Shown piece by piece: positions 1 to 64,000 of a stretch of DNA of 64,000 bases. Position 1 is the stretch's first letter; each line of letters opens with the position of its first letter. Source of the stretch: Flavobacteriaceae bacterium LYZ1037 (GTDB taxonomy: Bacteria; Bacteroidota; Bacteroidia; Flavobacteriales; Flavobacteriaceae); contig QFWS01000005.1 in assembly GCA_003144015.1 (NCBI GenBank), positions 124,001-188,000 on the forward strand, read 5' to 3'. The position numbers and the translations under genes were made by a program. The notes under the pieces were generated by a model. That model searched no databases. It was not told the origin of the DNA and saw only the letters and a program-made list of their open reading frames with translations.

Positions 1-24
1 GAAAAACTTTAATTTTTCTGGTTT

Positions 25-1092
25 CTAATAATACATAAACGTTACTAACCCTACAATAATTGCTGCAAAAGGTAATACCATCATCAAAAAGGTAAAAGAC
101 ACCACACTACATTTAAAAAAACTTACAAACCAACCTTGTTGATAAAAACGTCTTAAAGCAACATATAGATAGAAAAACGAAGACCAAATAATAAGCCAAT
201 CTATCCAGTCTGGAATATCCAAAATAAAGTTGACTCCTATAATGATGCTAAACAACATAAATAGGAAGGAGAAAAAGTAAAAACTAAATACTAGATGATG
301 TGCAAATGTACCACGTCTCCAATAAAAGATTTTTAAAAGCAATGCGAAAATTGGCAACAAGATAAACATAGCTAAAGGGATACTATCGTAAAAAGCACCT
401 AACAAACTGCCTCCATCACGTTTTTTATAGAATTTAAGCATTTGAGCATACAAGCGTCGTTTAAAAGAACCTGCATCTTCCTCTAAACCCATAGCCTTAT
501 AAATTTCTTGATCTGTTGCTCCTGTTTCAATTAAAGAGTCCACTTTCTTTTCATCAAAATCAAAACTTAAATCTTTAGAATTAGAACTCAAGTCGTTTTT
601 AAGCACTGAGTCTAAAACTTTTAATTCAGCTTCATCCATACCAATTACTTTCTGTTTATCTTTTAATGGCTTTAGTAAATTCTCAATATCTAAAGAATCC
701 ATTTCAGGCTTCATAATTATTGAATCATTTAAAAGAGGTTTATCAAATGTTTTCTTTAATTCCTTATCTAATTTTTCAGTTTGAGGACGAACTAAAATAG
801 TGAATAAAAAGAAAAATATGACAGATATAAACAAATACATCTGAGCTGGATGTAAATATAATAGGCGTTTACCTTCAATAAATTTACTAGCTAAATAACC
901 TGGTTTAATTAATAAAGGAATAAAACTCTTAAAAAAACGCGCATCAAAAGAAAAATAATTACTTATGGTGTTATAAAATAACACACCAATGGTTAATTCA
1001 TCTTTAGATTTTTGCCCACAATGAGGACAAAAGGAAAAATCTTCTTCAAAAGATTGTTCGCAATTTTTACAAGTAATTTGGTTGGTTGACAT
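25..1092 (-). CDS. DUF3667-like zinc-ribbon membrane protein
   Basis: A 355-residue protein of unknown function. Residues 9-27 form a zinc ribbon with two CxxC pairs (CKNC and CPHC). Hydrophobic segments follow near residues 83-103, and several more fill the last 120 residues, so the protein should be inner-membrane with a cytosolic N-terminal ribbon. The middle (about 110-215) is charged and probably soluble. The layout matches the DUF3667 group common in Flavobacteriaceae, whose role is not known. It starts with ATG and lies 35 bp after the start-side neighbour's end, so it may be read with the deformylase-like gene upstream. Confidence 0.75.
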   Translation of the reverse strand: MSTNQITCKNCEQSFEEDFSFCPHCGQKSKDELTIGVLFYNTISNYFSFDARFFKSFIPLLIKPGYLASKFIEGKRLLYLHPAQMYLFISVIFFFLFTILVRPQTEKLDKELKKTFDKPLLNDSIIMKPEMDSLDIENLLKPLKDKQKVIGMDEAELKVLDSVLKNDLSSNSKDLSFDFDEKKVDSLIETGATDQEIYKAMGLEEDAGSFKRRLYAQMLKFYKKRDGGSLLGAFYDSIPLAMFILLPIFALLLKIFYWRRGTFAHHLVFSFYFFSFLFMLFSIIIGVNFILDIPDWIDWLIIWSSFFYLYVALRRFYQQGWFVSFFKCSVVSFTFLMMVLPFAAIIVGLVTFMYY

Positions 1093-1127
1093 TTTTTAAA
1101 AATTGGTTTTATAAATGTAAAAAAAAA

Positions 1128-1775
1128 TTATTCAGAGTCTTTTACTTCCTTTTTTAAATGATCTAAATATAAAATACCATTTAAATGATCGATTTCATGT
1201 TGGAAAATAACCGATGTAAACCCTTCAACAGTTTCCGTTTTATGTATATTCTCCATGGTATCATATTCAATTTCGATGGAATAAGAACGATTATATAATG
1301 TTTCTGACCTATTTGGAATTGATAAACAACCTTCGGTATATGTTTGCTTTTGTTCTGAATACTCAATTATTTTTGGATTTAAATAAACCTCAAAAGGAAA
1401 CTCCTCTTTATCAAATCTCTGTACCCAAATAATATTTTTTAAAATGCCTACTTGTGGTGCTGCAATTCCTACACCCAAAGACATACTATCTCTAACGGTT
1501 CTATACAATCTTTTTACAAAATTTTGAAGCACAAGATCGTTTGGATTAGCCTTAACAGAAGTGCTTCTTGTTCTTAATAATAGTGAATCTGATTTCGAGT
1601 TAATTTTAAACACACGCATAGGAATGGCGCTATCTGCTTGCATGATGAGGGCTATTTCACTTTTTGAAAAAGATGTTTTTACAACTGATTTGTCACTTAC
1701 ATTCTTTGTACTTGAACAAGCACTTATTGCTAGACATAAGATACATGCCACAATATATTTAAAACCAATCTTCAT
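1128..1775 (-). CDS. Exported lipoprotein with peptide deformylase domain
   Basis: A 215-residue peptide-deformylase-fold protein. All three family motifs are present: GVGIAAPQ at 101-108, EGCLS at 148-152 and HEIDH at 193-197. The metal ligands Cys150, His193 and His197 and the catalytic Glu194 are therefore intact. Unlike the cytosolic enzyme that removes formyl from new proteins, it begins with a lipoprotein signal peptide whose lipobox ends at Cys20 (AISAC). This predicts a lipid-anchored protein outside the cytosol. Its start abuts the stop of the upstream phosphatase gene with no gap, so the two are probably one transcript. The fold call is firm; the extracytoplasmic substrate is unknown. 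Confidence 0.85.
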   Translation of the reverse strand: MKIGFKYIVACILCLAISACSSTKNVSDKSVVKTSFSKSEIALIMQADSAIPMRVFKINSKSDSLLLRTRSTSVKANPNDLVLQNFVKRLYRTVRDSMSLGVGIAAPQVGILKNIIWVQRFDKEEFPFEVYLNPKIIEYSEQKQTYTEGCLSIPNRSETLYNRSYSIEIEYDTMENIHKTETVEGFTSVIFQHEIDHLNGILYLDHLKKEVKDSE

Positions 1776-2879
1776 TTATTCGCTTTTTATTATGTTTTCA
1801 TCTTTTATTTCAAAAAACATTTCATTCCCTTCTTTGGTTCCTCTTTTATAGATTTTACCATCAATTAATAATACCTCCCCATATAGACCATTTTTTATGC
1901 TTGAATCTACGCCAAATATTTTTTGGTTGTAAAGCTGCACAACTTCTTCGTTTGAACAGTGTCCAACAATTATATGTTCTGAATCTGCTTGTCTTAATAT
2001 AGCTATTATCTCAGAATCTGTGAGGTTATCATTAAAATAACCACGATACCAAATAGGCCCCTTAGATCTATAATAATCTTCATAAAATGACGTCGCTTTT
2101 AATTGCTCTTTAGAAATATCGATGGATTCTCTCATGAGTTTATTAACGTTTTCAATATTATAACCCAAGTCTAAGAAAGTTTTGGATAAACCTCCATGAA
2201 CATAGGTGTCTTTATTAATTTTAAGAACTGTAGGTTTAGATCTTAACCATCTTCCTAAAACGGTTTGGTTACTAAATAAATCTGTATAATTCGTTTCAAG
2301 CAATTGAGATGTTAGTTGATATTTTTTATGAATATACCTTAAATCTTTATGCAAGACCATATATTCATGATTCCCTAAAAGCACATGTACTTTACCACCA
2401 CTTTTTTCTGCTTGTTTTTCTAAATGATACAAAAACCAGAGTGTTTCAGTTACTTTTGGACCACGATCGAAAATATCACCGACAATGACCAAATGGCCAT
2501 TGTTTAGATTCCAATTTAAATCGTTGGTAATAACATGATTGTTTTTTAAAATTTCTATGGCTAAATCAAATTGACCATGAATATCACTTAGTGCTACGAT
2601 TCTAGAATTGGTTTTAAAAACAGATGATTCTGAAATAAACTCTGTTTGAAAAGCATTCAATGGCAGTTCTTTTACTTGTACTTTTCCATCGACAATTCTT
2701 TTGTCAATCAATTTATCAGATTCTATAAACACATAAGGTCCATCGTTAATATTAAGTGTGTCTTCAAGTTTCTCGGTTTCATTTTCTAAAACGGAACCCT
2801 TTAAATTTTGCGATAGAGAACTTAAAGACAGTAAAAAACAAATTAATAAAAACGTTGTTGCTTTTGAAGTGAAATTCAT
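1776..2879 (-). CDS. Secreted PPP-type metallophosphoesterase
   Basis: A 367-residue calcineurin-like phosphoesterase of the PPP (Ser/Thr phosphatase) type. A signal peptide covers about residues 1-23. Metal and catalytic motifs are in order: SDIHGQ (Asp99, His101), GDIFDRG (134-140) and GNHEYM (169-174), with a later HGG near 225 and GHC near 305. Substrate cannot be told from sequence; bacterial members act on phosphoproteins or small phosphoesters. The signal peptide places it in the periplasm or outside. It is the first gene of a pair with the deformylase-like lipoprotein, with zero spacing. Confidence 0.85.
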   Translation of the reverse strand: MNFTSKATTFLLICFLLSLSSLSQNLKGSVLENETEKLEDTLNINDGPYVFIESDKLIDKRIVDGKVQVKELPLNAFQTEFISESSVFKTNSRIVALSDIHGQFDLAIEILKNNHVITNDLNWNLNNGHLVIVGDIFDRGPKVTETLWFLYHLEKQAEKSGGKVHVLLGNHEYMVLHKDLRYIHKKYQLTSQLLETNYTDLFSNQTVLGRWLRSKPTVLKINKDTYVHGGLSKTFLDLGYNIENVNKLMRESIDISKEQLKATSFYEDYYRSKGPIWYRGYFNDNLTDSEIIAILRQADSEHIIVGHCSNEEVVQLYNQKIFGVDSSIKNGLYGEVLLIDGKIYKRGTKEGNEMFFEIKDENIIKSE

Positions 2880-3085
2880 TGTAAAATCTATTAATAATTT
2901 ATGAGTGTACTAATTTAATCATTATTTTTTGAGTAATATCAAAAGTAATGTATTAGTAACCAGAACAAAATAGCAGTTTTTATACTTCTTATTTTCAGAT
3001 AATTAGGTCAAACACTCGGTTGCAAAATTATTTTTGGCATGTTGTTTGTTTTATACTTAGCAAGTTTCATTTAAATCAAACAATT

Positions 3086-4129
3086 ATGAAAAAAAATCTA
3101 TTATTAATAACAGTATTGATCCTTGGAGGATTATCTGTTAGTGCTACAACTACCAACAAACCAAGCCACGTTGATAATGCAACAACTTTGAGAGGTTACG
3201 GTAATTCTTTCATATTTGTTGAAAATGGCGTAGAATTTTCCATTTTTCCAGATGGCCAATTCGATTTTTATATGCCATCTTATGGACCTAACGTAAACGT
3301 GTCTGCCCCAGGAATTAGCATCAGTTTTAATTCTGGTTATGATTATAATCCGTTTTTACAATACGATGAGTTTGGTGCCATTATTCAAGTGGAACATGTG
3401 CCAGTTTATTACGATTATTATGGGCGCGTAAGTCAAATTGGTAACGTATTTATAAACTATAATAGTTTTGGTTATGTAACACGTATTGGAGGTCTTTATA
3501 TTCATTACAACCCATATAGACGATATTCTCATTATACGGGATTCATCAATGCTTATAATCCGTATTATGTTTATAGACCTTGGCATACTTACTATAGAGT
3601 TCCTGCCTATAACCATTGTGTGGTTTATAACAAACCTTACAGAAAATATTATAAACCTGTAAGATATACATATGCCAAACCTTATGCTAATAATTACAGA
3701 CGTACAACTGCTGTTGCAAGTAGAAGAGGTACGACAGTAACTAGACGAAGTGAGTTAGCTACAAGACCTACTAAGTCAAATAATATCTCTAGACAAGATG
3801 TAAGACGAGATGTAGGGACTGTAAAACCAAGAACTAGAAATCAGGTAGCTACTAAACCCAATAGATCTGAGAATATTTACAGATCACGTGAAAGTTCAAA
3901 AATGAACACGTCTAGAGTAAATAGTCGAGAAAATACTAAATCTAGAAAAAGTTCGACAGTTAAGTCTAGTCCTGTTGCTACTAAACTAAGAACGCAAACT
4001 AGAGACCATAGTAAAACAAGAGTTGTAAAAAATAATGCTCCTGAAAGAAAACCAAAGACTTTAAATAATCGTACATATAATAAGAGTAACAACAGACAAG
4101 TTGCTTCAAACACAAGAAACAAAAGATAA
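3086..4129 (+). CDS. Secreted repeat protein with basic C-terminal tail
   Basis: I do not recognise a named family. The ATG at 3086 is preferred over an in-frame TTG at 3020 because it opens directly on a signal peptide ending near Ala20. Residues 93-140 hold three tandem 16-residue repeats, each starting Tyr-Asp/Asn and with Gly at the fifth position (starts Y93, Y109, Y125). A Tyr-rich stretch follows to about 205. The last 140 residues are rich in Arg, Lys, Ser, Thr and Asn and very basic, likely disordered. The parts suggest a small beta-structured exported domain with a tail that could bind polyanions such as polysaccharide or DNA. That role is inference. Confidence 0.75.
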   Translation: MKKNLLLITVLILGGLSVSATTTNKPSHVDNATTLRGYGNSFIFVENGVEFSIFPDGQFDFYMPSYGPNVNVSAPGISISFNSGYDYNPFLQYDEFGAIIQVEHVPVYYDYYGRVSQIGNVFINYNSFGYVTRIGGLYIHYNPYRRYSHYTGFINAYNPYYVYRPWHTYYRVPAYNHCVVYNKPYRKYYKPVRYTYAKPYANNYRRTTAVASRRGTTVTRRSELATRPTKSNNISRQDVRRDVGTVKPRTRNQVATKPNRSENIYRSRESSKMNTSRVNSRENTKSRKSSTVKSSPVATKLRTQTRDHSKTRVVKNNAPERKPKTLNNRTYNKSNNRQVASNTRNKR

Positions 4130-4212
4130 TTAGATTTTGGTTGGTTAGTTGGAAAGTCCTGCAAGTAGTTTGCCTCAAAGCAACGTTGTGGGATTTTCCT
4201 TTTTATACTTAT

Positions 4213-5676
4213 TTACTTACGACTTCTTCTAAAGATTTTATTAATCAACGATGAAATATCATCCGACAGATTAAGAGTATAAACCAAAACGCCATAACTT
4301 AAAGAAATCAAGATACTTTTAAGAGCAATATTTATTATTGGATGAAATGGAAAATCCCAAAAATAGAACACTCCTAAACTCACCAATAAAAGCACAATAA
4401 CCTTTACGGTATTAGCTGAAAATGGCAACATTTTAAATTTACTATATACAAAAGCTATTTTTGAAATATTATAAATAAGAATTGCAATAAACGTAGCAAA
4501 AGCAGCTCCGTTAATTCCGTATAATGGAATAAAAATAATATTTAAAACCACAGTTAAAGCAGCTAGAAAAACTCCTAAAACCAAGACCATTCTATAATAA
4601 TCACTATTAAAAAGTATGGCATTATTATTCCCTAGTAAACTATCTAAAAGTTTCGTAACACCTATAATAAACACGACGATTAAGCCATCGACATAATTTT
4701 CGTTAATAAGTTTATAAAGTTCATTGATGTTTAAAATAATTAACAGAAAAATAAATCCACTAATAATAAATAAGGTTAACGAACTTTTTTGATATAGTAT
4801 TTTTAAATCTACTTTATTTTTTTCGTTTAAAAGTTTAGCTGTTAAAGGATTTACAATTTGATACATGGATCGATACGGAACACCAATAACTGTTGCTATA
4901 TAAATGGCTACTCCATAATAAGCAACATTCTCAATAGCTTCATAACGATTAATCATAAACTTATCGATCTCTAAAATAACATTAGCAACAGATCCTGCAA
5001 CAATTATTAAAGTGGTGTATTTTAAAACAGCAGAAAGGTTCGGAATTCTTTCAAATTTTAACTTTGGAAAACGTAAACTGAACGCATAAAGTTTCATAAT
5101 TAGCATTCGTAAAATATAAACACCAACAACACTGTATATAAATTGATTGATGGTAAGATAGCCAGCATAAAGAATTAAAAGCAAAATAGTAATGCACAAT
5201 CGGTGGAAAACCTCTTTCATGAAGTTACCAAAGACCGTTTGCATTTGCACTTTAGACCAAGCGTAAAACACTTCAAAATAGGCAAAAGCGACAGCAGATA
5301 TATAAATTAGCCAAACATAATCGATAACAATTATATTGTCTCCAGCTAACCAGGTACTAATAAAGTCAAAAGCTAAACACCCAATTAAACCCATAGGAAT
5401 AATAACCAATAAAGGCAAAAACAACATCAAAGTTAAAAAGCTGTTCTGTGATTGTTTCGATTTGAAAGATGAATAAAACTTCACGATTGTATTATGAACC
5501 CCAAAAGCCATTAAAGGCATCATAATATTGGCTGTTGAAAATAAATAACTTACCAATCCAAAATACTCATCACTTAAAAAAGAGGTGTATAAAAACAGGA
5601 CATTAATTGCTCCTATACCAAAACCTAGATAGGTAATAACAGTATTCTTAATAGATTGATTGACTACAACTCCCAT
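4213..5676 (-). CDS. Polysaccharide flippase (Wzx/MATE-type)
   Basis: A 487-residue integral membrane protein with about 14 hydrophobic segments, fitting the polysaccharide transporter branch of the MOP flippase superfamily. Such proteins move lipid-linked oligosaccharides across the inner membrane. The start overlaps the end of the glycosyltransferase gene by 13 bp, which points to translational coupling. It is the last gene of the leftward DUF4834-YfhO-glycosyltransferase-flippase group. The substrate cannot be told from sequence. Confidence 0.85.
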   Translation of the reverse strand: MGVVVNQSIKNTVITYLGFGIGAINVLFLYTSFLSDEYFGLVSYLFSTANIMMPLMAFGVHNTIVKFYSSFKSKQSQNSFLTLMLFLPLLVIIPMGLIGCLAFDFISTWLAGDNIIVIDYVWLIYISAVAFAYFEVFYAWSKVQMQTVFGNFMKEVFHRLCITILLLILYAGYLTINQFIYSVVGVYILRMLIMKLYAFSLRFPKLKFERIPNLSAVLKYTTLIIVAGSVANVILEIDKFMINRYEAIENVAYYGVAIYIATVIGVPYRSMYQIVNPLTAKLLNEKNKVDLKILYQKSSLTLFIISGFIFLLIILNINELYKLINENYVDGLIVVFIIGVTKLLDSLLGNNNAILFNSDYYRMVLVLGVFLAALTVVLNIIFIPLYGINGAAFATFIAILIYNISKIAFVYSKFKMLPFSANTVKVIVLLLVSLGVFYFWDFPFHPIINIALKSILISLSYGVLVYTLNLSDDISSLINKIFRRSRK

Positions 5677-6956
5677 AAAATCAATTTAGATAAAGTTTCA
5701 GTTAAAGTCTTTCTATTATATTTTTGCAATCCAATGGCATGAGATTGCAAACTTCCATCTTGATAAGCTTTATAAAAGTTTAAAAGTGTGTTTTTTATAG
5801 CATCATGATCTTGATAGTTAAAGTAAGACCCCGTATTCGTATCTTTTATAACATTTTCAATATCCGATGCTTGTGGACCAATGGCTAAAATAGGTCTATT
5901 AGAAACCATATATTCAAACAGTTTTCCAGGAATAATACATTTAGTTTCTTCGGAATCTATTTCGATTAACAATAAGACTTGAGATTTTCTTTGAAATTCA
6001 ATAGCCTTATTATGTGCAACATAACTATGATTATTTATATAATTACTTAATCTATTATTTTTCAATGAATCTAACACCTCTTCACTTACTGATCCTATAA
6101 AATGAAGTTCAAAATCTTTTGCAAAATCTGCATGTTCTGCAACGAGTTCTTTTAGAACTTGCCAAAGAACCTCTGGGTTTCGTTTAGACAATAACGATCC
6201 AATATGCGCTATTGTAAATTTCTTATCTAATGGAGGAGTTCCTACCGAATTTCTATCATAACCATTCGTTATTACCGAAATGGGTTTATTGGTTATATTA
6301 GAAAACTCTTTCTTAGTAACCTGGCTTGTAACAATTACTTGATCTGCCGATTGAAGCACTTTTTTTTCTAAGTTTTTATGCTTTTGTTTTGCAAATTTAG
6401 TCAGTTTTAATTGTTTATGATACCCAATAGTTGTCCAAGGATCTCTAAAATCTGCAATCCACCTCACTCCTGCTCTTTTTTGTAATTCCATTCCAATAAG
6501 ATGCAAACTATGTGGTGGACCTGTTGTAATAATGGTTTTAATATTATAATCATTAATATAAGTGTCTAAATATTGGACAGATGGTCTTATCCAGCTTTTT
6601 CTAGCATCAGGAATAAAAAAATTACCTCTTACAAAGAGCATTAATTTTTCAATGGGTGTTTGTTGCTTTTTTTTCGGAATAATACCTTTACTAATAGTTT
6701 GAGATTTGCTCTTCGATAAAAATCCAGCAAACTTATAAGGTTCTTTTATAGGTTGCTTTATAATTGTTATGTCTTCTGAAACATCTTCTAAAAGTGTGTC
6801 ATCAATAATTGGATAGCTTGGGTTTGATGGCACATAAACAATAGGTTCAACCCCAAATTCAGGTAAATATTTTACAAATTTCAACCAACGTTGCACGCCT
6901 GGACCTCCAGCTGGTGGCCAATAATAAGCAATTATAAGAACCTTGGTTTTAGTCAT
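5664..6956 (-). CDS. Glycosyltransferase, GT4-like (GT-B fold)
   Basis: A 430-residue protein with a Rossmann-like N terminus that opens KVLIIAYYWPPAGGPGVQR, typical of the donor/acceptor cleft of GT4-type transferases. The C-terminal half has the pattern of a nucleotide-sugar domain: GKLFEYMVSNRPILAIG near 345-362, with the conserved Glu of the E-x7-E region. It likely adds a sugar to a surface polysaccharide or lipid-linked intermediate in the cytosol. It lies 27 bp after the YfhO gene and overlaps the flippase gene, so all three are probably one transcript. Confidence 0.85.
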   Translation of the reverse strand: MTKTKVLIIAYYWPPAGGPGVQRWLKFVKYLPEFGVEPIVYVPSNPSYPIIDDTLLEDVSEDITIIKQPIKEPYKFAGFLSKSKSQTISKGIIPKKKQQTPIEKLMLFVRGNFFIPDARKSWIRPSVQYLDTYINDYNIKTIITTGPPHSLHLIGMELQKRAGVRWIADFRDPWTTIGYHKQLKLTKFAKQKHKNLEKKVLQSADQVIVTSQVTKKEFSNITNKPISVITNGYDRNSVGTPPLDKKFTIAHIGSLLSKRNPEVLWQVLKELVAEHADFAKDFELHFIGSVSEEVLDSLKNNRLSNYINNHSYVAHNKAIEFQRKSQVLLLIEIDSEETKCIIPGKLFEYMVSNRPILAIGPQASDIENVIKDTNTGSYFNYQDHDAIKNTLLNFYKAYQDGSLQSHAIGLQKYNRKTLTETLSKLILWEL

Positions 6957-6983
6957 TTTTACTATTGTAAAGTCATAAAAAGG

Positions 6984-9419
6984 CTAATCTTTATTTTTTT
7001 TCTTAAAATTATAAAACAATCCTCCAAGAAGGAGTAAAACAAAAACGACAGAACTAGCTAGTGCAATATTGCTACCCGTTGTTATAACTTGTGGTTCAAA
7101 TTTAAATTCTATATCGTGTTTACCTGCTGGCACATTCATACCACGCAATAAATAATCAACACGGGAATGTGGTGTTAATTTACCATCTATATATGCGTTC
7201 CACCCATCTTTATAATATATTTCAGAAAAAACTGCAAAACCATCCACTGCACTTGATGATTTGTATTTTATATAATTAGGTTCGTATATTTCTACTGTGA
7301 TACTTGCAGTAGTATCTATCATGATATCTTCTTTCAAAAAAGAAGCATATTCGTCATCAGCCATCATAACTGCTACTCTTTTGGTATTTAAAGTATCAAG
7401 AACTAAAATTTCCTCATTAGCAGAATTCACCAGTTTTATGTTTTCTATAAACCAAGCATTTCCATTAGCATCTGGATTGGTATAAGGAAACGGGTTTCCT
7501 TCTTCATCTTCAGCTATAATGTATTTGGTATTCAACATATTTAACACATTGATGTTATTTTTAGAAATATAAAAATCAAATAACTCATCATAGCGTTTTA
7601 ACTTGGCAGCATGGTAACCTGTTAATGAATTATAAAAGTAGGATGCTTTGGCTGGAGCTCTTGAAACTAAATCGAAAACCCTAAAGTGCTCTGGGTCTTT
7701 CATAATGGCTTTGTCAACTTCTGTTGCTTGATAAGGTTTGCTCATTCTAATAGATGGCACAAAATCGTCGTTATTAACATAGCGTCTATCGACCCCAACT
7801 AAATCGATCAAGATTAAAATAGCAAAAGCCATAATCACTTTGGTTTCTGAAAGTTTCTTTTTCAAAAACACATAGATTATTCCAGCAGATAATAGCACTA
7901 ACACTAGAGTTCTTAATGTATCTTGTGTGAAGAATGCCTTTCTATCAGCGATAAGTGCATCCATAAATTGCTGCCCGTAATTCTGACGGTAATAACCATC
8001 GCTACCACCAACAAAATTGAAAAATGACGATTTAAACAAAAGAAAGATAACTGCTAAACCAGCTGTTATAATTACTGTAAATTTTAATGCTTTAAGCTTT
8101 TCTTCGTCTTTATGAAAATTATTAAACAACCTTACTAGTCCGAAAATTGCTAAAATAGGGATACACAATTCTAAAAGTACCTGTATAGAGCTTACTGCAC
8201 GAAACTTATTGTAAAGTGGTACATAATCTATAAAAAAGTCTGTTATAAATTTAAATGGCTGACTGTCTCCATAAGATAAAATGAGTGATAATAAACTACC
8301 TCCAACAAGCCACCATTTTAAGCGACCTTTCACTAAAAACAAGGCAAAAACAAACAAGAAAATAACAACAGCTCCTATATAAGCTGGCGCTTCAACTATG
8401 GTTTGTTTTCCCCAATAAGTAGGTGTTTGTTTAGTGTATTCTCTTGCTTCTAAAGGAGGAACTCCTTGTTTTAAAAAGAATTGATACGATTCAGAATCCT
8501 TCCCAACATCTTCATGACTTCCACCTCCTAAAAATCTAGGAATATATAGGTTAAAAGTTTCAAGAATGCCATAGCTATATTCAGTTATATAATCTCTATC
8601 TAGGCCAGTTGTAATTTCTTTTGGTGAACCATCCGGATGGATAGTTAATTCACTTTGACCACGTGTACTTTCTTTCGCGTATTCTTGAGTTGCTAAAATA
8701 TTTGTAGCATTTAATCCAATTGCTAAAATTACAGCTAAAACCAAAATTCCTACAGCCTTAAAATAATGAGGTATTTCTTGTTTTTTATAAGCATCTACTA
8801 AGTAAGCAATTCCTAGAATTAATACTAAAAGAAACAAATAATAAGTCATTTGAAAGTGATTCGTAACCAACTCCAAAGCCATGGCAATTGTTGTTAACAG
8901 GAACCCAAAAATATAACGCTTTCTAAAAGTTAATAAAATACCACTTAAAACCAATGGCATATAGGCAATAGCATGAGCTTTAGCATTATGTCCTACACCA
9001 AGTATAATAATAAGGTAGGTTGAAAAACCAAATGCAAGTGCACCAAGAGCTGCAAGTTTAAAGTCGACTTTTAAAACTAATAATAAGATGTAAAAGCCTA
9101 AGAAATATAAGAAAAGATAATCGGCTGGCCTTGGTAAAAATCGAAGTGTTAAATCGAGTTTTTTTATAAAGTTGTTAGGGTAATGTGCCCCTAATTGATA
9201 CGTTGGCATACCTCCAAAAGCACTATTTGTCCAATAGGTTTCCTCTCCTGTTGTTTGTTTAAAGTCTGTTTGTTGCTTAGACATGCCAATATAATGAACA
9301 ATATCACTTTGATATATGGCTTTTCCTTTTAAAACAGGACTAAAATATGCTAATGAAATAAATACAAATCCTAATAATACAAGGATGTGAGGTAGAAATT
9401 TTTTAAATGAAATTGGCAT
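6984..9419 (-). CDS. YfhO family multi-spanning membrane protein
   Basis: An 811-residue protein with about 13 membrane segments in the first 550 residues, a large soluble domain at about 560-780 and a last membrane helix at 785-803. This matches the YfhO (GT-C-like) family. In Firmicutes YfhO is linked to glycosylation of lipoteichoic acid; the Bacteroidota substrate is not known. An early Asp-containing loop (QSDIVHYIGM, near 38-47) sits where GT-C enzymes keep a catalytic acid. Its position before a GT4 enzyme and a flippase supports a role in surface glycan assembly. Confidence 0.85.
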   Translation of the reverse strand: MPISFKKFLPHILVLLGFVFISLAYFSPVLKGKAIYQSDIVHYIGMSKQQTDFKQTTGEETYWTNSAFGGMPTYQLGAHYPNNFIKKLDLTLRFLPRPADYLFLYFLGFYILLLVLKVDFKLAALGALAFGFSTYLIIILGVGHNAKAHAIAYMPLVLSGILLTFRKRYIFGFLLTTIAMALELVTNHFQMTYYLFLLVLILGIAYLVDAYKKQEIPHYFKAVGILVLAVILAIGLNATNILATQEYAKESTRGQSELTIHPDGSPKEITTGLDRDYITEYSYGILETFNLYIPRFLGGGSHEDVGKDSESYQFFLKQGVPPLEAREYTKQTPTYWGKQTIVEAPAYIGAVVIFLFVFALFLVKGRLKWWLVGGSLLSLILSYGDSQPFKFITDFFIDYVPLYNKFRAVSSIQVLLELCIPILAIFGLVRLFNNFHKDEEKLKALKFTVIITAGLAVIFLLFKSSFFNFVGGSDGYYRQNYGQQFMDALIADRKAFFTQDTLRTLVLVLLSAGIIYVFLKKKLSETKVIMAFAILILIDLVGVDRRYVNNDDFVPSIRMSKPYQATEVDKAIMKDPEHFRVFDLVSRAPAKASYFYNSLTGYHAAKLKRYDELFDFYISKNNINVLNMLNTKYIIAEDEEGNPFPYTNPDANGNAWFIENIKLVNSANEEILVLDTLNTKRVAVMMADDEYASFLKEDIMIDTTASITVEIYEPNYIKYKSSSAVDGFAVFSEIYYKDGWNAYIDGKLTPHSRVDYLLRGMNVPAGKHDIEFKFEPQVITTGSNIALASSVVFVLLLLGGLFYNFKKKNKD

Positions 9420-9448
9420 GAAGTAAAGTTATACAATGAAAGCGAAAA

Positions 9449-9727
9449 TTAATCAATTTCTTCGTAATCTACATATTCTCCTACCTTTTTATTTGAAGTT
9501 GGTTGTTGGGGTACTTTATCTATAGTGATTTCACCTTCTTTATTTTTTTCTTGTTTTGGCTGTTGGTATTGCCCAAATTGACCACCAAAACGCTCTTCGG
9601 CTTTTTTGGCAACATATTTCATTAAAAAAGGGGCAAAAATTCTAGAGAGTATTTTAATTCCGTAATAAATTAATAATATAATTAAAATAACTCTTAAAAC
9701 GCCTGTTATAGATGCATACTGTAGCAT
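9449..9727 (-). CDS. DUF4834 family small membrane protein
   Basis: A 92-residue protein with one membrane helix near the N terminus (about residues 8-26), then a basic patch (KYVAKKAEERFGG) and an acidic, polar tail. The ATG at 9727 is chosen; an in-frame TTG at 9745 would add six residues that do not match the family pattern. It lies 29 bp upstream of the YfhO gene and is the first gene of that leftward operon, with a TATTTTTG promoter box just upstream. No function is known for DUF4834. Confidence 0.8.
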   Translation of the reverse strand: MLQYASITGVLRVILIILLIYYGIKILSRIFAPFLMKYVAKKAEERFGGQFGQYQQPKQEKNKEGEITIDKVPQQPTSNKKVGEYVDYEEID

Positions 9728-9742
9728 AAATATATTTTTAAA

Positions 9743-9750
9743 CAAAAATA
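9743..9750 (-). promoter_or_regulatory. -7 promoter box of the DUF4834/YfhO operon
   Basis: On the minus strand this reads TATTTTTG, an exact match to the Bacteroidota -7 consensus TAnnTTTG. It lies 15 bp before the ATG at 9727. No good TTG -33 element is seen at the usual spacing. Confidence 0.45.
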
Positions 9751-9804
9751 CAAATCTCCTTTTTTAAAATCTGAAATAAATACTTAAAAAAAATATAAAA
9801 TCTA

Positions 9805-9812
9805 TATATTTG
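9805..9812 (+). promoter_or_regulatory. -7 promoter box of the outer-membrane barrel gene
   Basis: TATATTTG matches TAnnTTTG exactly. It would give a leader of about 95 bases before the ATG at 9918. The -33 region is A-rich with no TTG, so the call rests on the -7 box alone. Confidence 0.35.
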
Positions 9813-9917
9813 ATTCAAACTAAACTACATAATATGTTTGCTGCTTAATAGTTTATAATAGGTTAAAATACAATCTATTATCATTTAGAGCTTCAAATCA
9901 ACAAATTATTTTTACAT

Positions 9918-10904
9918 ATGACATCTTTAAAAACTTATGTATTTCTATTCGCTTTTGCCTTTACTTTAAGTGGATATTCGCAATATACCGAAGTTATTAA
10001 TTCCAATAGACCTGGAGCTTCTCAAAGCGCTTTTTCGGTTGGAACTAATGTTGTTCAATTTGAGGCTGGCCCTTATATGCTAAATGAAACACATGAACTC
10101 TTAGACCGAGAAGACAAAAGTTTTGGTGCCGATTTTACCGTTAGATATGGCTTACTTTGGCCACAACTAGAAATAAATGTTGAAGGTACTTTTCAATCTA
10201 CAAAAAGAACCTACACAAACACGATTCCAAACGAAGATAAATTCAGTAATTTTAAAACATTAACACTTGGTGCCAAATATTTGGTTTACGATCCTTTTAA
10301 AAATGCTGAAGAAGAAAAACCTAATTTATACAGCTGGAAAGCCAATCATAGTTTTAAATGGAAATATTTAATTCCTGCAGTTGCTGTTTATGCAGGCGCA
10401 AATTTCGATACAGCCGACAATCCGTTTACAGCTCCTGGAGTTGAAGGCTTTAGTCCAAAAATTATGATATCCACTCAAAACAATTTTTCTGGAGGTTGGG
10501 TTTTTGTAATGAATTTTATAAAAGATCGTATTGGTACAGACCAATCTGATTTTTCATTTATTTTAACCTTAACGAAATCTATTGCAGATCAATGGGCTGT
10601 TTTTGCAGAATCTGAAAATATAAGTAGTGATTTCTACGCTGATAATTTAATTCGTTTTGGTGGAGCTTACTTATGGACTAGAAACTTTCAAGTAGATGTG
10701 GCAGCTACATTTAACACCAAAGACACTCCCTCGGTATTTGGTGTTAATTTGGGAGCGTCTTATCGCTTAGATTTTCATAAAGATAAAGAAGAAGACGATG
10801 GCACTTCGGCAGAAGATGAACTTGAAAGAAGAGAAAATAAAGCACGTGGAGAAAAGAAAAACAAACGAAAGAAAGAAGAAATAGATTTTGATTCAGATAA
10901 TTAA
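9918..10904 (+). CDS. Outer-membrane beta-barrel protein, MetA-pathway transporter-like
   Basis: A 328-residue protein with a signal peptide (cleavage near residue 21, after GYSQ). From about residue 25 to 285 it has the alternating aromatic/polar pattern of an outer-membrane barrel and resembles the family named after phenol meta-pathway transporters (the SNRPGASQS start is typical). The last 40 residues are highly charged (Glu, Lys, Asp) and are probably a flexible periplasmic tail. Ligand unknown. The next gene starts 18 bp downstream on the same strand, so the two are probably co-transcribed. Confidence 0.75.
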   Translation: MTSLKTYVFLFAFAFTLSGYSQYTEVINSNRPGASQSAFSVGTNVVQFEAGPYMLNETHELLDREDKSFGADFTVRYGLLWPQLEINVEGTFQSTKRTYTNTIPNEDKFSNFKTLTLGAKYLVYDPFKNAEEEKPNLYSWKANHSFKWKYLIPAVAVYAGANFDTADNPFTAPGVEGFSPKIMISTQNNFSGGWVFVMNFIKDRIGTDQSDFSFILTLTKSIADQWAVFAESENISSDFYADNLIRFGGAYLWTRNFQVDVAATFNTKDTPSVFGVNLGASYRLDFHKDKEEDDGTSAEDELERRENKARGEKKNKRKKEEIDFDSDN

Positions 10905-10922
10905 TTTGATGTTTTTACACCT

Positions 10923-12041
10923 ATGATAACACTTAAAGAAGTTAAAAATAAAAAGGAGCTAAAAGCATTTGTAACTTTTCCCTTCCAACTATATAAAAAT
11001 TCTAAATATTGGGTACCTCCTATTATTTCAGATGAAATGGCGACTCTAAGTGCCGACAAAAACCCTGCATTTCTACATGCTGATGCACATTTTTTCTTAG
11101 CTTATAAAGACAATAATATTGTTGGTCGTGTGGCTGCAATTATTAATAAAACAGAGATTGAGAAACAAAACGTTAAGAAAATGCGATTTGGTTGGTTTGA
11201 CACTATAGACGATATAGCTGTTTCAAAAGCCTTATTAGACAAGGTTATTGACATTGGTAAATCTCATAATTTAGAATTTGTTGAAGGTCCTGTTGGTTTT
11301 TCTAATCTGGATAAAAATGGAGCTTTAACTTATGGCTTTGATCATATTGGAACTATGGCAACTTGGTACAACCATCCGTATTACATTACGCATTTTGAAG
11401 CGCTTGGTTTTTTACCCGAAAAAGAATATATAGAAAGTAAATTTGCTTTTAATACCATTCCTTTAGAACGTTTTACAAGAGTTAATGAAATTATTACCAA
11501 GCGTTTTAAGCTTAGACCAAGCAAATTCACTAAAACAAAAGAGGTTGTACCACATATAGATAGTATGTTCGATTTGTTTAATCAATCGTATTCCAAACTT
11601 TCTACGTTCGTACCTGTTTCTGATGCACAACGAGATTATTTTAAGCAGAAATTTATCAATTTTATCAATCCAGAGTACATTAAATTTGTATTTGATGAGA
11701 ACGATAAAATGGTTGCATTTGCCATTGTTCTTCCTTCGTTTTCTGAAGCCTTACAAGAAGCTAATGGCAAATTATTCCCTTTTGGATTTTTAAAACTCCT
11801 CAAAGCCAAAAAGAATAGTAAAACTGTCTTGTTCTATTTAATTGGCGTAGAACCACATTACCAGAATAAAGGAGTAACTGCTATTATTTTTAACGAGTTT
11901 TATGAAACTTTTACTAACCAAAACATAGAAACCTGTATTCGATTACCTGAATTATCAGATAATTTGGCTTCGCAACAAATTTGGAAAGATTTTGATTGTG
12001 AAATTATTAAACGACGAAAGACGTTTAGGAAAGAGTTATAA
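10923..12041 (+). CDS. GNAT-like N-acyltransferase, uncharacterised
   Basis: A 372-residue cytosolic protein. The C-terminal part carries a GNAT acetyl-CoA loop (GVEPHYQNKGVTA, about 309-321), and the N-terminal region (residues 50-70) resembles a second, degenerate acyltransferase half. Similar proteins are found across Bacteroidota without a known substrate, sometimes with a doubtful GTP cyclohydrolase label. It follows the barrel gene closely and ends at a clear terminator. Confidence 0.6.
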   Translation: MITLKEVKNKKELKAFVTFPFQLYKNSKYWVPPIISDEMATLSADKNPAFLHADAHFFLAYKDNNIVGRVAAIINKTEIEKQNVKKMRFGWFDTIDDIAVSKALLDKVIDIGKSHNLEFVEGPVGFSNLDKNGALTYGFDHIGTMATWYNHPYYITHFEALGFLPEKEYIESKFAFNTIPLERFTRVNEIITKRFKLRPSKFTKTKEVVPHIDSMFDLFNQSYSKLSTFVPVSDAQRDYFKQKFINFINPEYIKFVFDENDKMVAFAIVLPSFSEALQEANGKLFPFGFLKLLKAKKNSKTVLFYLIGVEPHYQNKGVTAIIFNEFYETFTNQNIETCIRLPELSDNLASQQIWKDFDCEIIKRRKTFRKEL

Positions 12042-12043
12042 TC

Positions 12044-12078
12044 AAAAAAATCCAATAGCAAAACACTATTGGATTTTT
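12044..12078. terminator. Bidirectional terminator
   Basis: An 8-bp stem TCCAATAG/CTATTGGA with a 7-base loop is flanked by A and T runs on both sides. It lies between convergent genes and can serve the GNAT-like gene on the plus strand and the oxoamine synthase gene on the minus strand. Confidence 0.85.
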
Positions 12079-12098
12079 AATATAAATTGTTTTTAAAT

Positions 12099-13358
12099 TT
12101 ATTTATCCATAGCAGCTGTTACAGCAGCCGACATTCTTTTATAAGTACCATTGACTAATCTTTCTCTAATAGCATCAAAAGCATCTAGAGTTTCATTAAC
12201 ATCTTCTAAGGTATGTGTAGCAGTAGGTATTAAACGTAATAATATCATGCCTTTAGGAATTACAGGATACACCACAATAGAACAGAAAACACCGTGATTT
12301 TCTCTCAAGTCTCTTACCAAAGCCATGGCTTCTGGAATACTACCTTCAAGATATACGGGTGTAACACAACTTTGTGTAGTACCAATATCAAATCCTCTAT
12401 CTTTTAAACCAGATTGTAAAGCATTGGTGTTTTCCCAAAGTTTATTTTTTAGTTCTGGCATGGTTTTAAGCATTTCTAAACGCTTTAAAGCACCAACAAC
12501 CAATTGCATTTGCAATGATTTGGCAAACATTTGAGAGCGTAAATTATATTTTAAGAAATCGATTATTTCTTTATCTGCAGCAATAAAAGCTCCTGTACTT
12601 GCTAAAGATTTAGCAAACGTTGCAAAATACACATCAATACCATCTTGAACGCCTTGTTCTTCTCCTGCTCCTGCTCCGGTTTTACCTAGAGTTCCAAAGC
12701 CATGAGCGTCATCTACAAACAAACGGAAATTAAATTTACTTTTAAGTGCTACTATTTCTTTTAACCGTCCTTGTTCACCACGCATTCCAAACACACCTTC
12801 AGAAATTACTAAAATTCCTCCTCCAGTATGTTCAGCCATTTTAGTAGCTCTTTCAAGGTTTTTTTCTAAGCTTTCTACGTCGTTATGCTTATAGGTAAAA
12901 CGTTTTCCCATATGCAAACGCACGCCATCAATAATACATGCATGTGCATCTACATCGTAAACAATAATATCATCTTTAGCAACCAAGGCATCTATGGTAG
13001 AAACCATTCCTTGATAGCCAAAGTTTAATAAATAAGCAGCTTCTTTACTAACAAAATCGGCTAACTCATTTTGTAATTTTTCATGCAATTCTGTGTGCCC
13101 AGACATCATACGCGCTCCCATTGGATACGCAGAACCGTATTGAGCAGCTGCTTCAGCATCTACTTTACGAACTTCAGGATGATTGGCTAAACCTAAATAA
13201 TCATTGATACTCCAGGTAACGACTTCTTTTCCTTGAAATTTCATTCTATTAGAAATTTCGCCTTCCAGTTTTGGAAACACAAAATATCCTTCGGCTTGAG
13301 AAGCCCATTTTCCAAGCGGTCCTTTATCTCTATAAATTTTATCGAATAAGTCTTTCAT
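12099..13358 (-). CDS. Alpha-oxoamine synthase, probable cysteate C-fatty acyltransferase
   Basis: A 419-residue PLP enzyme of the alpha-oxoamine synthase family (KBL, BioF, serine palmitoyltransferase). The PLP pocket is visible as VDDAHGFG (about 217-224), and the Schiff-base Lys lies in TFAKSLASTG (about 247-256). Family members join an amino acid and an acyl-CoA. In gliding Bacteroidota the relative called CapB condenses cysteate with a branched acyl-CoA to make 3-ketocapnine. The neighbour on the same strand is a cystathionine-synthase-like enzyme suited to making cysteate, which supports that reading over BioF or KBL. Serine palmitoyltransferase remains possible. It has its own promoter. 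Confidence 0.75.
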   Translation of the reverse strand: MKDLFDKIYRDKGPLGKWASQAEGYFVFPKLEGEISNRMKFQGKEVVTWSINDYLGLANHPEVRKVDAEAAAQYGSAYPMGARMMSGHTELHEKLQNELADFVSKEAAYLLNFGYQGMVSTIDALVAKDDIIVYDVDAHACIIDGVRLHMGKRFTYKHNDVESLEKNLERATKMAEHTGGGILVISEGVFGMRGEQGRLKEIVALKSKFNFRLFVDDAHGFGTLGKTGAGAGEEQGVQDGIDVYFATFAKSLASTGAFIAADKEIIDFLKYNLRSQMFAKSLQMQLVVGALKRLEMLKTMPELKNKLWENTNALQSGLKDRGFDIGTTQSCVTPVYLEGSIPEAMALVRDLRENHGVFCSIVVYPVIPKGMILLRLIPTATHTLEDVNETLDAFDAIRERLVNGTYKRMSAAVTAAMDK

Positions 13359-13386
13359 ATAAGCTATTAATCGTAGTTGATTGGTG

Positions 13387-13413
13387 CAAAATTATAGATT
13401 TTTATGTTTACAA
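13387..13413 (-). promoter_or_regulatory. Promoter of the oxoamine synthase gene
   Basis: On the minus strand a TTG (13411-13413) is followed by 16 bp and then TAATTTTG (13387-13394). This fits the Bacteroidota pattern TTG-N17to23-TAnnTTTG apart from a spacer one base short. The predicted leader is about 22 bases. Confidence 0.5.
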
Positions 13414-13488
13414 CATAATCTTTTTATGCACTATTATTAACAAATTAGGAAATTTAGAGTGATTTCCTATATTATGTAGTGTCTATTA

Positions 13489-14529
13489 TTATTTAATTAT
13501 TTGAACACTCTCAGTAGCATCTTCGTGAATACTATCGAAAAAACCTTGATCGTTCATCCATTTATCGCTATATATTTTGCTCATATAACGTGATCCATGA
13601 TCAGGAAATACGACAACAACAACAGAGTCTTTAGTAAACGTTTCGTCTTCATTTAACTGTTTTAGAGCTTGCATTGCTGCTCCAGAAGTATAACCTACAA
13701 ATAAACCTTCAGTTTTAGCAATCTCTCTAGCAGTGTGAGCACTTTCTTCGTCTGTTACTTTAATAAACTCGTCTATAACATCAAAATTAGTAGCTGAAGG
13801 GATTAAATTTTTACCTAAACCTTCAATGCGATAAGGATATATTTCTTTTTCATCAAACTCATGAGTCTCATGATATTTTTTAATAACAGAACCATAAGCA
13901 TCTACACCAATGATTTTAATATTCGGGTTTTGTTCTTTTAGATACTTACCTATACCAGAAATTGTACCTCCAGTACCACTACAAGCAACTAAATGTGTGA
14001 TTTTACCTTCAGTTTGATTCCAGATTTCTGGACCTGTAGAATGGTAATGTGCAGCGATATTCAACTCGTTAAAATATTGATTGATATAGACAGAACCTTC
14101 TGTTTCTTCATGTAAACGTTTGGCAACCTCGTAATAAGATCTAGGGTCGTCTGCACTTACATGTGCTGGACACACATACACCTGAGCTCCCATAGATTTA
14201 AGCATGTCTATTTTATCTGGTGATGATTTAGAACTTACAGCAAGAATACATTTGTAACCTTTAATAATACTAACCATAGCAATACTAAATCCTGTATTAC
14301 CAGAAGTTGTTTCCACGATAGTATCTCCAGGTTTTAAAATTCCCTTTCTCTCTGCTTCTTCAATAATATAAAGAGCAATTCTATCTTTTGAAGAATGCCC
14401 AGGATTAAAAGCTTCTACTTTAGCTAGGTAGTTCCCTTTAAATGAAGCTGTAATTTTATTAAGTCTAATTAGTGGTGTGTTACCTACTAACTCTAAAACA
14501 TTATTAAAAACTTGACTATTTTTTTTCAT
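13489..14529 (-). CDS. Cystathionine-synthase-like PLP enzyme, probable cysteate synthase
   Basis: A 346-residue fold-type II PLP enzyme. The PLP Lys is in SSKDR (about 46-50), the substrate loop is TSGNTG, and the phosphate loop is GTGGT. Spacing and C-terminal features ([10 protein letters not shown]) are closer to cystathionine beta-synthase than to CysK, but the heme and CBS domains are absent. The ATG at 14529 is used; an in-frame TTG lies nine codons upstream. In capnine synthesis CapA, a cystathionine-synthase relative, makes cysteate from phosphoserine and sulfite. Co-direction with an oxoamine synthase supports that role. Cysteine or cystathionine synthesis is the alternative. Confidence 0.7.
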
Positions 14530-14543
14530 ACATAATATTTTTT

Positions 14544-14566
14544 GGTTACCAATCAAATAAGTAACC
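14544..14566 (-). promoter_or_regulatory. Leader inverted repeat before the cysteate-synthase-like gene
   Basis: GGTTAC and GTAACC form a 6-bp inverted repeat with an 11-base gap. It sits between the predicted transcription start (near 14571) and the ATG at 14529. It could be a repressor site just past the start point or a leader hairpin. No regulator is identified. Confidence 0.4.
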
Positions 14567-14576
14567 TAAAACCTTG

Positions 14577-14605
14577 CAAAAATACATAATTTTTTTTACT
14601 AACAA
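14577..14605 (-). promoter_or_regulatory. Promoter of the cysteate-synthase-like gene
   Basis: On the minus strand TTG (14603-14605), 18 bp, then TATTTTTG (14577-14584). Both elements and the spacing match the Bacteroidota consensus. It overlaps the stop codon of the upstream oligopeptidase gene, so the lipid gene has its own start. Confidence 0.65.
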
Positions 14606-16659
14606 GTAATTCCTTCTAAATCCAATATAAAAGCATACTCTAAAGCCACTTCCTTTAAACTTTCAAAGCGACCTGAAGCACCACCATGACCTGAATCCAT
14701 GTCCACATGAAGCAATAATAAATTATTATCTGTTTTATAATCTCTAAGTTTTGCTACCCATTTTGCTGGTTCCCAATACTGTACTTGAGAATCGTGTAAT
14801 CCTGTTGTTACTAAGGTGTTTGGGTATTCTTGCTTTTTAATATTATCGTATGGCGAATAAGCTTTCATGTACTTGTAATAGGTCTCGTCATTCGGGTTTC
14901 CCCATTCATCATATTCTCCGGTTGTTAAAGGAATGGTATCATCCAGCATGGTTGTTATAACATCAACAAAAGGAACGACTGCTAAAACACCATGGTATAA
15001 CTCAGGATTAAGGTTCATAACAACTCCCATTAATAATCCGCCAGCTGAACCTCCATAGGCATATAATTGTTTTTCAGATGTATATTTTTCAGAAATTAAA
15101 TGTTTTGAACAATCTATATAATCGTAAAACGTATTCATTTTAGATAAAAGTTTTCCGTTTTCGTACCAATCTCTTCCAAGATATTCACCTCCTCTAATAT
15201 GTGCAATGGCATATATAAAACCTCTGTCTAATAAGCTTAATCTGACTGTTGAAAAATAAGGGTCAATAGTAGAACCATAAGATCCATAAGCATAAAGCAT
15301 TAATGGATTGCCAGATTCTTTTTTCTTATCTTTTCTATACACTATAGAAACAGGTACTCTTTCTCCATCGCGAGCTGTTACCCAGATACGCTCTGATGTG
15401 TAATTTTCTTTTTTAAAATTTTTATCTAAAACTTCCTGCTCCTTTTTTAGCTCATGCGTTTTCGTCTTGAAATGATAATCTATAACTGAGCTTGGTGTTG
15501 TTAAGGAGTTAAAAGTATAACGTAAAAAATCACTATTAAAATCTGGATTGTTTCCAGAATATGCCGTATATGTTTCACTATCAAATGGTAAATAATAATC
15601 TTCATTTCCATTCCAACTCATGATGCGAAGCTTATTTAAACCTTGCTTTCTTTCTGTAACTACCAAGTAATCATTAAAAATTTCAATATCTTCCAATAAA
15701 ACATCTTTTCTATGTGGTAATAAATCTTCCCAAAAGGAACTATCGGTTTGAGTTTCTAATGTTTTTTGTAGTTTGAAATTAACAGCTTCATCTTTATTAT
15801 TCAAAACATAAAAATGGTCTTGATAATGTGCTATAGAATATTCTAATCCTCTTTCTCTTTTACTGAAAATTTTAAAATCTTCATTTGGTGTATCGGCATT
15901 TAAAATACGATACTCTGAAGTTAAGGTGCTTGAAGAACCTATAACTATATATTTTCTAGATTTTGTTTTATAAACAAAAGTGTTAAACGTTTCATCTGTT
16001 TCATGAAACACCTCTTTATCCTCCTTAACTTTTGTATGTAATTTGTGTTTAAATATTTTATGAGACCGAAGTGTTAATTCATCTTTACGCGAATAGTAAA
16101 TAGTTTCATTATCGTTAGCCCAAGTCACACTTCCAGTCGTGTTTAGGATTTTTTCAGGATATATTTCTCCTGTAACTAAATTTTTTATTTGAATAATATA
16201 TTGTCTTCTGCTAACTGTATCTGTTGAAAAAGCAGCTAGTTTATTATCTGGACTAATTGAAATAGATCCTAGATTAAAATAAGTATGTTCCTTAGCCATG
16301 ACATTACAATCGAAAAGTAATTCTTCAGGAGCTTCTAATGTTTCTTTATTTCTGGCATAAACAGGATAATCCTTCCCCTTTTCAAAGCGTGTAACATACC
16401 AATAGCCATTTAATTTATACGGAACCGACTGATCATCTTCTTTTATTCTGGCTTTCATTTCCTCAAACAATTTCTCTTGAAACTCTTCAGTGTGTTTCAA
16501 CATGTGTTTGGTATAATTGTTTTCTGCTTGTAGGTAATTTAACACCTCCTGATCTTCTCTATCGTTTAACCAATAGTAATCATCAATACGAACATCTTTA
16601 TGTGCAACAAGTTTTTTGGGAACTTTATTAGCTTTAGGAGGGAATATGGTGTTTTTCAA
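14599..16659 (-). CDS. ptrB: Oligopeptidase B (S9 prolyl oligopeptidase family)
   Basis: A 686-residue serine peptidase. An N-terminal beta-propeller (about 70-400) is followed by an alpha/beta hydrolase domain. The nucleophile Ser lies in GGSAGG near residue 530, and the catalytic Asp and His are expected near HDSQVQYWEP and DSGHGG. Oligopeptidase B cuts short peptides after Lys or Arg. There is no signal peptide, so it is likely cytosolic. The start is TTG at 16659: an in-frame stop lies just upstream and the family N terminus (RIDDYYWL) begins about 25 residues in, before any Met. Confidence 0.85.
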   Translation of the reverse strand: MKNTIFPPKANKVPKKLVAHKDVRIDDYYWLNDREDQEVLNYLQAENNYTKHMLKHTEEFQEKLFEEMKARIKEDDQSVPYKLNGYWYVTRFEKGKDYPVYARNKETLEAPEELLFDCNVMAKEHTYFNLGSISISPDNKLAAFSTDTVSRRQYIIQIKNLVTGEIYPEKILNTTGSVTWANDNETIYYSRKDELTLRSHKIFKHKLHTKVKEDKEVFHETDETFNTFVYKTKSRKYIVIGSSSTLTSEYRILNADTPNEDFKIFSKRERGLEYSIAHYQDHFYVLNNKDEAVNFKLQKTLETQTDSSFWEDLLPHRKDVLLEDIEIFNDYLVVTERKQGLNKLRIMSWNGNEDYYLPFDSETYTAYSGNNPDFNSDFLRYTFNSLTTPSSVIDYHFKTKTHELKKEQEVLDKNFKKENYTSERIWVTARDGERVPVSIVYRKDKKKESGNPLMLYAYGSYGSTIDPYFSTVRLSLLDRGFIYAIAHIRGGEYLGRDWYENGKLLSKMNTFYDYIDCSKHLISEKYTSEKQLYAYGGSAGGLLMGVVMNLNPELYHGVLAVVPFVDVITTMLDDTIPLTTGEYDEWGNPNDETYYKYMKAYSPYDNIKKQEYPNTLVTTGLHDSQVQYWEPAKWVAKLRDYKTDNNLLLLHVDMDSGHGGASGRFESLKEVALEYAFILDLEGITC

Positions 16660-16690
16660 AAGTGAAAAATTTTATCTTAATTATAGGCTT

Positions 16691-16698
16691 CAAAAATA
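16691..16698 (-). promoter_or_regulatory. -7 promoter box of ptrB
   Basis: On the minus strand this reads TATTTTTG, an exact TAnnTTTG match, about 31 bp before the TTG start of ptrB. It is back to back with the ybaB box. Confidence 0.4.
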
Positions 16699-16709
16699 TG
16701 AAAATTAAA

Positions 16710-16717
16710 TAGCTTTG
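16710..16717 (+). promoter_or_regulatory. -7 promoter box of the YbaB gene
   Basis: TAGCTTTG matches TAnnTTTG and lies 26 bp before the ATG at 16744, giving a leader of roughly 20 bases. Confidence 0.4.
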
Positions 16718-16743
16718 TACTGAAATTAATAAAATATAAAATT

Positions 16744-17067
16744 ATGTTCGGAGATCTTATGGGAATGATGGGAAAACTTAAAGAAACCCAGAAAAAAGTT
16801 GAAGAAACTAAAAAGCGTTTAGATACAGTTTTAATTGATGAAAAAAGTAGTGATGAAAAATTGAAAATCACTTTAACAGCCAATAGAACTATTAAGTCTA
16901 TAAGTATAGACGAAAGCTTATTACAAGACAAAGAGGAATTAGAAGATTACCTAATCTTAACACTTAACAAAGCTATAGAACGTGCAACACAAGTAAATGA
17001 AGCTGAGTTAGCTGCTGTTGCTAAAGATGGCATGCCAAATATTCCTGGCATGGATATGTTTAAGTAG
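16744..17067 (+). CDS. YbaB/EbfC family nucleoid-associated protein
   Basis: A 107-residue DNA-binding protein. It opens [14 protein letters not shown], has a long charged helix to about residue 45, a short beta sheet ([14 protein letters not shown]) and a C-terminal helix, as in the YbaB/EbfC dimer. Members bind DNA and help shape the nucleoid. In many bacteria it sits beside recR or dnaX; here it does not. The start has an A-rich leader and no Shine-Dalgarno. Confidence 0.9.
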
Positions 17068-17078
17068 ATAACATTATT

Positions 17079-18104
17079 TTAAAGCTTAAAAGCTTTTAAA
17101 GCACTTAATAAATAGTCATGCATATAGTCTGTAAAATCCAAATGTGTGACTATTCTTAGTTTACCTTGTCCCATACTGCTTAATCTGATATTTTTATCGT
17201 CTAATGATCTTAAAAATTTAGATTCGTCCGTTTTTTGCTGCAATTCAAATATGACAATATTAGTTTCAACAGGTTCTACTTTTTTTATAAAAGATAAGTC
17301 ACATAATACTTGACTTATTTCTTTAGCTTTTTTATGGTCTTCAGCTAATCTATCTAAATGATTATCCAAAGCATACAGTCCAGCAGCAGCCAAATATCCA
17401 ACCTGTCTCATACCTCCACCTAGAATTTTACGAATTCTAATGGCATTTTGCATAATAGCTTCATCTCCAATCAATACAGAACCTATTGGACAACCCAAGC
17501 CTTTGCTTAGACAAACAGAAATGGTATCGAATAACTGTCCGTAGTCTTTAGCAGTTTCTTTTTTTGCAACTAAAGCATTCCAAATGCGTGCGCCATCTAA
17601 ATGATAACCTAGATTATTCGTATCGCAAACAGCTCTTACTTTTTTAAGTTCTTCAAAATCCCAGCAAGAACCTCCTCCTCTATTTGCTGTGTTCTCTACT
17701 TCTACCAAAGCCGTTAACGGACTGTGATAAAAATCTGGAGGATTTATTGCTTCAATAACTTGTTCAGCTGTAAACATGCCTCGATGACCATCAATAAGCT
17801 TACAAGAAACACCACTATTAAAGGAAACTCCTCCACCTTCATAATTATAAATATGAGCATCTTTATCGCAAATAACTTGATCTCCAGGATTGGTATGTAA
17901 TTTTATGGCTGTTTGATTTGCCATAGTTCCTGTTGGAAAAAACAAAGCTTTTGGCTTTCCAAACATCTTGGCAAGTCGTTCTTCCAGAGCATTTACTGTT
18001 GGATCTTCCTTATAAACATCGTCACCAACTTTAGCTTGCATCATAGCATCAAGCATACCTTGTGTTGGCTTAGTAACTGTATCGCTTCTTAAATCTATTA
18101 TCAT
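17079..18104 (-). CDS. ltaE: Low-specificity L-threonine aldolase
   Basis: A 341-residue PLP enzyme that splits threonine or allo-threonine into glycine and acetaldehyde. The start IDLRSDTVTKPT is the family signature. YHLDGARIWNA carries the PLP-contacting Asp and Arg (about 167-177), and the Schiff-base Lys is in SVCLSKGLGCPIG near residue 200. The length is normal. It is convergent with the YbaB gene, 11 bp apart, and divergent from prfB. Confidence 0.9.
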   Translation of the reverse strand: MIIDLRSDTVTKPTQGMLDAMMQAKVGDDVYKEDPTVNALEERLAKMFGKPKALFFPTGTMANQTAIKLHTNPGDQVICDKDAHIYNYEGGGVSFNSGVSCKLIDGHRGMFTAEQVIEAINPPDFYHSPLTALVEVENTANRGGGSCWDFEELKKVRAVCDTNNLGYHLDGARIWNALVAKKETAKDYGQLFDTISVCLSKGLGCPIGSVLIGDEAIMQNAIRIRKILGGGMRQVGYLAAAGLYALDNHLDRLAEDHKKAKEISQVLCDLSFIKKVEPVETNIVIFELQQKTDESKFLRSLDDKNIRLSSMGQGKLRIVTHLDFTDYMHDYLLSALKAFKL

Positions 18105-18173
18105 TAGAAAAATATTAAAGTATAAAACTATAAAATTAAATCAAGTAATATTTTATCTGCCAGTTTTTAATTT

Positions 18174-18181
18174 TATTTTTG
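18174..18181 (+). promoter_or_regulatory. -7 promoter box of prfB
   Basis: TATTTTTG matches TAnnTTTG exactly, 18 bp before the ATG at 18200. It supports that upstream ATG as the true start of prfB. Confidence 0.5.
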
Positions 18182-18199
18182 TGAAAACAAAATGATAAT

Positions 18200-19307
18200 A
18201 TGATTACTTCAGATCAAATTAAAGATCTTAATAAACGTCTAAGTGCGCTTAGACAATATCTTTGACATAGATGCCAAACTAATTGAAATCCAAAATGAAG
18301 AAGAACAAACCTTCTCTCCAACGTTTTGGAATGATTCTACTGCTGCCGAAATTGTTATGAAATCGCTTCGAACCAAGAAAAAATGGGTTGAAGATTACCA
18401 AAAAGCTGTAACTTTTGTTGAAGAGCTTGAAATAATTTATGAATTCTTTAAAGAAGGGGAATCTACTCAAGAAGATTTAGAAAATAACTTCAAAAAAACT
18501 ACAGAGCTAATTGAAGACTTGGAGTTTAAGAACATGCTTTCAGAAGAAGGTGATAGTTTAAGCGCTGTACTTCAAATAACAGCTGGAGCTGGTGGAACAG
18601 AAAGTTGCGATTGGGCTAATATGTTAATGCGCATGTATTTAATGTATGCCGAAAAAAGCGGCTTTAAAGTCAAAGAGCTTAACCATCAAGAAGGTGACGT
18701 AGCAGGAATAAAAACAGTGACTTTAGAAATTGAAGGCGATTATGCCTTTGGTTGGCTTAAAGGTGAAAATGGCGTCCATAGATTGGTGCGTATTTCTCCT
18801 TTTGATAGCAATGCCAAGCGTCATACCAGTTTTGCTTCGGTGTATGTATATCCTTTAGTGGATGACACCATTGAAATTGAAATTAATCCTGCAGATATTG
18901 AAATAACCACAGCTCGTTCTAGTGGCGCTGGTGGGCAAAATGTTAATAAAGTAGAGACTAAAGTTCAATTAACACATAAACCTACTGGTATTCAAATTTC
19001 TTGTTCTGAAACGCGTTCGCAACACGACAATAGATCTCGAGCTATGCAAATGTTGAAATCTCAATTATATGAAATTGAACTTAGCAAACAGTTAGCTCAA
19101 CGTGAAGATATTGAATCTGAAAAAATGAAAATTGAATGGGGTAGCCAAATAAGAAATTATGTGTTGCATCCTTATAAATTAATAAAAGACGTACGTTCTG
19201 GACATGAAACTGGAAATGTAGATGCTGTTTTGGATGGACATATAGAACCGTTTTTAAAAGCCTATTTAATGATGATGGGGCAAAAAACAGAAGAAGAAAC
19301 TTTATAA
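18200..19307 (+). CDS. prfB: Peptide chain release factor 2, programmed +1 frameshift
   Basis: Release factor 2 ends translation at UGA and UAA. The gene is in two frames. Codons 1-21 run from the ATG at 18200 to CTT at 18260-18262, then an in-frame TGA (18263-18265) follows. Skipping the T at 18263 joins the second frame (18264-19307), giving about 368 residues, the usual RF2 length. Codons in the second frame include the catalytic GGQ ([13 protein letters not shown]). The first-frame peptide ([14 protein letters not shown]) matches the RF2 N terminus. A start at GTG 18243 would lack it. The next gene starts 3 bp downstream. Confidence 0.93.
18260..18266 (+). promoter_or_regulatory. prfB +1 frameshift site (CTT TGA C)
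   Basis: CTTTGAC is the classic RF2 autoregulatory slip site: a weak UGA-C stop after CUU lets the ribosome shift by one when RF2 is scarce. The six bases before TATCTT are AGACAA, where most bacteria have an AGGGGG-type Shine-Dalgarno stimulator. No such element is seen here. Confidence 0.92.
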
Positions 19308-19310
19308 ATT

Positions 19311-19652
19311 ATGATTAAAATATATCACAATTCCCGTTGTAGTAAATCTAGATGTGGACTAGAGTTGGTCGAGAAATCTGGAAAAGACTTTGAAATAATA
19401 TCTTATTTAGAAAACACACCTTCTAAAAACGAATTAAAACACATTTTAAAACTCTTAAATATCAAAGCTGAAAAATTAATTCGAAAAAACGAAGCTGCTT
19501 GGAAAGAAAACTTTAAAGGTAAAGAACTATCCGAAGAACAACTTATTGACGCAATGATTACTTATCCAAAACTTATTGAAAGACCCATTGTAATTAATGG
19601 CAATCAAGCTGTTATTGGTAGGCCTCCTGAAAATATTTTAGATATTATTTAG
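19311..19652 (+). CDS. ArsC-family thioredoxin-fold protein
   Basis: A 113-residue protein of the ArsC/Spx/YfgD fold. It opens IYHNSRCSKSR, with the redox Cys at 11. The Arg residues of the anion pocket are in YPKLIERP and GRPPENI. Members reduce arsenate with glutathione or glutaredoxin, but many YfgD-type relatives have no proven arsenate role, and no ars genes lie nearby. It starts 3 bp after prfB and ends at a strong terminator, so it probably shares the prfB transcript. Confidence 0.8.
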   Translation: MIKIYHNSRCSKSRCGLELVEKSGKDFEIISYLENTPSKNELKHILKLLNIKAEKLIRKNEAAWKENFKGKELSEEQLIDAMITYPKLIERPIVINGNQAVIGRPPENILDII

Positions 19653-19657
19653 TATCG

Positions 19658-19696
19658 AAAAAGCTTCAAAACATCACTATTTTTGAAGCTTTTTTT
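19658..19696 (+). terminator. Terminator of prfB-arsC
   Basis: A long stem with AAAAAGCTTCAAAA paired to TTTTGAAGCTTTTT, a 9-base loop and a T tail. It closes the prfB/ArsC transcript 6 bp after the stop. Confidence 0.85.
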
Positions 19697-19736
19697 ATTT
19701 AACAAACTTTTAACCAAACGCCACTAAACCAAATTC

Positions 19737-19744
19737 TATTTTTG
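19737..19744 (+). promoter_or_regulatory. -7 promoter box of the TonB-dependent receptor
   Basis: TATTTTTG matches TAnnTTTG and lies 26 bp before the ATG at 19771. No clear TTG -33 element is seen. Confidence 0.45.
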
Positions 19745-19770
19745 CAGTCTTAATTGGCAAAAATACAATC

Positions 19771-22221
19771 ATGAATAAACTTTTATTATCCTTTCTTTTT
19801 ACAATCATTTCAATTGTAACTATTCAAGCTCAAAAAGAAGTAACCATAACAGGTAAAGTCATAGACAAAACTACAGGTCAACCTCTAGAATATGCAACGG
19901 TAGCTTTTTTTAGCAAAGCTGAAAACAGAATCGTTACTGGAGGTATTACCTTAGAAAATGGTGACTTTAGTATTCCTGTGTCAAGTGGTACTTACGATAT
20001 TTCCATTGAATTTATTTCATTTAAAAAACAAATTATTCCTAATCAAACTCTTTCTGCAAGTAAGAATATTGGAATTATTAGACTTGAAGCTGATACAGAA
20101 GCTTTAGACGAAATTGAAATTATTGCAGAAAAAACAACTGTTGAAATAAAATTAGATAAGAAAATATATAATGTTGGAAAGGATTTAACCGTTCGTGGTG
20201 GAACTGTTAGTGATGTTTTAGACAATGTGCCTTCGGTTTCAGTAGATGTAGAAGGTAATGTGGCCTTAAGAGGCAATGAAAACGTAAGGATTTTAATAAA
20301 TGGAAAACCTTCTGGTTTGGTTGGTATCAACTCCACAGACGCTTTACGTCAGCTACCTGCTGAATCCATAGAACGTGTTGAGGTAATTACCTCTCCTTCT
20401 GCAAGATATGATGCTGAAGGGACAGCTGGAATTTTAAATATTATTTTACGCAGAAGTAAACTACAAGGTTTAAATGGAGCTATTACGACCAATGTTGGTT
20501 GGCCAAAATCTGCTGGAATTTCTGGGAATATCAATTATAGAACTGGAGATTTAAATATTTTTAACACCACTAGTTACGATTACAGAGAAGTGCCAGGAAA
20601 CTCTTCATCATACACCAGATATTTTAACAGGGAATTTGATGATAATGGTAACTTAATTGTAGACAATCCCGATACATATTTAGACGAAACTAACGATTAT
20701 GATCGTGTTAGAAAAGGCTTGAGTACGAACTTTGGTGTGGAATGGTATATTACCGATTCAGCCTCATTAACTGGTGCAGTATCTTACAGAAATGGTGATA
20801 ATGAAAGTAATACCACTAATAAATTAATCCAGTTGGATGAAAATCAAGAATTTGTATCTCAAAACAATCGTTTTGATCCAGAAGAAGAAACAGACAACGT
20901 TCTTCAGTATTCTTTAAACTTTACTAAGAATTTTGACGATGGTGGCCATAAATTAACCATGGATTTTCAATATGAGGACAATTCTGAAGATGAGTTTTCT
21001 GCCGTTTTTGTTGAAGGTGTAAATTCTGAACGTGTTTCTACCTTGGAAGACCAAAGCCGTATTTTACTACAAGCTGACTATGTTTTGCCAATTGGAGAAA
21101 AAAGTCAGTTCGAATTAGGATATCGTGGTAACTTTAACGATCAAGATACGGACTATACTGTAGAGTTTTTAAATGAAACCACCAATGAGTTTGAGTTAAG
21201 CACAGGACTTTCCAACTTTTTAAACTATCGTGAATATGTAAATGCAGCATACTCACAATTTGGTAGTAAAGTAGGAAATAAATTCTCCTATTTATTAGGA
21301 CTTCGTTTGGAAAGTACACGAATTACTATTGATCAACCTACTAGTGGAGATTATAGTAAAAACGATTATACAGGCTTATTCCCTACAGTAAACTTAAGTT
21401 ATGAATTAAGTGAAAATGAAAATGTAACTCTAGGATATAGCAGACGTATTCAAAGACCAAGATCTTGGTTCATCAACCCATTCCCTTCTAGATCTAGTGT
21501 AACCAGTATTTTTAGAGGTAACCCAGAGTTAGCTCCAAGTTATTCAGGATTATTTGATTTGGGTTATTATAAAAAATTCGGTAAAGTCTCTTTAAATACA
21601 TCAGCTTATTACCAACACGCTACAGATGTATTTAGTTTTATAAGTTTTGATACTGGAGAAACTGTAGATGTAAATGGTCAAACATTTTCTGTAATTGAGC
21701 GTACACCTATTAACTTAGCTGAAGAAGACAGATATGGATTTGAATTTACAGTTACTTATAATCCAATTCGTAAATGGAATATTAATGCCAACTTCAATAT
21801 CTTTAAACAATCTATAACAGGTACAGATCCAAATGGCTTATCGCTTGACAACGATAATACCAGCTGGTATGCTAGATTGAATAATAAATATACCCTTCCA
21901 GGAAAAATAGAATGGCAAACAAGTTTAAATTATAGAGGACCATCTGAAGATGCTCAAAACAAAAGAGAAGGTGTATTTTCTGCAAACATGGCTTTTAGTA
22001 GAGATATTTTCAACGAAAATGCCTCTGTTGCGCTTAACGTAAGCGATTTATTGAATAGTAGAAAACGTATCATGGACACTACCACTCCTACATATACTGG
22101 AACTTCAGAGTTTCAGTGGAGAGAACGTAGCATCAACTTATCTTTCACGTATAGGTTCAATCAACAAAAGAAAAGACAACAACGAGGAGGCTATGGAGAC
22201 GATATGGATTTTGAAGGTTAA
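19771..22221 (+). CDS. TonB-dependent receptor-like outer-membrane protein
   Basis: An 816-residue outer-membrane protein. A signal peptide (to about residue 20) is followed by a carboxypeptidase-regulatory-like beta-sandwich (about 24-110), a plug domain (about 115-225, with NGKPSGLVG and ESIERVEVIT) and a large barrel ending in an aromatic strand near residue 800. This is the barrel family 3 type common in Flavobacteriaceae. No SusD partner, heme or siderophore gene is next to it, so the ligand is open. The tail after the barrel is short and rich in Gln, Arg and Gly. It ends at a strong terminator. Confidence 0.88.
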   Translation: MNKLLLSFLFTIISIVTIQAQKEVTITGKVIDKTTGQPLEYATVAFFSKAENRIVTGGITLENGDFSIPVSSGTYDISIEFISFKKQIIPNQTLSASKNIGIIRLEADTEALDEIEIIAEKTTVEIKLDKKIYNVGKDLTVRGGTVSDVLDNVPSVSVDVEGNVALRGNENVRILINGKPSGLVGINSTDALRQLPAESIERVEVITSPSARYDAEGTAGILNIILRRSKLQGLNGAITTNVGWPKSAGISGNINYRTGDLNIFNTTSYDYREVPGNSSSYTRYFNREFDDNGNLIVDNPDTYLDETNDYDRVRKGLSTNFGVEWYITDSASLTGAVSYRNGDNESNTTNKLIQLDENQEFVSQNNRFDPEEETDNVLQYSLNFTKNFDDGGHKLTMDFQYEDNSEDEFSAVFVEGVNSERVSTLEDQSRILLQADYVLPIGEKSQFELGYRGNFNDQDTDYTVEFLNETTNEFELSTGLSNFLNYREYVNAAYSQFGSKVGNKFSYLLGLRLESTRITIDQPTSGDYSKNDYTGLFPTVNLSYELSENENVTLGYSRRIQRPRSWFINPFPSRSSVTSIFRGNPELAPSYSGLFDLGYYKKFGKVSLNTSAYYQHATDVFSFISFDTGETVDVNGQTFSVIERTPINLAEEDRYGFEFTVTYNPIRKWNINANFNIFKQSITGTDPNGLSLDNDNTSWYARLNNKYTLPGKIEWQTSLNYRGPSEDAQNKREGVFSANMAFSRDIFNENASVALNVSDLLNSRKRIMDTTTPTYTGTSEFQWRERSINLSFTYRFNQQKKRQQRGGYGDDMDFEG

Positions 22222-22242
22222 GAACTTTAAAATGCAACGCAT

Positions 22243-22273
22243 AAAAAAAGGAAGCCAAATGGCTTCCTTTTTT
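22243..22273. terminator. Bidirectional terminator
   Basis: GGAAGCC (22250-22256) pairs with GGCTTCC (22261-22267) around an AAAT loop, with A and T runs extending the stem. It can end both the receptor gene on the plus strand and the 58-residue gene on the minus strand. Confidence 0.9.
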
Positions 22274-22292
22274 ATTATAAATAAAAACGTAA

Positions 22293-22469
22293 TTAATTTA
22301 ATTCACGTTTAGCTTTTCTTTCTTCTTTAATTTCTTTCATACGTTCTATAAATGCACCACCAATCCAATAAGGAATGACAAAAGTTAATAAAAATAACAT
22401 GAGCCAAAAACCTAATGTGAATATGCCTAAAAATGCTAAAAATCCTAAATACTGACCAAAATCGAACAT
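22293..22469 (-). CDS. Small membrane protein, 58 residues
   Basis: An unrecognised short gene that fills the gap between the receptor terminator and the next gene. The ATG at 22469 opens MFDFGQYLGFLAFLG. Residues 8-38 are hydrophobic, enough for one or two helices, and the last 19 residues are strongly charged (IERMKEIKEERKAKRELN). The hydrophobic/charged layout, good start, clean stop and flanking terminator support a real gene. No function can be given. Confidence 0.6.
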   Translation of the reverse strand: MFDFGQYLGFLAFLGIFTLGFWLMLFLLTFVIPYWIGGAFIERMKEIKEERKAKRELN

Positions 22470-22565
22470 AATATATTTTTCTTTTATATAAATACTATGG
22501 CAAAGATAGGTGAAATGGTTTTTTTATGCAATAGGCAGTATAAGTTTTATTAACAGTAAATTTTA

Positions 22566-23627
22566 TTATTGTTTAATAACTTTTAAATATGTTTCAGTTT
22601 GCTTCGCATCTTTCAATTTTAAATAATATAATCCAGAACTTAAATGGCTCATATCTATTTGGCCTTTAGGTTTTAAAATTCCATCATTCACTTTTGCTCC
22701 ATTAGCATTATAAACCTCAAATTGGATACTCTCTAGTAAACTAGAAATTTGAATATTATCTAATGTCGGATTTGGATAAACTCTTGGAGTTAAAACAGGT
22801 TTGTTATCTTTAATGCTCAATAAAGTATTAAGATCTCCTACTTTAAAAACCTTATCCCCTTGACCACCAGCAATAAACAACTCGTTGTTATGAACTAAAA
22901 TATTCATTGGTTGCCCACTCATATTGGATATAAATTCCTCAGCAATTAATACAGAATCATTCATATCAACAGTCAATAATTTATAATATAAAGCCAAACC
23001 TACAATTAAGGTGTCTTCAAAGAACGCTAACGAATAAACATTCGATTCAAAACCTATAACAACTTCTTCAACTACAGGATTTGCATCTGTAATGTTTATT
23101 TTCGACACTTTATTAGCATATGCAAAATATAATTCATCTCCTTTTAAAGCAAAAGCTAAAATTCGAGCTTCAATATTCCCTACAACTAGTTGAAGATATG
23201 GGTTCGCACTCGTTAAATCAATTTTTGAAATTCTATCATCACCAGAAATAAACAGTTCATCTTCTGTCGCAATTAGAGCTCTGGGACTATTAGTGTAGAT
23301 GACATGAGTACCTGTAGGATTGGCATCATTAATATTTAATTTAGATAAATTATTAGTCGCATAATAAAGTTCATCTCCAACCAAACAAACTGCTCGTGGA
23401 TAACCCAGATTAGTAATTAAATCCTCTTTTGTTGGATTACTAATAGATATATCAGCTTTAGAAATTATACCAGAATTTGGAACACTAGCATGTTCGGCAA
23501 TAAAAATTTCATTTCCACTTATAGCAATTCCAACTGGATGATTTAAACCTGTTACAACATCTACTGTTTGTGAAAAAGTGAAATTTATAAAAAGTAATAC
23601 AACGAATAATAGTATTTTTTTAAACAT
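22566..23627 (-). CDS. Secreted beta-propeller protein with type IX sorting tail
   Basis: A 353-residue exported protein. The ATG at 23627 opens a signal peptide (MFKKILLFVVLLF, cleavage after FSQ near residue 20); an in-frame codon at 23654 would add a poor leader. Residues 25-270 hold about six repeats of roughly 45 residues with a phrase like SKIDITxANP, typical of a beta-propeller. The last 75 residues, from about YPNPTLDNIQI to the end, form a type A C-terminal domain that directs export by the type IX system and surface attachment. Binding partner unknown. Confidence 0.8.
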   Translation of the reverse strand: MFKKILLFVVLLFINFTFSQTVDVVTGLNHPVGIAISGNEIFIAEHASVPNSGIISKADISISNPTKEDLITNLGYPRAVCLVGDELYYATNNLSKLNINDANPTGTHVIYTNSPRALIATEDELFISGDDRISKIDLTSANPYLQLVVGNIEARILAFALKGDELYFAYANKVSKINITDANPVVEEVVIGFESNVYSLAFFEDTLIVGLALYYKLLTVDMNDSVLIAEEFISNMSGQPMNILVHNNELFIAGGQGDKVFKVGDLNTLLSIKDNKPVLTPRVYPNPTLDNIQISSLLESIQFEVYNANGAKVNDGILKPKGQIDMSHLSSGLYYLKLKDAKQTETYLKVIKQ

Positions 23628-23695
23628 ACACTGTTTTATTATAATTATTTGCAAAGAAGGGTTTTTTAAATTTAAATTACGATTGCACTGATTAC

Positions 23696-24994
23696 TTATT
23701 TATTTAACTCTTGTTTCTTATAAATATATTCAAAAACAAAACAGCCTAATATGATAGACATAATGACTAAAACACCTACAAGATTAGAGTTAAACTGTTG
23801 AATAATTAAAGTAACAAATGCTACAGCACACATTAAAAACCCAATTAACGGAATAAGTTTTTTTCCTTTTATTTGATTTGATAATTTAAAAGCTACATAA
23901 TTTACAATGGCAAAAATCAATAAAAAACCAGCACTTCCAGCAGTAGAAATACTTTCAAGTTTTAAGGTGTTTGCTATTAGCAGAGTTAGAACGGCTGTAA
24001 TCATTAATCCGACAGGTTGATTCCATAATTTACTTGTTAAATGATGTGGTAATTCATCATCTTCGGCAACTTCATAACTCACACGACTTCCTCCATAAAG
24101 AGATGCATTAATAGCTGAAAATGTAGAAATTAATGCTGCTATGGTTATTATAGTAAATCCAACTTTCCCAAGCATGGGTTTTGCTGCTTCAGCTAATACG
24201 TAATCTTCTGCCTTTGCTATAGCCTCAAAGGGTAAAGAACCTACAGTAACAATAGCTATAATAACATAAAGAAATACTACAAACCAAACCGAATAATTAT
24301 AAGCTTTAGAAATATTTTTTTCAGGATTTATAATATCTGGTGCTGCATTAGCTATAAGCTCAAAGCCTTCATAAGCTACAAAAATAACCATGCCTCCTGT
24401 TAACAATAAAAATGGACTTTCCCAATGAGATGCAGCAAGTTGTACTACGTTTGGGTTTCCCCATAATCCATAAAATCCTACAATAACAAAACCTAATAAT
24501 ATTATTAGTTTAATAATTACTGCATAAGATTCTATTTTACTAACTACTGCAATACTGTAATAATTTATAATAGTCGCTATTATTATAATGCCACTTAAAA
24601 AAATATGTGAATCCACAGAGGCTTCTCCTGTAATATTAAATAAATTTGGGGCATAAGAGCCAAAAGCAGAAGCATAGAGAGATAACATTATAATATAACT
24701 CACCCACAACAAATTATTGATAGCACCACTAAAAACAGTTTTCCCAAAACCTTGATTAACAAACTTTACAGTTCCACCTCTATCTGGAAAAGCTAATGAT
24801 AATTTGGAATAACTATAAGCTGTTAGACTTGCTATTATACCTGCAAAAAAGAATGCTACTGGAGTGCCTCCTTTTGCTAACGAAACTGCCAATCCAAGAA
24901 CAGCAAAAATACCACCTCCAACCATACCTCCTATTCCTATAGATATGGCTTCACGTAAACTTATTTTTTTATTTGCTTTCGATTGTATTGACAT
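23696..24994 (-). CDS. APC-family amino-acid permease
   Basis: A 432-residue transporter with 12 hydrophobic segments. The first helix carries GIGGMVGGGIFAVLG (about 21-35), the Gly-rich unwound region that binds substrate in APC carriers. A later EGFELIANAAPDI is also typical of the family. It likely imports an amino acid or polyamine with a proton or sodium ion. Substrate cannot be set from sequence. A 14-bp palindrome lies 10 bp upstream. Confidence 0.85.
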   Translation of the reverse strand: MSIQSKANKKISLREAISIGIGGMVGGGIFAVLGLAVSLAKGGTPVAFFFAGIIASLTAYSYSKLSLAFPDRGGTVKFVNQGFGKTVFSGAINNLLWVSYIIMLSLYASAFGSYAPNLFNITGEASVDSHIFLSGIIIIATIINYYSIAVVSKIESYAVIIKLIILLGFVIVGFYGLWGNPNVVQLAASHWESPFLLLTGGMVIFVAYEGFELIANAAPDIINPEKNISKAYNYSVWFVVFLYVIIAIVTVGSLPFEAIAKAEDYVLAEAAKPMLGKVGFTIITIAALISTFSAINASLYGGSRVSYEVAEDDELPHHLTSKLWNQPVGLMITAVLTLLIANTLKLESISTAGSAGFLLIFAIVNYVAFKLSNQIKGKKLIPLIGFLMCAVAFVTLIIQQFNSNLVGVLVIMSIILGCFVFEYIYKKQELNK

Positions 24995-25004
24995 TTCAGA
25001 TTCG

Positions 25005-25018
25005 TTAGTTTAAACTAA
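25005..25018. promoter_or_regulatory. 14-bp palindrome before the APC permease
   Basis: TTAGTTTAAACTAA is a perfect 14-bp palindrome, 10 bp upstream of the permease ATG. It could be an operator in the leader. In A+T-rich DNA such runs can arise by chance, so this is tentative. Confidence 0.3.
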
Positions 25019-25109
25019 AAGTAGGTTTTTTAATTCAAAAGAGAAATTGTATCAAATATTTTCTTACAAATAACCCTTTGTTTTTTTAACAATTTTAGTC
25101 ATAAAAGCG

Positions 25110-25117
25110 TAATTTTG
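25110..25117 (+). promoter_or_regulatory. -7 promoter box of fumC
   Basis: TAATTTTG matches TAnnTTTG, 24 bp before the ATG of fumC, giving a leader of about 18 bases. Confidence 0.45.
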
Positions 25118-25141
25118 TAACATAATAAACTTATTAAAATC

Positions 25142-26539
25142 ATGACTTTTAGAATAGAAAAAGACACCATGGGTGAAGTTAAAGTGCCTGCTGACAAACT
25201 TTGGGGAGCACAAACAGAACGATCTAGAAATAATTTCAAAATAGGAGCTTCAGCTTCCATGCCATTAGAAATAGTTTACGGTTTTGCTTATTTAAAGAAA
25301 GCTGCTGCATATACGAATTCTGATTTAGGCGTACTTTCAGAAGAAAAACGTGATTTAATCGCTGCTGTTTGCGATGAAATTCTAGAAGGTAAACATGACG
25401 ATCAATTTCCATTAGTTATCTGGCAAACAGGTTCTGGTACACAAAGTAACATGAATGTCAATGAAGTTATTGCTAATAGAGCACATCAAATAGCAGGAAA
25501 CGTTATTGGTGAAGGTGAAAAAACCATCCAACCTAATGATGATGTTAATAAATCGCAGTCGTCAAACGATACGTTTCCTACAGGCATGCACATTGCTGCT
25601 TATAAAAAAATTGTAGAAAACACCATTCATGGGGTTATTCAATTAAGAAACACGCTTCATAACAAATCGATTGCATTTAAAAATGTGGTAAAAATTGGAC
25701 GTACGCATTTAATGGATGCAACACCACTTACACTTGGTCAGGAATTTTCGGGATATGTTTCTCAATTAGACCATGGATTAAAGGCCCTTGAAAACACATT
25801 ACCACATTTAGCAGAATTAGCTTTAGGTGGAACAGCTGTTGGAACTGGATTAAACACACCAGAAGGATATGCTGAATTAGTTGCAGAGTACATTGCTAAA
25901 TTTACCAATTTACCTTTTGTTACTGCTGAAAATAAATTTGAAGCTTTAGCTGCACACGATGCTTTAGTTGAAACTCATGGTGCTTTAAAGCAATTAGCGG
26001 TTTCTTTAAATAAAATTGCAAACGACATTAGAATGATGGCTTCTGGACCACGTTCAGGGATTGGAGAAATTATTATTCCTGCAAACGAACCTGGAAGTTC
26101 TATCATGCCAGGAAAAGTAAATCCTACGCAATGCGAAGCCTTAACTATGGTTTGTGCTCAAGTTATGGGGAATGATGTAGCTGTGACGGTTGGAGGCACA
26201 CAAGGACATTACGAATTAAATGTTTTTAAACCTATGATGGCTGCTAATGTGTTACAATCTGCTCAGTTATTAGGAGATGCCTGTGTAAGTTTTAACGAAC
26301 ATTGTGCTGAAGGTATAGAACCAAACCATGAAGTGATTAAACAATTATTAAACAACTCTTTAATGTTAGTAACAGCTTTAAATACTAAAATAGGATACTA
26401 CAAAGCTGCAGAAATAGCAAATACAGCACATAAAAACGGAACCACTTTAAAAGAAGAAGCCATCAATTTAGGCTATGTTTCAGCTGAAGATTATGATGCA
26501 TGGGTAAAACCAGAAGATATGGTTGGCACCATAAAATAA
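25142..26539 (+). CDS. fumC: Class II fumarate hydratase
   Basis: A 465-residue iron-independent fumarase of the TCA cycle, converting fumarate and water to malate. The family signature [11 protein letters not shown] is at about 319-329. Other active-site stretches are [21 protein letters not shown] and [10 protein letters not shown]. The length matches E. coli FumC. Related lyases (aspartase, argininosuccinate lyase) share the fold, but [10 protein letters not shown] favours fumarase. Confidence 0.95.
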
Positions 26540-26594
26540 TGCCTAACTAAAAATAAATCAATATATTAGCTATAACAAATCAAAATATAAAATT

Positions 26595-28001
26595 ATGAAA
26601 AAAACTTTACTATTATTAACTCTTTCCTTATTTATAGGGAATTCTTTTGCACAAACTGTTTGGTCCGCCTACAAAACAATAGATAGCGACCCTGGGGAAA
26701 ACCCGTATACAATTGCATCAGGAATGCTTAATGGGGGTGCGTATCCAGACTTAGTTGTTGGTACTTATGTAGGCAACAAAATTTTGGTTTATATGAACAA
26801 TGAAGATGGTACATTTGCTAGTTCTGTTGAAGTAGCCACTTTAGCTAATATTTCTAGTGTAACAATTGCAGACATCGATGGTGTTAATGGAAATGACATT
26901 ATTGCATCATCATATTCTGCTGATGGCGGTAAATTAGTATGGTATGCCAATGATGGTTCTGGAAACTTTAGTGCTACCGAAAATGTTATTTCTAGTGATG
27001 TAGATGGTGCAGGAACCGTATTTGCAGGATTAATTAATGCAGATGCTTTTATGGATGTTGCTGTTTCTGCTTTTGATGGAGACAAAGTAGTTTGGTTTTC
27101 AAATGATGGAGCTGGCACTTTTTCTGGCGGTGAACAAAACATAAATGGAGCTATTACTGAACCTGGAGATTTTGACATGAAAGATTTTGATGGTGATGGT
27201 GACTTAGATGCAGTAATCGCAACTGCAGCTTGGGGTGCAGGCATTATTGATGTATATTATAACGATGGAACTGGAATTTTTACAATAGACCCCAACAATG
27301 TTTCAAATTCAGGTAACACATATCTTTACGACGTCGATTTTGTTGATGTGGATAATGATGGTGCTTTAGACATCTTAGTTTCTGATAGTTACGGAACTTT
27401 CTCATGGTATAAAAGAAACGATATGGATGGGACTTATTCTGAAATTGTTATAACTTCTTCTATACCTAATCCTGGAATTTCTGAATCTGAAGATATGGAT
27501 AACGATGGAAAGAAAGACATAGTTCTTTCCAATGGTGCTACTGGTGGAGATGATATTGTTTGGATGAAAAGTATTGGTGTTCCTCCTACAACTTTAGATG
27601 TTCAAACGACTATAGATGGATCTGGAATACAAAAACAAGTTTATGCTATGACAATAGCTGATTTTGATAACGATGGTGATTTAGATATTGCTTCCATCTC
27701 TTACCAGGCTCCCAATGATGGCGTTTATTGGTTTGAAAACTTATTAGAAACACTTGGTGTGCCTGAAAACGAATTAGCACAAACCATCCGCATGTATCCT
27801 AATCCAACTTCAGATTTAATTCATTTTAATGGAATAACTACAGAAACCATGAATGTATCTGTATATGATGTTTTAGGAAAGCAAATAATAAATCAATCTA
27901 TAAATCCTAAGGAAGCTTTAGATGTTTCAAAACTTCAAAATGGTCTTTATGTTTTAAAATTAGACAATTCTAATACAAGCTTTAAATTTGTAAAAGAATA
28001 A
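26595..28001 (+). CDS. Secreted FG-GAP/VCBS repeat protein with type IX sorting tail
   Basis: A 468-residue exported protein. A signal peptide ends near residue 19 (NSFAQ). The body is a series of FG-GAP-type propeller repeats with calcium-binding loops such as DFDGDGDLDA, DVDNDGALDI, DMDNDGKKDI and DFDNDGDLDI. The last 75 residues, from MYPNPTSDLIHFNG, are a type A sorting domain for the type IX system. Likely a surface or released binding protein. Its A-rich leader is identical over 16 bases to that of the YbaB gene. A terminator follows. Confidence 0.85.
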   Translation: MKKTLLLLTLSLFIGNSFAQTVWSAYKTIDSDPGENPYTIASGMLNGGAYPDLVVGTYVGNKILVYMNNEDGTFASSVEVATLANISSVTIADIDGVNGNDIIASSYSADGGKLVWYANDGSGNFSATENVISSDVDGAGTVFAGLINADAFMDVAVSAFDGDKVVWFSNDGAGTFSGGEQNINGAITEPGDFDMKDFDGDGDLDAVIATAAWGAGIIDVYYNDGTGIFTIDPNNVSNSGNTYLYDVDFVDVDNDGALDILVSDSYGTFSWYKRNDMDGTYSEIVITSSIPNPGISESEDMDNDGKKDIVLSNGATGGDDIVWMKSIGVPPTTLDVQTTIDGSGIQKQVYAMTIADFDNDGDLDIASISYQAPNDGVYWFENLLETLGVPENELAQTIRMYPNPTSDLIHFNGITTETMNVSVYDVLGKQIINQSINPKEALDVSKLQNGLYVLKLDNSNTSFKFVKE

Positions 28002-28025
28002 TAAATTCTAGTTGATAAACTTATT

Positions 28026-28057
28026 AAAACGCTAACAAAATATGTTAGCGTTTTTTT
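28026..28057 (+). terminator. Terminator of the VCBS repeat gene
   Basis: CGCTAACA pairs with TGTTAGCG around a 5-base loop, followed by seven T. It lies 25 bp after the stop. Confidence 0.88.
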
Positions 28058-28098
28058 ATTACCAAAAAAATAAGCAACTTTGAAAAAAACATCACACT

Positions 28099-29334
28099 TT
28101 GTCACTATTAATAAAAAACATCAAAGAACTCCTTCAAGTTAGAGAGTCTCATATTTCAGTAGTAAAAGGAAAAGACATGAAAATACTTCCAAGTATTAAA
28201 AATGCTTATCTTTTAATTGACCATGATACGATTGTAGATTACGGTTCTATGAACGATATTCACAACCTAGATGCAGACGAAATTATAGATGCCACTGGAA
28301 AAATTGTGCTTCCAACTTGGTGCGATTCGCATACACATATTGTATATGCTGGAAACAGAGAACAAGAATTTGTAGATAGAATTAATGGATTAAGCTACGA
28401 AGACATCGCTAATCGTGGTGGAGGCATTTTAAATTCTGCTGAAAAACTACAGAATTTAAGTGAAGACGATCTATATCAACAATCTGCCGAACGTTTAAAA
28501 AATGTTATTAAATTAGGTACAGGAGCCATCGAAATAAAATCTGGATATGGTCTAACTATCGACGCCGAACTAAAGATGCTTCGCGTAATCAAACGATTAA
28601 AAAAAGAGTTTCCTATTAAAGTAAGAGCAACCCTTCTAGCTGCTCATGCAGTACCAAAAGAATATAAAAATAACAAAATTGCTTTTGTTGATTTAGTAAT
28701 AGATAAAATGATTCCTGAGGTTGCAAAAGAACAACTAGCAACCTATATCGATGTGTTTTGCGAAAAAGGCTATTTTGATCTTGAGGATACGGAACGCATT
28801 TTAAAAGCAGGAAAAGAACATGGTTTAATCCCTAAAATCCATGTCAATCAATTTAATGCTTTTGGTGGTGTAGGTGTTGGGGTTAAATATCAAGCACTTT
28901 CAGTAGACCATTTAGAAGAACTAAATCAAGAAGATATTGATGTTTTAAAAAACAGTGTAACCATACCTGTTGCTTTACCTTCTTGCTCTTATTTTTTAAG
29001 TATTCCATACACTCCTGCAAGACAAATTATAGATGCTGGTTTGCCTTTGGCTTTAGCTACAGATTACAATCCTGGTTCTACTCCAAGTGGAAACATGAAT
29101 TTTGTTATTAGTACAGCATGTATTAAAATGAAGATGACACCCGAAGAAGCCATTAATGCAGCTACCATAAATGGGGCTTATGCAATGGGAATTGGAAGTA
29201 GATATGGAAGTGTTACAAAAGGAAAAAAAGCAAATCTTATTATCACAAAAAAAATTCCTAGTTACGCCTTCTTACCTTATGCTTTTGGCGAAAACCACAT
29301 AGATCAAGTTATAATTAATGGACAAATTATTTAG
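28099..29334 (+). CDS. hutI: Imidazolonepropionase
   Basis: A 411-residue amidohydrolase that opens the imidazolone ring, the third step of histidine breakdown. The metal motif SHTHIVYAGNREQE (about 77-90) is typical of HutI, and later His residues (AAHAV, IHVNQFN) and Asp (ATDYNPGS) complete the site. The start is TTG at 28099: a stop lies six codons upstream in frame and the first ATG is 26 codons too late for the family. The next gene overlaps its end by 17 bp. hutG lies about 1.6 kb away; hutH and hutU are not in the window. Confidence 0.9.
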   Translation: MSLLIKNIKELLQVRESHISVVKGKDMKILPSIKNAYLLIDHDTIVDYGSMNDIHNLDADEIIDATGKIVLPTWCDSHTHIVYAGNREQEFVDRINGLSYEDIANRGGGILNSAEKLQNLSEDDLYQQSAERLKNVIKLGTGAIEIKSGYGLTIDAELKMLRVIKRLKKEFPIKVRATLLAAHAVPKEYKNNKIAFVDLVIDKMIPEVAKEQLATYIDVFCEKGYFDLEDTERILKAGKEHGLIPKIHVNQFNAFGGVGVGVKYQALSVDHLEELNQEDIDVLKNSVTIPVALPSCSYFLSIPYTPARQIIDAGLPLALATDYNPGSTPSGNMNFVISTACIKMKMTPEEAINAATINGAYAMGIGSRYGSVTKGKKANLIITKKIPSYAFLPYAFGENHIDQVIINGQII

Positions 29335-29887
29335 TTATCCAATAACTTCAAAACAAGAACAATCGTCTGAACTTTTAAGATTAGACATTTCAAATTTTGG
29401 TGATGCTATAACATATCTAAAAAAACTGCCTTATGGTAGAAATTCTCATCGAGGTGATTACACATTAGTACTTAAAGAACAAAAAGGAACTTGTTCAACC
29501 AAACATGCTTTTTTAGCTGCAATGGCTAAAGAAAACAACATTCCAGATGTGAAATTATTTTTAGGCTTCTATAAAATGAGCGAAATCAATACCCAAGGAG
29601 TAGGTATTATACTTGATAAATGGGATTTGTCATATATTCCAGAAGCACATTGCTATTTAAAAATTAATGAGACTATTGTAGATATTACCAAAGAATCAAC
29701 AAATAAGGAATCTTTTAGTCATTCCATTATCTATGAAGAAGAAATAAAGCCGTCCCAGATCAATCATTATAAAGTAGAAAAACATCAATCATATCTAAAA
29801 AAATGGCTTTTAGAAACCTCTATCCCCTATAGTTTTAAAGATATTTGGAAAATTCGGGAAGCTTGTATTGATAATTTAAGTCAATAA
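29318..29887 (+). CDS. Transglutaminase-like Cys-His-Asp protein, unknown
   Basis: A 189-residue protein I cannot place by name. Cys59 in GTCSTKHAFLAA starts a helix, His111 lies in EAHCYLK and Asp122 in IVDITK. This order and spacing match the transglutaminase-like cysteine hydrolase fold, where Cys-His-Asp form the triad. There is no signal peptide. Its first 17 bp overlap the end of hutI, so translation is probably coupled, and a terminator follows the stop. A link to histidine or glutamate-derived metabolism is suggested by position only. Confidence 0.55.
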   Translation: MDKLFSYPITSKQEQSSELLRLDISNFGDAITYLKKLPYGRNSHRGDYTLVLKEQKGTCSTKHAFLAAMAKENNIPDVKLFLGFYKMSEINTQGVGIILDKWDLSYIPEAHCYLKINETIVDITKESTNKESFSHSIIYEEEIKPSQINHYKVEKHQSYLKKWLLETSIPYSFKDIWKIREACIDNLSQ

Positions 29888-29918
29888 AAAAACCGAAAGC
29901 AATTTGCTTTCGGTTTTT
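29886..29918 (+). terminator. Terminator of the hutI operon
   Basis: ACCGAAAGC pairs with GCTTTCGGT around AATTT, with A and T runs extending the stem. It overlaps the stop of the transglutaminase-like gene. Confidence 0.9.
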
Positions 29919-29960
29919 GTTATTATTAGCTCTATGGATATTAACTAATTATAACAACTT

Positions 29961-30845
29961 TTATTTTAATGTAAACTCAGAAGTAGACACTAAATCTTTT
30001 TCATTGAATACATTCACAGTATAACGTCCATCTTCAAAACCATCTTCACCTGGAGACACAAACTCACAAATATTTAAGTTTGAATTCTCATAATTAAACT
30101 TACTTACTAAACTATAGTTAAGTGTTTTTTCTCCAAACTGTACTTGTTCGTTTACACCTAGGGTATTGTTCTTAGGGTCAATCACTTGAACATATAATTC
30201 TTGTTCCCCAGCTTGAACTAAACTATTTTTAGCAACTGTAAAACATACTCTAATTTTATCTGAACGTCCAGCTCTTTCTGTTGGAACTAATTTTCCAGAA
30301 GATCTTTCAATCACTCCAAATCCTTTTAATCCAACGGTTGTTAAAACAGCTGCATTTTCAACAACATCTGCCAAGGCTGTATTTTGTACTAATAATGAAT
30401 CTGTAAACATGGTGCGCTCTTCTAAACGAACTCTTGTACTATCTAAAGATGTTGCTAATAAAGAATTTTCAATTTTTAACTTATCGTTTTCAGTTAATAA
30501 AATGTCCATTTCTTTTTGAAGAGATAAGTATTTAGACTTGTATCTCCATAAGCTTTTTACATTTGTATCAGAAATCTGTAAAGAATCGATTAAACCTTGA
30601 ATACGTGCTTTTGCTTCTACTAAATTTTGATTTGCAATTTCGTTATCACCTATAACAATATCGTATTGTTTAGCCATATTGCTAAGGTCGTTCATTACTA
30701 ATTGCTTTTCCTCTGTTAATTGAGCTTCAGTTTCATTCTTATCTTTTAATAGATCGAAAGAATAAAAAGCAGTTCCTATAAAAAGAACTAAGGCTATGCC
30801 TAAAGCTACTTTTAATCCAATGTTGTTACTTTTGTTATTTTCCAT
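29961..30845 (-). CDS. Membrane-anchored coiled-coil protein, unknown
   Basis: A 294-residue protein found as a hypothetical in Flavobacteriaceae. Residues 10-30 form one membrane helix. Residues 35-165 are a long coiled coil rich in Glu, Lys and Leu. A compact domain of about 125 residues follows, with beta-strand pattern (VGLKGFGVIERSSGK and VRVCFTVAKN-like stretches). The likely layout is a cytosolic N terminus with the coiled coil and beta domain in the periplasm. No catalytic motif is seen. A structural or envelope role is a guess. Confidence 0.7.
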   Translation of the reverse strand: MENNKSNNIGLKVALGIALVLFIGTAFYSFDLLKDKNETEAQLTEEKQLVMNDLSNMAKQYDIVIGDNEIANQNLVEAKARIQGLIDSLQISDTNVKSLWRYKSKYLSLQKEMDILLTENDKLKIENSLLATSLDSTRVRLEERTMFTDSLLVQNTALADVVENAAVLTTVGLKGFGVIERSSGKLVPTERAGRSDKIRVCFTVAKNSLVQAGEQELYVQVIDPKNNTLGVNEQVQFGEKTLNYSLVSKFNYENSNLNICEFVSPGEDGFEDGRYTVNVFNEKDLVSTSEFTLK

Positions 30846-30940
30846 TGTTGTTTGTGTTTCTAGTTATTAATTTACTTGATAGTTTATATTTAATTTGTTA
30901 TAAAAAATGTAATTTTAACTTCTTTAAATAAGCTTCCAAA

Positions 30941-31963
30941 ATGAAGGACAAACTTGTATTATTTAATCAAACTACTTTAAAAAAGCTGTTAAATAAACGT
31001 TCAGCTGAATCCAAATTTGGTGAACATATAAAAATGATTACCGACATTTCCAATATATACGAGCAACTTAAAAGTTTGGATGTCGACTATGTTATTATTG
31101 GATTACCAGAAGATGTAGGAGTTTTCGCAAACTACGGAAAATCAGGCGCTTCTACTGCTTGGGAAGCTACAATTAAAATTTTGTTAAATATCCAATCCAA
31201 TGCTTTCACCCATGCCGAAAAAGTTCTGATTTTAGGTCATTTAGATTTTGAAATAGAAAGAAACAAAGTGTCTAAACTCATCCAAAACAATTCAAAAGAC
31301 ATGACTAAGGCTAGAAAAATAGTTTCAAAAATAGATGCTGAAGTTTCAGATATTATTTACAAAATAGTAAAAGCAGGTAAAACTCCTATAATTATTGGTG
31401 GAGGACATAACAATGCCTACGGAAATTTAAAAGGATCCTCTTTAGCTCTTAACTCACGCATGAATGTTGTGAATTTAGATGCACATACAGATTTTAGGAA
31501 AGAAGAAGGTAGACATAGTGGAAATGGTTTTAGTTATGCTTATTCTGAAGGGTTTTTAAAAAACTACTTTATTTTTGGGCTACATGAAAATTACACATCA
31601 ACAGATATTTTTAAAACAATTGAAAGCCTAAAAAATATAGCTTATAATACATTCGAATCAATTGTTGTTCGGAAGGAATTAAAGTTTAAATCTGAAATGT
31701 CTAAAGCTTTAAATCATATATCAGAACATCCTTTTGGCATAGAAATAGATTGTGATGCCATTCAAAACATACCAAGTAGTGCCATGACTCCAAGTGGTTT
31801 TAGTGTAAATGAAACCAGGCAATTTGTGTCTTATTTTGGAAAAGATCCTCAGGCAACCTATTTACATATTTGTGAAGCTGCACCAACTCCAGACACCGAA
31901 ACACAAGTAGGCAAACTTATAACCTACTTGATAACCGATTTTATTAGAGCAAATGCAAATTGA
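30941..31963 (+). CDS. hutG: Formimidoylglutamase, arginase/ureohydrolase family
   Basis: A 340-residue manganese ureohydrolase. The metal motifs are GGGHNNAYG (about 152-160), LDAHTDFR (about 178-185) and EIDCDAI (about 268-274). The GGGH form, in place of arginase GGDH, is typical of formimidoylglutamase, which splits formimidoyl-glutamate to glutamate and formamide in histidine breakdown. The nearby hutI supports this. Agmatinase or arginase is less likely. The next gene overlaps its end by 11 bp. Confidence 0.8.
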   Translation: MKDKLVLFNQTTLKKLLNKRSAESKFGEHIKMITDISNIYEQLKSLDVDYVIIGLPEDVGVFANYGKSGASTAWEATIKILLNIQSNAFTHAEKVLILGHLDFEIERNKVSKLIQNNSKDMTKARKIVSKIDAEVSDIIYKIVKAGKTPIIIGGGHNNAYGNLKGSSLALNSRMNVVNLDAHTDFRKEEGRHSGNGFSYAYSEGFLKNYFIFGLHENYTSTDIFKTIESLKNIAYNTFESIVVRKELKFKSEMSKALNHISEHPFGIEIDCDAIQNIPSSAMTPSGFSVNETRQFVSYFGKDPQATYLHICEAAPTPDTETQVGKLITYLITDFIRANAN

Positions 31964-32417
31964 AATCATCCCTTTTGACATCGATTATTCTAAAGATTTC
32001 TATACTTTAAATATAGAATGGTTAAAAACTCATTTTTATGTGGAACCATACGATGAAGAAGTATTAAGTAAACCTGAAAAATATATTATTGATAAAAATG
32101 GCTTTATCTTTTTTATCATGTTAGACAAACAAGTCGTTGGGACAGTTGCTTTGATGCCAATTCAAGAAGAAGGCACTTTTGAACTCACAAAAATGGCTGT
32201 GTCGCCAGAATATCGAGGACATAAGCTAGGACAAAAATTAATGCAATATTGTTTAGAGTTTGCCAAAAAACAACAGTTTAAAAGATTCCTCCTTTATTCA
32301 AGTAGAAAACTAGAAAATGCCATTCATATTTATAAAAAATATGGTTTTGTAGAGGTGCCGGTTGAAGCGAATTGTCCATATAAACGCTGCGACATAAAAA
32401 TGGAGCATTCATTATAG
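31953..32417 (+). CDS. GNAT N-acetyltransferase
   Basis: A 154-residue single-domain acetyltransferase. The acetyl-CoA loop is AVSPEYRGHKLGQKLM (about 87-102), with strand LTKMAVS before it and a C-terminal YKKYGFVEVP. The substrate is unknown. It overlaps hutG by 11 bp and is probably translated with it. Confidence 0.85.
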   Translation: MQIEIIPFDIDYSKDFYTLNIEWLKTHFYVEPYDEEVLSKPEKYIIDKNGFIFFIMLDKQVVGTVALMPIQEEGTFELTKMAVSPEYRGHKLGQKLMQYCLEFAKKQQFKRFLLYSSRKLENAIHIYKKYGFVEVPVEANCPYKRCDIKMEHSL

Positions 32418-32421
32418 ATAA

Positions 32422-32447
32422 AGACGCTTCATTAACTGAAGCGCCTT
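32422..32447. terminator. Weak hairpin after the hutG operon
   Basis: CGCTTCA (32425-32431) pairs with TGAAGCG (32437-32443) around a 5-base loop. The T run is poor on either side, so ending of transcription is uncertain. It lies between convergent genes. Confidence 0.45.
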
Positions 32448-32482
32448 AAATAATAATCTATTTGATATTTTACATCATGTAA

Positions 32483-34114
32483 TTAAGCAACCACACTTAA
32501 TTTTTCTTCAACTTTATTATCTTCCAAATCAATTTTAAATTGGTTCGATGTGTTTTTCTCACCTCCTGCTTTTAAAGCTTTATCTCCTGCAAAGAAACCT
32601 TTATGGTCGTCCCCCAAATCAGATCCAGCCATACGTTGATGTTTTACACAAGAAACCCCTTTACGAATTTCCTGTCTTTGAACACCTTTAACGTAAGCTA
32701 ACATGCCTTTGTCACCAAAATAATCTACTGTAAGATCATTCATATGAAGCGCTGTTGTGTGGTAAGTTGGCAACGTTATTAAATGATGAAAAATTCCAGC
32801 TTCTCTTGCAGCATCTTTTTGAAAAGTCTTAATTTTTTCATCAGCACGAAAGCATAATTCTGAATCATCATATTGTGCATCCATTAAATTATTTCTATCG
32901 TAAGCAGTCATGTTCTCTCCTTCATTTAACATGTCCTCATATGCTTGATTACGGAAATTTAAGGTCCAATTAAATGAAGGTGAATTATTATAAACCAATT
33001 TAGCATTAGGCACCACTTCTTTAACTCTATTTACCATATGGGCAATTTGTTTCACATTTGGTGTTGGTGTTTCTATCCATAGTAAATCTGCGCCATTTTG
33101 AAGACTTGTAATGCAATCTAATACAACACGATCTATATTAGAACCATCTTTAAATTTATACAAACCATTGGCCAATCTTACAGGACGAACCAATTTACCT
33201 TTTCTTTTAAGAAGCACGTCATCTTCTTTGGCATCTTCTATAGCAACTTCTTCAGCTTCCACAAAAGCCAAATATTGCGATGCTAAATCTCCAGGTTCTT
33301 GACTAACTGGTAACTTTTGTGTTAAACCAGCTCCTTCTGAATCTGTTCTTGCAACTATAATTCCATCTTCCACGCCTAACTCTAAAAACGCATATCTAAT
33401 AGCATTAATTTTTGCTAAATAATCTTCGTGAGGTACGGTTACCTTACCATCTTGATGACCACATTGTTTGGCGTCTGAAACTTGATTTTCAATTTGAATA
33501 GCACAAGCACCAGCTTCAATCATTTTTTTAGTTAATAAATAGGTAGCTTCTTCATTCCCAAACCCTGCATCAATATCTGCTATAATTGGAACAATATGTG
33601 TTTCAAAATTATCAATTTGGTCTTGCACATCTTCGCCGTTTTCAAGTCTTTTAAACAAATCGTTTAATTCGATGGCATCTGCTTGACGTAAAAAATCATA
33701 AATTTCTTTAATTAATGATGGAACAGCTGTTTTCTCATGCATTGATTGATCTGGTAAAGGACCAAATTCTGAACGTAATGCAGCAACCATCCAACCAGAA
33801 AGATACAAGTATTTCTTGTTAGTTGTTTTATGATGCTTTTTAACAGCAATCATTTTTTGTTGAGCCACAAAACCATGCCAACAACCTAGAGATTGCGTGT
33901 ATTTAGAAGAATCTGCATCATATTCTGCCATATCTTTCCTCATAATAGCTGCTGTGTATTTTGCAATATCCAGGCCTGTTTTAAAACGATTCTGAGTAAC
34001 CATTCTGGCGGCACTTTTTGGATTTATAGTACTCCAAGTGTTTCCATACTTTTCTTTAAGATTTCTTACAGTTTGTAAGGCTGAATGATAATTACTTTGT
34101 CCTAAATTTTTCAT
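32483..34114 (-). CDS. aceA: Isocitrate lyase
   Basis: A 543-residue enzyme of the glyoxylate shunt that splits isocitrate into succinate and glyoxylate. The catalytic Cys is in AKQCGHQDGK (about 211-220), and other family blocks are IVARTDSEGAGL, PIIADIDAGFGN and NNSPSFNW. The KQCGH form and length match the longer bacterial subclass seen in Pseudomonas. It follows aceB on the same strand across a 72-bp gap that holds a strong hairpin. Confidence 0.95.
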   Translation of the reverse strand: MKNLGQSNYHSALQTVRNLKEKYGNTWSTINPKSAARMVTQNRFKTGLDIAKYTAAIMRKDMAEYDADSSKYTQSLGCWHGFVAQQKMIAVKKHHKTTNKKYLYLSGWMVAALRSEFGPLPDQSMHEKTAVPSLIKEIYDFLRQADAIELNDLFKRLENGEDVQDQIDNFETHIVPIIADIDAGFGNEEATYLLTKKMIEAGACAIQIENQVSDAKQCGHQDGKVTVPHEDYLAKINAIRYAFLELGVEDGIIVARTDSEGAGLTQKLPVSQEPGDLASQYLAFVEAEEVAIEDAKEDDVLLKRKGKLVRPVRLANGLYKFKDGSNIDRVVLDCITSLQNGADLLWIETPTPNVKQIAHMVNRVKEVVPNAKLVYNNSPSFNWTLNFRNQAYEDMLNEGENMTAYDRNNLMDAQYDDSELCFRADEKIKTFQKDAAREAGIFHHLITLPTYHTTALHMNDLTVDYFGDKGMLAYVKGVQRQEIRKGVSCVKHQRMAGSDLGDDHKGFFAGDKALKAGGEKNTSNQFKIDLEDNKVEEKLSVVA

Positions 34115-34149
34115 AATTTTGTGATACGTTATTTATTATTAATAATTAG

Positions 34150-34180
34150 ATCCTGTTGAATGTTCCAGCATTCGCAGGAT
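34150..34180 (-). other. Hairpin between aceB and aceA
   Basis: On the minus strand ATCCTG-C-GAATG pairs with CATTC-AA-CAGGAT around a 6-base loop. There is no T run after it, so it does not look like a plain terminator. It may guard or process the aceB-aceA mRNA. Confidence 0.6.
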
Positions 34181-34186
34181 TGTTTT

Positions 34187-35785
34187 TTATAAGTACTGAT
34201 AAGCTGATTTGGTTAAAAATTCTTCGAATTTATCCGATAAAACGAATTTGTCAAATAATTTTATAGCCAATTCAAATTTTGTGTTTTTAATATTTTGTTC
34301 ACCAACTTCCGCAAGTATCTTTTCAATTTCCTCATCAAAAATGGACATATAAAGTTCGATGTTAAATTTTCTTCCATCTTCCAATTCCACTTCATTTTTA
34401 AGCCATTGCCAAATTTGAGTTCTTGAAATTTCTGCCGTTGCAGCATCTTCCATTAAGTTATATAGAGCTACAGCGCCATGACCTCTTAACCAAGCTTCAA
34501 TGTAAAGAATGGCAACATTTATATTTTTTCTAACTCCTTCTTCAGTTATAGTTCCAATTGGAAGCTCTACTAAATCTTCTTTAGTTACTTGTACATCATC
34601 TCTTGTAATATGTAACTGATTGTCTGTAGGCATATATTTATTAAATTCTTGCATGGCTATATTTACCAATGCTGGATGTGCCACCCAAGTGCCATCATGC
34701 CCATTTTTAACTTCTCTTTCTTTATCTACTCTAACTTTTTCTAAAGCCATAATATTGGCATATTCATCATTCTTGATTGGAATTTGTGCAGCCATACCAC
34801 CAATGGCTAAGATTCCTCTCTTATGGCAACGCTGAATGACTAACTTTGAATAGGTATCCATAAATGGAGAAGTCATAGTAACTTGATCTCTATTTGGAAC
34901 TATAAAATTTGGATGATTTCTAAACTTTTTAATGTAAGAGAAAATATAATCCCATCTGCCACAATTTAATCCTACGATATGGTCTTTCAATTCATAAATA
35001 ATTTCATCTAATTGAAAACTAGCAGTAATGGTTTCTATTAAAACGGTAGCTTTAAAAGTTCCATTAGGCACATTTAAATAGTCTTGTGCAAATTCAAATA
35101 CATCGTTCCACCAACGAGCTTCTAAATAATGTTCAAGCTTTGGAAGGTAAAAATAAGGCGCAGTATTATTATTTAATAATGTTTTTGTATTATGAAAAAC
35201 ATACAACCCAAAGTCTAATAAGCTCCCAGAAATTTCTTCATTATTAATTAAAAGATGCTTTTCATTTAAATGCAACCCTCTTGGACGAACTAATAAAACA
35301 GCCGTTTCTTTATTTAACTCGTATGATTTATGTTTTTTTGAATCGAAAACCGATATGGTTTTGATATTAGCATCTATCAGGTTTTTCTGCCCTTCTAACG
35401 TATTTTTCCAGGTTGGCGCATTGCTGTCTTCCAAATCTGCCATAAAAGTTTTAGCTCCAGAATTAAGTGCATTAATAATCATTTTTCTATTTACTGGACC
35501 TGTTATTTCAACACGTCGATCTAATAAATCTTTTGGAATAGAACCAGCTTTCCAATCAGATTTTCTTATATCTTGAGTTTCAGAAGGAAAGTCTGGAAAA
35601 ACACCTTGGTCGAAAATTGCCTGTTGCTTGTTTCTGGAATCTAACAATTCTAATCTTTTTAAATTAAAAGCATTATGTAATGCAATTAAAAAATCCAAAG
35701 CTTCATCGGTTAAAATCTCTGGATAATAATTTGTAGCTTCTTTAGCAAATTGAAATTTTGGTTGTATTAATAGTGTGTTTTCCAT
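34187..35785 (-). CDS. aceB: Malate synthase A
   Basis: A 532-residue enzyme that joins glyoxylate and acetyl-CoA to malate, the second step of the glyoxylate shunt. Active-site blocks are TFMADLEDSNAPTWKN (about 124-139), LVRPRGLH and LNCGRWDYIFSYIK (about 270-283), with the catalytic Arg in RPRGLH and Asp near HGAVALYNLMEDAATAE. The length fits the A isoform. It is first in an aceB-aceA operon and is divergent from a RamB/ScfR-like regulator. Confidence 0.95.
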   Translation of the reverse strand: MENTLLIQPKFQFAKEATNYYPEILTDEALDFLIALHNAFNLKRLELLDSRNKQQAIFDQGVFPDFPSETQDIRKSDWKAGSIPKDLLDRRVEITGPVNRKMIINALNSGAKTFMADLEDSNAPTWKNTLEGQKNLIDANIKTISVFDSKKHKSYELNKETAVLLVRPRGLHLNEKHLLINNEEISGSLLDFGLYVFHNTKTLLNNNTAPYFYLPKLEHYLEARWWNDVFEFAQDYLNVPNGTFKATVLIETITASFQLDEIIYELKDHIVGLNCGRWDYIFSYIKKFRNHPNFIVPNRDQVTMTSPFMDTYSKLVIQRCHKRGILAIGGMAAQIPIKNDEYANIMALEKVRVDKEREVKNGHDGTWVAHPALVNIAMQEFNKYMPTDNQLHITRDDVQVTKEDLVELPIGTITEEGVRKNINVAILYIEAWLRGHGAVALYNLMEDAATAEISRTQIWQWLKNEVELEDGRKFNIELYMSIFDEEIEKILAEVGEQNIKNTKFELAIKLFDKFVLSDKFEEFLTKSAYQYL

Positions 35786-35806
35786 GTTGTTTATTTTTTA
35801 CACTTA

Positions 35807-35837
35807 CAATATTAAAACAAACATTTTAAAAAAACAA
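35807..35837 (-). promoter_or_regulatory. Promoter of aceB-aceA
   Basis: On the minus strand TTG (35835-35837), 20 bp, then TAATATTG (35807-35814), close to TTG-N17to23-TAnnTTTG with one -7 mismatch. The GCGAACGTTCGC palindrome touches the upstream edge of the TTG. A bound regulator there could contact RNA polymerase as an activator. Confidence 0.55.
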
Positions 35838-35885
35838 GCGAACGTTCGCAAAATATTAATATTCGCAATAAATACAAGTTCGCAA
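35838..35885. promoter_or_regulatory. Operator array of the glyoxylate-shunt regulator
   Basis: TTCGCAA occurs on the plus strand at 35845, 35862 and 35879, exactly 17 bp apart. The first copy is half of the 12-bp palindrome GCGAACGTTCGC (35838-35849). The motif resembles the TTTGCAA core bound by RamB of Corynebacterium. The right copy lies 8 bp before the regulator's own -7 box and the palindrome touches the aceB promoter, so one array can govern both genes. Confidence 0.7.
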
Positions 35886-35892
35886 AAAAAGT

Positions 35893-35900
35893 TATATTTG
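35893..35900 (+). promoter_or_regulatory. -7 promoter box of the shunt regulator
   Basis: TATATTTG matches TAnnTTTG. The ATG of the regulator is only 5 bp later, so the transcript may be leaderless or nearly so. Confidence 0.5.
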
Positions 35901-35904
35901 TTAC

Positions 35905-37380
35905 ATGGAAGAAGAATATATTAAACTAATATTTGGTTTAAAACTAAAGCAGAAGCGTACTGAAAAGAATTTATCTCTTTTTGGATTATCTAAACTTACT
36001 GGTTTATCAAAATCCTATTTAAATGAAATAGAAAAAGGAAAAAAATATCCTAAACCTGATAAAATAGCTATTCTTTCAGAAAAATTAGATGTTCCTTACG
36101 ATCAAATGGTGTCTTTAAAACTGGATAAAAACCTAGCTCCTATTGGTGAGATTTTACAGTCTAAAATTTTAAAAGAAATTCCTTTGGAACTCTTTGGTAT
36201 TAAAGAGAGTAATTTAATAGATATTGTTGCAAATGCTCCAGCGAAAGTCAATGCCTTTATTAGTACCATTATCGAGATTGCACAGAATTACAATTTTAGT
36301 CGTGAGAGCTTTTATCTAGCTTCTGTACGTTCTTTTCAAGAGGCAAATAATAATTATTTTGATGAAATAGAACAATGCGTTGTAACATTTGCTAAAGCTT
36401 ATCATATAGATTTAACAAAATCTATTACATCCAATGAGCTTGAAGAAATTCTCATTGAAGAATTTGGATATACAATCAATCAAACAGAACTAGACAAGCA
36501 TCAAGCTTTAGATAATTTACGATCGGTTTATGTTCCCAAAACCAAAACATTACTCTTAGCAAGCAGAATGGATGAAGCTCAAAGAACCTTTATTTACGCT
36601 AAAGAATTAGCTTATAATTTTTTAGACTATAAAGACCGTCTTTATACTTTTTCTTGGATTAAATTTGAAAATTTCGATCAGGTTCTTAATAATTTTTACG
36701 CTTCATATTTTGCAGGAGCTTTAATTTTACCCAAAGTTAGTTTAACAGAAAAACTAAATACGTTATTTGCTAAAAAAGCCTTTGACGAAACATTATTTTT
36801 AGATATTATTCAATCTTTTAATGCCTCTCCAGAATCTTTTTATCAGCGTTTAACAAATATTTTGCCAAAAGAATTTAATATTCAAAATTTATTCTTTTTA
36901 CGATTTACACATCGTGCTGGATCAGAAAGATTTCAACTTAAAAAAGAATTACATTTATCGCATCAACACTCACCTCATGCCAATGAAACTAATGAACATT
37001 ATTGCAGACGCTGGGTTTCTTTAAATGTTTTAAAAGAAATAAGCAATTCAAAAAAGGCACATATTTTCGATATGCAGATCTCCAATTATCCAAGTGATAA
37101 TATGAGTTATTTGGTGTTGTCTTCAGCTACTAAAGATCCATTTAGAGAGCTTCATTATAGAAGCATAAGCATTGGTTTATTGATTGATAAACAGCTTAAA
37201 AGAAAATTACAATTTTTAGGAAATTCTAAAATTAAGCAGCAAATAGTTGGAGTGACCTGCGAACGTTGTGCTATTAAAGATTGTCAAGTACGACAAGTTC
37301 CTGCCATTAGATTAGAACATAAAGCAAAAAACAAACAAATTGAATTAGTTGTTGAAGATTTAAAAAACCGATTCAGTTAG
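35905..37380 (+). CDS. RamB/ScfR-like regulator of acetate or fatty-acid use
   Basis: A 491-residue DNA-binding protein. Residues 10-66 are an XRE helix-turn-helix (LSKLTGLSKSYLNEIEKGK). Residues 200-245 look like an ImmA/IrrE domain, but where the peptidase has HELGH it reads AKELAYN (232-238), so the metal His residues are lost and it is likely a ligand sensor, not a protease. The C terminus has three Cys (452, 455, 460) in CERCAIKDC. This layout is that of RamB and ScfR, which control glyoxylate or propionyl-CoA genes. Divergence from aceB-aceA and the shared operators fit. Whether it represses or activates is not known. Confidence 0.8.
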   Translation: MEEEYIKLIFGLKLKQKRTEKNLSLFGLSKLTGLSKSYLNEIEKGKKYPKPDKIAILSEKLDVPYDQMVSLKLDKNLAPIGEILQSKILKEIPLELFGIKESNLIDIVANAPAKVNAFISTIIEIAQNYNFSRESFYLASVRSFQEANNNYFDEIEQCVVTFAKAYHIDLTKSITSNELEEILIEEFGYTINQTELDKHQALDNLRSVYVPKTKTLLLASRMDEAQRTFIYAKELAYNFLDYKDRLYTFSWIKFENFDQVLNNFYASYFAGALILPKVSLTEKLNTLFAKKAFDETLFLDIIQSFNASPESFYQRLTNILPKEFNIQNLFFLRFTHRAGSERFQLKKELHLSHQHSPHANETNEHYCRRWVSLNVLKEISNSKKAHIFDMQISNYPSDNMSYLVLSSATKDPFRELHYRSISIGLLIDKQLKRKLQFLGNSKIKQQIVGVTCERCAIKDCQVRQVPAIRLEHKAKNKQIELVVEDLKNRFS

Positions 37381-37412
37381 TTTTATTACTTTTAAAAATT
37401 AAACATCAAATC

Positions 37413-38339
37413 ATGAAATTCAAAATTTTCGTAATATTAATAGTCACAACTGTTTTTTTAGGCTGCAAAAAAGACACTAAAGAACCTGTTGTAGTACCTG
37501 AAAATATCATTGTAAAAGATTCAGTTCCTCTACTAAAGGACATAGATTCCATTATTGAAGATTCCATTATCATTGAAGAGCCCGTAATAATACCGACAAA
37601 ACCAGTTAAAAAGAAATCTGTAGCTAAACCTAAAAAAGCAGTACCAACAAGTAAGAATAGTTATACTAAAAATGATATTAAATTTACTCCAATTGAACAC
37701 GCAACACTTGTAATAGAATTTAACAACACGATCATTTACGTGGATCCTGTTGGTGGAAAAGAAGCTTTTAAAAACTTTAAATCTCCAAATTTTATCTTAA
37801 TCACAGATATTCATGGCGATCATTTAGATACGGAAACACTTGAAGCTATAAACACTCCAAACACACAAATAATTGGACCTAAAGCTGTAAAAGCAAAACT
37901 ATCTGCTGATTTATTAAAAAATTACAACACTATATTTAGTGGTATAAGTCGTGGGTTTTCTACTTCTAAAATGTCGCTAGATGTTGAAGGTGTAGCCATG
38001 TATAACATTCGTCCAGAGGCCAAAAAATACCATCCACAATCGCGTGGAGTTGGTTATATCCTGAGTTTAAACAATAAACGTATTTATATTTCTGGTGATA
38101 CCGAAGACACTTTTGAAATGCGGCATCTAAAAAACATTGATATGGCATTTGTCTGTATGAATTTACCATATACCATGTCTGTTGAAAGTGCTGCTAGTGC
38201 AGTATTAGATTTTAAACCTAAACAAGTATTTCCATACCACTACAAAGGAACAGGTGGTTTTAGTGATGTTAAAAAGTTTAAAGCCCTAGTAAATAGAAGT
38301 AATAAAAGCATTGAGGTTGTTCAACTAGATTGGTATTAA
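37413..38339 (+). CDS. Lipoprotein with metallo-beta-lactamase fold (UlaG-like)
   Basis: A 308-residue exported protein. A lipobox FLGC sits at residues 16-19, then a Pro/Val/Lys-rich linker to about residue 85. The metallo-hydrolase domain follows: TDIHGDHLD (about 130-138) holds the HxD-H metal site, ISGDTEDT (near 228) gives the bridging Asp, and FPYHYKG (near 275) the last His. The nearest type is the UlaG-like group. The substrate is unknown. It starts 32 bp after the regulator gene. Confidence 0.8.
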   Translation: MKFKIFVILIVTTVFLGCKKDTKEPVVVPENIIVKDSVPLLKDIDSIIEDSIIIEEPVIIPTKPVKKKSVAKPKKAVPTSKNSYTKNDIKFTPIEHATLVIEFNNTIIYVDPVGGKEAFKNFKSPNFILITDIHGDHLDTETLEAINTPNTQIIGPKAVKAKLSADLLKNYNTIFSGISRGFSTSKMSLDVEGVAMYNIRPEAKKYHPQSRGVGYILSLNNKRIYISGDTEDTFEMRHLKNIDMAFVCMNLPYTMSVESAASAVLDFKPKQVFPYHYKGTGGFSDVKKFKALVNRSNKSIEVVQLDWY

Positions 38340-38363
38340 GGTTTATAGTCTTTTAATACCTAG

Positions 38364-38393
38364 TTGTTTAGTTAAAAAAAATGTTTATATTTG
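38364..38393 (+). promoter_or_regulatory. Promoter of the 80-residue membrane protein
   Basis: TTG (38364-38366), 19 bp, then TATATTTG (38386-38393): an ideal match to the Bacteroidota promoter consensus in both boxes and spacing. The leader would be about 24 bases. Confidence 0.7.
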
Positions 38394-38423
38394 AATAGCT
38401 ATTAACCAAATCGAATACCTACA

Positions 38424-38666
38424 ATGACACATTTATTATCACTTACGGAGATGCTCTCCATAATTCTAATTGAACAATCAAGTATTGTTTTAGGCTTGTC
38501 TATATCTGTTGCTTTTTTCCTTATATTACTACTTTTAGGGTTAAGAAAGTCTTACTTATTAAGAAAAGAAAGTGAAAAATTAAATGAAACATTTACAATG
38601 GACACTGAAGAAGAAAACAAAACTTATAGAGACTTTACTGAAGGACACATGTATGATAACAACTAA
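38424..38666 (+). CDS. Small membrane protein, 80 residues, unknown
   Basis: One or two hydrophobic segments cover about residues 8-43, followed by a basic stretch (LRKSYLLRKE) and an acidic tail with no known motif. A near-perfect promoter and a terminator flank it, so it is a real single-gene unit. No function can be assigned. Confidence 0.65.
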   Translation: MTHLLSLTEMLSIILIEQSSIVLGLSISVAFFLILLLLGLRKSYLLRKESEKLNETFTMDTEEENKTYRDFTEGHMYDNN

Positions 38667-38690
38667 AAATAATTCAAAAATATATAAACT

Positions 38691-38722
38691 AAAAATGCCT
38701 CGAATTATCAAGGCATTTTTTT
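38691..38722. terminator. Bidirectional terminator
   Basis: AAAAATGCCT (38691-38700) pairs with AGGCATTTTT (38711-38720) around a 10-base loop, with T runs on each strand. It serves the 80-residue gene and ettA. Confidence 0.85.
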
Positions 38723-38739
38723 GTATTGATTTTTAAAAA

Positions 38740-40431
38740 TTATCTTACTAATTTTCTATATTTAATACGTTTCGGTATTAAATCTCCACCAAGACGTTGT
38801 TTTTTGTTTTCTTCGTAATCGCTAAATCCACCTTCAAAGAAATATACCTCAGAATTTCCTTCAAAAGCTAAAATATGCGTACATATTCTATCTAAAAACC
38901 ATCTATCGTGACTAATAACTACTGCACAACCAGCAAAGTTTTCTAGACCTTCTTCTAAGGCTCTTAAAGTATTCACATCCAGATCATTTGTTGGCTCATC
39001 TAAAAGCAAGACGTTTCCTTCTTCTTTTAGTGTCATGGCTAAATGTAATCTGTTTCGTTCTCCACCAGAAAGCATGTTTACTTTTTTGTTTTGCTCGCTA
39101 CCGCTAAAGTTAAATCGACTTAAATAGGCTCTAGAATTCACTTGCTTGCCTCCCATCATAATCAACTCTTGTTCATCGCTAAAGTTTTGCCAAATAGTTT
39201 TTTCTGGATCAATATTAGAATGTGCTTGATCTACATAAGCGATTTTAGCAGTTTCTCCAACTTTAAATTCGCCTTTGTCAGGAGTTTCTTCACCCATTAT
39301 CATTCTGAAAATAGTAGTTTTACCAGCTCCATTTGGACCAATAATTCCTACAATTCCAGCTTGAGGCAAGTTGAAGTTTAAATTATCGTATAATAACTTA
39401 TCATCGTAACCTTTGCTAACACCAACTGCTTCAATAACATTAGTTCCTAAACGAGGTCCATTTGGAATATAAATTTCCAGTTTCTCGTCTAATTGTTTCT
39501 GATCCTGACTTAATAATTTATCGTAGTTCTTTAAACGTGCTTTTTGTTTGGTTTGTCTTCCTTTTGCACCTTGTCTCACCCATTCCAACTCACGTTCTAA
39601 GGTTTTCTGACGTTTAGAAGCTGTTTTTCCTTCCTGTGCCATACGTTTTGATTTTTGATCTAACCATGACGAGTAATTTCCTTTCCATGGAATCCCTTCA
39701 CCGCGATCTAATTCTAAAATCCACCCAGCTACATTGTCAAGAAAATATCTATCGTGCGTAACTGCAATTACAGTTCCTTTATATTGTGCTAAATGATGCT
39801 CTAACCAATGTACCGATTCTGCATCCAAGTGGTTGGTAGGCTCATCCAATAATAACACATCAGGCTCTTGTAATAATAATCTACACAAAGCCACACGACG
39901 GCGTTCTCCTCCTGAAAGAACACTTATTTTTTTATCGCCATCTGGAGTTCTTAAAGCATCCATTGCAATTTCTAGTTTCGTATCTAATTCCCATGCATCT
40001 GAAGCATCAATTTCATCTTGTAAAACAGCTTGTCTGTTCATGAGTTTTTCCATCTTATCCGGATCACTATACACTTCTTCAAGCCCAAACATATCGTTAA
40101 TTTTATTGTATTCCTCAAGAATAGCAACCGTTTCGGCTGCTCCTTCTTTTACAATTTCCATAACGGTTTTATTTTCATCTAATTTTGGTTCTTGCTCTAA
40201 ATAACCAACAGAATAGCCTGGAGAAAACACCACATCTCCTTGATAATTATTATCAACTCCAGCTATAATTTTAAGTAAGGTAGATTTACCAGAGCCGTTA
40301 AGTCCTAATATTCCAATTTTTGCACCATAAAAGAAACTTAAATAAATATTCTTTAATACTGGTGTATTTGCACTTTGATAGGTCTTGGTTAAACCAGACA
40401 TTGAGAAAATTACTTTTTTATCGTCGCTCAT
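38740..40431 (-). CDS. ettA: Energy-dependent translational throttle protein (ABC-F)
   Basis: A 563-residue soluble ABC-F ATPase with two nucleotide-binding domains and no membrane part. Walker A motifs are GLNGSGKST (about 37-45) and GPNGAGKTT, signatures are LSGGERRRVAL and LSGGERNRLHL, and both Walker B motifs end LLLDEPTN. EttA binds the ribosomal E site and gates the first peptide bonds by ATP level. Its ATG overlaps the stop of the upstream small gene by one base (TAATG), which implies coupled translation. Confidence 0.93.
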   Translation of the reverse strand: MSDDKKVIFSMSGLTKTYQSANTPVLKNIYLSFFYGAKIGILGLNGSGKSTLLKIIAGVDNNYQGDVVFSPGYSVGYLEQEPKLDENKTVMEIVKEGAAETVAILEEYNKINDMFGLEEVYSDPDKMEKLMNRQAVLQDEIDASDAWELDTKLEIAMDALRTPDGDKKISVLSGGERRRVALCRLLLQEPDVLLLDEPTNHLDAESVHWLEHHLAQYKGTVIAVTHDRYFLDNVAGWILELDRGEGIPWKGNYSSWLDQKSKRMAQEGKTASKRQKTLERELEWVRQGAKGRQTKQKARLKNYDKLLSQDQKQLDEKLEIYIPNGPRLGTNVIEAVGVSKGYDDKLLYDNLNFNLPQAGIVGIIGPNGAGKTTIFRMIMGEETPDKGEFKVGETAKIAYVDQAHSNIDPEKTIWQNFSDEQELIMMGGKQVNSRAYLSRFNFSGSEQNKKVNMLSGGERNRLHLAMTLKEEGNVLLLDEPTNDLDVNTLRALEEGLENFAGCAVVISHDRWFLDRICTHILAFEGNSEVYFFEGGFSDYEENKKQRLGGDLIPKRIKYRKLVR

Positions 40432-40613
40432 TACATTCTTCCTTTTAAAGCATTAAACACCCAAGCAATAGAAAAGAAGCCAATTCCAACTGCTGCAAAT
40501 CCCCAACCTGCTACATCGTCATATCTAAAAGCACCTAATGCAATTAATGCTAAACCTACAAATATCATAATCCAAGTAGCCCAAGCTAAAACCGTATTTT
40601 TATTCATTGCCAT
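40431..40613 (-). CDS. CAL67264 family small membrane protein
   Basis: A 60-residue protein with two membrane helices (about 8-27 and 33-55) and a basic end (ALKGRM). It fits the CAL67264 family known only as small membrane proteins of Flavobacteriaceae. A second ATG two codons in (MNKNT) is an equal start. It is coupled to ettA by a TAATG overlap. Function unknown. Confidence 0.75.
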   Translation of the reverse strand: MAMNKNTVLAWATWIMIFVGLALIALGAFRYDDVAGWGFAAVGIGFFSIAWVFNALKGRM

Positions 40614-40673
40614 ATTCTATATCTTTTTATTAACATTTTGTCGAAAGACAAATATCGTGATTTTTTAAACAAT

Positions 40674-40698
40674 AAAAGCATCCAAAAAGATGCTTTTT
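40674..40698 (-). terminator. Terminator of the pirin gene
   Basis: AAAAGCATC pairs with GATGCTTTT around a 6-base loop and reads into a short T run on the minus strand, 22 bp past the pirin stop. Confidence 0.75.
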
Positions 40699-40719
40699 CA
40701 TTATCTGTATTACAAGTTT

Positions 40720-41439
40720 TTAAATCATTGGAATTTCTATAAAAAGGAGACTTGAATCTTCTTTTGCTTTTATTGAAAAACCATCTACTTCCGATATCCC
40801 CATTGCATCTCTAGTTTCTAAAGCTTCATCTTTAATTGCAATATTCCCAAAGATATTCATAATATAAACCCCATGATACTTAGACTTTAATCGATACTTA
40901 AAAGTTTCATCACTATCTAAATCAATTCTTGAAATAAGAGCATCTTGATGAATTTTTAAACTTCCTTCATGATTTTCGTCAATGGAAGACACCAAAACTT
41001 GAAGTGTATTTTTTCTATCTGCTTCATTAAATGTTTTCTGACCATAACGTGGTGCCACATTTTGCTTATTTGGTATTATCCATATTTGAAACAAACTTAA
41101 ATGCTCATTGTCAGACCCATTAATTTCAGAATGTTGGACACCTGTACCAGCACTCATAACTTGCACTTCTTCTGGAAGCACTTGTTGCCACACTTCTTGC
41201 ATATTATCACGATGCTTTAATACACCACTTAACGGAATGGTAATAATTTCCATATTATCGTGTGGATGATTACCAAACCCCATTTTAGGAGCTATAACGT
41301 CATCGTTTAGAACTCGTAATGCTCCAAATTGTATTTTGTCTTTATCAAAGTAACTTGCAAAACTAAATGAATGGTTCGCTTGTAGCCAACCATGATTTGC
41401 AAAACCTCTACTGTCTGCTTTATGTACTATAGTCTTCAT
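40720..41439 (-). CDS. Pirin family cupin protein
   Basis: A 239-residue double cupin. The metal residues are visible in GFGNHPHDNME (about 55-65) and VQHSEING (about 101-108), matching the three His and one Glu of pirins such as YhhW. Bacterial pirins can oxidise quercetin or act as redox-sensing partners. It lies downstream of a MarR gene and has its own copy of the palindrome found before that operon. Confidence 0.88.
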   Translation of the reverse strand: MKTIVHKADSRGFANHGWLQANHSFSFASYFDKDKIQFGALRVLNDDVIAPKMGFGNHPHDNMEIITIPLSGVLKHRDNMQEVWQQVLPEEVQVMSAGTGVQHSEINGSDNEHLSLFQIWIIPNKQNVAPRYGQKTFNEADRKNTLQVLVSSIDENHEGSLKIHQDALISRIDLDSDETFKYRLKSKYHGVYIMNIFGNIAIKDEALETRDAMGISEVDGFSIKAKEDSSLLFIEIPMI

Positions 41440-41454
41440 AAATTAGATTTTATG

Positions 41455-41470
41455 AGTCTCCATGGAAACT
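41455..41470. promoter_or_regulatory. MarR-type operator before the pirin gene
   Basis: AGTCTCCATGGAAACT is a 16-bp palindrome with one mismatched pair, 15 bp before the pirin ATG. Its half AGTTTCC and the trailing ACTATTTA are shared with the site at 43155. This points to one regulator for both. Confidence 0.6.
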
Positions 41471-41488
41471 ATTTAATTAATTTTTATT

Positions 41489-41926
41489 TTATCGCATTTT
41501 ATCTAATAAATCACTTAAAAGTTGTGCTTCTTCTTCAGTAATATTTTTAACTAAATCATCATTAAAATTATCAGATATTTCCTCTAGTAATTTCATTCCC
41601 CCGTTGGTTATTTTAATATGCACTACACGTCTATCTTTAGGACAAGGCAAACGTTCAATCAAATTTTTATCACATAACTTATCCATTAAACGTGTTGCAT
41701 TTGGCGATCTATCTATCATCCGCTCTTTAATAGCTTGAACTTTTAATGGTGTATTTGCACCACGTAATATTCGTAAAATATTATATTGTTGTGGTGAGAT
41801 ACCAAAAGGCTTAAAAAACGTATTTTGGTAACTTGTTATCCAATTTGCTGTGTAAAGGATGTTGATTAATGCTTTTACTTTATTATTAGCAAATTTAGAA
41901 TTGACGTCTTTAGATATATCTCCCAT
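41489..41926 (-). CDS. MarR family transcriptional regulator
   Basis: A 145-residue winged-helix repressor. The helix-turn-helix and wing are in KERMIDRSPNATRLMDKLCD and DRRVVHIKI. Two Cys lie close together in that region (DKLCDKNLIERLPCPKDRR, about residues 89 and 99), which could serve as a thiol switch, as in some MarR sensors of quinones or peroxides. It lies fourth in a leftward operon of redox-type genes and likely controls it through the AGTTTCC palindromes. Confidence 0.85.
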   Translation of the reverse strand: MGDISKDVNSKFANNKVKALINILYTANWITSYQNTFFKPFGISPQQYNILRILRGANTPLKVQAIKERMIDRSPNATRLMDKLCDKNLIERLPCPKDRRVVHIKITNGGMKLLEEISDNFNDDLVKNITEEEAQLLSDLLDKMR

Positions 41927-41936
41927 GATTTAAATT

Positions 41937-42218
41937 TTAAGCAAGTCTATCTGAATATTCATGTTTCTTTTTAAAAACTGCTGCTGCGAAAGGACAAAGT
42001 GGAATTGCCACAATATTATTTTTTCGCATAAATTGCACAGATGCCTCAACTAATTTATAGCCAACTCCTTGTCCTTTTAATTTTTCTCCTACCTCTGTAT
42101 GGTCTATAATAATTTTATTTGATCCCGCATATGTATAAGTCATTTCTGCTTCTTGTTTGCCTTCTATATCAATGTAAAATTTTCCTTTTTTTCCGTTATC
42201 TTCTTGTTTAATTTCCAT
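41937..42218 (-). CDS. Small GNAT-like acetyltransferase (YjdJ type)
   Basis: A 93-residue minimal acetyltransferase. The acetyl-CoA loop is GEKLKGQGVGYKLVE, preceded by a conserved His-Thr (DHTEV), and the end has PLCPFAAAVFKK, all typical of the small Gcn5-related group. The substrate is unknown. It lies 2 bp after the FMN reductase gene and 10 bp before marR, so it is part of the redox operon. Confidence 0.85.
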   Translation of the reverse strand: MEIKQEDNGKKGKFYIDIEGKQEAEMTYTYAGSNKIIIDHTEVGEKLKGQGVGYKLVEASVQFMRKNNIVAIPLCPFAAAVFKKKHEYSDRLA

Positions 42219-42220
42219 AA

Positions 42221-42751
42221 TTATATAGCTTTATTAAATTCTTTAACTTTTGTAGTTAATTCTAAATTCAATGTATCATCTATGATTTTTCCATCTAAAA
42301 AATTAGTGCCAAAAAAAGGCATAGAAAACACTTCAATAATTTTAGCATCATGTCTAGGAAATCTGTCTTTCGCTATTGCTAAAACCGAAGCTCCACCTCT
42401 ACCTCCTGGAGATGCTGCCATTAAAAGCATGGGTTTATTCATAAATGTTTTTTGTTCTGCCCTAGACATCCAATCAAACAAATTTTTAAATACAGCAGAA
42501 TAAGCGCCATTATGCTCTGCTAAAGATAAAATGATGCCATTAGACGATTTAATTTTATCTAAGAACTTTATAGCGTTTTCAGGAATGCCTTGCTCCTCTT
42601 CTAAATCGACACCAAATACTGGTAAACTAAAATCATTCAAATCTAATAGTTCGATCGTTGTGTTTTCTAATAATTCTGAAGCATAAGTTGCTAATTGTTT
42701 ATTAATAGACTTTTTACTATTACTCCCTGCAAATACAATAACTTTTTTCAT
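42221..42751 (-). CDS. NAD(P)H-dependent FMN reductase
   Basis: A 176-residue flavodoxin-like reductase. The ATG at 42751 opens KKVIVFAGSNSKKSINKQLA, the FMN phosphate loop; an upstream in-frame Met would add 13 odd residues. LSLAEHNGAYSAVFKNLFDW (about 75-95) is the second flavin loop. Members reduce quinones, azo dyes or chromate. It starts 1 bp after the DoxX-like gene stop. With pirin and MarR it suggests a response to quinone-like electrophiles. Confidence 0.87.
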   Translation of the reverse strand: MKKVIVFAGSNSKKSINKQLATYASELLENTTIELLDLNDFSLPVFGVDLEEEQGIPENAIKFLDKIKSSNGIILSLAEHNGAYSAVFKNLFDWMSRAEQKTFMNKPMLLMAASPGGRGGASVLAIAKDRFPRHDAKIIEVFSMPFFGTNFLDGKIIDDTLNLELTTKVKEFNKAI

Positions 42752-42752
42752 A

Positions 42753-43109
42753 TTAAGCTTGTGTTTTTTTATTAAAAATATAAGACACAATTAGTAATAA
42801 TAATGCCAATAAAGCTGTTAAATGTTCTCCATCATGAATCATAAAATGGGCGAAAAAGGCAAGAATAAATGCGAAAAAGAAGCCTGCGTATGCCCATTCT
42901 TTTATAATTTTAAAATTAGGATTCCAAATGGCAAATAAACCCACTAATTTAATAACTGCATAAGGGTAAACAATATAAGTTGGATAGCCAAAACTGGTAA
43001 ACATTTGCACAACTTCATCATAATTAAAAAAATACATGCCAGCTGAAAACAATATTAAAACGGTTAACAGACCTGTAGCTACATAATAAACAATCTTATT
43101 CTTTTTCAT
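42753..43109 (-). CDS. DoxX-like membrane protein
   Basis: A 118-residue protein with four membrane helices, matching the DoxX/DoxD-like group. The ATG at 43109 is preferred; an upstream in-frame Met at 43136 overlaps the promoter box. Relatives such as CatD of Bacillus are paired with quinone or catechol detoxification. It is the first gene of the MarR operon. Confidence 0.82.
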   Translation of the reverse strand: MKKNKIVYYVATGLLTVLILFSAGMYFFNYDEVVQMFTSFGYPTYIVYPYAVIKLVGLFAIWNPNFKIIKEWAYAGFFFAFILAFFAHFMIHDGEHLTALLALLLLIVSYIFNKKTQA

Positions 43110-43133
43110 AAATATATTTTTGATTTTGTGGTA

Positions 43134-43141
43134 CAAAGATA
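43134..43141 (-). promoter_or_regulatory. -7 promoter box of the MarR operon
   Basis: On the minus strand this reads TATCTTTG, an exact TAnnTTTG match. The operator at 43155-43172 covers its -33 region, so binding there would block the polymerase. Confidence 0.6.
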
Positions 43142-43154
43142 CAATAAAATATAT

Positions 43155-43172
43155 TAGTTTCCTAGGGAACTA
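43155..43172. promoter_or_regulatory. MarR-type operator of the redox operon
   Basis: TAGTTTCCTAGGGAACTA is an 18-bp palindrome with one wobble pair, at the -33 region of the DoxX-like promoter. A second version lies before the pirin gene. Confidence 0.68.
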
Positions 43173-43220
43173 TTTACATGTAATGTTATTTAACAAAATA
43201 TTCGCTTTTAATCCATGTTC

Positions 43221-43228
43221 TACTTTTG
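43221..43228 (+). promoter_or_regulatory. -7 promoter box of the acyl-CoA carboxylase gene
   Basis: TACTTTTG matches TAnnTTTG, 26 bp before the ATG at 43255. A TTCGCTT at 43201 resembles the inverted half-site of the glyoxylate operator but may be chance. Confidence 0.45.
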
Positions 43229-43254
43229 TAAATTCGTAGCAAATAAATATTTGT

Positions 43255-44883
43255 ATGGACATTAACTTCAACAAAAACGAAGATCATAATAAACTTTTAG
43301 TATCTGATTTAAAAAAACGATTTGCACAAGTGAAACTTGGGGGTGGTAAAAAAAATATTGAAAAACACCATTCCAAAGGCAAAATGACTGCTAGAGAACG
43401 AATTGATTACTTATTAGACACTAAAAAAGATAGAATAGAAATAGCTGCTTTTGCTGGAGAAGATATGTACGAAGAACATGGTGGATGTCCTTCTGGTGGT
43501 GTGGTTGTTAAAATTGGCTATATTAAAGGAAAGCAATGTATGGTTGTGGCAAACGATGCCACAGTAAAGGCTGGAGCCTGGTTTCCAATTACTGGAAAAA
43601 AGAATTTGCGCGCTCAAGAAATAGCTATTGAAAACAAATTACCTATTATTTATTTAGTGGATTCTGCTGGAGTATATCTACCAATGCAAGATGAAATATT
43701 CCCAGACAAAGAACATTTTGGACGTATTTTTAGGAACAATGCCATCATGAGTAGTTTAGGAATTACTCAAATTGCAGCTGTTATGGGTAGTTGTGTGGCT
43801 GGAGGGGCTTATTTACCAATTATGAGTGATGAAGCCATGATTGTAGATAAAACTGGAAGTATTTTTTTAGCAGGAAGCTATTTGGTTAAAGCTGCCATTG
43901 GTGAAACTATAGATAATGAAACTTTAGGTGGTGCAACAACGCATTGTGAAATTTCTGGGGTAACCGATTATAAAGCCAAAGACGATAAAGATGCCTTAGA
44001 TAGAATTAAAAACATTATTGATAAAATTGGCGATTTTGATAAAGCAGGATTTAATAGAACTGATTCAAAGAAACCAACTGAAAAACAAGAAGATATTTAT
44101 GGTATTTTACCTAAATCTCGTGCAGATCAATACGATATGTACGAAATTATAAAACGTTTAGTTGACAAGTCTGAATTTGATGAATACAAAGCTGGCTATG
44201 GTAAAACCATTATAACTGCTTATGCCAGAATCGATGGTTGGGCTGTTGGAATTGTTGCTAATCAAAGAAAATTGGTTAAAACCAAACAAGGAGAAATGCA
44301 ATTTGGAGGTGTTATCTATAATGATAGCGCAGACAAAGCAACACGTTTTATAGCCAATTGCAATCAAAAGAAAATTCCTCTTGTATTCTTACAGGACGTT
44401 ACCGGTTTTATGGTTGGAAGTAAAAGCGAGCATGGTGGAATTATTAAAGATGGTGCTAAAATGGTAAATGCTGTTAGTAATTCTGTAGTACCAAAATTCA
44501 CAATCATCCTCGGAAATAGTTATGGCGCCGGAAATTATGCCATGTGTGGCAAAGCTTACGACCCTAGATTAATAGTCGCTTGGCCAAGTGCTGAATTGGC
44601 TGTTATGAGTGGTAATAGTGCTGCTAAAGTATTATTGCAAATTGAAAAAGCTTCGCTTAAAAAGAAAGGCGAAGTGATTACTAAAGAAAAGGAAGACGAA
44701 TTATTCAATAAAATTAAAGATAGATACGACAGACAAGTGTCTCCTTATTATGCGGCTTCTAGAATTTGGACAGATGCTGTAATCGACCCATTAGATACAA
44801 GAAAATGGATTAGTATGGGAATTGAAGCAGCCAACCACGCTCCTATCGAGAAAAAATTTAATTTAGGAGTGATTCAGGTGTAA
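43255..44883 (+). CDS. Acyl-CoA carboxylase beta subunit, methylcrotonyl-type
   Basis: A 542-residue carboxyltransferase subunit of a biotin-dependent acyl-CoA carboxylase. The two crotonase-like halves show MGSCVAGGAYLPIMSDEA and GNSYGAGNYAMCGKAYDPR, the oxyanion and CoA sites. QDEIFPDKEHFGRIF and GSIFLAG resemble the 3-methylcrotonyl-CoA carboxylase beta subunit of leucine breakdown more than propionyl-CoA carboxylase. The alpha (biotin) subunit is not in the window, so the exact substrate is not proven. Confidence 0.82.
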   Translation: MDINFNKNEDHNKLLVSDLKKRFAQVKLGGGKKNIEKHHSKGKMTARERIDYLLDTKKDRIEIAAFAGEDMYEEHGGCPSGGVVVKIGYIKGKQCMVVANDATVKAGAWFPITGKKNLRAQEIAIENKLPIIYLVDSAGVYLPMQDEIFPDKEHFGRIFRNNAIMSSLGITQIAAVMGSCVAGGAYLPIMSDEAMIVDKTGSIFLAGSYLVKAAIGETIDNETLGGATTHCEISGVTDYKAKDDKDALDRIKNIIDKIGDFDKAGFNRTDSKKPTEKQEDIYGILPKSRADQYDMYEIIKRLVDKSEFDEYKAGYGKTIITAYARIDGWAVGIVANQRKLVKTKQGEMQFGGVIYNDSADKATRFIANCNQKKIPLVFLQDVTGFMVGSKSEHGGIIKDGAKMVNAVSNSVVPKFTIILGNSYGAGNYAMCGKAYDPRLIVAWPSAELAVMSGNSAAKVLLQIEKASLKKKGEVITKEKEDELFNKIKDRYDRQVSPYYAASRIWTDAVIDPLDTRKWISMGIEAANHAPIEKKFNLGVIQV

Positions 44884-44940
44884 TTAAAATCATGTTTAAA
44901 AATTTCGTATCTTAAAGACTGATAATCAAACATTTCAGTC

Positions 44941-45363
44941 ATGGAAAAAATTAAAACCTTAAACAAGTGGGCAAATGCGCATACATATTACCCATTAGAT
45001 GTTTTACGAATTGCCTTGGGTGTGTTATTATTTATTAAAGGCATCCATTTTGTGTCTAATACCGAACTCTTAGTCGAATTAATTAAACCAATGAATAATT
45101 ATGCAGGAAGCATGATTATGGCACACTATGTAGCTGCTTCTCACTTAGTTGGTGGTGCTTTAATAGTTTTTGGTTTATTAACCCGATGGGCCGTAATTGC
45201 ACAACTACCTATTTTAATTGGAGCTATTATTATCAATTTTGTTGGAGAATTTAATACAACAAACTTATTAATGGCCACAATTACGTTTCTAGTATGTGTG
45301 TTTTTTATGTTCTACGGATCTGGGAAACATTCGTCAGATTACTATTTTAAAATGCAGCAATAG
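44941..45363 (+). CDS. DoxX family membrane protein
   Basis: A 140-residue protein with four membrane segments and the DoxX pattern (LRIALGVLLFIKGIHFV, then a Gly-rich second helix). The role is unknown; many DoxX proteins sit with redox genes. It is convergent with menE, whose stop is 2 bp away. Confidence 0.8.
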   Translation: MEKIKTLNKWANAHTYYPLDVLRIALGVLLFIKGIHFVSNTELLVELIKPMNNYAGSMIMAHYVAASHLVGGALIVFGLLTRWAVIAQLPILIGAIIINFVGEFNTTNLLMATITFLVCVFFMFYGSGKHSSDYYFKMQQ

Positions 45364-45364
45364 T

Positions 45365-46444
45365 TTATTTAATAATTGACAAGGTTTTTAAACGTTGAAT
45401 CTTACCTGAAGTAGTTTCAATAAATTTTGAAACTGCATAAATTTTCTTTGGCTTTTCATAAGCTTCTAAACTTTCAAAAACAGAAGCAGGTAGCGTATTG
45501 CTTTCAGCTTCTAATATAAGAATTAACCTATCTCCTAATATTTCATCAGCTTCCGAAGTAATAAAAAAACGATTTGAAATTTTTGCTTTTAATTTGTCTT
45601 CTATTTGTTCTGGAAAGAATTTTATACCTCCAGAATTTATGACATTGTCTATTCTTCCTAACCATTCAAAAGAGGTCTCCGAATGCAGCTTAACCACATC
45701 ATTAGTCATAATTATCTCTTTAGAAAGTTGTGGAGCTTCGATAACTAAACAATCTCTGTCGTCTTGAGAAATAGTAACATTTGGAAGTGTCTTGTAAAAT
45801 AATTCTTGGTCCGTAGTCGAAGTCGATTTTTCAAAATTATTTAATTGTTTTACAGCAATATGTGTGATGGTTTCTGTCATACCATATGTAGCATAAACCT
45901 TCGTATTTAGACTTTGAATTTGCTCAATAAGCTCAGGAGACATTGGAGCTCCACCAACAATAAGTTTTTTTATAAGACCTAATCTTTTAAAGTTACCCTG
46001 AACCTGCATAGGTATCATAGCACAAAAATCATAGTGTTTCTTAGTACTGAAATTTAAAACAGTTCCAGGTTCTACAACATCTATTTGCCAACCCAAAATA
46101 ATAGCTCGAACCAGCATCATTTTTCCGGCAATAAACTCTGTAGGTAAACAATGTAACACTTTATCTCCTGGTTTTAAATCAAAATAATTACCAGTAGCTA
46201 TAGCAGAATGCACCATTGCCTGTTTTTTAATTTTAATAGTTTTAGGCTTTCCTGTAGTACCAGACGTTTTGGTTTTTATAAAATCTTTAGAATCTAACCA
46301 ATCTGCTAAGAAATCGCCAAGAGCTTTTTCAAAAGGTTTTCCTTCTTTTATTAAACTACAGGCCACATCATTAAGTTCTTGATGCGTATAATTAGAGTTA
46401 TTTAATTTGAATTTATTATGTACTTTGTTATAATTAGGTATCAA
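45365..46444 (-). CDS. menE: o-Succinylbenzoate-CoA ligase
   Basis: A 359-residue AMP-forming ligase, shorter than E. coli MenE. The AMP loop is TSGTTGKPKT (about 60-69), and YATYGMTETITH is the substrate-adenylate region. In menaquinone synthesis it activates o-succinylbenzoate with CoA. Context with menC in the same operon supports this role. The start is TTG at 46444, since the family N terminus (PNYNKVHNKF) begins there and the next Met is 76 codons later. Confidence 0.85.
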   Translation of the reverse strand: MIPNYNKVHNKFKLNNSNYTHQELNDVACSLIKEGKPFEKALGDFLADWLDSKDFIKTKTSGTTGKPKTIKIKKQAMVHSAIATGNYFDLKPGDKVLHCLPTEFIAGKMMLVRAIILGWQIDVVEPGTVLNFSTKKHYDFCAMIPMQVQGNFKRLGLIKKLIVGGAPMSPELIEQIQSLNTKVYATYGMTETITHIAVKQLNNFEKSTSTTDQELFYKTLPNVTISQDDRDCLVIEAPQLSKEIIMTNDVVKLHSETSFEWLGRIDNVINSGGIKFFPEQIEDKLKAKISNRFFITSEADEILGDRLILILEAESNTLPASVFESLEAYEKPKKIYAVSKFIETTSGKIQRLKTLSIIK

Positions 46445-46455
46445 AGGTTTTATTC

Positions 46456-47427
46456 TTAAAAGTTACTTTCTTCTTCTTCTTTTTCAACCACTTCTACTAT
46501 TGGCTCTTCAATAGCACCAAATAATTTTTCATTCCAATTAGTCCAGTTATATTTTTTAGAAAACACCAATAGCAATAAAGGAAACACAATAAAAACAGGC
46601 ATGAATATTTCTGCAAAATTAGCTGAAGTAGGCTCAGACATGTCTTTTAAAACAGAATGCGTTTGAAAAGCTGTCCAATCTGCTGTAACCAATAAGGCTG
46701 TAAACAAATTGTTTGCTGCATGAAAGCCTAATGCTAACTCTAAGCCATCGTCCATAAGTGTCATAATACCTAAAAACAATCCTGTTCCAATATAATAAAC
46801 CATAATAACGTAACCTAGTTTTTCTACTTCTGGATTTGCAATATGTAATAACCCAAAAACTATAGAAGTAAATAATAATGGCAGCCACTTATTTTTAACT
46901 AAAACGCCAATTCCTTGCATTAAATAGCCTCTAAATAAATATTCTTCAAAACTAGTTTGCAATGGAACTAATACTATAGCTATTACACATAGAATTAAAA
47001 ATGGTTGCAACTTAAAGTTAATTACATAGTCTTCAGGAGACATATAATAATCTAATAGAATAAAACCAGAACTAACAATTCCCCATAAAATAAAAGCAAA
47101 CCACACACGTTTCCAATCGATTTTTGATCTCGAAGTTGTAAGCAATGTGATACTTTGTTTATGAAGGAATTTAACGACTAGAAACAATCCAACCAATCCA
47201 ACTGCAAAAGAAAGCAACATGAGAAACAAATTTAAATTAGGCTCTAAAATGTTCATCATTTTCGTTTCGTCCATGCCAATAACACTATCGCCATCGCTCA
47301 TAGCTTTAACAAATATGGCAGCTGTAAACGGTATCTGACCAATAATAACAGCAACAATAACAATTAATAAACCAATTAAATATCTCCACCAATCATGAAG
47401 CACTTGAAACGTTTGAACTATATACAT
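46456..47427 (-). CDS. CPBP family intramembrane protease
   Basis: A 323-residue membrane protein with about eight helices. The CPBP (Abi) motifs are EEYLFRGYLMQG (near 168-179), FGLLHIAN and GFHAANNLF, holding the catalytic Glu pair and His residues. Members are glutamic-type intramembrane peptidases or related immunity proteins. It lies between menC and menE with gaps of 3 and 11 bp, so it is in the same operon. Its link to quinone synthesis is unknown. Confidence 0.85.
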   Translation of the reverse strand: MYIVQTFQVLHDWWRYLIGLLIVIVAVIIGQIPFTAAIFVKAMSDGDSVIGMDETKMMNILEPNLNLFLMLLSFAVGLVGLFLVVKFLHKQSITLLTTSRSKIDWKRVWFAFILWGIVSSGFILLDYYMSPEDYVINFKLQPFLILCVIAIVLVPLQTSFEEYLFRGYLMQGIGVLVKNKWLPLLFTSIVFGLLHIANPEVEKLGYVIMVYYIGTGLFLGIMTLMDDGLELALGFHAANNLFTALLVTADWTAFQTHSVLKDMSEPTSANFAEIFMPVFIVFPLLLLVFSKKYNWTNWNEKLFGAIEEPIVEVVEKEEEESNF

Positions 47428-47430
47428 GTT

Positions 47431-48465
47431 TTATAAATTAAAATTCCAATTTGTGTTTTTTTGATATTGCAATGTACCATTTTTTACTTGTAAAGGTGAT
47501 GTAAAATTGTTTGTGAATAACCCCCCTGTTCCAAGTCCTTGAGGCAAATTACTTTTTAAAGCATAAGTCCATTGAGCAATAGCATTTAAACCTACATTAC
47601 TTTCTAAAGCACTTGTAATCCACCAACCTGTTTTTTGATTCTTAGCAATATGAATCCAGTCATTACTTCCTGAAAACCCTCCTACTAAACTAGGTTTTAG
47701 AATTATGTATTGAGGTTTTATAGTTTGAAGCAAAGCTTCCTTTTTTTCTTTTGAAAATACGCCAATAAGTTCTTCATCTAGTGCAATTGGTAGAGGAGAC
47801 TTTTCGCATAATTTTGCCATTTCTTGAATCTGACCTTGTTTTATAGGTTGCTCTATAGAATGAATTTGTAATTCTGAAAGCTTGTTAAGTTTTTCAAGAG
47901 CTTCAGATGGATGAAATGCACCATTTGCATCCACTCTTAACGCTATTTCATTTGAAGAAAACTCATTTCTTATTGATTTCAATAAATTCATTTCAGTTTG
48001 AAAATCTATTGCTCCAATTTTCATTTTAATACAAGAATAACCAGCCTCAATTTTATCTTTAATTTGCTGTTTCATATAGCTTTCAGTTCCCATCCAAATC
48101 AAACCGTTTATAGGAATTGAACCTTTACTTTGAGAGAAATTAGAAGTGAAAATTTCAAAAGGATCATCATTTTTAAAAGAAGCAAAAGCTGTTTCTAGAC
48201 CAAATTGAATACTTGGAAACTTATAGAGTTCATCTAATAAAACGTCTAACCCTAAATGAATGTTGAGGCAAGTCCATTGCAAAATATCTTCGTAATGTAC
48301 TACATCATCCACACTTAACCCACGAAACAAACCACACTCTCCTATGCCAATTCTACCTTCTTTTTCAAGCTTTATAAACCAAGTTTCCTTAGTTTTTAAA
48401 ACACCCCTGGAAGTGCCACTAGGTCGTTTAAAATGTAAAATGTATTTCTGGTAAGTTGCAGTCAT
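47431..48465 (-). CDS. menC: o-Succinylbenzoate synthase
   Basis: A 344-residue enolase-superfamily enzyme that dehydrates SHCHC to o-succinylbenzoate. The catalytic Lys pair is in CIKMKIG (about 149-155) and ILKPSLVGG, and the metal acids are in RVDANGAF, SIEQPI and ALDEELIG. The ATG at 48465 is used; an in-frame TTG four codons earlier is possible. First gene of menC-CPBP-menE. Confidence 0.88.
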   Translation of the reverse strand: MTATYQKYILHFKRPSGTSRGVLKTKETWFIKLEKEGRIGIGECGLFRGLSVDDVVHYEDILQWTCLNIHLGLDVLLDELYKFPSIQFGLETAFASFKNDDPFEIFTSNFSQSKGSIPINGLIWMGTESYMKQQIKDKIEAGYSCIKMKIGAIDFQTEMNLLKSIRNEFSSNEIALRVDANGAFHPSEALEKLNKLSELQIHSIEQPIKQGQIQEMAKLCEKSPLPIALDEELIGVFSKEKKEALLQTIKPQYIILKPSLVGGFSGSNDWIHIAKNQKTGWWITSALESNVGLNAIAQWTYALKSNLPQGLGTGGLFTNNFTSPLQVKNGTLQYQKNTNWNFNL

Positions 48466-48474
48466 ATTTAAATT

Positions 48475-48482
48475 CAAAAATA
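48475..48482 (-). promoter_or_regulatory. -7 promoter box of menC
   Basis: On the minus strand this reads TATTTTTG, an exact TAnnTTTG match, only 9 bp from the ATG at 48465. It predicts a very short leader. Confidence 0.4.
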
Positions 48483-48525
48483 CTTAAAATATTTTGTACA
48501 TTAGGCTTCCAAAGACATAATAAAC

Positions 48526-49482
48526 ATGCCGAATTTTCCAAATCTCATACATTTTGCCATTCCTTTTTTTGTAATTTCAATGCTATTGGAATTATTTATT
48601 ACAACTAGAAAGGAAATTAAAACATACGAAACTAAAGACGCCTTCACCTCTATTGCTTTGGGTTTAGGCAATGTTTTTTTAGGACTTTTAAGTAAAGGGC
48701 TTGTTTTATTGGCTTTATTTTTTGTTTATGAAAATTTTAGGTTTTTCACTATTCCAGTAACATGGTGGAGCTTTGTTTTACTTCTGTTTGCTGACGATTT
48801 ATCCTATTATTTGTTTCATAGAGTATCGCATGAATGTCGTTTGTTTTGGGCTTCTCATGTTGTGCATCATTCGTCTCAACATTATAATTTAAGTACAGCT
48901 TTAAGACAAACATGGTCTGGTGGTTTTTACACCTTTATTTTTTGGTTGTGGTTACCATTATTAGGATTTCATCCAGCCATGATTTTATTACAAATGTCTA
49001 TCAGTTTGCTTTATCAATTTTGGATCCATACAGAAACTATAAACAAACTTCCAAAATGGTTTGAGGCTGTTATGAACACACCATCTCATCATAGAGTTCA
49101 TCATGGTAGCAACCCTATATATTTAGATAGAAATCATGCAGGGATTTTTATTATTTGGGATAAACTATTTGGAACATTTCAACCAGAACTTGAAGAAGAA
49201 AAAGTGGTTTATGGCTTAGTAACCAATATCAATACTTACAATCCTGTAAAAGTAGCTTTTATTGAATGGTATAACATGTTTAAAGATATGTTTTCTGGGA
49301 AAAAATCTTTTGAGAACAGGTTAAAATACTTAATTAAACCACCAGGCTGGAAACACGATGGTACTGGAAAAGTGAGTGACGATTTAAGAAAAGAATGGCT
49401 TAAAACCAACATGAAATCTCAAAGTACTTTAGAAAATATGCAGACTACTTTTTCTGCTAAAAGCAAAAACAAAACAGCATGA
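48526..49482 (+). CDS. Sterol desaturase/fatty-acid hydroxylase family protein
   Basis: A 318-residue membrane diiron enzyme. All three His boxes are present: HRVSHE (about 97-102), HVVHHSS (about 110-116) and HHRVHHGS (about 188-195). Four or more membrane helices flank them. The family hydroxylates or desaturates lipids, sterols or carotenoids. The C terminus is a soluble, charged tail. Its stop overlaps the start of the SDR gene in ATGA, so the two are coupled and may act on one lipid. Confidence 0.85.
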   Translation: MPNFPNLIHFAIPFFVISMLLELFITTRKEIKTYETKDAFTSIALGLGNVFLGLLSKGLVLLALFFVYENFRFFTIPVTWWSFVLLLFADDLSYYLFHRVSHECRLFWASHVVHHSSQHYNLSTALRQTWSGGFYTFIFWLWLPLLGFHPAMILLQMSISLLYQFWIHTETINKLPKWFEAVMNTPSHHRVHHGSNPIYLDRNHAGIFIIWDKLFGTFQPELEEEKVVYGLVTNINTYNPVKVAFIEWYNMFKDMFSGKKSFENRLKYLIKPPGWKHDGTGKVSDDLRKEWLKTNMKSQSTLENMQTTFSAKSKNKTA

Positions 49483-50270
49483 CCTTTAAAAATAAAGTTG
49501 TTTGGATTACTGGAGCTTCTAGTGGTATTGGCAAAGGATTAACACTAGAATTGGCTAAATTAGATTGTAAATTAATTCTTTCTGCTAGAAATGGTGAAAA
49601 ACTTGAAGAAGTAAAAGCAGCATGTGGGAATTTAGAAAACATTCAAATACTTCCATTCGATTTGGCTGATTATGCTAATATGAAACTAGTTGTTGAAGTT
49701 GCACTTAAACTCTTTGGAAAAGTAGATCTTTTAATTAACAATGGTGGTATTAGTCAGCGCTCTCCAATAATAGAAACATCAATTGAAGTTGATAAAAAAT
49801 TGATGGATATTGATTATTTAGGAACTGTAGCTTTAAGTAAAGCTCTTTTGCCACATTTTGTTTCCAACCAATCTGGTTATTATGTTGTTGTATCCAGTCT
49901 TATGGGGAAATTTAGTTCTCCACTACGTTCTGCTTATTGTGGTGCTAAACATGCCTTACATGGCTTTTTTGATGCTTTACGGTTAGAGCATGATAATGAT
50001 AATATTAAAGTAACCCTGATTTGCCCAGGATTTGTAAATACGGATGTTGCTAGAAATGCTTTAACTGCAAATGGCAGCAAACAAGGTTATCAAGATGAAA
50101 TGACTGAAAACGGTTTACACGTTGATGTTTTTGTTAAGCGTATGCTGAAAGCAATTCAAAAAGAAAAGTACGAAGCTTATATTGGTAAATTTGAAAAATT
50201 TGGTGTTTATGTCAAACGATTTTTCCCAAAACTACTTCATAAATTAGTATTAAAAAGCAAGGTTAATTAA
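49479..50270 (+). CDS. Short-chain dehydrogenase/reductase
   Basis: A 263-residue NAD(P)-dependent oxidoreductase of the classical SDR type. The cofactor loop is TGASSGIGKG (about 11-20), NNGG is near 88-91, and the catalytic Tyr and Lys are in AYCGAKHA near 155-160. It starts inside the stop of the sterol-desaturase gene (ATGA overlap). The end overlaps the convergent SRPBCC gene by 8 bp inside an 18-bp palindrome. A ketone or hydroxyl lipid substrate is a fair guess. Confidence 0.87.
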   Translation: MTFKNKVVWITGASSGIGKGLTLELAKLDCKLILSARNGEKLEEVKAACGNLENIQILPFDLADYANMKLVVEVALKLFGKVDLLINNGGISQRSPIIETSIEVDKKLMDIDYLGTVALSKALLPHFVSNQSGYYVVVSSLMGKFSSPLRSAYCGAKHALHGFFDALRLEHDNDNIKVTLICPGFVNTDVARNALTANGSKQGYQDEMTENGLHVDVFVKRMLKAIQKEKYEAYIGKFEKFGVYVKRFFPKLLHKLVLKSKVN

Positions 50271-50275
50271 CCTTG
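50258..50275. other. Perfect palindrome shared by two convergent stops
   Basis: CAAGGTTAATTAACCTTG is an 18-bp perfect palindrome. The plus-strand SDR gene and the minus-strand SRPBCC gene both end in it and both encode Lys-Val-Asn and TAA from it, overlapping by 8 bp. Confidence 0.85.
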
Positions 50276-50718
50276 TTCTGTTCTGCGAAATTTTTAAAAT
50301 TCACCAACCACTTATCCACTTGTTTTTTAAACATTCCAGGAAAAAGTAATGCCAACGCTTTTGGAACAAAACCTCTAAATGCTGTATAATGAATTTCTGA
50401 AATATATTTAGTTGTAAAATTATCAATAGCTACAAATTGACAAAGCATGGTATTATCCATATGTTTATGGTGATAGCTTGCAAAAAAAGAGTCAGGTAAG
50501 TTGTTATCAATAATAGTTTCCGTTAATTCCATGTCATCTTTTCCCATTTTCATCTTAAAAAGCAGTTTAGAAACTGCTCCATTTTCACCTTCAAGACCTT
50601 TAATAAGCTCTTTACTAATAAACCCTTCTTGATACTCCGTTAAATGCTCTGGATTCGCAAACAGTCTAGATACTTCAATTTTAGGTAGATTAATATCTAT
50701 GGAACAGGTAAACTTCAT
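50263..50718 (-). CDS. SRPBCC (START-like) family protein
   Basis: A 151-residue protein of the polyketide-cyclase/START fold. The N terminus has a beta strand with KFTCSIDINLP followed by helix LFANPEHLTEYQEG, typical of the lipid or ligand-binding cavity. It has no catalytic motif that names a reaction. It may be co-transcribed with the UPF0173 hydrolase upstream, 9 bp away. Confidence 0.8.
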   Translation of the reverse strand: MKFTCSIDINLPKIEVSRLFANPEHLTEYQEGFISKELIKGLEGENGAVSKLLFKMKMGKDDMELTETIIDNNLPDSFFASYHHKHMDNTMLCQFVAIDNFTTKYISEIHYTAFRGFVPKALALLFPGMFKKQVDKWLVNFKNFAEQNKVN

Positions 50719-50727
50719 ATTTATTAT

Positions 50728-51405
50728 TTAAAGCTCAATACTTTCTCCTATCTCTAATAGCATCAAATCTTTATTTTTATCGAAGAATTTTCTTTTGGCT
50801 TCTTCATGATCAATTTCAATATAACCAAAAGTATCAAAGTGATAACCTAAAATTTTATCACATTGCACAAAATCGCTTGCCAGAATCGCATCATCAATTC
50901 CCATAGTAAAGTTATCACCTATTGGCAAAATAGCAAGATCTAATTTAATTTGAAGTGGTATGAGTTTCATATCCATAGTCAGTGCTGTATCTCCAGCAAT
51001 GTAAATATTTTTACGTTCGCCTTCAATAACAAAACCACCTGGTTGTCCACCATAACTCCCATCAGGAAATGAAGAGGTATGAATAGCGTTTACATATTTT
51101 ACATTTCCAAATTCAAAATCCCAGCTTCCACCATGATTCATTGGGTGTCCTTCAAAACCTTTATTCTGAAAATGCGATACAATTTCATAATTAGAAACAA
51201 TAACGGCATCTGTACGTTTGGCTATAATTTCAACATCTAAAATATGATCTTGATGCGCATGAGTTAATAAAATATAATCAGCTTTTAAAGTATTTAAATC
51301 AATATGTGAAGCTTTTTCATTTGCAGAAATAAAAGGGTCTACCAGAATATGAACATCGTTCACTTCAATTCCTATACTTGCATGACCATAAAATGTAATT
51401 TTCAT
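50728..51405 (-). CDS. UPF0173 metal-dependent hydrolase
   Basis: A 225-residue metallo-beta-lactamase-fold enzyme of the UPF0173 group. The ATG at 51405 opens MKITFYGHASI; a longer in-frame start would add 27 hydrophobic residues with no match. The metal motif is THAHQDHILD (about 50-59), and IAGDTALTMD gives the bridging Asp. The substrate is not known. Confidence 0.85.
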   Translation of the reverse strand: MKITFYGHASIGIEVNDVHILVDPFISANEKASHIDLNTLKADYILLTHAHQDHILDVEIIAKRTDAVIVSNYEIVSHFQNKGFEGHPMNHGGSWDFEFGNVKYVNAIHTSSFPDGSYGGQPGGFVIEGERKNIYIAGDTALTMDMKLIPLQIKLDLAILPIGDNFTMGIDDAILASDFVQCDKILGYHFDTFGYIEIDHEEAKRKFFDKNKDLMLLEIGESIEL

Positions 51406-51433
51406 TTTTGAGTGTTTTTTAAAACTTGAAAAT

Positions 51434-51477
51434 ACAAAAAAACTCAAACAAATTATATTAATCTGTTTGAGTTTTTC
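51434..51477 (-). terminator. Terminator of menB-menA
   Basis: AAAAACTCAAACA (51438-51450) pairs with TGTTTGAGTTTTT (51464-51476) around a 13-base loop, leading into a T run on the minus strand. The stretch 51478-51597 holds nothing else I can support. Confidence 0.8.
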
Positions 51478-51597
51478 AATCCCCAAATATGAAGTATTAT
51501 TTACACTTCACTTATTGATAATAACCTACCAACAATTAAATATAAGACTTATTTATTTGAAAAACAAGTGTTTATGTGTTTTATTTTAATAAGAACA

Positions 51598-52503
51598 TTA
51601 CAATAAATGACCTATTGCTAACAAAATACTCAGGAAAAAAGTAGTTAATGCCAGTTTTTTAAGTTCAGAATCTAACAACCTTGGTTCCTTGTTTTTATAG
51701 ACCGTAACAAGGTGAATTATTAACGGAATATAGGTAACAAAATAAATAAGGTTGAAAATAGATGTATAATATAGAATACCATATAAAAGAGACACTATAA
51801 TGGCAGAAATGATTAAAAAATAATGATAGATTTTACCTTTTTTATAGCCCATTTTAACTACAAGCGTATTTTTATTGGCTTTTTTATCTGAATCAACATC
51901 TCTTAGGTTATTCAAATTTAAAACTGCGACACTCAATAAACCTATTGTACATGCGGGTAAAATGGTAATATGATCGAACTGTCTTGAAAACAACACATAA
52001 CCACCTATGACACTCACTAAACCAAAAAAAACAAAAACAAATATATCTCCAAGCCCTTTATAACCGTAAGCATTGCTTCCTATTGTATATTTAATGGCTG
52101 CATAAATAGATAATAAACCCAAACCAAAAAACAACATGGCTAATAAAAAATGGTTTATTCCAAATGCAGCTAATATTAAAAAGAAAGCTAGTCCAATAGA
52201 TATTAGAATATTTATTTTTATAGCTTCAAACATGCTATTGGCTGTTATTTTCCCACTTTGCAACGCACGTTCTGGACCAATTCTATCTATATTATCTGTT
52301 CCTTTAACGCCATCTCCGTAATCGTTTGCAATATTTGAGAGTATCTGTAAACTCAATGTAGTTAGAATGGCTAAAACCAATACTACCCAATCGAAAAAAC
52401 CATTGTATTCGGCTAGACTTCCCGCTACAATAATTCCAGAAACAGATAATGGAAGCGTTCTTAATCTAAAGGCAGATATCCACGTTTTAATATTTTCTAA
52501 CAT
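51598..52503 (-). CDS. menA: 1,4-Dihydroxy-2-naphthoate polyprenyltransferase
   Basis: A 301-residue UbiA-type prenyltransferase with about nine membrane helices. The two Asp-rich motifs are NDYGDGVKGTDN (about 58-69) and NLRDVDSDKKAN (about 199-210), which bind the prenyl diphosphate. It adds the isoprenoid tail to DHNA in the membrane. It follows menB by 22 bp on the same strand. Confidence 0.92.
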   Translation of the reverse strand: MLENIKTWISAFRLRTLPLSVSGIIVAGSLAEYNGFFDWVVLVLAILTTLSLQILSNIANDYGDGVKGTDNIDRIGPERALQSGKITANSMFEAIKINILISIGLAFFLILAAFGINHFLLAMLFFGLGLLSIYAAIKYTIGSNAYGYKGLGDIFVFVFFGLVSVIGGYVLFSRQFDHITILPACTIGLLSVAVLNLNNLRDVDSDKKANKNTLVVKMGYKKGKIYHYFLIISAIIVSLLYGILYYTSIFNLIYFVTYIPLIIHLVTVYKNKEPRLLDSELKKLALTTFFLSILLAIGHLL

Positions 52504-52525
52504 AAATAAGTTTTTATTCTATAGA

Positions 52526-53365
52526 TTATGGGATCCATTTTTTAGGGAAATTTGGCTTTCTTTTTTCAAGAAAAGCATCACGACCTTCTTTAGCCTCGTC
52601 TGTCATATACGCTAAACGAGTTGCTTCTCCAGCAAATACTTGCTGTCCTACCATGCCATCGTCTGTTAAATTCATTGCAAATTTAAGCATCTTTATGGAT
52701 GTAGGTGATTTTGCCAAAATTTCCTGAGCCCATTCATAAGCTGTATCTTCTAAGGCTCCATGAGGAATAACAGCATTTACCATGCCCATATCATAAGCTT
52801 CTTGAGCAGAATAATTTCTTCCTAAGAAAAAGATTTCTCGTGCTTTTTTTTGTCCAACCATTTTAGCTAAATAAGCCGATCCATAACCACCATCGAAACT
52901 AGTGACGTCTGCATCTGTTTGCTTAAAAATAGCATGTTCTTTACTGGCTAGAGTTAAATCGCAAACCACATGTAAACTATGTCCTCCACCAACAGCCCAA
53001 CCCGGAACTACAGCAATAACGGCCTTTGGCATAAACCTAATAAGGCGTTGTACTTCAAGAATATTTAATCTGTGATATCCATCGTCTCCAACATAGCCTT
53101 GATGACCTCTAGCTTGTTGGTCTCCTCCAGAACAAAATGAATAAACACCATCTTTAGTTGAAGGACCTTCGGCAGATAATAGAACCACTCCAATGTTTAC
53201 GTCTTCTCCAGCATCATAAAAAGCATCGTATAGTTCTTTGGTAGTTTTTGGTCTAAACGCATTTCTAACATTTGGTCTATTAAAGGCTATTCTTGCAACA
53301 CCATTACATTTCTTATAGGTTATGTCTTCGTATTCTTTAGCTGTTTTCCAGTTAATATCACTCAT
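52526..53365 (-). CDS. menB: 1,4-Dihydroxy-2-naphthoyl-CoA synthase
   Basis: A 279-residue crotonase-fold enzyme closing the second ring of the quinone. The start is the ATG at 53365 (MSDINWKTAKEY); a longer frame upstream is not family-like. FCSGGDQQARG (near 82-92), GWAVGGGHSL and TDADVTSFDGGYG are MenB-specific blocks of the oxyanion hole and active site. It is upstream of menA. Confidence 0.93.
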   Translation of the reverse strand: MSDINWKTAKEYEDITYKKCNGVARIAFNRPNVRNAFRPKTTKELYDAFYDAGEDVNIGVVLLSAEGPSTKDGVYSFCSGGDQQARGHQGYVGDDGYHRLNILEVQRLIRFMPKAVIAVVPGWAVGGGHSLHVVCDLTLASKEHAIFKQTDADVTSFDGGYGSAYLAKMVGQKKAREIFFLGRNYSAQEAYDMGMVNAVIPHGALEDTAYEWAQEILAKSPTSIKMLKFAMNLTDDGMVGQQVFAGEATRLAYMTDEAKEGRDAFLEKRKPNFPKKWIP

Positions 53366-53540
53366 AGTCTTGTAAAATTTACTGTGTAAAAATACATAAT
53401 TACAGCAAATATTAAAGTGCATCGTTGCTTTTATACTTTAAAAATTTTAACTTAGTTTGTAACCTGCATATACTTAAAGTCCAAAAATTGCATTAGCACA
53501 TTTAATTATTGCGTATTTTATTATTAAACCAAAGCTGTTT

Positions 53541-53975
53541 ATGTCAAAACCTGTTCTCGAATCTTATTTATCTACTCAGATTCTAAAAACCTATAATTTT
53601 AAAATAGGTGACTTTTATTTTTTTGAGAATTTTATTGTGGTTGAATATGCAGAAAACATTGTTGTTTCCATGGATGTTTTACAAACTATAAAAAAAATTG
53701 TTATGCAACACTTTCCAAATAACAAACCATTTGGAATAATTGTAAATAAAATTCACCCATTTAATACCGTTCCAACAGACGCCATGAAACTAGAAAAAGA
53801 AGCTCCAAATTTAGTGGTTACGGCTGTTGTAAGTGAAGACTTTACTCAGACGGTCAATTTTGACCTAGAAAATCATTTTTTTAAACAAATTAACCGTCGT
53901 TTATTCTCTAATCTAGAAGAAGCTGAGAAATGGGTTAACGAGAAAATTGAAACTAAAAAAGGTTCATTAAATTAA
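53541..53975 (+). CDS. Conserved unknown protein, STAS-like
   Basis: A 144-residue cytosolic protein. The alternating strand and helix pattern (ENFIVVEYAEN, then DVLQTIKKIVMQHF, then FGIIVNKIH) resembles a STAS or SpoIIAA-like fold. No phospho-Ser site or other motif settles it. Flavobacteriaceae often carry such a gene near men genes. It is convergent with cvfB, overlapping by 9 bp. Confidence 0.6.
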   Translation: MSKPVLESYLSTQILKTYNFKIGDFYFFENFIVVEYAENIVVSMDVLQTIKKIVMQHFPNNKPFGIIVNKIHPFNTVPTDAMKLEKEAPNLVVTAVVSEDFTQTVNFDLENHFFKQINRRLFSNLEEAEKWVNEKIETKKGSLN

Positions 53976-54797
53976 ATAAATTCCGTCTTCTTTAATATCT
54001 ATAAGTTTCTGCTTATATAAAGACCCTACAGCTTTTTTAAAGCTTTTTTTACTCATTTTAAGTAATAACTTAATGGTTTCAGGATCAGATTTATCTGTTA
54101 AGTTCAGATAGCCACTATTATCACGAAGTTCTATCATAATAGCATCTGCATTTGGTTCGATATTTCTATAACCTATTTGTCCAAGAACAACATCAATTTT
54201 ATTATCAGGTCTAATTTTCTTAATGTATCCTTTTAATCGATCTCCAACGCTTAAATCCTGAAAGATATCGTCATTAAAAATAAGTCCTAAATGCTTTTTA
54301 TTAATAATAACATTCATGCCAATATCTGAAGGATGAGAGACAATTAAATCGACTTCTTCAAACTCTTTTACAGTGAGTTTCTTATTGTCTAAAAACTGGT
54401 TTGTTTTACTTGAAGCAACCAATCTATCACTTTTTTCGTCTAAAAAACAATAAACAAAATACCAGCCTCCTGCTTTCATTTTAAAAGCTTGTTCTCTAAA
54501 TGGGCAGAATAATTCTTTAACCATTCCCCAATCTAGAAAGGCACCATGATCTGTAACTGCATTACATCTTAAAAGTGCAAAATCGCCATTCTTAATATAT
54601 GGTTTATCTGTAACTGCAACTAAACGTTCTTCATTGTCTAAATAAACAAATACTTCTATTTTTTCCCAAATTGTAAAAGTTTCAGGAACGTATCTGTTTG
54701 GCAATAACACTTCATTTCCTTCATCATCTGCTAAATATAGTCCTTGTTCCGATTCCCGAAGTATTTCTAAGGTATTGTATTCTCCTAAATGTATCAT
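53967..54797 (-). CDS. cvfB: CvfB-like S1 RNA-binding protein
   Basis: A 276-residue protein with S1-type OB folds in tandem (LRCNAVTDHGAFLDWG near 79-94 is the second) and a C-terminal winged helix (MSKKSFKKAVGSLYKQ). This matches CvfB, an RNA-binding regulator of virulence and stress genes in Staphylococcus. It lies 58 bp after menD on the same strand, so it may be the last gene of that operon. Confidence 0.85.
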   Translation of the reverse strand: MIHLGEYNTLEILRESEQGLYLADDEGNEVLLPNRYVPETFTIWEKIEVFVYLDNEERLVAVTDKPYIKNGDFALLRCNAVTDHGAFLDWGMVKELFCPFREQAFKMKAGGWYFVYCFLDEKSDRLVASSKTNQFLDNKKLTVKEFEEVDLIVSHPSDIGMNVIINKKHLGLIFNDDIFQDLSVGDRLKGYIKKIRPDNKIDVVLGQIGYRNIEPNADAIMIELRDNSGYLNLTDKSDPETIKLLLKMSKKSFKKAVGSLYKQKLIDIKEDGIYLI

Positions 54798-54855
54798 GCT
54801 GCAAAGGTAGTAATATTAGGTTTGAGAAGTAAAAAATTAAATAATAGATTTTGAT

Positions 54856-56616
54856 TTACTTTATAAATTTAAAATAATCTAAAAGCACCTGATCGTTAAT
54901 TGTTCGAGGCGTAAAAATTTCTAACAATTTTGGCTGATTAGTTTCAGTGAAAAAAGTCTTCAACTGCGTTTTTAATTGCTTTTCATTTATAGCAGTTGCA
55001 TAATCGAAATCATACATTTTACATAAATGTTTTGCAGTTAAGTCATGAGTAGTTTCAAAAAAAGTTTCGAATTTCTTAGAATTTTTATCTCCGGGAAGTA
55101 TTCTAAAAATTCCACCTCCTTGATTATTTACAAGAATAATTCTAAAATTATTAGGAATAAAATTGTTCCACAAAGCATTACTATCGTAAAAAAAGCTTAG
55201 ATCTCCTGTAATTAAAGTGGTCTGTTCTTTTCTGGCTTTGGCACAACCAATAGCAGTACTTGTGCTTCCATCGATACCACTTGTACCACGATTACAAAAA
55301 ACCTGAATGGATTTCTTTAAATCGAAAAGTTGCGCATATCTTACTGCAGAACTATTCCCTAATTGTAAAATACTTTGTTCTGGTATGGCTTTTAAAACCG
55401 CATCGAAAACTTTGAAATCGGAATACGGTATGTCGTTTAAATACGTTAGTTGTTTATTTTCTCTATGAGATTTAACATCGTTCCAAAACGGCTTATAATC
55501 GCTTTTAACGAAATGTGTTAATCTTGGTAACAAGGCATTAAAGAACTGATTTGGTGTTGCTTCTATATGTTTATCTAAACAAAAAAAGGTGTCGTTCGCA
55601 TGTTTTTTATCAATATGCCAATGATGCTTTGGTTGAAATTTTCTTAAAAACCCTTTTATTTTTTTAGAAACTATTAACCCTCCAAAAGTAACTAATACAT
55701 CTGGTTGTAATTGTTTAAACTCTTCTTCGGTTAAAGGTGCTATAATTTTATCGATGCTATTAAAAAACTGTTTATTATGAACATTTGAAGTTGTTTCTGT
55801 AAACACAATAACACTATTGTCTTTAGACAAATCATCTAAAATTTGCTGCTCGATTTTATTTGGTTGATTGGCACCGATTAAAATCATTTTTTTTGAATAG
55901 CTATTCCAATCGTCATAACATTCCTGTATAAAGAAATCGTCAATTTTCTTCTTTCTTACTTCTACATCAATAACTTTAGGTTTAACCTCTAGTTTATCTG
56001 TAGTTTCATAAAGAGGCTCTTCAAAAGGGATGTTTATATGTACTGGTCCATTACTAGATATGGCTCTGTTTAAAGCTGTATTTATTTTTGTTTCGTTTTC
56101 ATCATCTAATTCCTGTTTAACACCTAAAATACGTTCCAGTTTATTTTCAATAGATTTTATGATTGCTGGTTCTGCTTCGTTATTATTTTTAGGACCATGT
56201 TCAAAATTCAACTTTAAATTGGCAGAATTAAGAATATGGTTTTCAAACACGTTTTTTTGATTAATGGTCTGTCCATCCCCAATACCAATTAAATATTTAG
56301 GTCTATCTGCCGAGAGTACCACCAAAGGAATATCACTATAGAAAGCTTCAGCAACAGCTGGATAATAATTAAGCAATGCACTTCCTGAGGTGCAAACCAA
56401 AACCACAGGACTTTCTAATTGTTGGGCGATTCCAAGAGCAAAAAAGCCTGCGCAACGCTCATCTACAATGCTGTAGCATGAAAAGTAAGGATCGTTTGTA
56501 AAACCAATTGTTAATGGCGCATTTCTACTTCCAGGAGAAATAACTATGTGCTGAATATTTTTGGCTTTACACAACTGAATAACAGTTTGTGCAAGAGGGT
56601 TTTTTGGGTATAGCAT
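54856..56616 (-). CDS. menD: SEPHCHC synthase
   Basis: A 586-residue thiamine-diphosphate enzyme that adds a succinyl unit to isochorismate. ISPGSRNAPLT (about 26-36) and FFALGIAQ are N-terminal domain blocks, with the catalytic Glu near DERCAGF. The diphosphate site is GDLSFFYDSNALWN (about 473-486) and NQGGGIFRIL. Length and motifs fit MenD. It lies 50 bp after menF. Confidence 0.93.
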   Translation of the reverse strand: MLYPKNPLAQTVIQLCKAKNIQHIVISPGSRNAPLTIGFTNDPYFSCYSIVDERCAGFFALGIAQQLESPVVLVCTSGSALLNYYPAVAEAFYSDIPLVVLSADRPKYLIGIGDGQTINQKNVFENHILNSANLKLNFEHGPKNNNEAEPAIIKSIENKLERILGVKQELDDENETKINTALNRAISSNGPVHINIPFEEPLYETTDKLEVKPKVIDVEVRKKKIDDFFIQECYDDWNSYSKKMILIGANQPNKIEQQILDDLSKDNSVIVFTETTSNVHNKQFFNSIDKIIAPLTEEEFKQLQPDVLVTFGGLIVSKKIKGFLRKFQPKHHWHIDKKHANDTFFCLDKHIEATPNQFFNALLPRLTHFVKSDYKPFWNDVKSHRENKQLTYLNDIPYSDFKVFDAVLKAIPEQSILQLGNSSAVRYAQLFDLKKSIQVFCNRGTSGIDGSTSTAIGCAKARKEQTTLITGDLSFFYDSNALWNNFIPNNFRIILVNNQGGGIFRILPGDKNSKKFETFFETTHDLTAKHLCKMYDFDYATAINEKQLKTQLKTFFTETNQPKLLEIFTPRTINDQVLLDYFKFIK

Positions 56617-56666
56617 GTTAGATAAAATCTAGCTGTAAATGTAGTAAATAGGTTTACCAAATAAAA

Positions 56667-57788
56667 TTATTGCAAAACCTTTTTCATGACCTCAGATTTG
56701 GCGATCGTTTCTTGCCATTCGGCTTCAGGAATTGAATCTTTGGTAATCCCTCCTCCTATATAAATACTAGCTGTATTATCTGAAATTTGCATACAACGAA
56801 GATTAACAAACAAGTTTGATTTTTTTTTTACAGAAGCATACGCATTATTCTCAACATTACGTCTGTTAGAATTTCTTATTGTTTTTTCTTGCAGATTTAA
56901 TTCACCCAAAAAACCAGTATAATATTCTCTATTGTAACTTTCATGCTTTAAAATAAACTGTTTCGCTTTTTCTTTTGGCAAACCACAAACAGCTGGTGTT
57001 GGGTGAAGTGCTTCAAGCACTTCTTTAAGGTTTATTTCCTTAAAATTTACAATTCCTGAAATGACTGTTTTTAGATGAACAATGTTACCAGCCCTTACTG
57101 TTTCTGTTTCGGACTTAAAAATATTGCTAACCGAATTCTGCAAACTATTTACTATAAAATCTGTAACAAACTGTTGTTCTTCTTTTTCTTTGTTTTCCCA
57201 AATAATATCAAGTGTGCCGTTATATTTTTGGGTTCCAGCTAAAGCCATGGTTTTAAAACGAGAGCCTTCTACTTCAATTAAAGTTTCAGGTGTTGCTCCT
57301 AACCATAATCCAATTTTTGGATGATACCAACAATATACAAATGCAGATTGGTAATTTTGAAGTAGGCTTTTAAAAATTTCTATCGGATTTGTTTCAGAAA
57401 ATTCTACAGTTTCACATCTAGATAAAACAACTTTTTGAAATTGATTCTTTTTAATGGCATCAATCCCTTTTTGTACAAGGTTAATGTGTTGTGGTTTATC
57501 AAATTCTAAATTTTTAAAAATAGATTGACGTGTCTCACTAACGTTATAATTTACTAAATCGCAATCAATTGATAATGAATCTTTTATTGGTATTAGAATT
57601 GCATCATTGGAGGCATCGAATGGAGCAAAAACAAAACCTTTCTCTGTATAATCTTTAATAACATGAACAGCATCAGTGTTTTGAAGCATGGCATTAATAC
57701 ATGTACTCTTCGGTTTTCTATATGCTACAAACGGTTTTTTATTATCTAATTGCTGCTGTATGGAATTGAAAAAATCTTCAGATGTCAT
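56667..57788 (-). CDS. menF: Isochorismate synthase
   Basis: A 373-residue chorismate-using enzyme, the first step of classical menaquinone synthesis. The family blocks are LGATPETLIEV, HPTPAVCGLPKEKA (near 269-282), and YTGFLGEL. Mg-binding acids lie near SIPEAEWQET. PabB or TrpE are ruled out by the length and context. It overlaps the thioesterase gene by 1 bp (TAATG). Confidence 0.92.
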   Translation of the reverse strand: MTSEDFFNSIQQQLDNKKPFVAYRKPKSTCINAMLQNTDAVHVIKDYTEKGFVFAPFDASNDAILIPIKDSLSIDCDLVNYNVSETRQSIFKNLEFDKPQHINLVQKGIDAIKKNQFQKVVLSRCETVEFSETNPIEIFKSLLQNYQSAFVYCWYHPKIGLWLGATPETLIEVEGSRFKTMALAGTQKYNGTLDIIWENKEKEEQQFVTDFIVNSLQNSVSNIFKSETETVRAGNIVHLKTVISGIVNFKEINLKEVLEALHPTPAVCGLPKEKAKQFILKHESYNREYYTGFLGELNLQEKTIRNSNRRNVENNAYASVKKKSNLFVNLRCMQISDNTASIYIGGGITKDSIPEAEWQETIAKSEVMKKVLQ

Positions 57789-58213
57789 TATTTCTTTTTT
57801 GGAAGCGAAATGGTTGATAGTTTACAAACAGACACCAAATTATCAAGGTCGTCTGTCACTCTAATATCCAATAATTGAGTTGTTCTTCCTTTGTGTAAAA
57901 AAGTAGCTTTAGCGTGAACATAACCATCTGTAACACTTTTTAAATGGTTGGCAGTTATCTCTATGCCTCTAACAAAAAAAGTATCTAAATCAGTAAATAG
58001 ATGAGATGCAAAACTACCCACGCTTTCTGCCAATGCTGCTGTAGCTCCACCATGCAACACGCCATCTGGCTGATACACTCTAGAATTTACTGGCATTCTA
58101 GCAACTAAAAAATCATCGCCAAAATCGGTAATTTCTATTTCTAACGTTTCCATTAAGGTGTTTTTACTCACTTTATTTAACTCAACTAAATGCTCTTTTT
58201 TGGATAATGACAT
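57788..58213 (-). CDS. menI: DHNA-CoA thioesterase-like hotdog protein
   Basis: A 141-residue hotdog-fold thioesterase of the PaaI/YdiI type. The active site is PDGVLHGGATAALAESVGS (about 49-67), with the catalytic Glu in AES. In menaquinone synthesis MenI releases DHNA from CoA. Its overlap with menF supports that role. Other acyl-CoA substrates cannot be excluded. Confidence 0.75.
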   Translation of the reverse strand: MSLSKKEHLVELNKVSKNTLMETLEIEITDFGDDFLVARMPVNSRVYQPDGVLHGGATAALAESVGSFASHLFTDLDTFFVRGIEITANHLKSVTDGYVHAKATFLHKGRTTQLLDIRVTDDLDNLVSVCKLSTISLPKKK

Positions 58214-58254
58214 AGATTTCTTGTATTTTTAAAATCGAAATGTAAAAGTACGAA

Positions 58255-58890
58255 ATGAATTTAGAAGAAAAAGAAATATCCTATACAACTACTAATAGTT
58301 ATGCAACCTTAAACACCTTGACAGATAAAACAAAACATGTTTGGTTTGTATGTCATGGTATGGGTTATTTAAGCAGGTATTTTTTAAGATATTTTAGTGG
58401 ATTAAATGCAGATGAAAACTACCTTATAGCACCACAAGCTCAAAGCAAATACTACATACCTCCAAAATTTAAACATGTTGGTTCTAGCTGGTTAACAAAA
58501 GAAAACACGCTTAAAGAAACAGAGAATGTCTTGCGTTATTTTGATGCTGTTTTTGAAGCTGAGCAAATTCCGGAAGATAAAAACTTAATTGTTTTAGGTT
58601 ATTCACAAGGTGTTAGTGTGGCTACAAGATATGTTGCTAAAAGAAAAATAGCATGTTCGCAATTGGTACTACATTCCGGAGGAATTCCAAAAGAATTAAC
58701 TACAAATGATTTTAGTTTTATCAACGCAAAAGTAACCATGATTTATGGCAATGAAGATGAGTATTTAAATGAAAAACGTATTTTACATGAAACCCAAAGA
58801 GCCAAAGAATTATTTGGTGCTAATTTAAAAATAATTCCTTTTGAAGGAAAACATATTGTTAATGTAGAACTTATACATGCTTTGGTTTAG
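58255..58890 (+). CDS. Alpha/beta hydrolase, carboxylesterase-like
   Basis: A 211-residue small hydrolase. The nucleophile Ser117 is in GYSQG, with the acid near GNEDEY and the His in GKHIV near the end. HGMGYLS at about 34-40 is an oxyanion loop. It is divergent from the menI-menF-menD operon. It could be a general carboxylesterase; a role as a MenH substitute is a guess from position. Confidence 0.8.
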   Translation: MNLEEKEISYTTTNSYATLNTLTDKTKHVWFVCHGMGYLSRYFLRYFSGLNADENYLIAPQAQSKYYIPPKFKHVGSSWLTKENTLKETENVLRYFDAVFEAEQIPEDKNLIVLGYSQGVSVATRYVAKRKIACSQLVLHSGGIPKELTTNDFSFINAKVTMIYGNEDEYLNEKRILHETQRAKELFGANLKIIPFEGKHIVNVELIHALV

Positions 58891-58893
58891 GAC

Positions 58894-59466
58894 ATGACAG
58901 CACCTCAATTAGAAAACACTTTTGTAAAACTCTCACTATTAGATTTGAGCAATTACAAACAGCTTCATGATATCGCTAGCGAAAAAGACTTAATTTACTA
59001 CTCTCCAAGCAATATTTCGACACCAGATACACTAAAAGAATACGTGCAAACTGCTGTAGATGGTTATTACAGAAAAACTACCATTCCATTTATTATTTAT
59101 GATAAAAAAACAAAAACCTATGCAGGAAGCACACGTTTTGGATTGATAAACTGGAATAATAAAGTGCTTCATATTGGTTGGACTTGGATTGGAAAAAAGT
59201 TTCAAGGTTCTGGATTAAATAAACAGATGAAATTTTTAATGCTTCAGTATGCGTTTGAAACCTTGTTATTTGAAAAAGTTGAATTTAGAATCGACGAACG
59301 AAACATACGTTCTAGAAAAGCAGCAGAAAAACTTGGAGCTACTCTAGAAGGTATTTTAAGAAAAGACACACTTATGCAAGATGGTTTTAGACGCAATACT
59401 TGCTGTTATGGCATTTTAAAAGAAGAATGGCCAGATATTAAAAAGACTGTTTTTAATGGGTTATAG
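58894..59466 (+). CDS. RimJ/RimL-type GNAT acetyltransferase
   Basis: A 190-residue acetyltransferase. The C-terminal KVEFRIDERNIRSRKAAEKL and GATLEGILRK are typical of the RimJ/RimL group, with an acetyl-CoA loop IGKKFQGSGLNKQM (about 97-110). The substrate could be a protein N terminus or small amine. It starts 3 bp after the alpha/beta hydrolase stop. Confidence 0.85.
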   Translation: MTAPQLENTFVKLSLLDLSNYKQLHDIASEKDLIYYSPSNISTPDTLKEYVQTAVDGYYRKTTIPFIIYDKKTKTYAGSTRFGLINWNNKVLHIGWTWIGKKFQGSGLNKQMKFLMLQYAFETLLFEKVEFRIDERNIRSRKAAEKLGATLEGILRKDTLMQDGFRRNTCCYGILKEEWPDIKKTVFNGL

Positions 59467-59506
59467 TGATATTAATTGAAATTTCATTTGTAAAAAAAAC
59501 ACGAAA

Positions 59507-61111
59507 CTAATCTAATAATTCATCCATTAAAGCGCTTATTTTGTTAAGAATTAAACCTTCAGAATGCTTAATATATTTTTCAGTTAAATTTGAAATTTCA
59601 TGATGTAAGGTTACTTCCTTGTCATTAGTCCAATCAATTCTTCTAAATGGAATACCAGAAATAGGTTTTTCAGAAAACTCCACAATATTTCCTTTCACGA
59701 TCCCTTTGTTTTTTAGCCAAGTAAAAACTCTGTGATTGTTTAAAAACGCTAAAATAAAATAGATGCTTTCTTTTGTTTCTTTTTTGGGAAATATAGCAGT
59801 AACATCTTGTGTTGGGAAGATTCCAGAAGGAACATAGGCAAATCTAAAATTATCTTTATTGGATATGCGCTCCTTGCAAGGCACAAATATTCTTGGGGTT
59901 TTAGAATTAAATAAATGATGATTTCTTAAAAACACCCAATGCCAATAAGGTATTGTTCTATTGTATTGGTATCTTTTGTCTAATCGATCTTTTAAAGGTG
60001 TTAGTTTTTTATAAAAATTTGGGAAATTTTGTTTAAAGTTTTTTTCGTCTTCAACTTCATTTGCAAAAATATAATGTGTTGTTTTATTATAACCGAATGG
60101 TTCTAAATATTTAGCCTTTATGACTTTAATTGTATGGGCTGATTCAATGTCATTTAATTGTTCATCTTTTAACTGAAATGCCTTATCCAAACCACTAACC
60201 ATACCATTTCCTATATCGCAAACATCTCCTATGGTTGGATATGTTGAAATTGTAGTTGAAGAAAATAAATCATGTTTTATTGAAGTTTCAGAACCACAAC
60301 TTTTTTCAAATGCTTCTATTTTATCTATTTCAGCCACATTTGTGAGTAGCCATCTTTTATTTTTCTCAAATTGAGGAACTGAGAACTTTTTAATGTCTGA
60401 ATTAGATTTTTCTTCCTTAATTTGATTTAATATTTTAGGGCTTAAAATTCTGTTTTTATAATATTTTACAACATCAATTTTTTTGCTTTTATTTTTAGAT
60501 TTAATGTATTTAAAAACGACAACAGAAACCGTTGCGTTATTGAATATTGGAGTTTCATTAAAATGAATAATCTTTTCAAAATACCCGTTTTCAACCATAT
60601 AATTTCTTAAAGTAATAGAATGTGTGGTGTTCATCCAATACTCCGGACAAATAAAAATAAGCTGTCCATTATCTTCAAGTAATTCAATTGACTTTAAGAT
60701 AAAAATATATAAGTAGTCGCATAAACTATTAAAATAGGTGTTCCATAGTGCATTTGTTGCTAGTTCTTCTTTAAGTTCTTTTTCAAGATTTTTCCAACGA
60801 ATGTATGGTGGATTTCCAATGATAAGTTGGAATTTTTCTTTAATATTAGAAGACACAAAACTTTTATAGGTCACAAAATCGAATTGTTTCCCTAGTTCAC
60901 TATCAATCTCGAATGCTGTTAAATTATAAAACCCTCGCTTTAATAAAACATCTAAAAAAATGCCTTCTCCACAAGAAGGTTCTAATATGGACGAGTTTGT
61001 ATCTATTTCCGCTAAATCTACCATGAATTCAGCAACCATAGATGGTGTAAAATATTGTCCATATTTATTCTTTGAGGATTGCTCTACTATCGATATACTT
61101 TCATCAAACAT
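59507..61111 (-). CDS. Lone N6-adenine DNA methyltransferase, Eco57I/TaqI-like
   Basis: A 534-residue gamma-class adenine methyltransferase. Motif X is KYGQYFTP (16-23), motif I EPSCGEG (44-50) for S-adenosylmethionine, and motif IV NPPY (100-103) for the target base. The last 300 residues (about 230-534) look like a target-recognition domain as in Eco57I- or TaqI-like enzymes. No nuclease domain is fused at either end, and no restriction gene lies beside it. It may be a solitary regulatory methylase or the leftover of a restriction system. Confidence 0.85.
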   Translation of the reverse strand: MFDESISIVEQSSKNKYGQYFTPSMVAEFMVDLAEIDTNSSILEPSCGEGIFLDVLLKRGFYNLTAFEIDSELGKQFDFVTYKSFVSSNIKEKFQLIIGNPPYIRWKNLEKELKEELATNALWNTYFNSLCDYLYIFILKSIELLEDNGQLIFICPEYWMNTTHSITLRNYMVENGYFEKIIHFNETPIFNNATVSVVVFKYIKSKNKSKKIDVVKYYKNRILSPKILNQIKEEKSNSDIKKFSVPQFEKNKRWLLTNVAEIDKIEAFEKSCGSETSIKHDLFSSTTISTYPTIGDVCDIGNGMVSGLDKAFQLKDEQLNDIESAHTIKVIKAKYLEPFGYNKTTHYIFANEVEDEKNFKQNFPNFYKKLTPLKDRLDKRYQYNRTIPYWHWVFLRNHHLFNSKTPRIFVPCKERISNKDNFRFAYVPSGIFPTQDVTAIFPKKETKESIYFILAFLNNHRVFTWLKNKGIVKGNIVEFSEKPISGIPFRRIDWTNDKEVTLHHEISNLTEKYIKHSEGLILNKISALMDELLD

Positions 61112-61214
61112 GCTATATTCTTTAGTGATTCTGCAAGTTACTAATTTAGTATTGCTTTGTTAAATATGAGTATGATTCATCATTAGTCAATGTAAAAAAA
61201 CATCTATTATAAAC

Positions 61215-61250
61215 TAAAAAAGGTTTCCTTTTTAAGAGAAACGCTTTTTT
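61215..61250 (-). terminator. Terminator of the nitronate-monooxygenase-like gene
   Basis: On the minus strand GTTTC pairs with GAAAC, and A/T runs extend the stem past one mismatch into T6. It is imperfect. The rest of 61112-61282 holds nothing else I can support. Confidence 0.5.
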
Positions 61251-61282
61251 AAAATTTATGCAGATATGTTTTTTTACAGTTT

Positions 61283-62230
61283 TTAGGTAATTAGTTTTTT
61301 AATAATTTTTTTGGTCGGTAAAATTTCTGTGGTATGCTCAATGCTTGGCCCTGCAACCCAAACCGTTTTATAAGTCGCTTGTGTAGCTGCTTTAGTAGTT
61401 GCATTCATACCAATAGAAAAACGAATCATTTTTACCCATTTTTTAAGTTTCTTGTTTTTATTTAAAATAGATTCTAACTTAGATTCTTTGGTTCCTATTT
61501 TTTGTACATAAGGTGTATTAATAACTGTGCAAGGTGTCCCCGAAATACGTTGCGTCATTACAATATCTTTAGCACCATAATCTACACAGGCTTGTTTGTA
61601 TTCTTCAGTTACTTCGGCTTCTACTGAGGCTATAAAAGGACTTCCAACGGAAACACCATCTGCTCCATAACTTAGCATTCTATCAATATCTGCTTTACAT
61701 CCTACACCTCCAGCAGAAATAACAGGAATAGAAATGTTGTCTTTAAGAAGCTTTATTAATTCTTCAGGTGAATAATTTCCTCTATGTCCTCCTGCTTGAT
61801 TATTAACACAAATAGCAGCATCTGCTCCAAGACTTTCAACCTTTTGCGCAAATTTTAAATCGGTAACATCACAAAACACTTTTATACCAACTGCATGTGC
61901 CTGATTGATAGTTTCTTCTGGGCTACCTAATGATGTAATAATAAAATCGCAACCTTCTTCACAAAGCACTCTTAATTGCTCTTTATATTTGATGTTAGAT
62001 TTGTTTACAATCAGATTATAACCAAAAGATCCTCCTTCAACTTTCGCTGCTTTTAATTCTTGTATGGAAGCTCTCAACTCTTCTAAAGTTCTGTAATTTA
62101 AGGCAGGAATGCAGCCTGCAATGCCACCTTTCATGGCTTCAATAACCATGGCAGTGTTAGACACCAAAAACATAGGAGCTTGTATAATAGGATATGTTAT
62201 ATTTAAGAGTTGGGTAAGTTGAGTTTGCAT
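61283..62230 (-). CDS. Nitronate monooxygenase family flavoprotein
   Basis: A 315-residue FMN enzyme of the 2-nitropropane dioxygenase fold. The start TYPIIQAPMF and the loops NNQAGGHRG (about 143-151), SAGGVG (near 172-177) and GADGVSVGSPF (near 189-199) hold the FMN phosphate. Members oxidise nitronates or act as enoyl reductases of FabK type. The two cannot be told apart with certainty here. A TATATTTG box lies upstream. Confidence 0.8.
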   Translation of the reverse strand: MQTQLTQLLNITYPIIQAPMFLVSNTAMVIEAMKGGIAGCIPALNYRTLEELRASIQELKAAKVEGGSFGYNLIVNKSNIKYKEQLRVLCEEGCDFIITSLGSPEETINQAHAVGIKVFCDVTDLKFAQKVESLGADAAICVNNQAGGHRGNYSPEELIKLLKDNISIPVISAGGVGCKADIDRMLSYGADGVSVGSPFIASVEAEVTEEYKQACVDYGAKDIVMTQRISGTPCTVINTPYVQKIGTKESKLESILNKNKKLKKWVKMIRFSIGMNATTKAATQATYKTVWVAGPSIEHTTEILPTKKIIKKLIT

Positions 62231-62250
62231 AGGAGGTTTTTGTTTATGGA

Positions 62251-62258
62251 CAAATATA
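62251..62258 (-). promoter_or_regulatory. -7 promoter box of the nitronate-monooxygenase-like gene
   Basis: On the minus strand this reads TATATTTG, an exact TAnnTTTG match, 20 bp before the ATG at 62230. Confidence 0.4.
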
Positions 62259-62336
62259 CTACAATTTACTATGCGTGCATAATTTATTAGAACGATGATT
62301 ATAAAATTTAAAATGAGGCTAAAACTAATATAAAGA

Positions 62337-63866
62337 TTATTTTTTTCTAGGAACTAACTCTTTGTTTTCTGACAACTTATAAATAGTCCATGCTAAAATA
62401 ACAGCATTTTTAATAACATCTTGTTCTGGAACATATTCCAAAACGTCTAATTCTGTGTGATGTGTTGCAGAATTATATTCCAAAGGGTCTTGAATAAACT
62501 GAAAAGCTGGAATATTATAAAAATCAAAAGTTTCATGATCTGTTGATAAGGTATTTTCAATGGTTAATACACCATCTGTTAAATCTGTTATTGAAGAGAA
62601 CACCTCTCTAAATACAGGTTTTGCATACTTATTATTTTGAAGATATAAACCTCTAATGGCTCCTGCTCCATTATCTAAATTCAAATAAGCAGAGACTTTA
62701 GTTGATTCTATATTTGCTTTTTCATCATGCTGTCCGAAATGTTTTTTACCATAAGAAACAGAGCCTAAAAAAGCTTGTTCTTCTCCACCCCAAAGCCCCA
62801 TTTTTATCGTTCTTTTTGGCTGATACCCAACAGCCTTAAGAATTCTTAAAGCTTCTACTAAAACGATAGAACTTGCACCGTTATCTGTTGCTCCTGTTCC
62901 AGCATGCCAAGAATCGAAATGAGCTCCTACCATAACTGTTTCAGATTTTAGTTTTTTATCAGTACCCGATAATTCAGCCAGAATATTAACGTTATTCTCT
63001 GGTTTAAAATAAAAGGATGTTTCTAAATTTAAACGAATTTTTGGAACGACATTCATTTCTAACATTCTAGATAATCTACCAAAATGTTCTGGCATAATCG
63101 TAAAATAAGGCAAGGGTTTATAATGATCTTCTTTATAAAAATAAGTGCCATCTGGATGTAATACACCTAAATACATGGAACGGGATTTTAATACTGCCAA
63201 CGCACCTTCTGATTCTAAAAATCTTAAGAAGTCTTCTTCTTTAACGTCATCTGCTTCCCATGATTTTAATAAATCTGGTAAGTATGTTTGTTTGACTTTA
63301 GCAGAATCTTGTTTAGCCATTTTATCTAAATAGGCTTCAGAATATCTTTCAAAAATGGTATCGGTTAAAGATTTTCTTTGTGGTTCTCTTCCTAATAAAA
63401 TAATTTTACCTTTTAATTTTCCTGAATATTTCAGTTTTATAGAGTCTAACTCTTTATACTTTTTTATATAGATCACATCTCCTGCAACAATACCATCTGT
63501 ACTTTTAGACATTGCTAATGGATATGCAGAAATATGCATGAAATTTGGAGAAATCATTTCTACATTAAAACTTTCCATGCTCCATCCTCGACAATCGTCG
63601 CAATAAGATTCAAAATGAACATTCTGTAGTCCAACAGATGTCATTTTTTTAGACATCCATTTTGCTGCTTCAAAATATTCGTTAGAACCAGTAAGACGTT
63701 GTCCGTAAACATCTGTTAATTCACCTAACATAGCTATAGCTTGCGAGTTATTAAAACCCTCGTTCTTAATCTTTTCAAGCATCTCGTTATTGCTTGCCGT
63801 TTGCGAATAACTACTAAAAAAGAAACTTAGTAGGAATACATAAAAGAATGTTGATTTTAACGTCAT
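62337..63866 (-). CDS. Secreted M28 family aminopeptidase
   Basis: A 509-residue zinc peptidase. The ATG at 63866 opens a signal peptide (TLKSTFFYVFLLSFFFSS, cleavage after SYSQ near residue 22); an in-frame start at 63926 would bury it. A PA-like insert lies in the middle. The M28 ligands are GAHFDSW (near 318), ATDNGASS, GGEEQAFLG and NLDNGAG, with the last His in TDHETFD or ATHHTE. It likely trims peptides outside the cell, feeding amino acid uptake. Confidence 0.88.
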   Translation of the reverse strand: MTLKSTFFYVFLLSFFFSSYSQTASNNEMLEKIKNEGFNNSQAIAMLGELTDVYGQRLTGSNEYFEAAKWMSKKMTSVGLQNVHFESYCDDCRGWSMESFNVEMISPNFMHISAYPLAMSKSTDGIVAGDVIYIKKYKELDSIKLKYSGKLKGKIILLGREPQRKSLTDTIFERYSEAYLDKMAKQDSAKVKQTYLPDLLKSWEADDVKEEDFLRFLESEGALAVLKSRSMYLGVLHPDGTYFYKEDHYKPLPYFTIMPEHFGRLSRMLEMNVVPKIRLNLETSFYFKPENNVNILAELSGTDKKLKSETVMVGAHFDSWHAGTGATDNGASSIVLVEALRILKAVGYQPKRTIKMGLWGGEEQAFLGSVSYGKKHFGQHDEKANIESTKVSAYLNLDNGAGAIRGLYLQNNKYAKPVFREVFSSITDLTDGVLTIENTLSTDHETFDFYNIPAFQFIQDPLEYNSATHHTELDVLEYVPEQDVIKNAVILAWTIYKLSENKELVPRKK

Positions 63867-63950
63867 GAGTATGGTTTTAAAAAATTCAATTCGAATGTAA
63901 GAAAGAAAAGACATATTTAAGTTCATAATCTGAAAAGAATTTGAAAAAAA

Positions 63951-63976
63951 AACGCAATCAAATGAATGATTGCGTT
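63951..63976 (-). terminator. Terminator of a gene beyond the right edge
   Basis: AACGCAATCA (63951-63960) pairs with TGATTGCGTT (63967-63976) around a 6-base loop, with T runs both ways. It lies upstream of the peptidase gene, so it probably ends a leftward gene that starts past 64000. Confidence 0.7.
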
Positions 63977-64000
63977 TTTATTATTTAATTGAGATTCCTC

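Follow-up and report, generated by a model that had tools for sequence, protein, structure and literature searches.

RamB of Corynebacterium glutamicum is a regulator of acetate and glyoxylate metabolism that acts mainly as a repressor and has the same architecture as the regulator considered here. The M78 domain found in such proteins is part of the ScfR/IsaR family of iron-sulphur acyl-CoA regulators. A tandem operator logic is known from the C-proteins of restriction-modification systems, such as C.BclI and C.AhdI, whose operators consist of two palindromes and not of a palindrome with half-sites.

The closest described divergent pair is that of Paracoccus denitrificans. RamB of this organism, a class 2 member of the ScfR family, is encoded divergently from the malate synthase and isocitrate lyase genes and activates ms-icl, for which it needs both of two boxes (PMC10370305). 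The boxes are nearly identical, are separated by an 18-bp spacer, and measure ∼14 bp each by fragment arithmetic; CoA esters shift the protein from a tetramer to a dimer (PMC10370305). The RamB of Mycobacterium tuberculosis is a repressor of icl1 and reportedly also of the gene that encodes it (PMC3420887). A further relative from that organism, PrpR (MccR), is also encoded divergently from its target operon and has an Fe-S cluster liganded by Cys363 and a C-x2-C-x4-C motif, a motif common to its clade (PMC3420887, PMC6765138). Its DNA motif TTTGCAAA, with the imperfect TTTGCgAA, is close to TTCGCAA; it differs from the system described below in its two 8-bp palindromes placed one base apart, its methylcitrate target genes, and its CoA-bound tetramer (PMC3420887, PMC6765138). 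In the open-licence literature, searched by titles and the starts of abstracts, nothing on point appeared for a Bacteroidota RamB, for the operator treated here, or for glyoxylate regulation in flavobacteria, and no paper dealing with the control of this shunt in Bacteroidota came up.

The window, the whole stretch of 64,000 nucleotides analysed from Flavobacteriaceae bacterium LYZ1037, contains a regulator gene divergent from aceB and aceA, as in Paracoccus. The gap between them holds a real, conserved array of the RamB/ScfR kind. This array is probably the operator of the adjacent regulator, which would activate aceBA from a class-II position and restrain its own gene. The anatomy of the array and its conservation are established by the comparison of sequences, from which we infer binding, direction, and ligand. 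Set beside the Paracoccus operator (a comparison made without the letters of the Paracoccus boxes), the array consists of a palindrome plus lone half-sites at steps of 17 to 18 bp, and the accessible account of that system contains no pyc target and, in its main text, no Bacteroid- or Flavobacter- organism (PMC10370305). The analysis offers a candidate regulator together with a candidate operator whose geometry recurs through the phylum, and it adds pyruvate carboxylase as a second candidate target; the route by which the cell replenishes its central metabolism may thus be decided by a single protein.

Anatomy of the Array

TTCGCAA occurs three times between aceB and the regulator gene, at steps of exactly 17 bp (Table 1), and the copy at 35845 supplies the right-hand half of GCGAACGTTCGC, an exact 12-bp palindrome. 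The first-pass annotation had described this period, a palindrome abutting the aceB -33 TTG, and a last copy lying 8 bp before the -7 box of the regulator; direct reading of the sequence confirms each of these points, TATATTTG starting 8 positions past the end of the last TTCGCAA (7 bases between). Its suggestion that one array serves both genes holds for the sharing of the array by aceB and the regulator, whereas the signs attached to it, activation of the one and repression of the other, derive from the position of the sites.

Table 1. Features of the aceB-regulator locus (window coordinates)
Feature	Position	Strand	Basis
Isocitrate lyase of the aceA type, 543 aa, follows aceB	32483..34114	-	NCBIfam NF005074, 993 bits (cut-off 446); ORF
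aceB, malate synthase A, 532 aa	34187..35785	-	TIGR01344, 768.9 bits (cut-off 594.5)
aceB -7 box TAATATTG, Bacteroidota type, one change from consensus	35807..35814	-	Sequence
aceB -33 TTG, 20 bp from -7 box, abuts palindrome	35835..35837	-	Sequence
Core operator AGCGAACGTTCGCA (predicted)	35837..35850	.	Perfect 12-bp palindrome 35838-35849 inside
Half-site 1, TTCGCAA	35845..35851	+	Right palindrome half; sequence
Half-site 2, TTCGCAA, +17	35862..35868	+	Sequence; at most 1/6 mismatches to TTCGCT in 69/78 loci
Half-site 3, TTCGCAA, +34	35879..35885	+	Sequence; at most 1/7 mismatches in 76/78 loci
Regulator -7 box TATATTTG	35893..35900	+	Sequence; T in 76/77 and A in 72/77 loci at +14/+15 of half-site 3
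RamB/ScfR-like XRE regulator, 491 aa, divergent from aceB	35905..37380	+	Pfam HTH_3, Peptidase_M78, sub-threshold ScfRs; Cys367 and C452-x2-C455-x4-C460

TTCGCAA alone is not rare, with 12 copies in the 64-kb window against 8.29 expected. The 12-bp palindrome at a tolerance of two mismatches is likewise unremarkable by itself (one in the window, 0.32 expected, and 27 of 100 shuffles reach one); the copy in the window, however, is exact. Pairs of TTCGCAA with 8 to 12 bases between them are confined to the aceB gap in the whole 3.19-Mb genome (two overlapping matches), and the reversed-pattern control gives one match in the same genome. None of 200,000 mononucleotide shuffles of the 119-bp gap produced a 7-mer with three or more G/C repeated three times at equal steps. 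A chance origin of the array was rejected on the gap shuffles, the genome count, and conservation, the last of which is a stronger proof than the statistics of the letters. An RNA element was also considered and rejected, as the stretch 35700-36000 has no Rfam match at gathering score.

The Bacteroidota -7 consensus is TAnnTTTG. If the aceB box sits at the location usual for boxes of this type, the centre of the palindrome falls near -41 of the aceB promoter, where class-II activators are placed. A scan for sigma-70 promoters gave one minus-strand match against 0.6 by chance, and the Bacteroidota -33/-7 type was used instead. In the regulator promoter, half-site 3 occupies the interval that separates the expected -33 and -7 regions.

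A mode of action can be proposed for this arrangement. A dimer of the regulator, seated on the palindrome immediately ahead of the -33 element of aceB, would recruit RNA polymerase to aceBA. More subunits of the same oligomer would extend along the direct half-sites at their 17- to 18-bp steps, and the occupation of half-site 3 inside the regulator promoter would limit synthesis of the regulator. The four half-sites, two in the palindrome and two beyond it, match a tetramer in number, a correspondence offered as a guess. The likely signal is acyl-CoA, which would be read via the Fe-S C-terminal part of the protein. In part of the genus, the regulator would also occupy a palindrome that spans the start region of pyc, and pyc should thereby be repressed; during acetate-type growth, the glyoxylate shunt would then be on and pyruvate carboxylase down. 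Activation is assigned to aceB because its palindrome is placed ahead of the -33 element, and repression to pyc and the regulator gene because the sites there overlap the start region or lie inside the promoter. A repressor, too, could act through a palindrome placed upstream of -33, which counts against the activator reading, as do the repression of icl1 by RamB in M. tuberculosis and the mainly repressing role of RamB in C. glutamicum.

The Regulator Protein

The regulator has an N-terminal XRE helix-turn-helix (PF01381, 39.4 bits, cut-off 23), found in 30 of 30 members at an E value of 0.001, and an M78 (IrrE-like) middle domain (PF06114, 25.6 bits, cut-off 22), found in 28 of 30 at the same value. 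The ScfRs C-terminal domain (PF09856) is matched at an E value of 2.7e-4 but with 21.3 bits, under the cut-off of 24; 25 of 30 members match it at an E value of 0.001. Against the RamB equivalog NF038139, the protein reaches 53.9 bits over residues 11 to 471, far below the cut-off of 700, which sets it apart from RamB of C. glutamicum. The low scores against the RamB equivalog and the Pfam ScfRs domain count against the proposed assignment; the link to RamB, which the first-pass annotation drew from the likeness of the motif to TTTGCAA, stands as a relationship in kind.

Cys367, Cys452, Cys455, and Cys460 stand unchanged in every one of the 80 rows compared, the window and 79 loci (L079 was left out, its start not being found intact), and C-x2-C-x4-C is present in all 29 phylum-sample loci L181 to L209. 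This set of four cysteines, shared in kind with PrpR, corresponds to the Fe-S ligands of the ScfR/IsaR clade and points to a putative cluster. The C-proteins C.BclI and C.AhdI are among the best solved helix-turn-helix matches to the regulator by sequence; they resemble it in this domain alone and have no sensor domain. No PrpR chain is found among the regulator's sequence matches to solved structures.

Conservation in Close Relatives

The best 80 of 196 stretches encoding a relative, picked by protein and not by DNA motif, were compared. aceB lies divergently upstream of the regulator in 78 of them, and the exact 12-bp palindrome is found within the upstream 180 bp in 77 as well as in the window. 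The palindrome of L079 is present but farther away, and L003 and L006 carry ACGAACGTTCGC instead; with these three left out, 78 gaps (the window and 77 loci) were aligned. The palindrome is invariant in all 78, with flanks extending it to AGCGAACGTTCGCT in 76. Retention of the repeats in relatives with the gene pair, on which the first-pass annotation had staked its reading beforehand, is thereby borne out, while its view of the TTCGCAA repeat as the core gives way to an invariant palindrome, AGCGAACGTTCGC(T), with copies 2 and 3 as lone half-sites.

Half-site 2 lies at +17 or +18 and half-site 3 at +34 to +36 in the aligned Flavobacteriaceae gaps. The column counts of the 78 gaps contain no conserved inverted partner for either, and a reading of both as degenerate dimer sites was rejected on these counts. 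In the sets preselected at no more than two mismatches, the C, G, and C of half-site 3 are conserved in 77 of 77 loci and those of half-site 2, within nearly A/T-only surroundings, in 72, 65, and 65 of 72. Among 71 scorable loci, the two steps are 18+18 in 36, 17+17 in 30, and mixed in 5, so that they are equal in 66. As proof of a rigid oligomer this equality was rejected, since correction for the tree leaves 4 independent pairs on starred branches with a median p of 0.5. A step of 17 bp had been called odd for simple dimer sites; it is not peculiar to this genome, as most of the Flavobacteriaceae loci read have a step of 17 or 18 bp and numerous loci from other orders and classes one of 17 to 19 bp. 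Sites made of two boxes are reported to be frequent in this regulator family (PMC10370305).

Half-site 3 starts ∼14 bp ahead of the regulator -7 box in most loci. The restraint of the regulator gene might take a biphasic form like that of the C-proteins, in which half-site 2, near -41, activates the regulator promoter and half-site 3 represses it at high dose. This would be a variant of the preferred explanation and not an alternative to it. Half-site 2 stands in most loci 31 to 32 bp ahead of the -7 box, a position that suits such a scheme, as does a regulator promoter in which no TTG stands at the -33 distance in the window and none is conserved across the aligned gaps. On the other hand, half-site 2 shows weaker conservation than the other two and the sequence does not distinguish the scheme from simple negative autoregulation, which leaves the biphasic form conceivable and rather doubtful.

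The phasing at the aceB promoter bears on a second possibility, that the regulator is an aceB repressor like classical RamB which binds the palindrome, spans the array, and shuts both divergent promoters until acyl-CoA releases it. A TAnnNTTG-like aceB -7 box was recognised in 101 of the 113 loci scanned, the script taking the box nearest 22; 9 of the 12 loci without one come from other orders or classes. In 88 of the 101 loci this box stands 23 bp from the palindrome, in 7 it stands 22 bp away, and in 6 it stands 19 to 20 bp away; in 82 of them CAA (the -33 TTG) adjoins the palindrome. The palindrome upstream of -33 leaves the core aceB promoter free, as class-II activators do, and 95 of the 101 boxes depart from TAnnTTTG, which fits a promoter needing help. 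Repression would agree with an array that spans both promoters, with the action of M. tuberculosis RamB on icl1 and on itself (PMC3420887), and with the proposal that RamB, as a tetramer, keeps the promoter blocked until its ligand arrives (PMC10370305). Against this, the closest described divergent ramB-ms pair needs RamB for expression (PMC10370305), and the repressor reading is unlikely beside activation of aceBA by the same protein.

Two observations concern the gene content of single loci. In the genome of Maribacter litoralis (G061, the genome of L027), an additional aceB-regulator pair (L166), likewise divergent, carries this palindrome as well. In L113 and L114, the isocitrate lyase beside aceB is only 28 to 30% identical to that of the window over the matched part, so that one malate synthase seems to be followed by either of two isocitrate lyase types.

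Distribution across the Bacteroidota

The regulator is encoded in 55 of 296 sampled genomes of the phylum, its own included (E value of 1e-30 or better), and the upstream stretches of all 54 other loci were read in two sets of 29 and 25. The palindrome is present with at most one mismatch in 10 positions in 51 of the 54 and exactly in 44, counts from loci that share descent and are not independent and in which a few G+C-rich rows may hold it by chance. It is absent at this tolerance from the upstream stretches of L201, L214, and L236. aceB lies divergently upstream in 26 of the 29 loci examined for it. In six distant loci (L217 to L220, L224, and L229), the regulator faces a gene read from its translation as acyl-CoA-synthetase-like, not aceB, and the palindrome is kept, which counts for the operator reading.

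In 32 loci of other orders and classes, TTCGC with at most one mismatch stands at +17 in 16, at +18 in 3, and at +19 in 4; mirror half-sites occur at -17, -18, and -19 in 3, 6, and 6, and each of the offsets 8 to 16, taken as a comparison, has 0 or 1 match. The phylum-sample loci of the same family or order have TTCGC at +17 in only 1 of 19, which counts against the proposed operator; some of these 19 have TTCGC-like matches at +25/26 (7 loci) or +34/35 (5 loci). A reading in which the regulator uses only the palindrome, and the TTCGCAA copies 2 and 3 belong to the promoter of its gene or arose there by chance, is improbable. It is favoured by this scarcity and by the want of conserved inverted partners for half-sites 2 and 3. 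Against it stand the conservation of the C, G, and C of both half-sites, those of half-site 2 amid nearly A/T-only sequence (in sets preselected at no more than two mismatches), and the +17 to +19 peak of the 32 loci outside the order. Loci L196 to L199, from a different family within the order, have a GCGAA half-site at +28 in place of the two direct half-sites.

Taken further, the operator reading leads to a tentative proposal, possible and some way short of likely: a Bacteroidota-wide operator grammar, composed of a AGCGAANNTTCGCT palindrome and outrigger half-sites at 17 to 19 bp, often with a total of four half-sites, may be read by an acyl-CoA-sensing tetramer. Exchange between tetramer and dimer would switch between bridging both promoters and activating one, and in part of the genus the system would be extended to a reciprocal switch between shunt and pyruvate carboxylase that outlives the loss of the shunt.

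Search for Further Sites

In 30 named genomes, 33 GCGAAYRTTCGC sites stand against 26 reversed-control matches, and 30 of the 33 are sites in aceB gaps. The other three are the second aceB-regulator pair of L166, a site inside a coding frame (L158), and one in G079. Forty genomes contain 11 AGCGAANNTTCGCT sites against 6 for the reversed control, 4 of them at pyc and 5 in aceB gaps; the sites in L115 and L122 have no match to the five query proteins in their surroundings. Near-matches at up to three mismatches in the window's own genome number 67, against 96 for the control, and among the seven near-match loci whose surroundings were listed, L085 lies inside a coding frame. A wider regulon was rejected on these counts, and the want of any sign of one counts against the operator explanation.

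A Candidate Pyruvate Carboxylase Site and Probable Loss of the Glyoxylate Shunt

The own genome carries AGCGAACATTCGCT, one change from the consensus, 27 bases ahead of the start codon of pyc, a pyruvate carboxylase gene by sequence reading (frames of 1,159 to 1,164 aa in three congeners). This candidate site lies one base behind the pyc -7 box TACTTTTG. The same 14 bp are found at pyc in G008, G009, and G011, which makes four genomes of the genus with the own, and reversed-control matches to the 14-bp site are absent from the eight genus genomes. G010 and G012 contain the regulator and aceBA and a pyc without the site. Outside the genus, where 30 genomes were searched and 15 had a pyc match at an E value of 1e-150, the site is absent from 12 of 12 pyc upstreams; its absence there and in G010 and G012 counts against the operator reading.

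G014 has AACGAATGTTCATT at the same place of pyc, a regulator match comprising only a 71-residue helix-turn-helix, and no aceB or aceA. AACGAATGTTCATT can be read as a decayed remnant of the pyc site, and such decay in a genome without a full regulator counts for the operator reading. G013, which is 75% complete, gives no match to the regulator, aceBA, or pyc. In the tree of pyc DNA, G010 and G012 branch outside the other five (89/96, with an open fork inside). The simplest story would be one gain of the site followed by decay where the regulator was lost; a loss in G010 and G012 is as possible.

G009 and G008 are the genomes of L003 (Xanthomarina gelatinilytica) and L006 (X. spongicola), respectively, by identical match values. 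Neither gives a match to aceB or aceA, and both keep a full-length regulator and the pyc site. In their regulator promoters, the right half of ACGAACGTTCGC occupies the usual place of half-site 3, 14 bp before the -7 box. An arginase-like neighbour, together with a GNAT gene in L003, now adjoins the regulator. A true loss of aceBA is likely in both because the synteny is closed, though drafts may miss genes. These genomes without aceBA keep the regulator, the site in its own promoter, and the pyc site, so the sites go with the regulator, which counts for the operator reading. Across these few genomes, a link between the pyc site and the presence of the regulator is evident from their gene content, and the genomes with a regulator and no aceBA suggest a rewiring from the shunt to pyruvate carboxylase.

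The two loci differ in their surroundings. Between the arginase-like gene and the regulator, L006 (positions 2240 to 2500) has no GNAT match, unlike L003, and the two shunt losses therefore have different left edges. Positions 4019 to 5788 of L006 contain two stretches in tandem that resemble the window's gene next after the regulator (37413-38339), a gene assigned a metallo-beta-lactamase fold from reading of the sequence.
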